Positions 1 through 35,418 of a stretch of DNA of 35,418 bases are shown here, piece after piece. The notes beneath the pieces were generated by a model that saw nothing but the letters and a program-made list of their open reading frames with translations, did not search any database and was not told where the DNA came from. The number at the start of each line of letters is the position of its first letter. Positions within the stretch are counted from its first letter, which is position 1. Source of the DNA: Sulfurospirillum sp. (lineage in GTDB: Bacteria; Campylobacterota; Campylobacteria; Campylobacterales; Sulfurospirillaceae); contig JALSME010000112.1 in the NCBI GenBank assembly GCA_026987955.1, positions 1 through 35,418 of the forward strand. Reading direction: 5' to 3'. Both the position numbers and the translations under genes were made by a program.

Positions 1-78
1 TATATTGTACTGTGCTAAATATTCACTTAATATCTCTGCAAACTCTGCATCATCTTCTATCATTAATACATTTGTCAT
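1..78 (-). CDS. Response regulator, OmpR/RacR-like (N-terminus only)
   Basis: Only the first 26 codons are inside the window; the gene runs off the left edge. The peptide begins MTNVLMIEDDAEFAEILSEY, which is the start of a receiver domain: a hydrophobic first strand followed by the acidic pocket (E8, D9, D10) that binds Mg2+ near the phosphorylated aspartate. The output domain is not visible. The ATG is preceded by GAGG seven bases upstream. It diverges from dnaJ, the arrangement known for racR and dnaJ in Campylobacter jejuni, so a RacR-like OmpR-family regulator is the best guess, by position rather than by sequence. Confidence 0.75.
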   Translation of the reverse strand, partial: MTNVLMIEDDAEFAEILSEYLAQYNI

Positions 79-104
79 CTAAAACCTCAATATTTAATTG
101 CTCT

Positions 105-113
105 ATTATATCA
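105..113 (-). promoter_or_regulatory. Extended -10 promoter for the response regulator
   Basis: On the minus strand the bases read TGATATAAT, a perfect -10 hexamer preceded by the TGN extension. The predicted start of transcription is near base 98, giving a leader of about 20 bases that contains the GAGG ribosome-binding site. No good -35 is needed or seen. Confidence 0.55.
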
Positions 114-192
114 TAAAGACAATTAATTGAAAAAAAAATCAAATTTAGATAGAATTACGAACTTACAAATACTACATAAAAAGAGAATTAAA

Positions 193-1317
193 TTGGATTT
201 AGAATACTACGAAATACTTGAAATTACAAAAGATGCAGATAGTGGTGCCATAAAAAAGGCCTATAGAAAACAAGCCTTAAAATTTCATCCTGATAGAAAT
301 GAAGGAGATAAAGAGGCTGAAGAAAAATTCAAACTTGTTAATGAGGCATATCAAGTACTAAGTGACCCTCAAAAGAGATCAACTTATGATAGATATGGAA
401 AAGCTGGACTCGATTCTCAAGGGTTTTCACACTTTAGTGATATGAATTATGAAGATATTATGGGTGACCTTGGAAGTATATTTGAATCTGTTTTTGGTGG
501 TGGATTTAGTGGTGGAAGTCGTGGACAGAGAAGACAGAGAAAATATCCATTAGATACAGAAGTAGAAATAGACCTTGCCTTTAATGAAGCTATATTTGGT
601 TGTTCTAAAGAGGTAAAATACAGTTTTAAAAAACCATGTGATGAGTGTGAAGGCACAGGAAGCAGTGATGGCAAAAAATCTACATGTAATGAGTGTGGAG
701 GAAAAGGTCAAGTATTTTTTAGACAGGGGTTTATGACATACTCTCAGACTTGTTCTAACTGTCAAGGTAAAGGCTCAACTATTGAAAACCCTTGCAAAAC
801 TTGTAATTCAAAAGGCTATAGCCAAGAGAGTGATACAGTTAAGATAGATATACCAGAGGGAATAGACAATGGTAATCGCATAAGAGTAGCAAGAAGAGGA
901 AATATAGATGAAACAGGGGAGATAGGTGATCTTTATATCCAAGCGAATGTTGGGGAAGATGAACACTTCGTTAGGCATAATGATGATATATACATAGAAG
1001 TGCCTGTATTTTTTACACAAGTTGCCCTTGGCGATGATATTAAAATACCAACTCTCAGAGGTGAAGTGACACTAGAGCTTACTATGGGTGCAAAAGATAA
1101 ACAACAATTTATTTTTAAACATGAAGGTGTTAAAAATGTACACACAGGTGAACTTGGAAATATGATAGCACAAATTAGAATCAAATATCCAAAAAAACTT
1201 ACAAATGAACAAAGAGAGATGCTTTTAAAATTACAAAATGATTTTGGCATAGAAAGTACTCCTCATGAAAGCTCATTTGACGGCGTAATGGATAAGATTA
1301 AAGGTTGGTTTAAATAG
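193..1317 (+). CDS. dnaJ: Chaperone protein DnaJ (Hsp40)
   Basis: Co-chaperone that stimulates DnaK ATPase and delivers unfolded proteins in the cytoplasm. All class I DnaJ parts are present: a J domain with the HPD motif (HPDRN), a Gly/Phe-rich linker ([10 protein letters not shown]), four zinc-binding repeats ([32 protein letters not shown]) and the C-terminal substrate-binding domain. The open frame extends upstream to a TTG at 127. I prefer the TTG at 193 because the protein then starts [11 protein letters not shown], as in DnaJ of relatives, with 374 residues (usual for the family) and an AAGAGA sequence just upstream. The longer form would add 22 basic residues that no DnaJ needs. It diverges from the response regulator and is followed five bases later by the YgjP-like gene. 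Confidence 0.95.
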
Positions 1318-1322
1318 AACAC

Positions 1323-1925
1323 TTGTTATCCTATGGAAATGAAAATATACCATATAGTGTAGTTACAAACAAAAAATTAAAAAACCTATACATTACAATT
1401 GACCCCATTTTTGGGGTCATAGTAAAAAATCCCAACTTTCCTCTGTCTTATGTCCACTCATTGGTTGAAAAAAAAGCTAACTGGATAGCAAAAAAACTTC
1501 ATCATACGAAAAAACGAATCTCTATAAAAAGCATTTATGAAAATGAAAAAAAAGTACTCCTATATGGTAAAAAAGAGTCTCTACATATAAAACAATCTTT
1601 AGCAGATTTTTACAAACAAAAATCTGCTGAGACCATACCTACTATGGTAGAAAAATGGGCTTTAAAGATGCATGTTAGCCCTACTAAAATAACATTTAGA
1701 AAGACCAAAAGACGATGGGGAAGCTGTAGCTGTAAAAATGAACTTAGCTTTACAAGCTCTCTTATACAGCTACCACAAAAGTGTATCGATTATATTATAG
1801 TTCATGAATTATCACATATAAAACATAAACATCATCAAAAAAGCTTTTGGTTACATGTAGCCAAATTTATGCCAGAGTTTAAAGAGTATGAAAAAATTTT
1901 AAAAAACTATTCACCACAAATCTAA
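1323..1925 (+). CDS. YgjP-like (COG1451/DUF45) putative zinc metalloprotein
   Basis: 200-residue member of the YgjP/DUF45 family, predicted zinc-dependent hydrolases of unknown substrate. The conserved family core is clear: RRWGSCS at 130-136, and the metal site HELSH at 161-165 followed by a third histidine near 171 and the FW pair (175-176). This is the SprT/WLM-like arrangement HExxH...H. No signal peptide, so probably cytoplasmic. The start is a TTG five bases after dnaJ stops, without a strong ribosome-binding site, which suggests translation coupled to dnaJ. A tight hairpin (GACCCCA, TTTT loop, TGGGGTC at 1401-1418) lies early in the coding sequence. The last 15 bases overlap tail-to-tail with the gene on the other strand. 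Confidence 0.85.
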   Translation: MLSYGNENIPYSVVTNKKLKNLYITIDPIFGVIVKNPNFPLSYVHSLVEKKANWIAKKLHHTKKRISIKSIYENEKKVLLYGKKESLHIKQSLADFYKQKSAETIPTMVEKWALKMHVSPTKITFRKTKRRWGSCSCKNELSFTSSLIQLPQKCIDYIIVHELSHIKHKHHQKSFWLHVAKFMPEFKEYEKILKNYSPQI

Positions 1926-3290
1926 TCTGTTAAACTCTTTTTTTATATCTTCTATATCTTCAATCCCAACAGATATACGAATCAAATCTATAGGTATACC
2001 ATTTTGGTCTAAAATCTCTCTACCCTCTTGACATGTTAGTAAATCATAGTGTGCTAAATAAACATAAGGCATCAATAAAGTAAATTCCGTCCCAAGGCTT
2101 GGTCCTTTTGCAAAATTTAATTTATCATACGCCTCTTTAAAATGAAAATTAAACTCTACCGATATAACAGGACTAAATTCAGAATAATAAACTCTTTTTA
2201 CAAAGCTTTTTTGCTTTAAAAACTCTACAAGTCTTTCTGCATTTTTTTTTGATTTTTCTACTCTTTTTTTATAATCTTTAATCTCATATGCCAATCTTTT
2301 CACATCTTTTATATACGGCTTATCAATATGACTTAAGAATTTTTCTCTATGCTTAGCATACTTTTGATTTAAAACAAAACAACCCATAAGAACATCAGCA
2401 TTTCCACAAGCAAATTTGGTTAGCGATTCAACCAATATATCTGCCTCTGTAATTTTTCCATAAGAAGTACTAAATGTAGAATCAATAACTAATGATATAT
2501 CATACTTTAAGCATATTTTTTTTAGTCTTTTTACATCCACACATTGCAAAAGAGGATTAGTAGGTAGTTCTGTTACAAGAGAAGATATTTTTTTATTGTT
2601 ATTCTTCAAAAACTCTTCTAATACATCTAAATCTTCTACATCATAAAAAATTTTACTTTCATAGCTCTCTATAAGATTCATACTATCAAGATAGATCCAT
2701 CCTAATTGAATAACAATACCCCCTCGTATCTCTTGTAGAGCTTTTAATACCCCATACATTGCATTCATACCAGAACAAGTTAAATATATATCATCGTTTC
2801 TATAGGCATCTCTTAGAGTCTCTAGTACATACTTTGGTTTATCTATACTTTCTACATATAAGGACTCAATCAATCCCCTATCATATAAATACTCTTCAGC
2901 AAATCTTGATGAGAGATTACAACCTACATGTTGAATAAATCTTAAAACTTTTTGTAAATCTTTTGAATTTTTCTCTATCAATACCACCCCAAAAACTTCA
3001 TCAAACTCTTTTTGTTGCTCTAAATTGTATGTTATGCAAATAAGAGTCGCAAACTTTTTTGAACTTACTAAAACAATTTCCTCTTTAGAGGACAGAGCAT
3101 ACTTATCTTTTAAAAAAACTGTCATTTTTTTAAGATAAGGATGAAGAACAAAACGGGGATAACCACTTTTGATAGCATCACAATTTCCCTCTTCATAAGA
3201 TATAATATCATCATAAGTGGGGATAGAAACTGATACTGCATGAACATTCTTGGGTGGCAGTGTTTCACCACATGGTATATGTTTAAACAT
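1911..3290 (-). CDS. Cystathionine gamma-synthase, fungal STR2-like type (PLP-dependent)
   Basis: PLP-dependent enzyme of the Cys/Met metabolism family, 459 residues, longer than the usual 380-400. The C-terminal two thirds hold the PLP fold: SGMNAMYGVL (cofactor phosphate region), ELPTNP, VIDSTFSTSYG with the pyridine-binding aspartate, the Schiff-base lysine in ESLTKF (K292), and IRISVGIEDIEDI near the end. The N-terminal part, with ETLPPKNVHAVSVSIPTYDD then YEEG and GYPRFVLHP, resembles the N-terminus I remember for fungal STR2/met-7 cystathionine gamma-synthases, so I infer formation of cystathionine from an activated homoserine and cysteine. It is translated after the gene at 3283-4437 with an 8-base overlap, so the two form an operon for cysteine-methionine interconversion. 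Substrate specificity cannot be read from sequence alone. Confidence 0.8.
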   Translation of the reverse strand: MFKHIPCGETLPPKNVHAVSVSIPTYDDIISYEEGNCDAIKSGYPRFVLHPYLKKMTVFLKDKYALSSKEEIVLVSSKKFATLICITYNLEQQKEFDEVFGVVLIEKNSKDLQKVLRFIQHVGCNLSSRFAEEYLYDRGLIESLYVESIDKPKYVLETLRDAYRNDDIYLTCSGMNAMYGVLKALQEIRGGIVIQLGWIYLDSMNLIESYESKIFYDVEDLDVLEEFLKNNNKKISSLVTELPTNPLLQCVDVKRLKKICLKYDISLVIDSTFSTSYGKITEADILVESLTKFACGNADVLMGCFVLNQKYAKHREKFLSHIDKPYIKDVKRLAYEIKDYKKRVEKSKKNAERLVEFLKQKSFVKRVYYSEFSPVISVEFNFHFKEAYDKLNFAKGPSLGTEFTLLMPYVYLAHYDLLTCQEGREILDQNGIPIDLIRISVGIEDIEDIKKEFNRLDLW

Positions 3291-4437
3291 TTACTGCTTG
3301 TTTTATATCGTCTATTAAGTCTTCGATATTTTCTAAACCAACAGAAAATCGAACTGTAGTCTCTGATATACCTATAGCTTCAAGTTCTGCTTTACTAAAA
3401 GTTGCGTGTGATATTTTAGCAGGAATCTCCACTCTAGAGTCTGGACTTCCAAAAGAGCACTTCTCACCAAAAATCTTTGTTTTTTCTATGAACTGTTCTG
3501 CTAAATTAATACTAATAAAATCTGCACAAAAAAGTCCAGGTATAAAATCCATCTGTTTTTTTGCTAACTCGTACTGAGCATGTGATTTCAGGGCTGGAAA
3601 AGTTACTTTTTTAATAAAACTCTGATTTTGTAAAAATTTGGCTAAAAGTATTGCATTTTTTTCATGCTCTCTCATGCGAATTTTAAGGGTTGGTATACCA
3701 AGACTTATCAAAAATACATCCATAGGATTTTGACTTCTACCATGGGCATTTGCATAAAATCCTATCTGCTGTGCTAGCTTTTTAGTTTTAGATACTATCG
3801 CTCCTGCAATCACACTTCCATGACCTGAGATATACTTTGTAGTTGAAAACAAAGAAAAATCAGCTCCCATATCAAGTGGTTTTTGGCTAATAAATGTAGC
3901 CAAAGAGTTATCTACTGCAAAAAGAGAATTATACTTTTTACTCAACTCCCCTATCTTCTCCAAGTCAATAATTTTAAGTCCTGGATTTGTAGGTGATTCA
4001 CACAGTATCAGATCAATCCTATTATTTGCAAGAATATCTTCTAACTCATCTAAATGTAAAAAGTTTTTAAAGTGTACTGTAACATTGTATTTTTCTTTAA
4101 ATATTTTAAGAAGTCTAAAAGTTCCACCATAACAATCGGCCTCTACAAGTACATGTGAGCCGGCACTTAAAACAGTCTCAAACAAAAGTCCAACTGCTGC
4201 TATGCCTGTATGTGTACATACGCAGCCTGCTCCATTTTCTACTTTTGTAAAAAGATTTTCAAGAACTTCTCTAGTGGGGTTCCCACTTCTTGTATAATCA
4301 TATACTCTATCGCCACTCTGCTTTTTAAGATCAAATGTTCCTGTATTATAAATTGGAAAATGTGATGCACCATGCTCATCTGCTTGAGTTGCAAAATCTT
4401 GAATATGTGCTAAATTTGTCTCTACATGTAAACTCAT
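3283..4437 (-). CDS. Cystathionine beta-lyase / gamma-synthase family enzyme
   Basis: 384-residue PLP enzyme of the transsulfuration family, standard length. Visible sites: YDYTRSGNPT at 46-55 (the Tyr and Arg that bind the cofactor phosphate of the neighbouring subunit), THTGIAAV, ESPTNP at 147-152, AVDNSLAT with the cofactor aspartate D176, the Schiff-base lysine K201 in STTKYISGHG, and the C-terminal TTVRFSVGLENIEDL, which binds the substrate carboxylate. With a gamma-synthase-like partner directly downstream, the economical reading is a MetC-like beta-lyase making homocysteine from cystathionine. Gamma-synthase, gamma-lyase or O-acetylhomoserine sulfhydrylase activity cannot be excluded. 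The ATG has AGGA eight bases upstream. First gene of the two-gene operon. Confidence 0.85.
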   Translation of the reverse strand: MSLHVETNLAHIQDFATQADEHGASHFPIYNTGTFDLKKQSGDRVYDYTRSGNPTREVLENLFTKVENGAGCVCTHTGIAAVGLLFETVLSAGSHVLVEADCYGGTFRLLKIFKEKYNVTVHFKNFLHLDELEDILANNRIDLILCESPTNPGLKIIDLEKIGELSKKYNSLFAVDNSLATFISQKPLDMGADFSLFSTTKYISGHGSVIAGAIVSKTKKLAQQIGFYANAHGRSQNPMDVFLISLGIPTLKIRMREHEKNAILLAKFLQNQSFIKKVTFPALKSHAQYELAKKQMDFIPGLFCADFISINLAEQFIEKTKIFGEKCSFGSPDSRVEIPAKISHATFSKAELEAIGISETTVRFSVGLENIEDLIDDIKQAVNV

Positions 4438-4459
4438 ATACCCATCCTACTTTTTTGTA

Positions 4460-4465
4460 ATTATA
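4460..4465 (-). promoter_or_regulatory. -10 box of the transsulfuration operon
   Basis: Perfect TATAAT on the minus strand, 22 bases upstream of the ATG at 4437. No TTGACA-like -35 is seen, which is common in Campylobacterota. The short leader contains the ribosome-binding site. Confidence 0.45.
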
Positions 4466-4543
4466 CCTTTTTTTTATAGATTAGGTACCTTCGTGTTAAA
4501 AAGAATAATAGACTTCTTGCATAACCCCTTGCAGTCTAATAAA

Positions 4544-4568
4544 GTAACAATATGGTAACAATTGTTAC
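4544..4568. promoter_or_regulatory. Candidate operator: GTAACAA repeats with a perfect 14-bp palindrome
   Basis: GTAACAA occurs at 4544-4550 and again at 4555-4561, exactly 11 bases (one helical turn) apart. The second copy is the left half of a perfect palindrome, GTAACAATTGTTAC, at 4555-4568. It lies in the 225-base divergent region between the transsulfuration operon and the glycosyltransferase/motor operon. This is what a binding site for a dimeric regulator looks like; the regulator is unknown. The rest of the region holds the minus-strand -10 box and AT-rich sequence, with no gene seen. Confidence 0.45.
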
Positions 4569-4662
4569 TAAAAACTTTTACTTTAAAAATAATTCCATAT
4601 TTTTATATGCAAATTAAAATTTATCTGTTACAATGTAGTCTAATATAATTAGGAGCATATTC

Positions 4663-5775
4663 ATGGAAAATTTTTTATATATTACCGACAGAGAAGAGTA
4701 TACAGAGCATAACTTTATAGGGCCACTTTTTGAAAAGTATCTTCCAAAACATATGAATGTAGATGTAGTATATTTTTCAAAATACAAAAGTTTCTTTGAA
4801 GACAGAGGCAATGGTCGCTTTATAGTTCCGATACATGAGAAGCAAGATATACTTAGCTACCTAGAAGAGAATGATATTGATATTTATAAATATGACTATG
4901 TCGTTGTAAGAAATATCTATGATGTACTTGAAAATATTTTATCTAAAAAAGACAAATATGGTATCAAAGTGGGATATAGACTCTCTTTTCCAAAAATATC
5001 AGCAAAATTAGAGCATGCAAAAGCAGAAAATAGATCAAATATCCTTTTAGAAATAGACAAAAAAATAAAAATGCACACAAGGGCAAAACTTATAAATAGA
5101 TGTGACATATTTTTACCAACATCTAATACATTAAAAGATGTTTACTGCTCCGATATTAATATTAAAACTCATGCAATAAGATCTGGTATTGATCCTGATA
5201 AAGTGCATTCGAAGATTAGTAGAGGTGATGATACTATTGTATTTACATATACAGGTACTCTAAGCAAACTTAGAGACTTTAAAACTGTTTTAGAAGCATT
5301 TAATGAGCTTGAGTACAAAAATTGGAAACTATATATATCTACAAAAGATACAGACAGTGCAAATGAGTGTCTACAATCTTTAAATATTCCTAGTGAAAAA
5401 GTTGAAGTAATAGAAGCAGAGACGAAAGATGAGCTACTAAACCTCATGGCAAAGTGTGATGTTGGTCTATCACTACTTCCAGATATTAATCTTTTCAATA
5501 CATCAATTCACCTTAAAACAGTTGATTATTACACTACTGCTATTCCGACTCTTATGACAAATAGTGAAAAAAATAGAAAAACTTTTACAGATGGTAAAGA
5601 TGCTTGGCTTTGTGATTTTAGTAAAGATGCAATTCTAAGTAAACTTGAAGAGATTATGCAAACACCAAAAAATAAAATACGGGCGATGGGTGTTGCTGGT
5701 CAAGCACAACTTTTAGAAAAAAGAGACTATAGAAAAATTGCAGCTGATTTAGCAGAAGTACTAAAATCACTATAA
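4663..5775 (+). CDS. Glycosyltransferase, GT-B fold (GT4-like)
   Basis: 370-residue soluble protein with the two-domain layout of GT-B enzymes. The N-terminal half is a divergent acceptor domain. Residues about 190-370 form the nucleotide-sugar domain: FTYTGTLSKLRDFKTVLEAF (family start: Tyr-Thr-Gly, then a helix), a middle strand ending LMAKCDVGLSLLP, and HLKTVDYYTTAIPTLMT, which corresponds to the conserved S/K..EY.A.G.P region but has Asp where Glu is usual. No transmembrane segment. ATG with AGGAG seven bases upstream. It is 23 bases ahead of the MotA/ExbB-like gene, so it is probably co-transcribed with the motor pair. That suggests it glycosylates or builds an envelope component linked to that complex. 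Donor and acceptor are unknown. Confidence 0.75.
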   Translation: MENFLYITDREEYTEHNFIGPLFEKYLPKHMNVDVVYFSKYKSFFEDRGNGRFIVPIHEKQDILSYLEENDIDIYKYDYVVVRNIYDVLENILSKKDKYGIKVGYRLSFPKISAKLEHAKAENRSNILLEIDKKIKMHTRAKLINRCDIFLPTSNTLKDVYCSDINIKTHAIRSGIDPDKVHSKISRGDDTIVFTYTGTLSKLRDFKTVLEAFNELEYKNWKLYISTKDTDSANECLQSLNIPSEKVEVIEAETKDELLNLMAKCDVGLSLLPDINLFNTSIHLKTVDYYTTAIPTLMTNSEKNRKTFTDGKDAWLCDFSKDAILSKLEEIMQTPKNKIRAMGVAGQAQLLEKRDYRKIAADLAEVLKSL

Positions 5776-5798
5776 CCCAATAATATAAAAGGTCAAAT

Positions 5799-7061
5799 AT
5801 GAATAATAACTCATTTATTACAAACCCTGACAATGAGAATAGTAGCTGTTTTATAAAAGTAATATACCTACTTTTAGCACCTCTTGGTATCTATCTTTTT
5901 GCAATAGCAGGATATACAAATGTTATACCATTTAAAGTTGAAATACATAGCATAATTTTGATGGGTATTATTTTTATTGTTTATCTTTTTCTACTTAAAC
6001 ATAATGCATACTATGCATCTTGCAAGTTTACTCAGAGCTTAAGTGACTTCAAACATGCCTTAGAACTATATATTAGAAAAAATACTTTGGTAATTGCCAA
6101 TACTTCTAAAGCTAATGCCTCATATAAAGACTTTGCAAAAGAGTATACATCTGAACTTCGCAATGAAAACTTTGCATCTATTGCTGCAGGAATTTTTCCT
6201 ACACTTGGAATTTTAGGTACTTTTATCTCTATTGCTATATCTATGCCAGATTTCTCATCTAAAACATCAGCCGTGCTAGAAAGAGAGATTTCTCTTCTTT
6301 TAGGTGGTGTTGGAACTGCATTTTATGTATCTATATATGGTATATTTTTATCTATTTGGTGGATATTTTTTGATAAAACAGGTTTAAGTAGATTTGAAAG
6401 GGTTATCAATAGTATAAAGATACAAACCAAACAACTCTTTTGGGATAAAGAGGAGATAGAGCAGACTTACTTTCAAAAAAGCATGGAGAACTTTGAAAAG
6501 CTTAATCAAGTTTTTAATAACTTTGCACAAGATGAGCTTATTGAAAATATGAATAAAACAATGACTCAAAGAGTAAAGATGTTTGATGAGATTATAACTT
6601 TAGAGCAAAATGCTATTAAAAATGCGACTGCACAGATCAATGAAAGTCTTATGTTGACCGCAGAGTCGCAAAAACTAAATAGTAAACTTATATCTGACTT
6701 CAAAGAAATGATAGATACATACAAAGAGTCATCTCAAACCATGCAGAAAAATACAGAGTATTTAAAAGAAATCTCAGATGCACTTAAATCAAAAGAGATA
6801 AGTATCTCAAATATTGCATCATCACTTGAAAATATAAGTGCTCAAAATGTAGATCAAATTTATAAAGCTATAGTTAAAAACTTTGAGATTATGAAAAAAG
6901 ATACCGACCAAATAGGCTGGTCGTTTAACTCCTATCTGAATGAATTTGATGAAAAATTTGCCAATAGACTAAAAGACACTCTACAAACAATAGATAGTGA
7001 AGTGGTAAAAATCGTAGATTCACTCTTAAAAATAAAAGAGCTAGAGAATGTACAAGGATAA
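5799..7061 (+). CDS. MotA/TolQ/ExbB-family proton-channel protein with long coiled-coil tail
   Basis: 420-residue inner-membrane protein. Four membrane segments are visible: about 19-38, 51-67, 127-148 and 166-191. The last two carry the family signature: GIFPTLGILGTFISIA and GGVGTAFYVSIYGIFLSIWW, with the threonines that line the ion path in MotA, TolQ and ExbB. Residues about 195-420 form a long, charged, helical cytoplasmic tail rich in heptad-like repeats. Plain ExbB or TolQ lack this, while ZorA of the Zorya defence system has a much longer one. The start has AAGG-type pairing upstream. The stop codon overlaps the next gene (MotB/OmpA-like) by 14 bases, implying a stoichiometric complex. 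Likely the stator ring of an ion-driven rotary motor; its output partner is not known. Confidence 0.85.
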   Translation: MNNNSFITNPDNENSSCFIKVIYLLLAPLGIYLFAIAGYTNVIPFKVEIHSIILMGIIFIVYLFLLKHNAYYASCKFTQSLSDFKHALELYIRKNTLVIANTSKANASYKDFAKEYTSELRNENFASIAAGIFPTLGILGTFISIAISMPDFSSKTSAVLEREISLLLGGVGTAFYVSIYGIFLSIWWIFFDKTGLSRFERVINSIKIQTKQLFWDKEEIEQTYFQKSMENFEKLNQVFNNFAQDELIENMNKTMTQRVKMFDEIITLEQNAIKNATAQINESLMLTAESQKLNSKLISDFKEMIDTYKESSQTMQKNTEYLKEISDALKSKEISISNIASSLENISAQNVDQIYKAIVKNFEIMKKDTDQIGWSFNSYLNEFDEKFANRLKDTLQTIDSEVVKIVDSLLKIKELENVQG

Positions 7062-8184
7062 TAAAAACCAAGAAGAAACACAAAACTTTTGGATTTCTTA
7101 TGCTGACTTAATGGCAGGTCTATTGTTTGTTTTTATTCTTTTAGTTGGTGCAATTGTAATAAAATATGTATTTATTCAAACAGATTTACAAACGATTAGA
7201 ACAGACTTACAAAAAGAAAAAGATGCACTAGGACTAAGTGAAAGTGACTTGGCAGATAAGAAAAAAAGACTTGAAAAAATACAATTAAAACTAAAAGATG
7301 CAAGAAATAAAAACTTTCATCTCTCCTTTGAAATAACAAAACTACAAGGCAAACTTAACTCTATGAGTAAAGCTCTTGACCTAAGTGAACTTGACAAAGA
7401 GAAGCTAAATGAATTAATTGCAAAAAAAATAGAAATAATTACTATGAATGCAAATGAAATACAAAAACTAAAAGACTTGCTATTTGACTATGAACTAAAA
7501 GAGAAAGATCTTCTAAGTAAAAATGATACTCTTCAAAAAGAGTTACAAAATAGCAACAATACCATAATACTTAAAAATGAAGAACTTGCTATGCTCGAGA
7601 ACTCTCTCATAATAAAATCCAAGGAGCATCAGGCACTAGTTGAAGAGCTTGATATTGCAAAAGTCAAAATTAAAAGTCTTACAGGAATTAAAATTAGAGT
7701 TATATCTAAACTGAAAGAGAAGCTAGGAAAAAGCATCGCTATAGATAAAAACAGTGGTGCTATTAGATTTAGCTCTAATATACTTTTTGAACAGGGCAAA
7801 TACAAATTAAAAGATAGTTCAAAAAAAGAGCTAAATAGACTTCTCAATAGTTATATTGATACCCTTCTCTATGATAAAGATATAAAAGACAATATTGAGC
7901 AAATTGTTATAGAGGGTTATACAAATTCAGATGGTACATACCTTTACAACTTAGAACTTTCACAAAAACGAGCACTTGAAGTTATGAAATTTTTATACTC
8001 AAGCAATCCAAAGAAAAGTGCTATCTTTAGAAAATATATAAGTGCTAGTGGTCGCTCATATGCAAACCCAATTATGATGGAGAATGGAGAAGAGGACAAA
8101 GATGCATCAAGAAGAATAGAGATTAAATTTAGGATAAAAAATGAAAAAGCAATCAATGAACTTAAGAAATTTTTATCTAAATAG
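7048..8184 (+). CDS. MotB/OmpA-like motor partner with coiled-coil stalk
   Basis: 378 residues in three parts. An N-terminal membrane helix, NFWISYADLMAGLLFVFILL (13-32 and on to about 40), holds the likely proton-binding aspartate D20 in the MotB/ZorB position. Residues about 45-225 are a long periplasmic coiled coil of Leu/Lys/Glu heptads. Residues about 235-378 form an OmpA-like peptidoglycan-binding domain, with LSQKRALEV and SRRIEIKFR. The loop that normally reads GHTD is GYTN at 290-293, so the aspartate that contacts diaminopimelate is asparagine here, although D295 lies two residues on. It forms a channel pair with the gene at 5799. The stalk is far longer than in MotB or ZorB, so the peptidoglycan anchor may sit far from the membrane or replace a plug. 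Confidence 0.85.
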   Translation: MYKDNKNQEETQNFWISYADLMAGLLFVFILLVGAIVIKYVFIQTDLQTIRTDLQKEKDALGLSESDLADKKKRLEKIQLKLKDARNKNFHLSFEITKLQGKLNSMSKALDLSELDKEKLNELIAKKIEIITMNANEIQKLKDLLFDYELKEKDLLSKNDTLQKELQNSNNTIILKNEELAMLENSLIIKSKEHQALVEELDIAKVKIKSLTGIKIRVISKLKEKLGKSIAIDKNSGAIRFSSNILFEQGKYKLKDSSKKELNRLLNSYIDTLLYDKDIKDNIEQIVIEGYTNSDGTYLYNLELSQKRALEVMKFLYSSNPKKSAIFRKYISASGRSYANPIMMENGEEDKDASRRIEIKFRIKNEKAINELKKFLSK

Positions 8185-8302
8185 TTTTGAGTTAAAAACT
8201 TCAAAAAAAAGAGAACAACTTCAAGATCTAATTTTAAAAAAAACAGTATCTAATAACTCTTTTTCTACAAAATTTATAAAACTACTCAAAAAAATATTTT
8301 AA
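8141..8302 (+). CDS. Candidate small basic protein (53 aa) overlapping the motor partner gene
   Basis: An ATG at 8141 opens a 53-codon frame that overlaps the last 44 bases of the MotB/OmpA-like gene in the +1 frame and stops at 8302. It is preceded by AGGA (8131-8134) six bases upstream, a better ribosome-binding site than many genes here. The product is strongly basic, rich in Lys and Leu/Phe, with no signal peptide or known motif; the C-terminal half (SFSTKFIKLLKKIF) could be an amphipathic helix. It fills almost the whole gap up to the next promoter. No family recognised. It may also be chance, because AT-rich sequence readily yields such frames. Confidence 0.4.
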   Translation: MKKQSMNLRNFYLNSFELKTSKKREQLQDLILKKTVSNNSFSTKFIKLLKKIF

Positions 8303-8323
8303 AAATATTTTTTATGGTAAAAT
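8290..8323 (+). promoter_or_regulatory. Extended -10 promoter with AT dyad for the small membrane protein
   Basis: TGGTAAAAT at 8315-8323 is a TGN-extended -10 element. Directly upstream, 8290-8312 is an A/T-only inverted repeat (AAAAATATTTT, one base, then its complement), which could act as an UP element or curved DNA. Predicted start near 8330, giving a 25-base leader with AGGAAC at 8344-8349. It lets the gene at 8355 be transcribed separately from the motor operon. Confidence 0.45.
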
Positions 8324-8354
8324 GCTGTTATAAAATTATTATCAGGAACATTTA

Positions 8355-8855
8355 GTGAAACAAAAGGTATCAATAAAAGAGAAAATTATAGATTATGTAT
8401 ACACAATATCAGATCAACCTGTTATGTTTAAGGACCTTTTGGAGGCTAATAACATATACAATGAGAAAATGTATGTTGACTCAGGAAAATTAGGCTTTCG
8501 TATCAATATAACAAAAGCATATATTGCATACCTAATTATCTGTGCTATAGTTATCCTACCTCTAATTGGTATCACACACTACTTTCTTAAAAATATGGAT
8601 TTTCATTTTTCAGTGTTGGGATCTGTCTTAGTTACTGCAGCAGTATTTATAGGGTTTAATTTCTTCAAATCCTGGATAAGAGATGCCATAACCCTCAAAT
8701 TAATAAAAAAAGCTTGGTTAGTTCACTTTCCTTTTTTTGCTTATGACAAATACAGTAAAAAAGTACAAGAAATTTATAATGAAGCACTTAAAAATGAAAT
8801 CTCTAAAAAAGATATACGACTATATGTAATGGACAAACTAGTAGATAAAAATTAG
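8355..8855 (+). CDS. Hypothetical small membrane protein (two TM segments)
   Basis: 166 residues, GTG start with AGGAAC six bases before it. I do not recognise the family. The layout is a charged N-terminal cytoplasmic part (1-53), two membrane segments (about 55-77 and 87-104), and a basic, helical C-terminal tail (about 105-166) ending in DKLVDKN. No cysteine pairs, metal sites or nucleotide-binding motifs are visible. It follows the motor genes on the same strand but has its own promoter-like sequence, so linkage to the motor is possible, not shown. The gene end faces the 3' end of polA. Confidence 0.7.
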   Translation: MKQKVSIKEKIIDYVYTISDQPVMFKDLLEANNIYNEKMYVDSGKLGFRINITKAYIAYLIICAIVILPLIGITHYFLKNMDFHFSVLGSVLVTAAVFIGFNFFKSWIRDAITLKLIKKAWLVHFPFFAYDKYSKKVQEIYNEALKNEISKKDIRLYVMDKLVDKN

Positions 8856-8870
8856 GGTGCCTCTACTATT

Positions 8871-8904
8871 CCACTAACTAAATAGACCAATAATTGTTCA
8901 GTGG
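8871..8904. terminator. Weak stem-loop between convergent genes
   Basis: CCACTAAC and GTTCAGTGG can pair (one bulged base) around a loop of about 17 bases, between the membrane-protein gene and the 3' end of polA. It has no clean T-run, so a bidirectional terminator is only possible. Confidence 0.25.
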
Positions 8905-8923
8905 GTTCAATTAAATTTGCTCT

Positions 8924-11575
8924 TTATTTTAACTGCCCCCAGTTTTCGCCAATACTAATACTTACATCTAACTTTACTTTTAATTCATATATAGTTTTCA
9001 TAATTTCTGCTGCTTTTTGTGCAAACTCTTTAGCATACTCTTTTTTAACTTCAAAAATTAGTTCATCATGTATTTGAAGTAGCATTTTTGAGTTCTCATC
9101 TAAAATCTCATTTTGAATTTTAATCATAGAAAGTTTTATCAAATCAGCTGCACTTCCTTGAAAACGAGTATTTACAGACTCTCGCTCATACATAGGGATT
9201 TGCATGCCATTTGCATTTTTCCAATCAAAATACCTTCTTCGCCCCAAAAGTGTCTCAACATAACCACACTCTTTTGCACTATTGCTTATGCTTTGCAGAT
9301 AACTCTTAACAGTAGAAAAGTTTTTAAAATAACTCTCAATATAACCTTTAGCTTCACTTTGGGTAATACCTAGTGTTTGAGAAAGTTTTCTTGCACCCAT
9401 ACCATATAGAAGACCAAAGTTAATACTCTTTGCAACTCCTCTTTTCTCTTTAGCATCATCTTCTCCAAAAAGCTTAATAGCAGTTTGAGTATGAATATCT
9501 AGATCATTATTAAATGCATTTAGAAGCTCTTCATCTTCACTGTAGTGAGCAAGTAGCCTTAACTCTATTTGAGAATAGTCAATACCGACAAGAATGTACC
9601 CATTTTCTGCTATAAATCCTCCTCTTACCTCTCTTCCTAACTCTGTTCTTGTTGGAATATTTTGTAAATTTGGATCTTTAGAACTAAGCCTTCCTGTAGA
9701 AGTTCCTGTCTGTAAAAATGAAGTATATATACGATTAACTGAAGAGCTAAGTCCAAGTTTTAAAAGTGGCTTAATATAAGTAGATTGAAGCTTTGCTACT
9801 TCTCTATACTCTAGAAGCTTTTTTATTACTTCATGCTCATTTAAGAGTTTACTTAAAACACTTTCATCTGTACTATAACCTGTTTTTGTTTTTTTAACAA
9901 CAGGAAGTTTAAGCTGTTCAAAAAGGACAACTCCAAGTTGCTTTGGTGAGTTAATGTTAAACTCTGCATCACATAGCTCGTATATTTCTGCTTTTAATCT
10001 ACTGATTGTCTCTTCTGTTCTTTTTTCAAGCTTTTCAAAGTAGTTGATATCTACTTTTATACCCTCTTCTTCTATGCCTAAAAGAGTCATTATAAAAGGG
10101 AACTCAACTCTTTTTGCTAGTTTTAAAAGAGATGGGTCAAGAACTTCACAAAGCTTGTCATAAAGTTTATATGTCATCCATGCATCTTCACTTGCATATC
10201 TACATGCATCTTCTATATTAACAGCACTAAAATCCTCACCTTTTGGAACAACATCTTTAAACTTAACCATTTCATAGTCAAAAAATCTTTTTGCTAAGTT
10301 ATCAAGTCCCGCTCTTAGCTCTGGATTCAAAAGCCATGCCATAACCATAGTATCCCAATAGTGCTCTACATGTAGAGCATTTAAATTGTTTTTTATAACA
10401 GCAAAATCATACTTTAAATTCTGTCCTACTACTCTACATGTAAATATTTTTTCTACTGCTTTTTTTGCATCTTCTAAACTTACTTGTTCACTAACTCCGA
10501 GGTAGTTATGTGCTATTGGCACATAGTATGCTTCTTTGTCATTTATGGCAAATGAAAATCCTACTAGTTTTGCAATTTTTACATCTATACTTGTCGTTTC
10601 TGTATCAAATGCAACTACATCTTTACTTGATAAGTTTTCGATTACTTTAAAAAGTTTCTCTTTCGCATCAAGTAGAATTGGCTTAAATGTACAAATATTT
10701 TTTTTCTCTTTTTCTCTTGGAGTATATTTAAGCCTTGAGAGTAGACCATTTAAATCATATTTTTCTAATTCATCCACAATCTTTAAAAGTGGTTGATTCT
10801 CAGGGAAGTGGAAACTTTCAAACTTATCTGATATATCCAAGCTGTCATCGAGTTGCACAAGTTTTTGACTTAAAAATGCACTATCTTTACTTTCCAAAAG
10901 AAGCTTTTGACTTCTAGGATTTGAAACTTTTTCTATGTTTTTATATATGCTATCCAAAGAGCCAAATTCATCAAGAAGTTTTTTAGCCCCTTTAGCTCCC
11001 ACTCCTTTAACACCAGGAACATTATCTGCTGCATCACCAACAATACTAAGATAATCACCAACTTGTTCTGGATATACTCCAAACTTTTCATAGCATTTTT
11101 GTCTATCTATCTCTTGTTTTTTAATTGGATCAAATATAACAACTTTATCATCTTCAATAAGCTGATAGAGATCTTTATCATGGCTTACAATTCTTACTTT
11201 TATATCATGCTCTTTTGCAAACTTAACAACTGCTGCAATCACATCATCTGCTTCAAAACCCTCTTTTAAAAAACTATTAAATCCCATTTTTTCTATCCAT
11301 TTAATTGCAACAGGAAGTTGAGTTAGAAGATCTTCTGGTGCTGGTGAACGATTTGCTTTATAATTTGGATCTATTTTATGACGAAAATTTTTCCCCTTAG
11401 CATCAAGGGCAAAAAGTATATAGTCTGTTGGAAAGTCCTCTCTTAGAGTATATATAAAGTTAGCAAAACCAGTGATGAGCCCTGTTGGAAAACCATCTTT
11501 ATTTCTAAGGTTTGGCAGGGCATAAAAGTTTCTAAAAAAGAAACCAAATGTATCTATTACAGTAAATACTTTCAT
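8924..11575 (-). CDS. polA: DNA polymerase I
   Basis: 883-residue repair and Okazaki-fragment polymerase with all three domains. Residues 1 to about 290 are the 5' nuclease (TVIDTFGFFFRNFYALP, EADDVIAA, DYLSIVGDAADNVPGVKGVG). The 3'-5' exonuclease is apparently intact: FDTET (D324, E326), NLKYD, and YASEDA (the YxxxD motif). The polymerase has motif A in DYSQIELR (D666), motif B RGVAKSINFGLLYG, and motif C QIHDELIFEV (D837). ATG start with AAGG eight bases upstream. It is 20 bases behind the HDOD gene on the same strand, so the two probably share a transcript. An 18-bp perfect palindrome (10362-10379) lies within the exonuclease part. Confidence 0.97.
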   Translation of the reverse strand: MKVFTVIDTFGFFFRNFYALPNLRNKDGFPTGLITGFANFIYTLREDFPTDYILFALDAKGKNFRHKIDPNYKANRSPAPEDLLTQLPVAIKWIEKMGFNSFLKEGFEADDVIAAVVKFAKEHDIKVRIVSHDKDLYQLIEDDKVVIFDPIKKQEIDRQKCYEKFGVYPEQVGDYLSIVGDAADNVPGVKGVGAKGAKKLLDEFGSLDSIYKNIEKVSNPRSQKLLLESKDSAFLSQKLVQLDDSLDISDKFESFHFPENQPLLKIVDELEKYDLNGLLSRLKYTPREKEKKNICTFKPILLDAKEKLFKVIENLSSKDVVAFDTETTSIDVKIAKLVGFSFAINDKEAYYVPIAHNYLGVSEQVSLEDAKKAVEKIFTCRVVGQNLKYDFAVIKNNLNALHVEHYWDTMVMAWLLNPELRAGLDNLAKRFFDYEMVKFKDVVPKGEDFSAVNIEDACRYASEDAWMTYKLYDKLCEVLDPSLLKLAKRVEFPFIMTLLGIEEEGIKVDINYFEKLEKRTEETISRLKAEIYELCDAEFNINSPKQLGVVLFEQLKLPVVKKTKTGYSTDESVLSKLLNEHEVIKKLLEYREVAKLQSTYIKPLLKLGLSSSVNRIYTSFLQTGTSTGRLSSKDPNLQNIPTRTELGREVRGGFIAENGYILVGIDYSQIELRLLAHYSEDEELLNAFNNDLDIHTQTAIKLFGEDDAKEKRGVAKSINFGLLYGMGARKLSQTLGITQSEAKGYIESYFKNFSTVKSYLQSISNSAKECGYVETLLGRRRYFDWKNANGMQIPMYERESVNTRFQGSAADLIKLSMIKIQNEILDENSKMLLQIHDELIFEVKKEYAKEFAQKAAEIMKTIYELKVKLDVSISIGENWGQLK
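10362..10379. repeat. 18-bp perfect palindrome inside polA, CTCTACATGTAGAG core
   Basis: TGCTCTACATGTAGAGCA reads the same on both strands. Its 14-base core is also the centre of the 28-bp palindrome at 27642-27669. In polA it encodes Ala-Leu-His-Val-Glu-His. See the finding on iterated TACATGTA palindromes. Confidence 0.7.
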
Positions 11576-11595
11576 TAAACTTACCTTACTTTATA

Positions 11596-12405
11596 CTAAA
11601 AATTTTCTATAATAGTTTCTACTGCATCTGCAAAATGTGACTCATTGAAACCCTCTTTTTGAATCATGCCAAGGGCTATGGTAACACTTCTCTCACTCAA
11701 AGGTGCATTCATAGGGATTGCAGTCTTTACTATTTTAAGAGCAACAGAGTAGTCTCGTATATTTTCTGGTGCATCCTCAATGTTATCAGCATACTCAATG
11801 GCCTCTACCATTGTCTCATCAAATCCCCAATGCTCAAATATTTTTGCAGTAATTTTAGCAGTTGTAGTTCCTACAAATGATTTTTCAACTTGTGCAATAT
11901 TAACTGCTGTTTCTATATCAGACTTAAAAGGTGTAACCTCATCATTTTTTACAATTTCATCAGCGATTAATATCTTACCTGTTTCTTGAAGAAGTGCTGC
12001 CAGGAATAAAGTATCAACTTTTTTCTTATCAACTTTTTCATACCACTCTCTCATAAGACGACTTTGCAAACCTGAAATTTGTACAAAATCTTCTGGCGAA
12101 ATTCCATATGGCTCAATGTCAACATTTAAAAGTTTTTTGATAGATATGTCCGTTGTTAGTGCTCTTGTTGTTGACATTCCAAATAGTGATATTGCCTGAA
12201 GAACACTTTTTATCTCTCTTCTAAAGCTATATAGTGGTGAATTTGCAACCTTAAGTAGATTTGCTACAAGCATTGGATCAGTCTCAATCACCTTTGCAAG
12301 CTGATTTATAGTTCCATTTGGATCTGAGCAAATAGCATTGATATCATGGAAACTCTTTGGTAATGGCGGTAATGTCTTTATTCTTTCAGTAATATTTTCT
12401 AACAT
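11596..12405 (-). CDS. HDOD domain protein
   Basis: 269-residue single-domain HDOD protein. HDOD is an HD-fold relative without the full metal site, found in signalling proteins of many motile bacteria; its molecular role is mostly unknown. Typical sequence: LPPLPKSFHDINAICSDPNGTINQLAKVIETDPMLVANLLKVANSPLYSF, shortened here to LPPLPKSF...IETDPMLVANLLKVANSPLY, then SLFGMSTTRAL. A later region reads AALLQETGKILI, where HD proteins would have the His-Asp pair; here it is Glu-Thr, consistent with a non-catalytic protein. ATG with GAGG five bases upstream. First gene of a probable operon with polA. No fused GGDEF, EAL or receiver domain. Confidence 0.85.
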   Translation of the reverse strand: MLENITERIKTLPPLPKSFHDINAICSDPNGTINQLAKVIETDPMLVANLLKVANSPLYSFRREIKSVLQAISLFGMSTTRALTTDISIKKLLNVDIEPYGISPEDFVQISGLQSRLMREWYEKVDKKKVDTLFLAALLQETGKILIADEIVKNDEVTPFKSDIETAVNIAQVEKSFVGTTTAKITAKIFEHWGFDETMVEAIEYADNIEDAPENIRDYSVALKIVKTAIPMNAPLSERSVTIALGMIQKEGFNESHFADAVETIIENF

Positions 12406-12433
12406 TTTAACCTCATAATAGTTTATTTATTTC

Positions 12434-12439
12434 ATTTTA
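12434..12439 (-). promoter_or_regulatory. Possible -10 box for HDOD-polA
   Basis: TAAAAT on the minus strand, 28 bases upstream of the ATG at 12405, in a spacing that would place transcription start near 12427. Only the -10-like hexamer supports it. Confidence 0.3.
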
Positions 12440-12532
12440 TCTAATTTTGGTTTAAAACAATATCACCCTATATTAAATAATTTCATCAATGTGACTATTT
12501 CAGATTTTTATAAGTATTATTTCAATACAATC

Positions 12533-12555
12533 TATAAAACTTGATGTTCGTCAAG
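12533..12555 (+). promoter_or_regulatory. sox promoter candidate with overlapping dyad
   Basis: TATAAA at 12533-12538 is placed as a -10 box for the sox operon. The predicted start falls in an imperfect palindrome at 12540-12555, CTTGATGTTCGTCAAG, with 5-base arms. A dyad over the start site fits a repressor operator. The GTG of soxC follows at 12577 after AAAGGA (12565-12570). Confidence 0.35.
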
Positions 12556-12576
12556 AATATATAGAAAGGATTATGA

Positions 12577-13968
12577 GTGGAAAAATTGACAAATATTTTT
12601 AAGAAAAAATATGCCACAACTAAATCTGAAACTTCTGCACTTAGCAGAAGAGATTTTTTCAAAAAAACAGGTGCTTTAAGTGTTGCTGCAACCGCAGTTT
12701 TAGCCCCAATTGGACTAAAAGCAGATGATGATGCTATTATGCATCATCCAAAATGGGGACAATCATGGGGAGATCCTGTTACTAAAAATAGATATGGTAT
12801 CCCCTCAGCCTATGAGCATAACAACATAAGAAGAAATACAAAGCTTCTAGCTTCAGGCAACTACCGTGCCGCTATAGCTGTTGCACCTATACATGAAAGC
12901 GAGGGTATTATTACTCCAAATGGTCTTTTCTTTTCAAGAAGTCATGGAGGAACAGCACATGTTGACCCTAAAGAGTTTAGACTTATGATAAATGGTCTAG
13001 TTGAAAAACCCATTGTACTAACACTAGACCAGCTAAAAAGATACCCTAAAATTACAAGGACTCACTTTATTGAGTGTCCAGCTAATGGTGGACAAGAGTG
13101 GAGAAAACCACAATATAACTCACTTCAATTTGCAAAAGGTTTTATGAGTTGTGCAGAATGGACCGGAGTCTATATAAAAACAATATTAAAAGATCTAGGT
13201 TTAAAACCAAATGCAAAGTGGATGCTAGCAGAAGGTAGCGATAACTCTGAAATGGGAAGATCTATTCCTGTTGAAAAAGTTCTTGATGATGCAATGCTAG
13301 TATGGGGGCAAAACGGTGAGGCACTTAGACCTGAACAAGGCTATCCTGTAAGACTATTACTTCCGGGCTGGGAAGGAAACCTATGTGTTAAATGGTTAAA
13401 AAGATTAGATTTTGCAGAAGAGCCATGGTATGCAAAAGAGGAAACATCTAAATACACTGCACTTAAACCAACAGGAAAAGCAATACAACACTTCTATGCC
13501 AATGAAGTAAACTCAACTGTTGTTTCACCATCACCTGAAAAACCATGGACTGACTTAAAAGAGGGAGATGTAGTTGAAATAGAGGGTCTAGCATGGTCTG
13601 GAATGGGAACAATTAAAAGAGTTGATCTCTCTTTTGATGGTGGAAATAGCTATGAAAAAGCTCATATTAAAGGCTTGGTTTTGCCAAAATGCTGGACTAG
13701 ATGGTCATACATATACAAAATACCAAAAGGTTTTAAAAATAAAAATGGGAAACAGATAATTCTTACTTCAAGAGCAATAGATGATGCTGGCTTTATTCAG
13801 CCTACTATTGACCAAGAGATTTTTGGATATGGTGTTGCAAAAAAGAACTATGGAAAAGATAAAAACAAAGGTATGGGCGTTGAATCTGTATATCATAGAA
13901 ATGCTGTTGAATCTTGGGAAGTAACAGAAAATGGGGAGGTGAACCATGTTCAAATTAGAACAATATAA
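12577..13968 (+). CDS. soxC: Sulfane dehydrogenase SoxC (molybdopterin subunit)
   Basis: Periplasmic molybdenum subunit of SoxCD, which oxidises the sulfane sulfur bound to SoxY and so saves the cell from storing sulfur. 463 residues of the sulfite-oxidase fold. Twin-arginine signal SRRDFFKKTGALSVAATAVL (23-42) for export with the cofactor. The molybdenum-ligating cysteine is C167 in HFIECPANGGQEW. The C-terminal dimerisation domain follows (GLAWSGMGTIKRVDLSFDGG; GFIQP). The GTG at 12577 is preferred: AAAGGA is six bases upstream, and the nearby ATG at 12573 runs into a stop after nine codons. The end overlaps soxD by 23 bases, showing tight coupling with its haem partner. First gene of the sox operon. 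Confidence 0.93.
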   Translation: MEKLTNIFKKKYATTKSETSALSRRDFFKKTGALSVAATAVLAPIGLKADDDAIMHHPKWGQSWGDPVTKNRYGIPSAYEHNNIRRNTKLLASGNYRAAIAVAPIHESEGIITPNGLFFSRSHGGTAHVDPKEFRLMINGLVEKPIVLTLDQLKRYPKITRTHFIECPANGGQEWRKPQYNSLQFAKGFMSCAEWTGVYIKTILKDLGLKPNAKWMLAEGSDNSEMGRSIPVEKVLDDAMLVWGQNGEALRPEQGYPVRLLLPGWEGNLCVKWLKRLDFAEEPWYAKEETSKYTALKPTGKAIQHFYANEVNSTVVSPSPEKPWTDLKEGDVVEIEGLAWSGMGTIKRVDLSFDGGNSYEKAHIKGLVLPKCWTRWSYIYKIPKGFKNKNGKQIILTSRAIDDAGFIQPTIDQEIFGYGVAKKNYGKDKNKGMGVESVYHRNAVESWEVTENGEVNHVQIRTI

Positions 13969-15136
13969 AATAGTTACTGCTTCAATCCTAACAGCACTAA
14001 CCTTGGTAAGTGTAGCTCAAGCAAAAGAGAGTGAGTCTACAGCATACAACGGACTTTGGAATGCAAAAAAAGATATTAGTGGTGGGGTATATTACCCAAT
14101 TAAAGATGGAAAAACTGGACCATACTATGTAAACCCACAAGTATACAAGAATTCAGATATATCAAAAAAAGAAGATGGAATTAAGAGGGGTTATAATCAT
14201 GGTAGAACTCCTACTAAAAATGAGTTAAAAGCATGGAATAAAGATATCATGCCAGACGGTACCGGACTACCAGATGGGTATGGTTATGTTGATGAAGGTG
14301 AAGCTTTATATGAGTCAAAATGTCTAGCTTGTCATGGTGATTTTGGATCTGGTGGAGGTGGATATCCCGCACTTTCAGCAGGAAAAGCAAAAGATATGCA
14401 AAGAACACTAAAAAATAATAGATGGCTAAATCCAACAGCAGAAGGACCATCAAGAGTATTTGGTTCATACTGGCCAGTAGCAAGTACAATGTTTTGGTAC
14501 ATAAGAGATGCTATGCCACACACTAAATCAAAAACCTTAACTAATGATGAAACCTACTCTTTAGTTGCATATATGCTTTATATAAATGGCATGAAAGTTA
14601 ATGGTGAAATTGTAAATGAAACATTTAAACTCGATCGTGATAAGTTTTTGAAAATACAGATGCCAAATAGGTATGGTTTTATTCCTGATATAGATGGGTC
14701 TGATGGCATCGAAAATGTTAGAGAGTTTTTTGCAAATCCTCAAAACTTTGGTGGTATCAGACTAGCAAAAGGGGAAGAGCCTTGCATGAAAAATTGCCAG
14801 CAAACTGAAAATGTAGTGAGAGTTGATGGTGGAATTACAGATTTTGAGCCACCAATGTCAGTTGCAAGAGACCTTCCTGCTCCAAAAAATGATCCTGCTC
14901 ACAAAGTTAGTTTTGATGCAAAAGGTGCATATGATAATAACTGTGCAATGTGTCATGGTACCGGTGTTGCTCCTGCTCCTAAAGATAAAGCAGGATGGGC
15001 TCCATTTCTTGAAAAAGGTCTTGCAGAAGTTATCAAAAATGGAATAGATGGAACAAATAATGGTATGCCAGCGAAAGGTGGGTCATCTCTTAGTGATGAT
15101 GAGTTCAAGCAAGTCGTAGAGTACATGGTTAAATAG
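13946..15136 (+). CDS. soxD: Sulfane dehydrogenase SoxD (c-type cytochrome subunit)
   Basis: 396-residue dihaem cytochrome c partner of SoxC that takes electrons from the molybdenum site to the periplasmic cytochrome pool. Sec signal peptide at 1 to about 26 (TASILTALTLVSVAQA, cleavage before KES). Two haem-binding motifs: C126-x-x-C129-H130 (CLACH) and C333-x-x-C336-H337 (CAMCH), with methionines in AMPHTKS and GMPAKGG as likely distal ligands. A pair of extra cysteines (EPCMKNC) sits between the haem domains and could form a disulfide. ATG with GGGAGG upstream inside soxC. It is followed 13 bases later by soxY. Confidence 0.92.
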   Translation: MFKLEQYKIVTASILTALTLVSVAQAKESESTAYNGLWNAKKDISGGVYYPIKDGKTGPYYVNPQVYKNSDISKKEDGIKRGYNHGRTPTKNELKAWNKDIMPDGTGLPDGYGYVDEGEALYESKCLACHGDFGSGGGGYPALSAGKAKDMQRTLKNNRWLNPTAEGPSRVFGSYWPVASTMFWYIRDAMPHTKSKTLTNDETYSLVAYMLYINGMKVNGEIVNETFKLDRDKFLKIQMPNRYGFIPDIDGSDGIENVREFFANPQNFGGIRLAKGEEPCMKNCQQTENVVRVDGGITDFEPPMSVARDLPAPKNDPAHKVSFDAKGAYDNNCAMCHGTGVAPAPKDKAGWAPFLEKGLAEVIKNGIDGTNNGMPAKGGSSLSDDEFKQVVEYMVK

Positions 15137-15149
15137 TAAAGGAATTAAA

Positions 15150-15605
15150 ATGAATAGAAGAAATTTTTTAAGTTTTGCAGGAGGATTAGTCGCTATATCT
15201 ATAATGCCAATCGATTTAAGTGCAAAAGATTATAGAAAGTTAAAACCAGATGTTTGGACAGCACATACAATAGATGAGGCCACAAAGGCTCTTTACGGAG
15301 TAAGAGAGATTATAGAAACAGATAAAATCAAAATAAAAGTTCCTAAAATTAACTCTAGTGGAGCTAAAGTACCGGTAACATTTGAGACATCTATTGATGC
15401 AAAAACAGTAGCTCTATTTCAAGATGCAAACCCAGAGAGTGCCGTTGCTGTTTTTAATGTTGGTCCTTATGATGTTAAAAAATATGGAGCAAAAATAAAA
15501 ATGGCAAAAGATGGAATTTTAATGGTTTTAGTTGAAGGAACAGATGGTAACATCTACATGGCCAAAGCAGCAACGAAAGTTGCAGCTGGCGGATGTGAAG
15601 GATAA
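15150..15605 (+). CDS. soxY: Sulfur carrier protein SoxY, C-terminal GGCEG variant
   Basis: 151-residue subunit that carries thiosulfate-derived sulfur on a C-terminal cysteine. Twin-arginine-like signal MNRRNFLSFAGGLVAISI sends it to the periplasm, probably folded with SoxZ. The Ig-like core follows (VPVTFETSID; VAVFNVGPYDVKKYGAKIKMAKDG). The usual end of SoxY is GGCGG; here it reads AAGGCEG, so the cysteine (third from the end) is present but the first glycine after it is Glu. This SoxY sits with soxCD, so it may be the copy dedicated to the SoxCD step, with another SoxY elsewhere with soxXAB, as in some relatives; that is inference. Confidence 0.9.
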   Translation: MNRRNFLSFAGGLVAISIMPIDLSAKDYRKLKPDVWTAHTIDEATKALYGVREIIETDKIKIKVPKINSSGAKVPVTFETSIDAKTVALFQDANPESAVAVFNVGPYDVKKYGAKIKMAKDGILMVLVEGTDGNIYMAKAATKVAAGGCEG

Positions 15606-15608
15606 ATA

Positions 15609-16004
15609 ATGGCAAATAAAATATCAGCTATAAAAGTAAAAATTAAAAATGGTGTAGCTACTGTTAGAATGGCAATTTCTCATCCAATGCTTACATATGC
15701 ACAAGCAGAGGCAAAAACAGGAAGTAGAGAAGATTCTAACTTCATAACACATATAACGGGAAAAGTTGGAGATGAAACTGTGCTAGATGTTTCAACAAGT
15801 CAATTTTTATCTAAAAATCCAATCTTTCTGTTCTTGTTTAAATGTGATACATTTAAAATAGGTAGAAAACTATCTGGCAGAGAACTAGATAACGGAGCAA
15901 AAAGAAAAGATTCCGAAATAGGTGACTTTCTTACGATTATTGCAACTGACAGAAAAGGTAATACCTATAAAAAATCTGTAGAACTTGCATCTAGAAAAAA
16001 ATAG
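15609..16004 (+). CDS. soxZ: Sulfur oxidation protein SoxZ
   Basis: 131-residue partner of SoxY; the two form the SoxYZ carrier. Family features: VKIKNGVATVRMAISHPMLT at the start (SHPM is typical), FITHITGKV, and SQFLSKNPIFLFLFKCD (SKNP is typical). It is somewhat longer than the usual 100-110 residues, because of an extra segment after the SKNP strand (about 80-100, GRKLSGRELDNGAKRKD). It has no signal peptide, as expected for a protein that travels through the Tat pathway with SoxY. It begins three bases after the soxY stop. Confidence 0.9.
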   Translation: MANKISAIKVKIKNGVATVRMAISHPMLTYAQAEAKTGSREDSNFITHITGKVGDETVLDVSTSQFLSKNPIFLFLFKCDTFKIGRKLSGRELDNGAKRKDSEIGDFLTIIATDRKGNTYKKSVELASRKK

Positions 16005-16016
16005 TTAGGAGTACTC

Positions 16017-16994
16017 ATGAAAAATTTAACCATATTATTGTCAACCTTTGTTTTAGCACTATTCTTTACAGCTTGTCAAAAAGATGTATATGCTCCTAGT
16101 GTTTATAAAGCAGAAAAGACAAGAAACGATATTAGAATTTTTAGTGCTGATAATAGTGACGGTAAAATAACAATTAAAAGTATAGAGAAAGCTTTTGAAG
16201 ATAATGGTTTTACTATAACTGGTAATAACAATATGAATGCAGCATTTGAAAAAAGATTTGGAGGCGGAAAAGATTTTAAAATATACAGACTGTTATTTAT
16301 ATATAACGCAAAGCTAAGTGCAAAAATCTTAAAAGATTACCCTGAATTTGGACTTATTGCACCACTCAGTACTTCTTTATACTCAAAAGATGGGCGTACC
16401 ATTAGCATTTCATCACTTTCCCTTACAGGGATGTCAAGAGTTTCAGGAGTACCTGAAGATAATCCTAATTTAATAGCACTTAGTGAAAATTTAACTAAAG
16501 CTCTTAAACAGGCATTTCCAAATGGAGAGTTTGAAAAGTTAAACTACAAGATGATTAGACCTGATGGAGAACTAATAACAAGATTTGCATTTGTTATGGA
16601 AAATGAATCGGGTGATATTGAAGATGCAAAGGAAAGCTATCAAGAGCAGATGGAAGGTGAAATAGAATCAGCAGGATTTATAGTAGCAGGATTTACTCCA
16701 ATATTAGAAGATTTGGAAGAAAATGGTATTAATGACTATGAATTTTATGATGGTTATTCTATATGCAAACTTGAAGTTATCTACCCTGTACACAAGCTAC
16801 ATCCAGAAGTAGGAGCATTTGCACCTTGTACTATGTATATGTACAAGAAAAAAGGAGATAAATTCACTCGTATGGGCTACCCTTCTGTATATAACTGGGT
16901 GATGTCAACAAATATATATGATGATGGATCGCTTGAGCCTCTAATAGATGCTCAGAATCTACTTGAGTCTACTATTGATGCAACTATCGAGTAA
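16017..16994 (+). CDS. Lipoprotein with two tandem DUF302-like domains
   Basis: 325 residues. Lipoprotein signal with lipobox FFTAC, lipidated cysteine C20, so it is periplasmic and membrane-anchored. Two copies of a domain resembling DUF302 (TM1560-like alpha/beta fold) follow: copy one with IEKAFEDNGFTI and KIYRLLFIYNAKLSAKILKD, then FGLIAPLSTSLYSKDG; copy two with IESAGFIVAGFTP, YSICKLEVIYPVHKLHPEVG and AFAPCTMYMYKKKG. The common Pro-Cys is kept only in copy two (APC); copy one has APL. DUF302 function is unknown. Located directly after soxZ (12-base gap) on the same strand, so a role in Sox sulfur handling is likely but not shown. The ATG has AGGAG seven bases upstream. Confidence 0.75.
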   Translation: MKNLTILLSTFVLALFFTACQKDVYAPSVYKAEKTRNDIRIFSADNSDGKITIKSIEKAFEDNGFTITGNNNMNAAFEKRFGGGKDFKIYRLLFIYNAKLSAKILKDYPEFGLIAPLSTSLYSKDGRTISISSLSLTGMSRVSGVPEDNPNLIALSENLTKALKQAFPNGEFEKLNYKMIRPDGELITRFAFVMENESGDIEDAKESYQEQMEGEIESAGFIVAGFTPILEDLEENGINDYEFYDGYSICKLEVIYPVHKLHPEVGAFAPCTMYMYKKKGDKFTRMGYPSVYNWVMSTNIYDDGSLEPLIDAQNLLESTIDATIE

Positions 16995-17004
16995 AGAAAA
17001 TTAG

Positions 17005-17541
17005 ATGCAAAGAATTACTTGCACAATACAACAGCCTGTTTTTAATAGGCTGTTACCTTTGTTTAAAACAATTTTCAATCCACTTATACTCCTCATTTTA
17101 GCAGTATCAATTAATGCAGCAGATATTGATTTAGATAAACTTTTAAAAAGTGCTAAAAAACAAAATAAACACATAATGTTTTTTCACCATATACCAGAGT
17201 GCCCATACTGTGAAACTATGATTGATGAAAACTTTAAAAATTCGACTATTTTAAAAGAGATAGACAAAAACTTTATTTATGTAGATATATACACAAAAAA
17301 TAAAGATACAATAAAATTTAAAGATTTTAAAGGCTCGCATAAGGAGTTCTCAAAATATTTAGGTGCATTTGTCTACCCTTCAACTATATTTATGAACAAT
17401 AATGGAGATGTAATACACAAGGCAATTGGATATAGGAATATTGATGAATTCTTAGCAGAAATAACATATGTATCATCGCAAAGCTACAAAACTATGGATT
17501 TAGAATCATATTTATTAAATTTAGAGTTTGAAAAAGAGTAG
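17005..17541 (+). CDS. Periplasmic thioredoxin-like protein (SoxW-like)
   Basis: 178-residue thioredoxin fold of the SoxW/thioredoxin_7 type. Active site CPYC (C66, C69) in ECPYCETM and a cis-proline in AFVYPSTIFM. A membrane-spanning signal sequence ends about ILAVSINAAD. In Paracoccus, SoxW is a periplasmic thioredoxin that reduces Sox components; the same job is plausible here, working on SoxYZ or the DUF302 lipoprotein cysteines. Start is uncertain. The ATG at 17005 lacks a strong ribosome-binding site and puts 18 residues ahead of the signal. A TTG at 17059 would give a clean signal peptide (MFKTIFNPLILLILAVSINA) with AGG nine bases upstream. A strong hairpin at 17030-17054 lies between the two. 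Confidence 0.8.
   Translation: MQRITCTIQQPVFNRLLPLFKTIFNPLILLILAVSINAADIDLDKLLKSAKKQNKHIMFFHHIPECPYCETMIDENFKNSTILKEIDKNFIYVDIYTKNKDTIKFKDFKGSHKEFSKYLGAFVYPSTIFMNNNGDVIHKAIGYRNIDEFLAEITYVSSQSYKTMDLESYLLNLEFEKE
17030..17054 (+). other. Stem-loop at the start of the thioredoxin-like gene
   Basis: AACAGCCT (17030-17037) and AGGCTGTT (17047-17054) pair perfectly over 8 bp around a 9-base loop GTTTTTAAT. No T-run follows, so it is not a standard terminator. It would cover the AGG ahead of the alternative TTG start at 17059, or act as a processing or attenuation element between the lipoprotein and thioredoxin genes. Confidence 0.5.
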
Positions 17542-17543
17542 AT

Positions 17544-17993
17544 ATGAAGTTTAAACAAATTTCACCTATTGATAATATTGCAGAGCTTATTTTAGATATA
17601 TCTAATATAAAATTAAATATATCTGGTGGCTGGGGATATGATTCTAACTGTCCAGTTATTGTAAATGATCTTGATATCCCTAATGAACAATTTTTTAATC
17701 TTTTTGCTAGTTTAAGAGCCAATATTGAGATGAATATGACCCTAGACGAAAATGATAGATATGCCGGTATAAATCTCACACTTAAAGAGCAAAAAAACAT
17801 AAAAAATTATACTGTTGTAACTTTTAAAATTAGTGCTATAAAAGAGTCCAAGTATGCACAATTTATCAAAGAGTATAAAGATGGGTATGGTAAAAAAGAT
17901 TTTGATTTAGCAGCACATTTTAATAATAGAAAAAAACATACTCTTAATATAGAATCTGACTATTGGTTCATACTTCAAGCCCAATCTCTTTAG
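17544..17993 (+). CDS. Hypothetical protein at the end of the sox operon
   Basis: 149 residues, not recognised. No signal peptide or membrane segment, so cytoplasmic. Mixed alpha/beta composition with a short glycine-rich turn (SGGWGYDSNCP) containing the single cysteine, then a region of alternating charged and hydrophobic residues (MNMTLDENDRYAGINLTLKEQ) that suggests beta strands. The stop of the thioredoxin-like gene and this ATG are two bases apart, so they are co-transcribed. Its last 26 bases overlap the 3' end of uvrA on the other strand. A cytoplasmic protein at the end of a periplasmic sulfur operon may be an assembly or regulatory factor; that is speculation. Confidence 0.7.
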   Translation: MKFKQISPIDNIAELILDISNIKLNISGGWGYDSNCPVIVNDLDIPNEQFFNLFASLRANIEMNMTLDENDRYAGINLTLKEQKNIKNYTVVTFKISAIKESKYAQFIKEYKDGYGKKDFDLAAHFNNRKKHTLNIESDYWFILQAQSL

Positions 17994-20787
17994 CTAAATA
18001 CTCCCCAGTGTAACTTCCACTTTTTTTATAGTTTGTAGCTACATGTAGAGGTGTTCCCACATCTACTATCTGCCCCCCATAGCTCCCTCCATCTGGTCCC
18101 ATGTCTATAATATAGTCACAGTTTTTTATGATATCCATATTATGTTCTATAACTAAGACTGAGTTACCCAAATCGGTTAGATGATGAAGAACTTTTGTGA
18201 GCCTATCTACATCTGCAAAGTGCAATCCTGTTGTTGGTTCATCTAAAATATAAAGAGTATTTCCCGTATCTCGTTTACTAAGCTCTTTTCCTAGTTTAAT
18301 TCTTTGGGCTTCTCCTCCACTTAAAGTTACTGCATTTTGTCCAAGTGTAATATAACCAAGTCCTACATCACTAAGTGTTTGAAGTTTTTGGTTGATTTTT
18401 GGGATAGCTTTAAAAAACTCGAGAGCCTCATCTACACTCATACCAAGCACATCTGATATGGATTTGCCTTTGTATCTTATCTCTAAGGTTTGGGCATTGT
18501 ATCTTGCCCCTTTACATGCATCACATTTGACCATAATATCTGGTAAAAAATGCATCTCTATCTTAATCTCTCCCTCTCCTTGACACTTTTCACACCTACC
18601 ACCTTTTACATTGAAACTAAACCTTCCTATCTTATAGCCTCTAAGTTGTGCCTCTTTTGTTTTGCTAAAGAGAGTTCTAATCTCATCCATCACTCCAGTG
18701 TATGTTGCAGGATTACTTCTAGGAGTCCTTCCTATTGGGCTCTGATCAAGATAGATAACTTTATCTAAATTTTCAAGCCCATGGCACTCTACTCCATCTA
18801 TTTTTTTTACTTTTCTAGCACGATTAAGCAACTCTTTTGCAACTGGTAGCAAAGTTTGAAGTATCAAAGAACTCTTACCACTTCCACTAACCCCTGTGAT
18901 ACCAACAAGATTACGAAGAGGTATATTGACATGAAGATTTTCAATATTATTTACACTAACATTTTTAAGCTCAATCCAATCATTTTGCTCTCTGTCTTCC
19001 TTGTAGTCAATAACCTTTTTACCACTTAGATAATCTGCTGTTAGTGTTCCGCTTTTGTTTAGTTCTTTAAGAGTTCCTGCGAAAACAATCTCTCCACCAT
19101 ACTTACCTGCATTTGGTCCAATATCTACTATAAAATCCGCTGCATTTATAGTCTCTTTATCATGCTCAACGACTATAACACTATTACCTTTTTTCTGTAA
19201 GTTTCTTAGTGTTCTTATAAGCCTCAAAGTATCTCTCTCATGAAGCCCAATGCTAGGCTCATCAAGCACATACATAACACCAGTCAACCCACTTCCTATC
19301 TGTGAAGCAATGCGTATTCTTTGAGCCTCTCCACCACTAATGGTCCTAGCATCTCTTCCAAGGGTGATATAACCAAGTCCAACATCATATAGAAAAAACA
19401 GACGCTCTCGTATCTCTTTTAAAACTGAAGCTGCTATGAGATGTTGTTGCTCACTCATATACTCAAAGTTTTTTTCATTTTGAAAAAACTCTAATGTTTT
19501 ATCTATAGGCATATCTAGTATATCGCCGATATTATGAGCTGCTACATGTACTGCTAGACTCTCCTGTTTTAGTCTATGGGCTCCACACCTATCGCAACTT
19601 TTTTCACTCATATAATCACCCAAATCTTTTTCATCTTTTAGCATATCATAGGCTATTTTTACAACACCTTCCCATTTTCTCTTTAAGGAGTGTCTTTTCC
19701 ATGTAAATTTTGCATCTTCAACTCCACCATGAAGTATAGCTTTTTGTTCATGCTCCTCAAGCTCTTCGTATGGTTTATTGATATCAATATTGGCAGCCTT
19801 ACAAAAACCTTTTAAAAACTTTGCATAGTAACCTTTGTTAAATCCATAAAAAAGTTTTATTGCTCCTGTTTCTATACTCTTGTGTCGGTCTATTATTTTT
19901 GTTAAATCAAGTGTATACCTTATACCAAGTCCATCACAAATTGGACATGCTCCCTTGGGTGAATTAAATGAAAAAGAGAGTGGCTCAAGTGGCTCAAAAC
20001 TAATCTTACAATCAAAGCAAGCAAGATGTTCAGAGTAGTGTATATGAGAGCTCTCTAGTCCTATCTCTTCATAGTTCAAGATATCCAACTCAACTTCTCC
20101 GTAACTCTCATTTAGTGACTTCTCAATATCACTTGCAATTCTCTCTTTGTTATCCTCTTTTACAACAACACGGTCAATAACAACTTTAATAGTATGTTTT
20201 TTGGTTTTACTTAGTTCTACCTCTTCATCAAGTCGCACCATAACACCATCTATCATAGCTCTTACATAGCCTTTGTGACGAAGTGACTCTATCATATCTG
20301 CAAAACTTCCCTTTTTCTCTCTTACAAGAGGACTCATGATGACAAGTTTTGCCCCTTCTGGAAGTTTTAAAACTTCTCCAATGATATCTGCTCCACTCAT
20401 CTGCGAAATAGGCTTTTTACATTTGTGGCAGTACTGTTTTCCAACTCTTGCAAACAAAAGTCTCATATAATCATATATCTCTGTAATTGTCCCCACTGTT
20501 GAGCGAGGGTTTTTACTTGTTGTTTTCTGATCAATTGCAATAGCAGGAGTAAGTCCCTCAATGCGTTCAACATCTGGTTTACCTACTCTATCTAAAAACT
20601 GCCTTGCATAACTAGAGAGGGATTCTATATATCGTCTTTGCCCTTCTGCATAGAGTGTGTCAAATGCTAGAGTTGACTTTCCACTTCCACTAAGTCCTGT
20701 AAAAACTACAAGTTTGTTTTTTGGTATTTCTAAATCTATGTTTTTTAAATTGTTCTCATTCGCCCCAGTTATCTTAATACTATCCAC
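17968..20787 (-). CDS. uvrA: Excinuclease ABC subunit A
   Basis: 939-residue damage-recognition ATPase of nucleotide excision repair, same length as in E. coli. Two ABC modules: Walker A GLSGSGKST (31-39) and GVSGSGKSS in the second half. Signature and Walker B pairs are RTISGGEAQRIRIASQ then YVLDEPSIGLH, and VTLSGGEAQRIKLGKE then YILDEPTTGLH. Zinc-binding cysteines occur in YCHKCKKP, ACFDCKIS, ACPICDGLG, and the CEKCQGEG / CDACKGARY module involved in DNA damage binding. GTG start, with AGGA six bases upstream. It begins nine bases after the TauE-like gene ends, so the two are likely one operon. Confidence 0.97.
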   Translation of the reverse strand: MDSIKITGANENNLKNIDLEIPKNKLVVFTGLSGSGKSTLAFDTLYAEGQRRYIESLSSYARQFLDRVGKPDVERIEGLTPAIAIDQKTTSKNPRSTVGTITEIYDYMRLLFARVGKQYCHKCKKPISQMSGADIIGEVLKLPEGAKLVIMSPLVREKKGSFADMIESLRHKGYVRAMIDGVMVRLDEEVELSKTKKHTIKVVIDRVVVKEDNKERIASDIEKSLNESYGEVELDILNYEEIGLESSHIHYSEHLACFDCKISFEPLEPLSFSFNSPKGACPICDGLGIRYTLDLTKIIDRHKSIETGAIKLFYGFNKGYYAKFLKGFCKAANIDINKPYEELEEHEQKAILHGGVEDAKFTWKRHSLKRKWEGVVKIAYDMLKDEKDLGDYMSEKSCDRCGAHRLKQESLAVHVAAHNIGDILDMPIDKTLEFFQNEKNFEYMSEQQHLIAASVLKEIRERLFFLYDVGLGYITLGRDARTISGGEAQRIRIASQIGSGLTGVMYVLDEPSIGLHERDTLRLIRTLRNLQKKGNSVIVVEHDKETINAADFIVDIGPNAGKYGGEIVFAGTLKELNKSGTLTADYLSGKKVIDYKEDREQNDWIELKNVSVNNIENLHVNIPLRNLVGITGVSGSGKSSLILQTLLPVAKELLNRARKVKKIDGVECHGLENLDKVIYLDQSPIGRTPRSNPATYTGVMDEIRTLFSKTKEAQLRGYKIGRFSFNVKGGRCEKCQGEGEIKIEMHFLPDIMVKCDACKGARYNAQTLEIRYKGKSISDVLGMSVDEALEFFKAIPKINQKLQTLSDVGLGYITLGQNAVTLSGGEAQRIKLGKELSKRDTGNTLYILDEPTTGLHFADVDRLTKVLHHLTDLGNSVLVIEHNMDIIKNCDYIIDMGPDGGSYGGQIVDVGTPLHVATNYKKSGSYTGEYLAKEIGLEV

Positions 20788-20795
20788 TTAATTTC

Positions 20796-21530
20796 CTAAA
20801 AATATAATTTATTTACTGTTAGAAACAGTATTAAAAAATACAGTCCCAACAGAAGTTTTTTGTGTTTTGCCTTGTCGATATTGTGAGATGTTTTTATGCC
20901 AAAAAAAACACCAATCAATGAACTTATACCGACAATAAGCCCAATTTTATAGTCTATAAATCCAAATTGTGAAAGACTTATAAATCCTGAAAGCGAGGAG
21001 AATACTATAAAAAATAGACTCATAGAGACAGCTTTTCTTATATCGTAATTCAAAAAACCTACTAAAATAGGTGTTAAAAACAACCCTCCACCGATACCAA
21101 CACTAATGGCAATCAAACCTACAAACAAACCCACAAAAAAGAGCAATACTATTGATTTCACTTCTGGATCATTTGCCTGAACGGATGATTTAAAAAACTT
21201 TAATATCGCCATACAAACGGAGAGTAAAAATACCACAGAAAGTATATGTGCAGATAGATGAGTAACTAAAAAGCCACTACCTTGAGCACCCACAAAACCA
21301 CCTATACCAAGTATAAGTCCATCTTTAATCTGAAATGTGCCATTTTTTAAGTTTAAATAAGAACCGAAAATGGAACTAAATACCATCTGCATAACTGAAA
21401 CACCTATGGCATGTTTTATTGTAAATCCTAGATATAGCAGTGTTGGAACCAAAAGAGTCCCTCCACCAATACCAAAAAAACCAGATATAAAACCGATAAC
21501 TAAACCAGCTACTGAGAATTCTAAATACAA
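20796..21530 (-). CDS. TauE/SafE-family sulfite/sulfonate exporter-like membrane protein
   Basis: 244-residue, about eight-helix integral membrane protein of the TauE/SafE family (DUF81), which exports sulfite, sulfoacetate and related organic or inorganic sulfur anions. The two internally repeated family motifs are visible: GFISGFFGIGGGTLLVPTLLYLGF near residues 13-36, and GLIAISVGIGGGLFLTPILVG in the second half. TTG start (no ATG or GTG is available in frame nearby) with only a weak ribosome-binding site. It lies upstream of uvrA and about 3.5 kb from the sox genes. A cell that makes sulfite from thiosulfate would benefit from sulfite export, but the substrate is not proven by the sequence. 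Confidence 0.85.
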   Translation of the reverse strand: MYLEFSVAGLVIGFISGFFGIGGGTLLVPTLLYLGFTIKHAIGVSVMQMVFSSIFGSYLNLKNGTFQIKDGLILGIGGFVGAQGSGFLVTHLSAHILSVVFLLSVCMAILKFFKSSVQANDPEVKSIVLLFFVGLFVGLIAISVGIGGGLFLTPILVGFLNYDIRKAVSMSLFFIVFSSLSGFISLSQFGFIDYKIGLIVGISSLIGVFFGIKTSHNIDKAKHKKLLLGLYFLILFLTVNKLYF

Positions 21531-21639
21531 ATTATTTTTCTACCACACAATTTATAATTTTAATCATAAACATGACAAATCCTTTTGGCAAATTCAACCC
21601 AAATTATGAAATTGGTTTTAATAATGCATTGTACTTAAT

Positions 21640-21667
21640 TTGTTATTTAATTAACTTAAACTATAAT
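21640..21667 (+). promoter_or_regulatory. Sigma-70-type promoter of the CheX-like/fliN operon
   Basis: TTGTTA at 21640-21645 (four of six -35 bases) and a perfect TATAAT at 21662-21667, 16 bases apart. Predicted start near 21674, then AAGGG at 21682-21686 ahead of the ATG at 21693. No sigma-28 or sigma-54 signature seen, so this flagellar cluster appears to use the housekeeping factor. The rest of 21531-21692 holds nothing else recognised. Confidence 0.5.
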
Positions 21668-21692
21668 AGGAAATCTTTTTTAAGGGCAAAAA

Positions 21693-22124
21693 ATGATAAA
21701 TGCAATAAATATGGCTACCAAAAGTTTCTGTACTGACATAATTGGAGTTGATGTAAAAGATGCTAAAAGTGTTGGCAATACATTTTATGGTGCAGCTATT
21801 GCACTATATGAAGATGATACAGAGATACAGTGGTATCTGCTTTTTAAAAAAGCGAATCTGATTGAATTTTCAAAAGCTCTTCTTTTTGAAGATACACTAA
21901 ACGAAGATGAATTAGATGACTTAGTTAAAGAAGTTGCAAATATGATTATAGGGTCTGCAAAAGTTATTTTAGAAAAGAAAAACCCACACAAAAAGTATAG
22001 TCTATCTACACCAGATTTTTTAGGACATGTGCCTAGAATAGGCCTTTTAAAGTTGGAAGAGTTTTTGCTTTATAAGATCAAGAACCGTACATTTGTCATA
22101 GGCAGAAAGGGTCATTCAATTTGA
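21693..22124 (+). CDS. CheX-like (CheC/CheX/FliY-type) protein
   Basis: 143 residues with the fold signature of CheX-type CheY-P phosphatases: an ExxN active-site helix, E80-V-A-N83 in DLVKEVANMIIGSAK, preceded by an acidic linker (EDTLNEDELDD) and followed by a beta-sheet half (GLLKLEEFLLYKIKNRTFVIG). Members dephosphorylate CheY or sit beside the C ring as part of FliY. Upstream of fliN, as for the unnamed gene preceding fliN in C. jejuni. This may be the CheX-half of a FliY-like unit kept as a separate gene. ATG with AAGGG six bases upstream. Its stop codon overlaps the start of fliN (TTGA). Confidence 0.65.
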   Translation: MINAINMATKSFCTDIIGVDVKDAKSVGNTFYGAAIALYEDDTEIQWYLLFKKANLIEFSKALLFEDTLNEDELDDLVKEVANMIIGSAKVILEKKNPHKKYSLSTPDFLGHVPRIGLLKLEEFLLYKIKNRTFVIGRKGHSI

Positions 22125-22432
22125 ATAAAAAAGATAAAGAGTATTTAGAAACTAAACTTCTTAGTGGATATGAAAACCTTGTGGATATAAATGTTGACTT
22201 CATAGCTGAACTTGGCACAACAGCTTTAAGCATAAGAGAGCTACTAAAGCTAGACAAAGGTTCTGTAATAGACTTAGGTAAGCCAGCTGGTGAAAGTGTT
22301 GAGTTATTTGTTAACAATAAGATTTTTGGCAAAGGCGAAGTAATGGTATATGAAAAAAACTTAGCTATAAGAATCAATGAGATACTAGATTCTAAAACGG
22401 TTATTCAGTATTTTAAAAGAGAACTATCATGA
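22121..22432 (+). CDS. fliN: Flagellar motor switch protein FliN
   Basis: 103-residue C-ring component that, with FliM and FliG, forms the switch of the flagellum and helps bind export cargo. The SpoA/FliN domain covers most of the protein: VDINVDFIAELGTTALSIREL, LLKLDKGSVIDLGKPAGESVELFVNN, GEVMVYEKNLAIRINEI. The length is that of a short single-domain FliN. TTG start with AGAAAGGG about nine bases upstream; the preceding gene's TGA shares three bases with the TTG. It overlaps fliO by four bases (ATGA). A core part of a translationally coupled trio. Confidence 0.9.
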   Translation: MNKKDKEYLETKLLSGYENLVDINVDFIAELGTTALSIRELLKLDKGSVIDLGKPAGESVELFVNNKIFGKGEVMVYEKNLAIRINEILDSKTVIQYFKRELS

Positions 22433-23271
22433 GATATATTTTTTCAATTTTACTACTATTTTGTTTTGCAGATGCTGCAAACTTACTAACATATAACATA
22501 TATGAAAGAACTGATAGAGTAGATATTATGCTATCTTTTGACTCACCATATGAAGGCAAAATAAGTCAAAAAAAAGGTGCAAATATAACTACTCTAAATT
22601 TAAGTGATTTAACATATGATAAACTTATTGAAAAGAGTATTAATTCTAGTATACTTCAAGCTATAACCATAGAACCAAATAAGAATAGCACAAATGTTAT
22701 ACTAAAAAGTAAAAACAACCTTGCTGTTATTGCCTCTAAAACGGTAGATGGTTTTGGTCTTAGAATAAGAACAAAACCTATAGGCATAACCAAAAATAGC
22801 AAGCAAGTAGTTACAAAAAATATCTCAACAAAAACTCCACTAGAGACAAAAGAAAATGAAGATCTTATAGATGGAAGATACCTGAGTGTTATCTTTATTT
22901 TAGCAATTATGGTTATATTTATGTATTGGTTAAAAAATAGAGTCACTAGTAAAACAAAGCAAAGCAAAAACTCTTGGTTATTTAAATCAAACATCAATAA
23001 CTCAACAAGTGATAATGTTAGCATATTACATAAAAAAGCTATTGACAATACAAATAGTGTTGTATTGTTAGAGTTTCAAGATAAAAGATATCTAGTCATG
23101 ACTGGAAACTCTAATCTGCTTTTAGAAAAATTTTCAAAAGATGACATAAAGGATGATTCAGATTTTGAAAAAGCATTTGAAGATAATAGAAAAAAACTAG
23201 ATGAATACCTAAAAATTCAGCAACAAGAAGATGAAAAAAGTGATTATAGAAGTAAACTAGAGAGGTACTAG
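22429..23271 (+). CDS. fliO: Flagellar export component FliO (long, Campylobacterota type)
   Basis: 280 residues. Signal sequence at 1-16 (MRYIFSILLLFCFADA), a periplasmic region to about 148, one membrane helix (YLSVIFILAIMVIFMYWLKNR, about 149-169), then a cytoplasmic FliO domain with SVVLLEFQDKRYLVMTGNS, the small beta-barrel-like motif seen in FliO, and a charged tail. FliO helps assemble the FliPQR export gate of the flagellar secretion system. The large periplasmic part resembles the enlarged FliO described for Helicobacter pylori. It follows fliN with a four-base overlap, matching the fliN-then-transmembrane-protein order in relatives. Confidence rests on layout and context more than on residue identity. 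Confidence 0.75.
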   Translation: MRYIFSILLLFCFADAANLLTYNIYERTDRVDIMLSFDSPYEGKISQKKGANITTLNLSDLTYDKLIEKSINSSILQAITIEPNKNSTNVILKSKNNLAVIASKTVDGFGLRIRTKPIGITKNSKQVVTKNISTKTPLETKENEDLIDGRYLSVIFILAIMVIFMYWLKNRVTSKTKQSKNSWLFKSNINNSTSDNVSILHKKAIDNTNSVVLLEFQDKRYLVMTGNSNLLLEKFSKDDIKDDSDFEKAFEDNRKKLDEYLKIQQQEDEKSDYRSKLERY

Positions 23272-24177
23272 TTGGATATATTTTTATCTGTTATATCAAT
23301 CTATTTTTTTATACTTCTAGGTTTTTTAGCAAAAAGAAAACTAAAAGATGAACTTCAAGAAAAATCACTTGTTATAATCTCTATATACTTTTTACAGCCA
23401 ATGCTTTCTTTTTGGGGATTAAGTACCAAAAGTATAGATACAAAACTTATAGGTGTTCCTATAATTTATATGGTTATTAGCATACTCTGTATTGTGGTTA
23501 GCTTTTTTATTGCAAAAAGTTTTTTTTCAAACCCTAAAGAGCGCTCAATTGTAACTGTTTCAAGCTCAATAGGGAACACAGGAAACCTCGGTATTCCAAT
23601 AGGTATTGCACTTTTTGGGGCAGATTCCATCATATATACTTCACTTATAAATGTAGCAAATATTTTAATTCTTTACACAGTTGGTATATACTTCTACTCA
23701 AGAGGGCAATTTAGTGTAAAAGAGTCTCTCTTAAATATAGTAAAACTACCACTTATATGGTTTGCTGCCCTTGCGTTAGTACTAAATGCCCTCAATATTG
23801 AAATTCATAGCTCTTTACTAAATTCACTAATGATGGGAGCCTATGCAGCAATGGTTCTGCAACTTATGATTTTTGGTATGTTTTTGTATAGTGTAAAATT
23901 AAAACATCTAAATTTAAAACTAATTTTTCATGTAGGAATAATAAAATTTATCATAATTCCAATTATATCTATATTGGTTTTAAAAAATCTACATTTAGAC
24001 GAGTTCATAGTTGGAATAATACTGCTTGAAGTACTTGTACCACTTGCAGTAACCAATGTAAATCTATCTTCCCTCTATAATTGTAGACCAATTGATGTTA
24101 CATCTTTAGTACTTTTAAGTTCTCTATTTTTTATACCATATATTCTATTTATTATGTACTTTTTTGGTAAAATATAG
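23272..24177 (+). CDS. AEC-family (auxin efflux carrier) permease
   Basis: 301 residues, about ten hydrophobic segments, inner membrane. The family motif is clear: SIGNTGNLGIPIGIALFG at about 98-115 (conserved Asn-x-Gly-x-Leu-Gly-Ile-Pro), with a second similar region near EVLVPLAVTNVNLSSLYN in the last third. AEC transporters move malonate, other dicarboxylates or amino acids; the substrate is unknown here. The TTG begins directly after the fliO stop (no gap), with AGAGG about seven bases upstream. It sits in the flagellar operon without an obvious link. Confidence 0.85.
   Translation: MDIFLSVISIYFFILLGFLAKRKLKDELQEKSLVIISIYFLQPMLSFWGLSTKSIDTKLIGVPIIYMVISILCIVVSFFIAKSFFSNPKERSIVTVSSSIGNTGNLGIPIGIALFGADSIIYTSLINVANILILYTVGIYFYSRGQFSVKESLLNIVKLPLIWFAALALVLNALNIEIHSSLLNSLMMGAYAAMVLQLMIFGMFLYSVKLKHLNLKLIFHVGIIKFIIIPIISILVLKNLHLDEFIVGIILLEVLVPLAVTNVNLSSLYNCRPIDVTSLVLLSSLFFIPYILFIMYFFGKI
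24165..24173 (+). promoter_or_regulatory. Extended -10 (TGGTAAAAT) just upstream of the gene at 24180
   Basis: TGN-extended -10 element overlapping the last codons of the AEC gene. Its last base is seven bases from the A of the next ATG, so transcription from it would begin at that ATG and give a leaderless mRNA. Confidence 0.3.
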
Positions 24178-24179
24178 TT

Positions 24180-24554
24180 ATGGAAAATACAATCAACGAT
24201 AAAGATATACGATTAAAATATACTAGAGGACTAGAAAAGTTTGTAAGAAGCAATATCTCTTACCTAAAAGATCCCACATTTGAGTTTGAAATCTTTCAAA
24301 AAAGGGTAAAAAGAACTTTTGAGATTCTAAAAAAAATACCCCCTATCCGTTTAAATGCCCCCTACCCAATAGCTCTTGAAAAATATGTCAACATGGTTTT
24401 AACAGTTTTACATTTGGAAGATTTGCAAGATGAGGAAAAAGAAGAACTTCAAGCTAAACTTCTAAAAGAAGCAAATCTACTTCACAAAGAGAAAAATAAA
24501 ACCCAATATAAAAAAGACAAACATAAAAAGAGTAGCTTTAATGATGGATACTAA
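24180..24554 (+). CDS. Hypothetical protein, charged, helical
   Basis: 124 residues, no recognised family. Soluble. It is mostly helical (FVRSNISYLKDPTFEFEIFQKRVKR, then LHLEDLQDEEKEELQAKLLKEA) and ends in a very basic tail rich in Lys and His (about 100-120), which could bind nucleic acid or membrane. The region KKIPPIRLNAPYP is proline-rich. ATG is two bases after the AEC stop and has no good ribosome-binding site. The last 17 bases overlap tail-to-tail with dus on the other strand. Confidence 0.7.
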   Translation: MENTINDKDIRLKYTRGLEKFVRSNISYLKDPTFEFEIFQKRVKRTFEILKKIPPIRLNAPYPIALEKYVNMVLTVLHLEDLQDEEKEELQAKLLKEANLLHKEKNKTQYKKDKHKKSSFNDGY

Positions 24555-25479
24555 AAAATCTTTCTATCTCATCTCTCATCTGCTCAATATCGGTAATAGT
24601 ATTTATTTTATTGCGAAAAGTAGATGCTTCTTCATAACCTTTTGAGTATACATGAAGATGTTTTCTAAACATACTAACTCCATGTGAGCCATAAAACTTT
24701 ACCATAGAGTCATAATGTTCTAGTATAATCTTTGCTTTAAGTATATTATCAACTGCATCTTTACCATGTTTTAGCTGATAAAATATCCAAGGGTTTCCAA
24801 TTGCACCTCTTCCAATCATAAGAGAATCACAGCCTGTTATCTCTTTTACTCTCATAGCTTTTTCATAACTAGTTATATCACCATTAGCAAGTACAGGAAT
24901 ACTCAAGTTTTGATTTATAATTGCAATTGCTTCATAATCTACTTCCGCCTTATAAGCACCCTTTCTTGTGCGTCCATGTACACTTAAAAAGTCTACTCCA
25001 CTATCATTAACAGCTTTAGCAATCTCTTTTGGAATTTTCTCACTAAATCCAAGTCTAACTTTTATGCTAGTGTACTCTTTATTTGAATTAACTTTTATTG
25101 TCTCAGCAATTTTAACAAGTTTTGGAAGATCTAATAACAATGATGAGCCAGAGCTTTGTGAGACCACTTTTGGCACAGGACAACCACAATTTAAATCAAT
25201 ACCATCAATACCTTCAATGTCATTTAAAATCTCTACTGCATCCTTTATAGCAACCAAATCACTACCTGCAATCTGAACTATATATGGTGATTCTTCTTTA
25301 GATTTTTCAATCATTTTAAATGTTTTTTGTGAGTTATGTTGTAGTGCATTTGAGCTTATCATCTCTGAAAAAGTCAAATCTGCACCAAATTTTTTAATAA
25401 CACTACGAAATGGTAAATCTGTATATCCTGCAAGTGGAGCAAGGGCAAAAATGCCCTTTTTAAAATCTATCTTTGCCAA
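24538..25479 (-). CDS. dusB: tRNA-dihydrouridine synthase (DusB-like)
   Basis: 313-residue FMN enzyme that reduces uridine to dihydrouridine in tRNA. Family sites: APLAGYTDLPFR (14-25), SEMISSNAL, DLNCGCPVPKV with the catalytic acid cysteine C100, VHGRTRKGAYKAEVD, VLANGDITS and SLMIGRGAIGNPWIF (FMN phosphate). The start is TTG, since no ATG or GTG is available nearby in frame; the preceding gene's stop is one base away. A tight hairpin (AAGGGCA, four-base loop, TGCCCTT) falls 21-39 bases into the gene, coding KGIFA. In C. jejuni the equivalent gene stands in the same position relative to dksA. Confidence 0.93.
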   Translation of the reverse strand: MAKIDFKKGIFALAPLAGYTDLPFRSVIKKFGADLTFSEMISSNALQHNSQKTFKMIEKSKEESPYIVQIAGSDLVAIKDAVEILNDIEGIDGIDLNCGCPVPKVVSQSSGSSLLLDLPKLVKIAETIKVNSNKEYTSIKVRLGFSEKIPKEIAKAVNDSGVDFLSVHGRTRKGAYKAEVDYEAIAIINQNLSIPVLANGDITSYEKAMRVKEITGCDSLMIGRGAIGNPWIFYQLKHGKDAVDNILKAKIILEHYDSMVKFYGSHGVSMFRKHLHVYSKGYEEASTFRNKINTITDIEQMRDEIERFFSIHH

Positions 25480-25480
25480 A

Positions 25481-26506
25481 CTATATTCTTAAAAAAAGTC
25501 CGCTATCAACATTTTTACCATGATCTCTTAGAAAAAGAATTGTTTTCCACTTCACAAACTCATCTTCATCTGTATTATCAAGAATATCTCTAATCTTGTC
25601 TATCATCTGAAGCTCATATAAAACATAAAGGTATGCATCTGCTGCAGCTGAATGTTCTGGAGAGTTATAAAGTTTTTCAAATAGTGCTATTAGTGAGTCT
25701 GGATCAAGTTTAATTTTAATTTCATATGCTAACTCAAGATAGTCCTCACGACTAGCTTTAAACTGCATCAAAAGATCTTGTATATCATCTAGGCTTAGAG
25801 TAATTGGTGTTGTACCCTCCTCTTCAAGGTATCTTTCCATTAAGACTCTAAACATCTCTTTTGTTGGCTTAAATCCTAACTTTTTAATATCTTCAAATGA
25901 GGCAAATTTAATATACTCAGCGTATGCTCTTTTACATAGTTCACTACTTTCATCTTGACAATCTTTAAGCACAGTCATGGCATATTTTGGGTCTTCTTTA
26001 AGTTTGTTCAAATTGTTCATCTCAACCAATTTATTACCTGCAGATAACTTATATTTTTTTAAATCAACAACTTTTCCATTTTCAATATCTCTAACAATTT
26101 GACGATTGTTCTCTATCGTCTCATCTTCTGTTACAAAATCTTCTACATCTTTATATTTAAATAATCTACTGTTTTTACCAGCGTATCGAAAAACTTCTGT
26201 TTTGTAATTAAATAGGCTATTTTCATCAAGAATCTTATTTGCTAATGCAACTTTAAAATTTTCAAAATCTTTTCTTATTGATCTCTCTTTCCAAAAACCT
26301 TTTAGACTATAAAACAACATATGCACAACAGATGCTACAAAAAGTAAAATTGTAGGCAGAACTATCCATAATGCAATTGGAAGTTTAATTGAAAACTTAT
26401 ACACTTCTAAAGTATATTCATCTCCATTAAAACTATACACATACAAACCTATAGCCAACATATAAATAACTGTTAAAAGAACATAACGCTTAATTCCCAT
26501 CTTCAT
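25481..26506 (-). CDS. Conserved membrane protein of the dksA-dus cluster
   Basis: 341 residues. Two membrane helices at the N-terminus (about 6-26 and 41-65), followed by a large cytoplasmic, helix-rich region: KRAYAEYIKFASFEDI, ITLSLDDIQDLLMQF, HSAAADAYLYVLYELQMIDKIRDIL. The last is reminiscent of alpha-solenoid repeats. No catalytic motif seen and no named family known to me. A membrane protein occurs between dksA and dus in C. jejuni as well, so the order is probably conserved. It begins five bases after dksA ends. ATG start (M1; M3 is a possible alternative). Confidence 0.8.
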   Translation of the reverse strand: MKMGIKRYVLLTVIYMLAIGLYVYSFNGDEYTLEVYKFSIKLPIALWIVLPTILLFVASVVHMLFYSLKGFWKERSIRKDFENFKVALANKILDENSLFNYKTEVFRYAGKNSRLFKYKDVEDFVTEDETIENNRQIVRDIENGKVVDLKKYKLSAGNKLVEMNNLNKLKEDPKYAMTVLKDCQDESSELCKRAYAEYIKFASFEDIKKLGFKPTKEMFRVLMERYLEEEGTTPITLSLDDIQDLLMQFKASREDYLELAYEIKIKLDPDSLIALFEKLYNSPEHSAAADAYLYVLYELQMIDKIRDILDNTDEDEFVKWKTILFLRDHGKNVDSGLFLRI

Positions 26507-26511
26507 TGCCC

Positions 26512-26865
26512 CTACTTATTTTGTTTTTCTATTATCTCTCTACACACTATACAGTATTTTGCATAAGGTTTAACTTTTAGTCTTTGAAAACTAATATCTT
26601 CTTCGCACATATCGCATACACCATATCCTCCACTTTTTATCTTGCTTAGTGAATAATCTATCTCTATAAGTTCACGGGTTTGTTGTGCACTGATTGCTTG
26701 TTCTATCATGCGGTCCGTACTTACTGAAGCATGATCTGCCTCATCTCCAACTTCATCATTTTTAAGTGATGCAATCTCTTTTGCTGCATCTTCTATATTT
26801 TTCTTTATCTGTACTCTTCTACTTAGAAGTAAATCTTCAAAATATTTTAAATCACTATCTCTCAT
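26512..26865 (-). CDS. dksA: DksA/TraR-family zinc-finger transcription factor
   Basis: 117-residue cytoplasmic regulator that enters the secondary channel of RNA polymerase and modulates promoters with ppGpp. The N-terminal coiled coil (about 10-70) carries the tip motif DxxDxA as D41-E-A-D44-H-A46. The zinc finger has four cysteines: C84, C87 (CDMC) and C105, C108 (CIVC). The length fits the short Campylobacterota DksA rather than the 151-residue E. coli form. Located between rlmH and the membrane-protein gene; intergenic spacing is 20 and 5 bases, so a shared transcript. Confidence 0.9.
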   Translation of the reverse strand: MRDSDLKYFEDLLLSRRVQIKKNIEDAAKEIASLKNDEVGDEADHASVSTDRMIEQAISAQQTRELIEIDYSLSKIKSGGYGVCDMCEEDISFQRLKVKPYAKYCIVCREIIEKQNK

Positions 26866-26885
26866 AGTTCTATTTTCCTTAATAC

Positions 26886-27341
26886 CTACTTATGGTAGGG
26901 GTGGTTATTTTTAATACAAAGCCCTCTGTAAATCTGTTCATAAAGAACTGTTTTAGCAATCTTATGGGCAAATGTCAATCTGCTTAAGCTTATAACTTTT
27001 TGAGTCTTTTCTAAAAACTCTTTGTTAAAACCAAAAGCACCGCCAATAAAAAAATTGATATTTATCTCATTATCAAAAATTTTACTAAACTGAAAACTAT
27101 CACACTGCTTTCCCTCTACATCTAAAGCTATATTGTAGCCTTTTAGATGTGGAACATAAACCTTTGTGTATGACTCTTTTGCCTCTTTAACACCTTTTAT
27201 TTGAGCTTTAGCAATACTCTTATTAAAAAGTACTACATCTTCAATAGAAGCATTTTTAGAGATCATTTTCATAAACTCTTTATTTAGTGCATCTATATGT
27301 CCATCTCCACTCTTTTCTATGCTAAAGACCTTAATATTCAT
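26886..27341 (-). CDS. rlmH: 23S rRNA (pseudouridine-1915-N3)-methyltransferase RlmH
   Basis: 151-residue SPOUT methyltransferase acting on the assembled 70S ribosome. The C-terminal signature is nearly complete: FFIGGAFGFN (SAM-binding knot), ISLSRLTFAHKIAKTVLYEQ and IYRGLCIKNNHPYHK at the very end. The frame is open to a TTG at 27356, but the ATG at 27341 gives the usual short start (MNIKVFSIEK) and is preferred. Both overlap the 3' end of the 81-residue gene, the ATG form by 11 bases. In C. jejuni the corresponding gene sits between dksA and accD. Confidence 0.93.
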   Translation of the reverse strand: MNIKVFSIEKSGDGHIDALNKEFMKMISKNASIEDVVLFNKSIAKAQIKGVKEAKESYTKVYVPHLKGYNIALDVEGKQCDSFQFSKIFDNEININFFIGGAFGFNKEFLEKTQKVISLSRLTFAHKIAKTVLYEQIYRGLCIKNNHPYHK

Positions 27342-27576
27342 ACAAATCAGTCCCAACGACAGCGTATATTACCCCATCAATCTCATCATCCACTTTAACT
27401 CCACCAGTTTCAGCAACCGGTTTAAAAGAGAGTCTTGCCATATCACTTAGGCTCTCTTTTAAAACACTTGCATCTCTCTTTGTTCTTATTGCTCTATATG
27501 CACTAAGCCCTATATAGCCTATATCAAGACTATTTACCTCTAAAATCTCTTTTTTGTTATGAGTTAAGATTCCCAA
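27331..27576 (-). CDS. Small hypothetical protein between accD and rlmH (81 aa)
   Basis: 81 residues, not recognised. Soluble, mixed charge, with SLDIGYIGLSAYRAIRTKRDASVL and a compact C-terminal segment GGVKVDDEIDGVIYAVVGTDLYEY; the second half looks like a small beta-rich fold. The start is a TTG at 27576, with a perfect AAGGAG in the leader but 13 bases away, an unusually long spacing; no ATG exists in frame nearby. It overlaps rlmH at the 3' end, so it is probably translated together with it. An extra gene at this spot compared with the C. jejuni order that I recall. Confidence 0.6.
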   Translation of the reverse strand: MGILTHNKKEILEVNSLDIGYIGLSAYRAIRTKRDASVLKESLSDMARLSFKPVAETGGVKVDDEIDGVIYAVVGTDLYEY

Positions 27577-27602
27577 TACTTTTTACTATCTCCTTTTTTA
27601 TT

Positions 27603-27645
27603 AATTGAACCCTCTGAACAATTATCATATTCAGAGTGTTCAATT
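27603..27645. repeat. Large inverted repeat downstream of accD (hairpin 1)
   Basis: Arms 27603-27618 and 27630-27645, 16 bases each with one mismatch, around an 11-base loop. On the transcript from accD this is a long stem (core ACTCTGAA and TTCAGAGG), followed by AATAAAAAAGGAG, with no T-run. It shares the last four bases AATT with the palindrome at 27642-27669. The only sizeable gap in the minus-strand run from gltB to dus. Confidence 0.65.
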
Positions 27646-27669
27646 CATCTCTACATGTAGAGATGAATT
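27642..27669. repeat. 28-bp perfect palindrome downstream of accD (hairpin 2)
   Basis: All 28 bases read the same on both strands; the core is CTCTACATGTAGAG with flanks AATTCAT on the left and ATGAATT on the right. The same 14-base core is found in polA at 10364-10377. As RNA it could form a 12-bp stem with a 4-base loop. On the plus strand it runs into TTTTT (27668-27672), but no plus-strand gene is near enough to need a terminator. Confidence 0.8.
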
Positions 27670-27702
27670 TTTCAATACTCCACTCTATGCATAAAGTTTC
27701 AT

Positions 27703-28584
27703 CTACGAAGCTTTTATTTTTAATTCATAACCATCTTTTTTGTAGTTTTTGTTAAAAAACTGTAACATATCACTTACTGTTTTTTTCATCTCATTCCTCT
27801 GAACAATCATATCAATTAATCCATGCTCAAGTAAAAACTCTGCCCTTTGGAATCCCTCTGGTAAATCTGCACCTATTGTCTGCTTTATAACTCTTTGTCC
27901 CGCAAAACCAATAAGTGAGCCTGGCTCAGTCATGATAACATCTCCTAGCCAAGCAAAACTAGCACTAACACCACCCATTGTTGGGTCTGTTAAAATTGAT
28001 ATAAAAGGTTGCCCTGCATTGCTTAACTTTGTTAAAGCAGCAGAGGTTTTACTCATCTGTAGTAAAGAAAAAGTACTCTCTTGCATTCTAGCTCCACCAC
28101 TTGCACTAACAATAACTAAGCCCTCTCTGTTTTCTATTGCTCTATTAATCGCTCTTACAATTTTTTCACCTTCAACTGAACCTAAACTTCCACCCATAAA
28201 CTTAAAATCAAATACAACAAGTTGTGTACTTATTCCATTAATAGTACAACTTCCACTAATAACTGAAGATGTACGCCCAGTCTTTTCACTAGCCTCTGCA
28301 ATTCGTTTTTTATATGATTTTTTATCTACAAACTTAAGAGGATCAACAGGGGCTAAAGAGGAATCAAATTCTACAAATGTATCTTCATCACATAGTAGTT
28401 CTATTCTTTTTTGAGCTGTTATTCTCATATGATAGCCACACTTAGGACAAACATTAAAAAGGTGTTCAATCTCTTTAAAGTACATCAATGACTGGCATTT
28501 TGAACATTTTACCCAATGGCTAGGTGCTTCTTTGGGAGAAGATTGCTTCTTGCGGAAGTTACCGAAAAGTTCACCAAAATTCAT
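27703..28584 (-). CDS. accD: Acetyl-CoA carboxylase carboxyltransferase subunit beta
   Basis: 293-residue zinc-containing beta subunit of the carboxyltransferase that moves carboxyl from biotin to acetyl-CoA for fatty-acid synthesis. The N-terminal zinc ribbon has C27, C30, C46 and C49 (KCSKCQ and VCPKCGYH). The crotonase-like core follows: [39 protein letters not shown] (oxyanion hole), [15 protein letters not shown], and [14 protein letters not shown]. Start ATG. The phosphatase-like gene ends 18 bases upstream. Downstream are two large inverted repeats before the next gene. Usual length and order for Campylobacterota. Confidence 0.97.
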
Positions 28585-28602
28585 AATATTTGCTCCCTAT
28601 GT

Positions 28603-29316
28603 TTATATAAATTGGAGTATTTTATCAAAAATTTCCTTATTCTGGCTTACGAGAAGCAAGTCTTCCCTTTTTTCTATATATAAATCTTCACACATATATA
28701 AGCCTGCCGCAATATCATACTCACGCATTTTACCTTCATAAAGAACAAAATTGACATCATGTGCATATGCCAAAGAGAGTGCAAAAGCCCCAGGGCTTCG
28801 GTACTTTATTCTATTTTCTCTCATTTTTTCGGGTGTTCCTTTTGAACAATATGTTTTTTCAAAAATACCAAGCTTTGAAAAATGATTTTTTTCTACCTTT
28901 TTAAATTTTAAATTTTCAATATTACCTCTACAAAAACCTGTCTCATCTTTTAAAAAAACTTCCCCATTAGTAAGATTAACTATAACTGCATACACAACTA
29001 TATTGTCTTTTTTTAGAGCCACTGATGTCCCATAATAAGGAAGATTTGATGCAAAGTTATCACTACCATCTATAGGGTCAATTACGACCTCATCATCTTT
29101 TTGATTGTCTATAAAACCACACTCTTCAGAACAGATATTACCAAAATGACTCAAATGCTTTACAAAAATAGACTCTGCTAATAGATCGATTTTAGAACTT
29201 ATATCGCCACCTGCCCCCAAAGAAATACTCATTCGAAAATCACTAGAAGAACCACTTCTTATTAGCTCTATTATCTCTTTATTTGCTGATATAGCCGCTT
29301 TAAAAAATGGTTTCAT
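28603..29316 (-). CDS. Inositol monophosphatase-family phosphatase (SuhB/CysQ-like)
   Basis: 237 residues, Mg2+-dependent phosphatase fold. Metal-site motifs: E65 in SEECG and D80-P-I-D83-G-S in VIDPIDGSDNFASNLP; near the C-terminus YDIAAGLYMCED gives the third aspartate. The first motif is GAGGDISSKID, where many homologues have D.V T..D. Substrate (inositol phosphate, fructose-1,6-bisphosphate, 3'-phosphoadenosine phosphate) is not decidable; in C. jejuni the homologue beside accD is annotated suhB. Starts one base after the gltD stop, so translationally coupled. Somewhat shorter than E. coli SuhB (267). Confidence 0.85.
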   Translation of the reverse strand: MKPFFKAAISANKEIIELIRSGSSSDFRMSISLGAGGDISSKIDLLAESIFVKHLSHFGNICSEECGFIDNQKDDEVVIDPIDGSDNFASNLPYYGTSVALKKDNIVVYAVIVNLTNGEVFLKDETGFCRGNIENLKFKKVEKNHFSKLGIFEKTYCSKGTPEKMRENRIKYRSPGAFALSLAYAHDVNFVLYEGKMREYDIAAGLYMCEDLYIEKREDLLLVSQNKEIFDKILQFI

Positions 29317-29317
29317 G

Positions 29318-30709
29318 CTATGTTAATAAACTCTTTATTATTGCTTCTGCTGCATCTTTTCCTTCAGCAGCTGCAGTAACAACAAGATCACTTCCTCTCT
29401 TGCAATCTCCTCCAGCATATACTCCAGATTTACTTGTTTCATGATTTTTATCTACTTCTATAGCTCCCCATTTGTTTACCTCTATACCATTTTCTGCTAA
29501 GAAGTCAGGAGTTGATGCTGAAAAACCAAGAGCAAAGATAACAATATCAGCTTCTACTCTAAATTCACTACCTTTTATAATTTCAATTGAAGATCTACCA
29601 TTTTCATCTTTATTACTTAGTATAGTTTTTTGCATTTCAATTGCAATAACTTCATCATCGCTATTAGCAATAATCTCTTTTGGTGTTACATTATAAGTAA
29701 AAACAGCTCCCTCAGCTTTAGCATTTTTAAACTCTTTTTTACTTCCAGGCATGTTATACTTATCTCGTCTATAAAGACATTTTACACTCTTCGCACCTTC
29801 TCTGATAGAAGTTCTTAAACAGTCCATTGCTGTATCTCCACCACCAATAACTACTACATTCTTGCCCTCTACTTCATATTTTTTATCATACTCTTCATGA
29901 AAAAGTTTTTTCTGAATATCTCTTAAAAAATCCATTGCCATAAAAACATTTTTTGCATTTTCATTGACTAGCTTTGCTCTATTTGAAGTTTCAGCACCAA
30001 TACTTAGAAAAATTGCATCATGTTCACTTGCAACTTCATCAAAAGTGATATCTTTACCAATTTCGCTATTTATATGTAGACTCATACCAGCTTCTTCAAG
30101 CCACTTAACGCGACGAGCTACCACCTCTTTATCCAATTTAAATCCTGGAATTCCATATGTTAAAAGTCCGCCAGCTCTATTTTGTCTCTCATACATATCA
30201 ACTTTGATACCTGCTCTTAGTAGATAAGTTGCACATGAAAGTCCAGCAGGTCCTGAGCCTATAATAGCTACCTTTTTATCTGTTATAATTCCTGGAAATT
30301 CTGGTTTCAAGCCTTTTTTAAAACCATATTCACTTATGAAAGTCTCAATGGAGCCAATCGTAATTGCGCCATGTCCATCATTGAGAGTACAATCTCCTTC
30401 ACAAAGTCTGTCTTGTGGACATATTCGTCCTGTAATCTCAGGATATGGATTACTCTCATTTGAGAGCTTAAAAGCTAACTCATTTTTAAATCCACTAATT
30501 GATTTTAACCAGTATGGAATGTAGTTATGAAGCGGACACTTGCTATGGCAAAAAGGATCTCCACATTGCACACATCTGCTGGCTTGAACTGATGCTTCCT
30601 CTTTTGAAAAAATATCATAAATCTCTCTAAAATCTTCTACTCTTTCATTGCTATCTCTTCTGTTTGGTTCAATTCTTTCTACATTAATAAAATTTTGCAT
30701 ATCTAACAT
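29318..30709 (-). CDS. gltD: Glutamate synthase small subunit (NADPH)
   Basis: 463-residue FAD- and NADPH-binding subunit that feeds electrons to GltB. N-terminal [4Fe-4S] cysteines C46, C49, C54, C58 (RCVQCGDPFCHSKCPLHN), then a second set in GRICPQDRLCEGDCTLN. FAD-binding motif VAIIGSGPAGLSCA and NADPH-binding motif VVVIGGGDTAMDC. The C-terminal FAD region reads GVYAGGDCKRGSDLVVTAAAEGKDAA. ATG three bases past the gltB stop; M4 would have a slightly better ribosome-binding site spacing. Together with gltB makes two glutamates from glutamine and 2-oxoglutarate. Confidence 0.96.
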   Translation of the reverse strand: MLDMQNFINVERIEPNRRDSNERVEDFREIYDIFSKEEASVQASRCVQCGDPFCHSKCPLHNYIPYWLKSISGFKNELAFKLSNESNPYPEITGRICPQDRLCEGDCTLNDGHGAITIGSIETFISEYGFKKGLKPEFPGIITDKKVAIIGSGPAGLSCATYLLRAGIKVDMYERQNRAGGLLTYGIPGFKLDKEVVARRVKWLEEAGMSLHINSEIGKDITFDEVASEHDAIFLSIGAETSNRAKLVNENAKNVFMAMDFLRDIQKKLFHEEYDKKYEVEGKNVVVIGGGDTAMDCLRTSIREGAKSVKCLYRRDKYNMPGSKKEFKNAKAEGAVFTYNVTPKEIIANSDDEVIAIEMQKTILSNKDENGRSSIEIIKGSEFRVEADIVIFALGFSASTPDFLAENGIEVNKWGAIEVDKNHETSKSGVYAGGDCKRGSDLVVTAAAEGKDAAEAIIKSLLT

Positions 30710-30712
30710 CCT

Positions 30713-33700
30713 CTAATCTCCTTCATCTGGATTCAATGGTGTTTTTGTCATATCTTTTGGACGGACCATCCAAAAGTCTCTAACTGAGTGACGGAAGTTA
30801 TCTAAAATATATTTTGCCTTTTTACTCTTAGTCTTGTTGATATGACCTCTTAATTGCCTCTTTAAAAAGTGTCTAGCCTCATCCATATCATCAGTATCAA
30901 TTCTCTCAGCAATTACAAGTTCTTGGTTTAGCTTATCAATAAATATATGCTCTTTATCATAAACAAAAGCTACTCCACCTGTCATACCAGCACCAAAATT
31001 TACACCCGTTTTACCGAGTATTGTTACAACTCCACCTGTCATATACTCACAAGCATGATCTCCCGTACCTTCAACTACTGTAATTGCTCCGGAGTTTCTA
31101 ACACAAAATCTCTCACCAACTTCACCTGCAATGAAAACTTTACCTCCAGTTGCACCATAAAGACATGTATTACCACCACTTGTATAGCCATCCCTTTGGT
31201 ACTTTGGAACGATGACAATCTGTCCACCATTCATGCCCTTTCCTATATAGTCATTTGCTGTTCCACGAAGTCTAATTTTAACACCATGAATTAAGAATGC
31301 TCCAAAAGATTGACCTGCTGTACCATCTAATTCAAACTTAATACTGTCATCTTTTAGTCCTTTGTTACCATAATACTTAGCAATTTCACCACTAATAAGT
31401 GCTCCAAAGCTTCTGTTTGTATTGCATATTGTTCTATGAATAACTATTTTTTCTTCAGGGTTTTCTATAACTTTATAAACCTCTTTTAAAATTTCATGTT
31501 CAAAATCATTTGGATCAAATGGATCATTTGAAGGTTTTTTGCAACTATTTTCTCCATCTATATTCAAAAGGACTGATGAAAAATCAAACTTTTTGGCAAA
31601 CTCGTCATCTTTTACCTGCAAGAAATCACTTCTTCCTATTATCTCTTCTAGTGATCTGTAGCCAAGAGATGCTAAAATCTCTCTAACATCTTCAGCTAAA
31701 AATGTAAAAAAGTTTACTATTTTATCGACAGTTCCTACAAAATGCTCTCTTAACCTCTCATCTTGAGTTGCTACACCTACTGTACATCTATTTTGATGGC
31801 AAATTCTAAGAATTTTACATCCAATTACCGTAAGTGCTACAGTTCCAAAAGCATAACTCTCTGCTCCAAGTAGCGCAGCTTTAATAACATCTTGCCCTGT
31901 TTTAAGTCCACCATCTGTTTGTACATGCACACTATCTCTAAGATGATTTGCTTTTAAAGCATTGTGTGCTTCACTAAGTCCAAGCTCCCATGGATTTCCT
32001 GCAAATTTAATTGAAGTAAGAGGAGCCGCCCCTGTTCCACCATCACCACCACTGATGATAATTTTATCTGCATATGCTTTTGCAACACCTGCTGCAATAG
32101 TTCCAACACCTGCAGTTGAAACAAGTTTAACAGTTACAATAGCATCTGGATTAACCTGCTTTAAGTCATATATTAACTGTGCCAAATCTTCTATAGAGTA
32201 AATATCATGGTGAGGAGGAGGAGATATAAGCGTTACTCCAGGAACCGTATAACGAAGACTAGCAATTAGTGATGTTACCTTATGACCAGGTAGCTGTCCA
32301 CCTTCTCCTGGTTTTGCCCCCTGAGCTACTTTTATCTGTATCTCTGTTGCACTTCTTAAATACTCTGGAGTTACACCAAATCTTCCTGATGCAACTTGTT
32401 TGATTTTTGAAATCTTGTTAGTTTTTAATCTCTCACTTGACTCTCCACCCTCTCCTGAGTTGCTCATGCCACCAATCCTATTCATAGCCTCTGCTAAAGA
32501 CTCATGTGCCTCTGGTGAAATAGAACCCAAACTCATAGCAGCACTTGCAAATCTTTTGAATATTTCCTCTTTTGATTCAACCTCATTTATGTCTATAGGA
32601 CTTCTATCACTTTTTAGATCAAAAAAGTCACGAATAAACTTTAGTCCTCTATTATTTACAAGGTTTTTATAGTACTCATAGTCTCTTTTGTCTCCACTAC
32701 TTACCATCTTGTGAATAGAGTGAACAACAGCAGGAGCATAATCATGGAACTCACTTCCATCAATATGCTTATAAAATCCACCTATTTCAAGTGGAAAAAG
32801 TTTTTTACTAAGATCTAACTCATATGCTTTAGCATGATTAAAATCAATCTTTTTTTCAATATCATCATAACCAATGCCAGGTATCATTGCATGTGTATCT
32901 CTAAAACAATCATCTACAATTTCATTAGAAAGGCCTAAGCAGTCAAATAAGGATGAACTTCTATATGAAGATATTGTTGCAATTCCCATTTTAGAAATTA
33001 TTTTAAGAAGACCTTGATTTAGTGCCGAATTAACATTTTTAAGGGCTGTTTTTGTCTCATATATAGTACTGTTAGCATCTTTGCACTCCTCAAGAGTTGA
33101 AGCATACAACATATAAGGATAAACAGCACTTGCACCAAACCCAATAAGTGTAGCACAAGAGTGAGAATCAAAAACTTCTCCACTTATAGTTACTATTGAT
33201 GCTTTATGTCTTATGCCTTCATCTGAAAGAGCCTGATTTAGTCTACCCATAACCATCAACATTGGCATTGGTTTTAAGCTCTTACTCATACCTCTATCAT
33301 CTAAAAATACTATTTTAACACCATCTTTTTTAACAGATTGAACTACATCATAAATCAAGTCCTCAAGTGAACCTTTTAAATTTTCATCAAATAGAGTTGA
33401 AAAAATTCTATTTTTATAATCCTCTCTATATCTAGGGTGTTTATTGTCTCCAAAAGAGATTAAAACTTCAAGCTTTTCTTGCATTAAAACTGGTGAGATA
33501 GATTTAATTCGTTTAGCATGTTCACTTGACTCTTCAAGTACATTTCTCATCTCTCCAAAGCCTGCATTAAGACTCATAACAACTTTTTCACGAATTGGGT
33601 CTATTGGTGGATTTGTAACTTGTGCAAATTTTTGCTTGAAAAAGTCTGAAAAATTTCTCTGTTTTTTGGAAAAAGCTGCCATTGGTGTGTCGTCACCCAT

Positions 33701-35143
33701 AGCTCCAACACCCTCTTTCCCATCTTTCATCATAGGGGTTAATACCATATCTTTTACTTCAGCTGTTATATTAAAAAATCGCTGCTCATAAGCTAAGTGT
33801 TTTCTTTCATAGTCACTTATTTTTGAAAAAGGAATCTCTACAAACTCCTGAAGATATACTAGATTTTTATTTAGCCACTCTGCATACTGATTAGAATTTT
33901 TTAAATAGTTATTGATCTCTTCATCTTTCATAACTTTCCCAAACTTAAGATCAATTCCTATCATTTGACCACTTTGCAATCGACCTCTTTCAAGGATATT
34001 TTCCTCTTCAATATCCAATACACCATACTCGCTCGATATTATAATTCTCTCATCTTTAGTTATAATATACTTTGCAGGTCTTAGCCCATTTCTATCTAGA
34101 ATACAACCAATATATCTTCCATCTGTTAAGGAGACCGCGGCAGGTCCATCCCATGGCTCAAAGTTAATGCTAGCAAACTCATAGAATGCTCTTAAATCAG
34201 AGTCCATATGCGGAGAGTTTTGCCACGGTGCTTGAATAAGAGTTCGTGCCGCTTTAAAAAAATCATATCCATTTACTAACATAAACTCAAATACATTATC
34301 CAAACTTGCACTATCGCTAACATTTGAATTTGTAATAGGAATTAATTTAGAAAGCTCTTTATCTGAAAACACTTTTGACTTCATACACTCACTTCTCATC
34401 TCTGTATGAAATCTATTCGATTCAATCGAGTTTATCTCCCCGTTATGAGCAACACCACGAAACGGCTGAGCTAGTCTCCACTCAGGAAGAGTGTTTGTTG
34501 AAAATCTCTGATGAAAAAGTGCAAATGTGGTTTTAAAGTTTTTGTTTTGTAAATCTATATAAAAGCTCTTAATATGCGTTGGCATAATGAGGCCTTTATA
34601 AGATATAAGTTTATTGGAAAAAGATGGTATATAGAAATCTCTATCTGCATTAAGTGCCATCTCAATCTCTCTACGAGTAAGATAGATAAGTGCCTCAAAT
34701 CTTTTGGTTGCAATTAAAGATGAAGGTGTAACAAAAATTTGAACTATTTGAGGTAAACTATCTAGTGCTTGTTTTCCAAGTGCCTTTGTATTTATAGGTA
34801 CATCTCTATACAATACTACTTTAAGGTCATTTTTCTCACATATGTCCTGAAAGACTTTCTTGTGGTTTTCATTTTGTAAAAAAACCATGGCAACAGCAAA
34901 CTGTTTTGGAAGGTCAACACCAAGTATCTTTGCCTCTCTTTTCATAAACTCTACTGGCAGAGACAAAAGAAGTCCACTTCCATCTCCTGTTTTTCCATCT
35001 GCTGCTACTGCACCACGATGTACCATTCTTTCAAGCGCTTCAATTGAGTCTTGCACATTCTTATGAGTTGGTATATTGTTTATATTTGCCAATAAGCCAA
35101 AACCACAGTTATCTTTAAAATTAGTCAATAAATTCTTGTTCAA
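30713..35143 (-). CDS. gltB: Glutamate synthase large subunit
   Basis: 1476-residue flavoprotein with four domains. The N-terminal glutaminase domain has nucleophile C13 after a 12-residue propeptide (NCGFGLL). A central linker domain follows. The FMN domain starts with [31 protein letters not shown] and has LPGHKVT and [13 protein letters not shown]. The [3Fe-4S] cluster is C-x5-C-x4-C in [20 protein letters not shown]. The C-terminal beta-helix has GGQIVIVPK and [17 protein letters not shown]. TTG start with AAGGA seven bases upstream; an ATG at a nearby position runs into a stop in another frame. First gene of the minus-strand run to dus. Its promoter was not pinned down; upstream 35144-35329 is AT-rich with repeated TTACTTA-like words (35187, 35234, 35247). 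Confidence 0.97.
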   Translation of the reverse strand: [1476 protein letters not shown]

Positions 35144-35315
35144 TACACATCCTTTTTCCTAAAAAGTGCCTAAGCATACTGTAAAATTACTTAACTTACA
35201 ATAAATAGCTATTTTATGGACTTTAAAAAAAATACTTACTATAATTTTACTTAAATTTTAATTAAAAATAATATATTTTAACTTTTGACTCATTAATTTT
35301 CTATTAACATAATAT

Positions 35316-35324
35316 TGGTAAAAT
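35316..35324 (+). promoter_or_regulatory. Extended -10 (TGGTAAAAT) directly upstream of the RecO-like gene
   Basis: Same nine bases as at 8315 and 24165. The last base is six from the A of the ATG at 35330, so transcription would begin at or beside the start codon. A second TATAAT on the plus strand at 35240-35245 is an alternative that would give a normal leader of about 80 bases. The 186-base region 35144-35329 holds nothing else recognised. Confidence 0.4.
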
Positions 35325-35329
35325 TACAT

Positions 35330-35418
35330 ATGCAAGGATATATAATAAACTTTAACCCAGTAAAAGACGAAGATTTAATTGTAACAGTGCTAACAAGAGA
35401 TTCTATTCTTACGCTGTA
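35330..35418 (+). CDS. recO: Probable DNA repair protein RecO (N-terminus only)
   Basis: Only 29 complete codons are present; the gene runs off the right edge. The peptide MQGYIINFNPVKDEDLIVTV followed by LTRDSILTL matches the start of RecO, whose N-terminal OB fold begins M-x-G-Y/F-I/L with a K/R-DEDLI-like strand and LT. RecO anneals DNA and loads RecA with RecF/RecR. The ATG has no ribosome-binding site within reach. If the assignment is right, the following sequence should continue with the LYRFYGARHS-like region typical of Campylobacterota RecO. Confidence 0.6.
   Translation, partial: MQGYIINFNPVKDEDLIVTVLTRDSILTL

What the first reader, a model, noticed from the sequence alone, without database searches (positions are those of the whole stretch)
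4663..8855. Uncharacterised ion-driven envelope motor module: glycosyltransferase + MotA/ExbB-like channel + MotB/OmpA-like stalk protein + small proteins
The sequence shows a channel protein with the MotA/TolQ/ExbB pore helices and a 220-residue cytoplasmic coiled coil. It overlaps by 14 bases a partner with a MotB/ZorB-type membrane aspartate (D20), a roughly 180-residue periplasmic coiled coil and an OmpA-like domain. Established 5:2 rotary motors (Mot, Tol, Exb, Gld, Agl, Zor) have different accessory genes. This pair lies behind a GT4-like glycosyltransferase and ahead of two small proteins, with none of the Zorya effectors, Tol/Exb or Mot genes. The enlarged stalk and long tail suggest a motor that transmits force or a signal to an unknown cytoplasmic partner, with glycan synthesis linked to it. 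Function is inference.
Basis: partly seen in the sequence, partly recalled or inferred. Interest (0 to 1): 0.62.

Follow-up and report, generated by a model that had tools for sequence, protein, structure and literature searches.

The report
Widespread Zorya-like envelope motor in Campylobacterota
Two adjacent genes encode an ion-driven membrane motor related to the anti-phage Zorya motor but without its defence partners; the pair is found in about half of Campylobacterota, usually with a tiny third gene that annotation misses, and its job is unknown.

Summary
The channel/stalk pair is real: A at 5799-7061 and B at 7048-8184, overlapping by 14 nt. By sequence and by fold, both proteins are closest to ZorA and ZorB, yet they form their own clade. 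The glycosyltransferase occurs in 5 of 44 family genomes, far from the pair or without it. The 166-aa gene is a separate gene that sits convergent to polA.

The conserved companion is a gene the finding did not list: a basic 38-58 aa protein ('C', window 8141-8302). It overlaps the end of B, is under purifying selection, and is present across Sulfurovaceae, Arcobacteraceae, Sulfurimonadaceae and two Sulfurospirillaceae genera. It is missing in Campylobacteraceae and Sulfurospirillum proper. A+B occur once per genome in 194 of 397 Campylobacterota genomes and in 46 of 46 of one Campylobacter-type genus. The pair is kept in 26 of 26 sampled genomes without flagella and never has ZorC/D/E beside it. 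Phylogeny shows exchange between families inside the phylum, with C following AB.

Best reading: a resident, peptidoglycan-anchored 5:2 rotary motor of the ZorAB branch that turns a cytoplasmic rod, recruited for a non-defence envelope task. The mechanism is inferred and the output is unknown.

The parts
5799..7061 (+). Subunit A: ZorA/MotA/ExbB-like channel, 4 predicted TM helices (18-39, 49-68, 123-148, 157-213 with its cytoplasmic extension), ~200-residue cytoplasmic helical tail with a conserved tip (391-409)
   Evidence: PF01618; PADLOC ZorA models; AF2 model; ZorA is the best PDB fold match; conservation profile
7048..8184 (+). Subunit B: ZorB/MotB-like axle with D20, a 165-residue helical stalk (65-229) and a C-terminal OmpA-like peptidoglycan domain
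   Evidence: PF00691; PADLOC ZorB1 PDLC00609 204 bits; AF2 model; ZorB is the best PDB match by sequence and fold
8141..8302 (+). Subunit C (not named in the finding): 53-aa basic protein overlapping the end of B, with a C-terminal amphipathic basic helix
   Evidence: Same position and 53 codons in the same-genus relatives; homologues after B in about half of 128 loci; dN well below dS; motif profile absent from 11,302 control small ORFs apart from one or two explicable hits
4663..5775 (+). GT4-like glycosyltransferase: a neighbour only, judged NOT part of the module
   Evidence: 5 of 44 family genomes; elsewhere in the chromosome or without AB; only loosely nearby in some Arcobacteraceae
8355..8855 (+). 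166-aa membrane protein: a neighbour only, judged NOT part of the module (convergent partner of polA)
   Evidence: In G036 and G010 it lies 6-12 bp from polA, far from AB; present in AB-less G038 and G043

Best explanation
A, B and (where present) C form a resident ion-driven 5:2 rotary motor of the ZorAB branch that has been put to a non-defence envelope role. Five A subunits surround two B helices. The ion flow passes D20 of B and the T141/S178 ring of A. B's long helical stalk carries its OmpA-like domain out to the peptidoglycan, where it is fixed, so A turns. The five A tails bundle into a cytoplasmic rod whose conserved tip docks a partner or signals. C, a basic amphipathic small protein, probably lies on the inner face of the membrane and binds A's tail or the motor as a regulator or coupling piece. 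SHOWN here: homology, residue conservation, gene order, distribution, lack of linkage to flagella and to ZorC/D/E, selection on C, and C following AB across lineages. INFERRED: 5:2 assembly and rotation (from solved ZorAB), rod formation, the role of C. The final output (envelope tension sensing, cell-wall or periplasm spacing, or another task) is not known.
For: Closest solved relatives of both A and B are ZorA and ZorB, by profile search and by fold. A occurs once per genome in 194/397 Campylobacterota genomes, with B beside it in nearly all loci examined, and in 46/46 genomes of one Campylobacter-type genus, where most of the sampled loci show the order nth-PEB4-like-fba-A-B. FlhA is absent from 26/26 AB-positive Sulfurovaceae and f8-g48 genomes, so the motor is not a flagellar stator. 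No ZorC/D/E in 131 AB neighbourhoods, while true Zorya II (ZorE) is sporadic, 6/298. T292, R308 and R355/R356 match the ZorB peptidoglycan triad, and D20 the ZorB ion residue (PMC11890865). C; the C of genus g2 is of the Sulfurovum type, as is its AB. Conserved tail tip.
Against: No experiment and no complex prediction was possible. The A model is weak (pLDDT 66). AB was exchanged between families (AU test p 1e-61 against one Sulfurospirillaceae clade, while polA holds them together), which is also seen with defence genes. AB is absent from about half of the genomes, e.g. the sampled Helicobacteraceae, so it is dispensable at phylum scale. C is missing in Campylobacteraceae and Sulfurospirillum proper, so it is not needed for the core function there.
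Confidence: 0.6

Rival explanations
1. An unrecognised Zorya-type phage defence: the ZorAB motor senses injection at the envelope, and C or a distant effector acts in the cell.
For: Nearest relatives are ZorA/ZorB; conserved cytoplasmic tail tip; exchange between families.
Against: No ZorC/D/E neighbours; single copy and 46/46 within a genus, unlike true Zorya at 6/298; housekeeping neighbours (fba, nth) in Campylobacteraceae; C has no nuclease-like size or domain and is missing in a whole clade.
Confidence: 0.17
2. An auxiliary flagellar stator, or a force generator for other surface motility.
For: MotB-like axle, OmpA-like anchor, ion-path residues.
Against: 26/26 sampled AB-positive Sulfurovaceae/f8-g48 genomes lack FlhA; the genome has its own MotAB-like pair (contig C102); closest to Zor, not Mot. 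Gliding is not excluded.
Confidence: 0.06
3. A Tol-Pal or Ton-like energiser of the outer membrane (force passed through a TolA/TonB-like protein encoded elsewhere).
For: Peptidoglycan-anchored, ion-driven, widely retained.
Against: Own TolQ/ExbB-like genes exist; TolB is found both with and without AB; no conserved Tol/Ton gene cluster next to AB was seen; tree places A with ZorA rather than TolQ/ExbB.
Confidence: 0.15
4. The glycosyltransferase and the two small genes are true parts of a glycan-linked motor module.
For: GT ends 23 nt before A in the window, and GT relatives lie within about 5 kb of AB in some Arcobacteraceae.
Against: GT in only 5/44 family genomes, ~900 kb away in G010, and present without AB in G043; the 166-aa gene is polA-linked.
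Confidence: 0.03

Closest known systems
Zorya ZorAB motors (type I 8VVN and 8QYD, type II 8VVI from Sulfuricurvum kujiense)
   Same: Best sequence and fold matches for both subunits; D in the B helix; peptidoglycan residues T/R/R; helical cytoplasmic extension of A; adjacent A-B genes
   Different: Separate clade in the A tree (the B tree is less clear); far below NCBIfam ZorA/ZorB cut-offs; B has an extra ~165-residue stalk helix; no ZorC/D/E; single-copy and near-universal within some genera; a small gene C follows B in many lineages
PRK09039-type MotB-like peptidoglycan-binding proteins (NF006542-NF006545)
   Same: Same B architecture: N-terminal helix, coiled coil, OmpA domain; NF006543 matches residues 6-361 of B
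   Different: Scores 30-67 bits against cut-offs of 305-388
Flagellar stator MotAB
   Same: Channel/axle pair, axle Asp, OmpA-like anchor
   Different: Present in genomes without flagella; A places outside MotA
C. jejuni Cj0598/Cj0599 (inferred orthologues, from gene order and own recall)
   Same: The Campylobacteraceae copies mostly lie directly behind nth, a PEB4-like gene and fba
   Different: No function published in the papers found; Cj0598 is listed only as a hypothetical protein with human-associated amino-acid substitutions (PMC5841378)

Membership tests
Zorya anti-phage system | ZorA and ZorB homologues encoded side by side | tested here: met
   PADLOC ZorA 54 bits, ZorB1 204 bits; best PDB relatives
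Zorya anti-phage system | Falls within the ZorA/ZorB families as curated | tested here: not met
   NCBIfam ZorA 17-44 bits vs cut-offs 250-750, ZorB 61-83 vs 400; own clade in the A tree, 95 support
Zorya anti-phage system | Adjacent effector genes ZorC+D or ZorE | tested here: not met
   None in 131 loci, 2031 ORFs; a ZorE search over 298 genomes gave 6, the window's own genome none
Zorya anti-phage system | Type III effectors ZorF+G | not tested
   No reference sequence was used
Zorya anti-phage system | Long ZorA cytoplasmic rod | tested here: inconclusive
   Helical tail of ~200 residues predicted, low confidence; pentamer not predicted
Zorya anti-phage system | Protects against phage | not testable with these tools
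   Needs infection assays
Flagellar stator MotAB | Occurs with the flagellar apparatus | tested here: not met
   FlhA absent in 26/26 AB-positive Sulfurovaceae and f8-g48 genomes
Tol-Pal | Gene cluster with TolA/TolB/Pal | tested here: not met
   No such conserved neighbours seen; TolB elsewhere and independent of AB
5:2 ion-driven rotary motors | Axle Asp and ring of Thr/Ser in the channel helices | tested here: met
   D20, T141, S178 invariant and aligned with ZorB/MotB and TolQ/ExbB/ZorA
5:2 ion-driven rotary motors | 5:2 assembly and ion-driven rotation | not testable with these tools
   Only single-chain models possible

The most novel reading that the evidence does not exclude
A third branch of ZorAB-type motors: a three-subunit machine (A, B and a dedicated membrane-surface microprotein C) that turns a cytoplasmic rod for a housekeeping purpose, showing what ZorAB motors do, or did, outside phage defence.
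Probability: 0.4. Interest if true: 0.75.

Novelty: new variant of a known kind. Interest (0 to 1): 0.52.

Why it matters
Zorya motors are known only as phage defence. A related motor that is single-copy, near-universal in whole genera including Campylobacter-type ones, independent of flagella and free of defence effectors would be a resident member of that branch, and would let the origin and signalling principle of ZorAB be tested in tractable bacteria. It also flags that profile-based defence scans could call this pair 'ZorB', and it adds a conserved microprotein family without a Pfam entry.

Tried and rejected
Glycosyltransferase as a module part: rejected. 166-aa gene as a module part: rejected, polA-linked. 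Flagellar role: rejected. Simple vertical inheritance: rejected, since AB splits the Sulfurospirillaceae while polA unites them. Tol-Pal replacement: not supported. Plasmid search with A gave nothing, and with B only distant ZorB/OmpA proteins. First named-genome scan found nothing because poorly conserved peptides were used as patterns; repeated with the alignment. C elsewhere in genomes that lack it next to B: only chance-level hits inside long ORFs, but the profile also missed sister G039, so sensitivity is limited. Conserved gene after B in Campylobacteraceae looks like a pyridoxal-phosphate enzyme (ACC-deaminase-like, judged by eye), not a C replacement. Literature: no paper found on ZorAB-like motors outside defence, nor a function for Cj0598/Cj0599.

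Full report
OBSERVATION. A (5799-7061, 420 aa) carries PF01618. B (7048-8184, 378 aa) carries an OmpA domain plus a sub-threshold MotB_plug match. The upstream ORF is a GT4-like glycosyltransferase. The 14-nt A/B overlap is exact. AF2 models (12-sequence alignments) give B one helix through the membrane, a 165-residue helix (65-229) and an OmpA-like domain (pLDDT 79.5). For A they give four helices in the membrane region and a long, low-confidence helical tail (pLDDT 66).

WHAT THE PAIR IS. Profile search of the PDB: the best relatives of both A and B are ZorA and ZorB. Foldseek gives the same answer for both models. D20 of B aligns with the ZorB and MotB aspartates. T141 and S178 of A align with the TolQ/ExbB threonines. 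T292 and R308 of B align with ZorB T187 and R203, and R355/R356 with the C-terminal Arg (the residues are named in PMC11890865). In trees the A family is one clade (95), Zorya A proteins another (91), both apart from MotA/TolQ/ExbB. The B tree agrees less strongly (family 79, Zorya not one clade). Long branches are present, so the exact sister relation is unsure. Curated NCBIfam Zorya cut-offs are far from reached.

DISTRIBUTION. A is found in 194/397 Campylobacterota genomes, once per genome (one genome had two matches), and in 46/46 genomes of one Campylobacter-type genus; B is found in most genomes of the window's own family. The best 80 loci in a scan of named bacterial and archaeal genomes are from Campylobacterota or loosely named relatives (371 loci encode relatives and only the best 80 were kept, so other phyla are not excluded). 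Most sampled Campylobacteraceae loci have the order nth - PEB4-like - fba - A - B, which by recall matches C. jejuni Cj0595-Cj0599. All 26 AB-positive Sulfurovaceae and f8-g48 genomes examined lack FlhA. No ZorC/D/E relative occurs in 131 AB neighbourhoods. True Zorya II is sporadic (6/298).

The glycosyltransferase is in only 5/44 family genomes. In G010 it is ~900 kb from AB, and G043 has it without AB. In Arcobacteraceae it is in 47/81 genomes and only sometimes near AB. The 166-aa gene lies 6-12 bp from polA, convergent, in G036 and G010, far from AB, and is present in AB-less G038 and G043. Neither belongs to the module.

THE THIRD GENE. A small ORF overlapping or touching the stop of B recurs. 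In the window it is 8141-8302, 53 aa. A profile built from 41 seed sequences matches 64 of 128 loci at E<0.01; some loci are the same genome twice. The window copy itself is weak (E 0.007; sisters from 9e-6 to 7), so homology of the window-genus copies rests mainly on position, length and the basic amphipathic C-terminus. Among 11,302 other small ORFs only one strong match appears (in L106, a locus where B was not called as one ORF, so perhaps its own C) and one weak match. An ORF of that size and position follows 7.8% of other genes. In the part beyond B's stop dN is below dS in every pair with a usable dS, usually several-fold, weakest for L112/L125. Median length is 49 aa, net charge +8, with an amphipathic basic C-terminus. 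Many copies share a motif of a hydrophobic or aromatic residue, x-Pro-x-x-Leu, near the N-terminus; the window copy lacks the Pro. C is absent next to B in Campylobacteraceae and Sulfurospirillum proper, which form one clade of the AB tree.

HISTORY. A tree of A+B splits the Sulfurospirillaceae into three places: the window's genus near Sulfurimonadaceae, g2 with Sulfurovaceae, Sulfurospirillum with Campylobacteraceae. One clade is rejected (p-AU 1e-61), while polA unites them (95). The pair has therefore moved between families, or was duplicated and sorted. The g2 version of C is of the Sulfurovum type, like its AB, so C follows AB.

HOW IT LIKELY WORKS. In Zorya, five ZorA and two ZorB form a motor, the ZorA tails bundle into a rod, and peptidoglycan binding, ion flow and the tail are all needed (PMC11890865). 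The same parts are here, so the same mechanics are inferred. In A, conservation drops along the tail and rises again at its tip, 391-409, which suggests a docking site. The extra stalk in B would let its anchor reach peptidoglycan further from the inner membrane (inference). C is best read as a membrane-surface regulator or coupling piece (inference). The final output is unknown.

VERDICT. Real, widely distributed, not characterised in the papers I could search; a new variant of a known kind (ZorAB-type 5:2 motors).

Noticed in passing
L069:3445-4687 (contig C89 of the window's own genome): Between a PglB-type oligosaccharyltransferase and a PglF-type gene lies a second Zorya-like pair: a 197-aa protein with a helix-hairpin-helix domain joined to a shortened ZorA2 channel, then a ZorB2-like protein. 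It may be a remnant or an unusual fusion.
   Followed up: partly
L036-L065 and L078-L210 (A+B loci) versus L235-L260 (polA): A+B phylogeny disagrees strongly with polA inside Sulfurospirillaceae, indicating exchange of this motor between families.
   Followed up: yes
window 8355-8855: The 166-aa membrane protein is a widely conserved gene without a Pfam family (124 of 249 genomes), adjacent and convergent to polA in at least three genomes.
   Followed up: partly
window 1911-4437: Two adjacent paralogous genes that look like Met/Cys-metabolism PLP enzymes; relatives sit directly before A in L037 and L038, in the other orientation relative to AB.
   Followed up: no
window 7924-7926 (B residue 293): In the window's genus, and in L126, the acidic residue of the OmpA-like peptidoglycan motif is Asn instead of Asp (TNSDG for TDSDG), although the T/R/R residues are kept.
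   Followed up: no
window 12577-16004: A run of genes resembling SoxC, SoxD-like cytochrome, SoxY and SoxZ (thiosulfate oxidation), judged by eye from the translations only.
   Followed up: no
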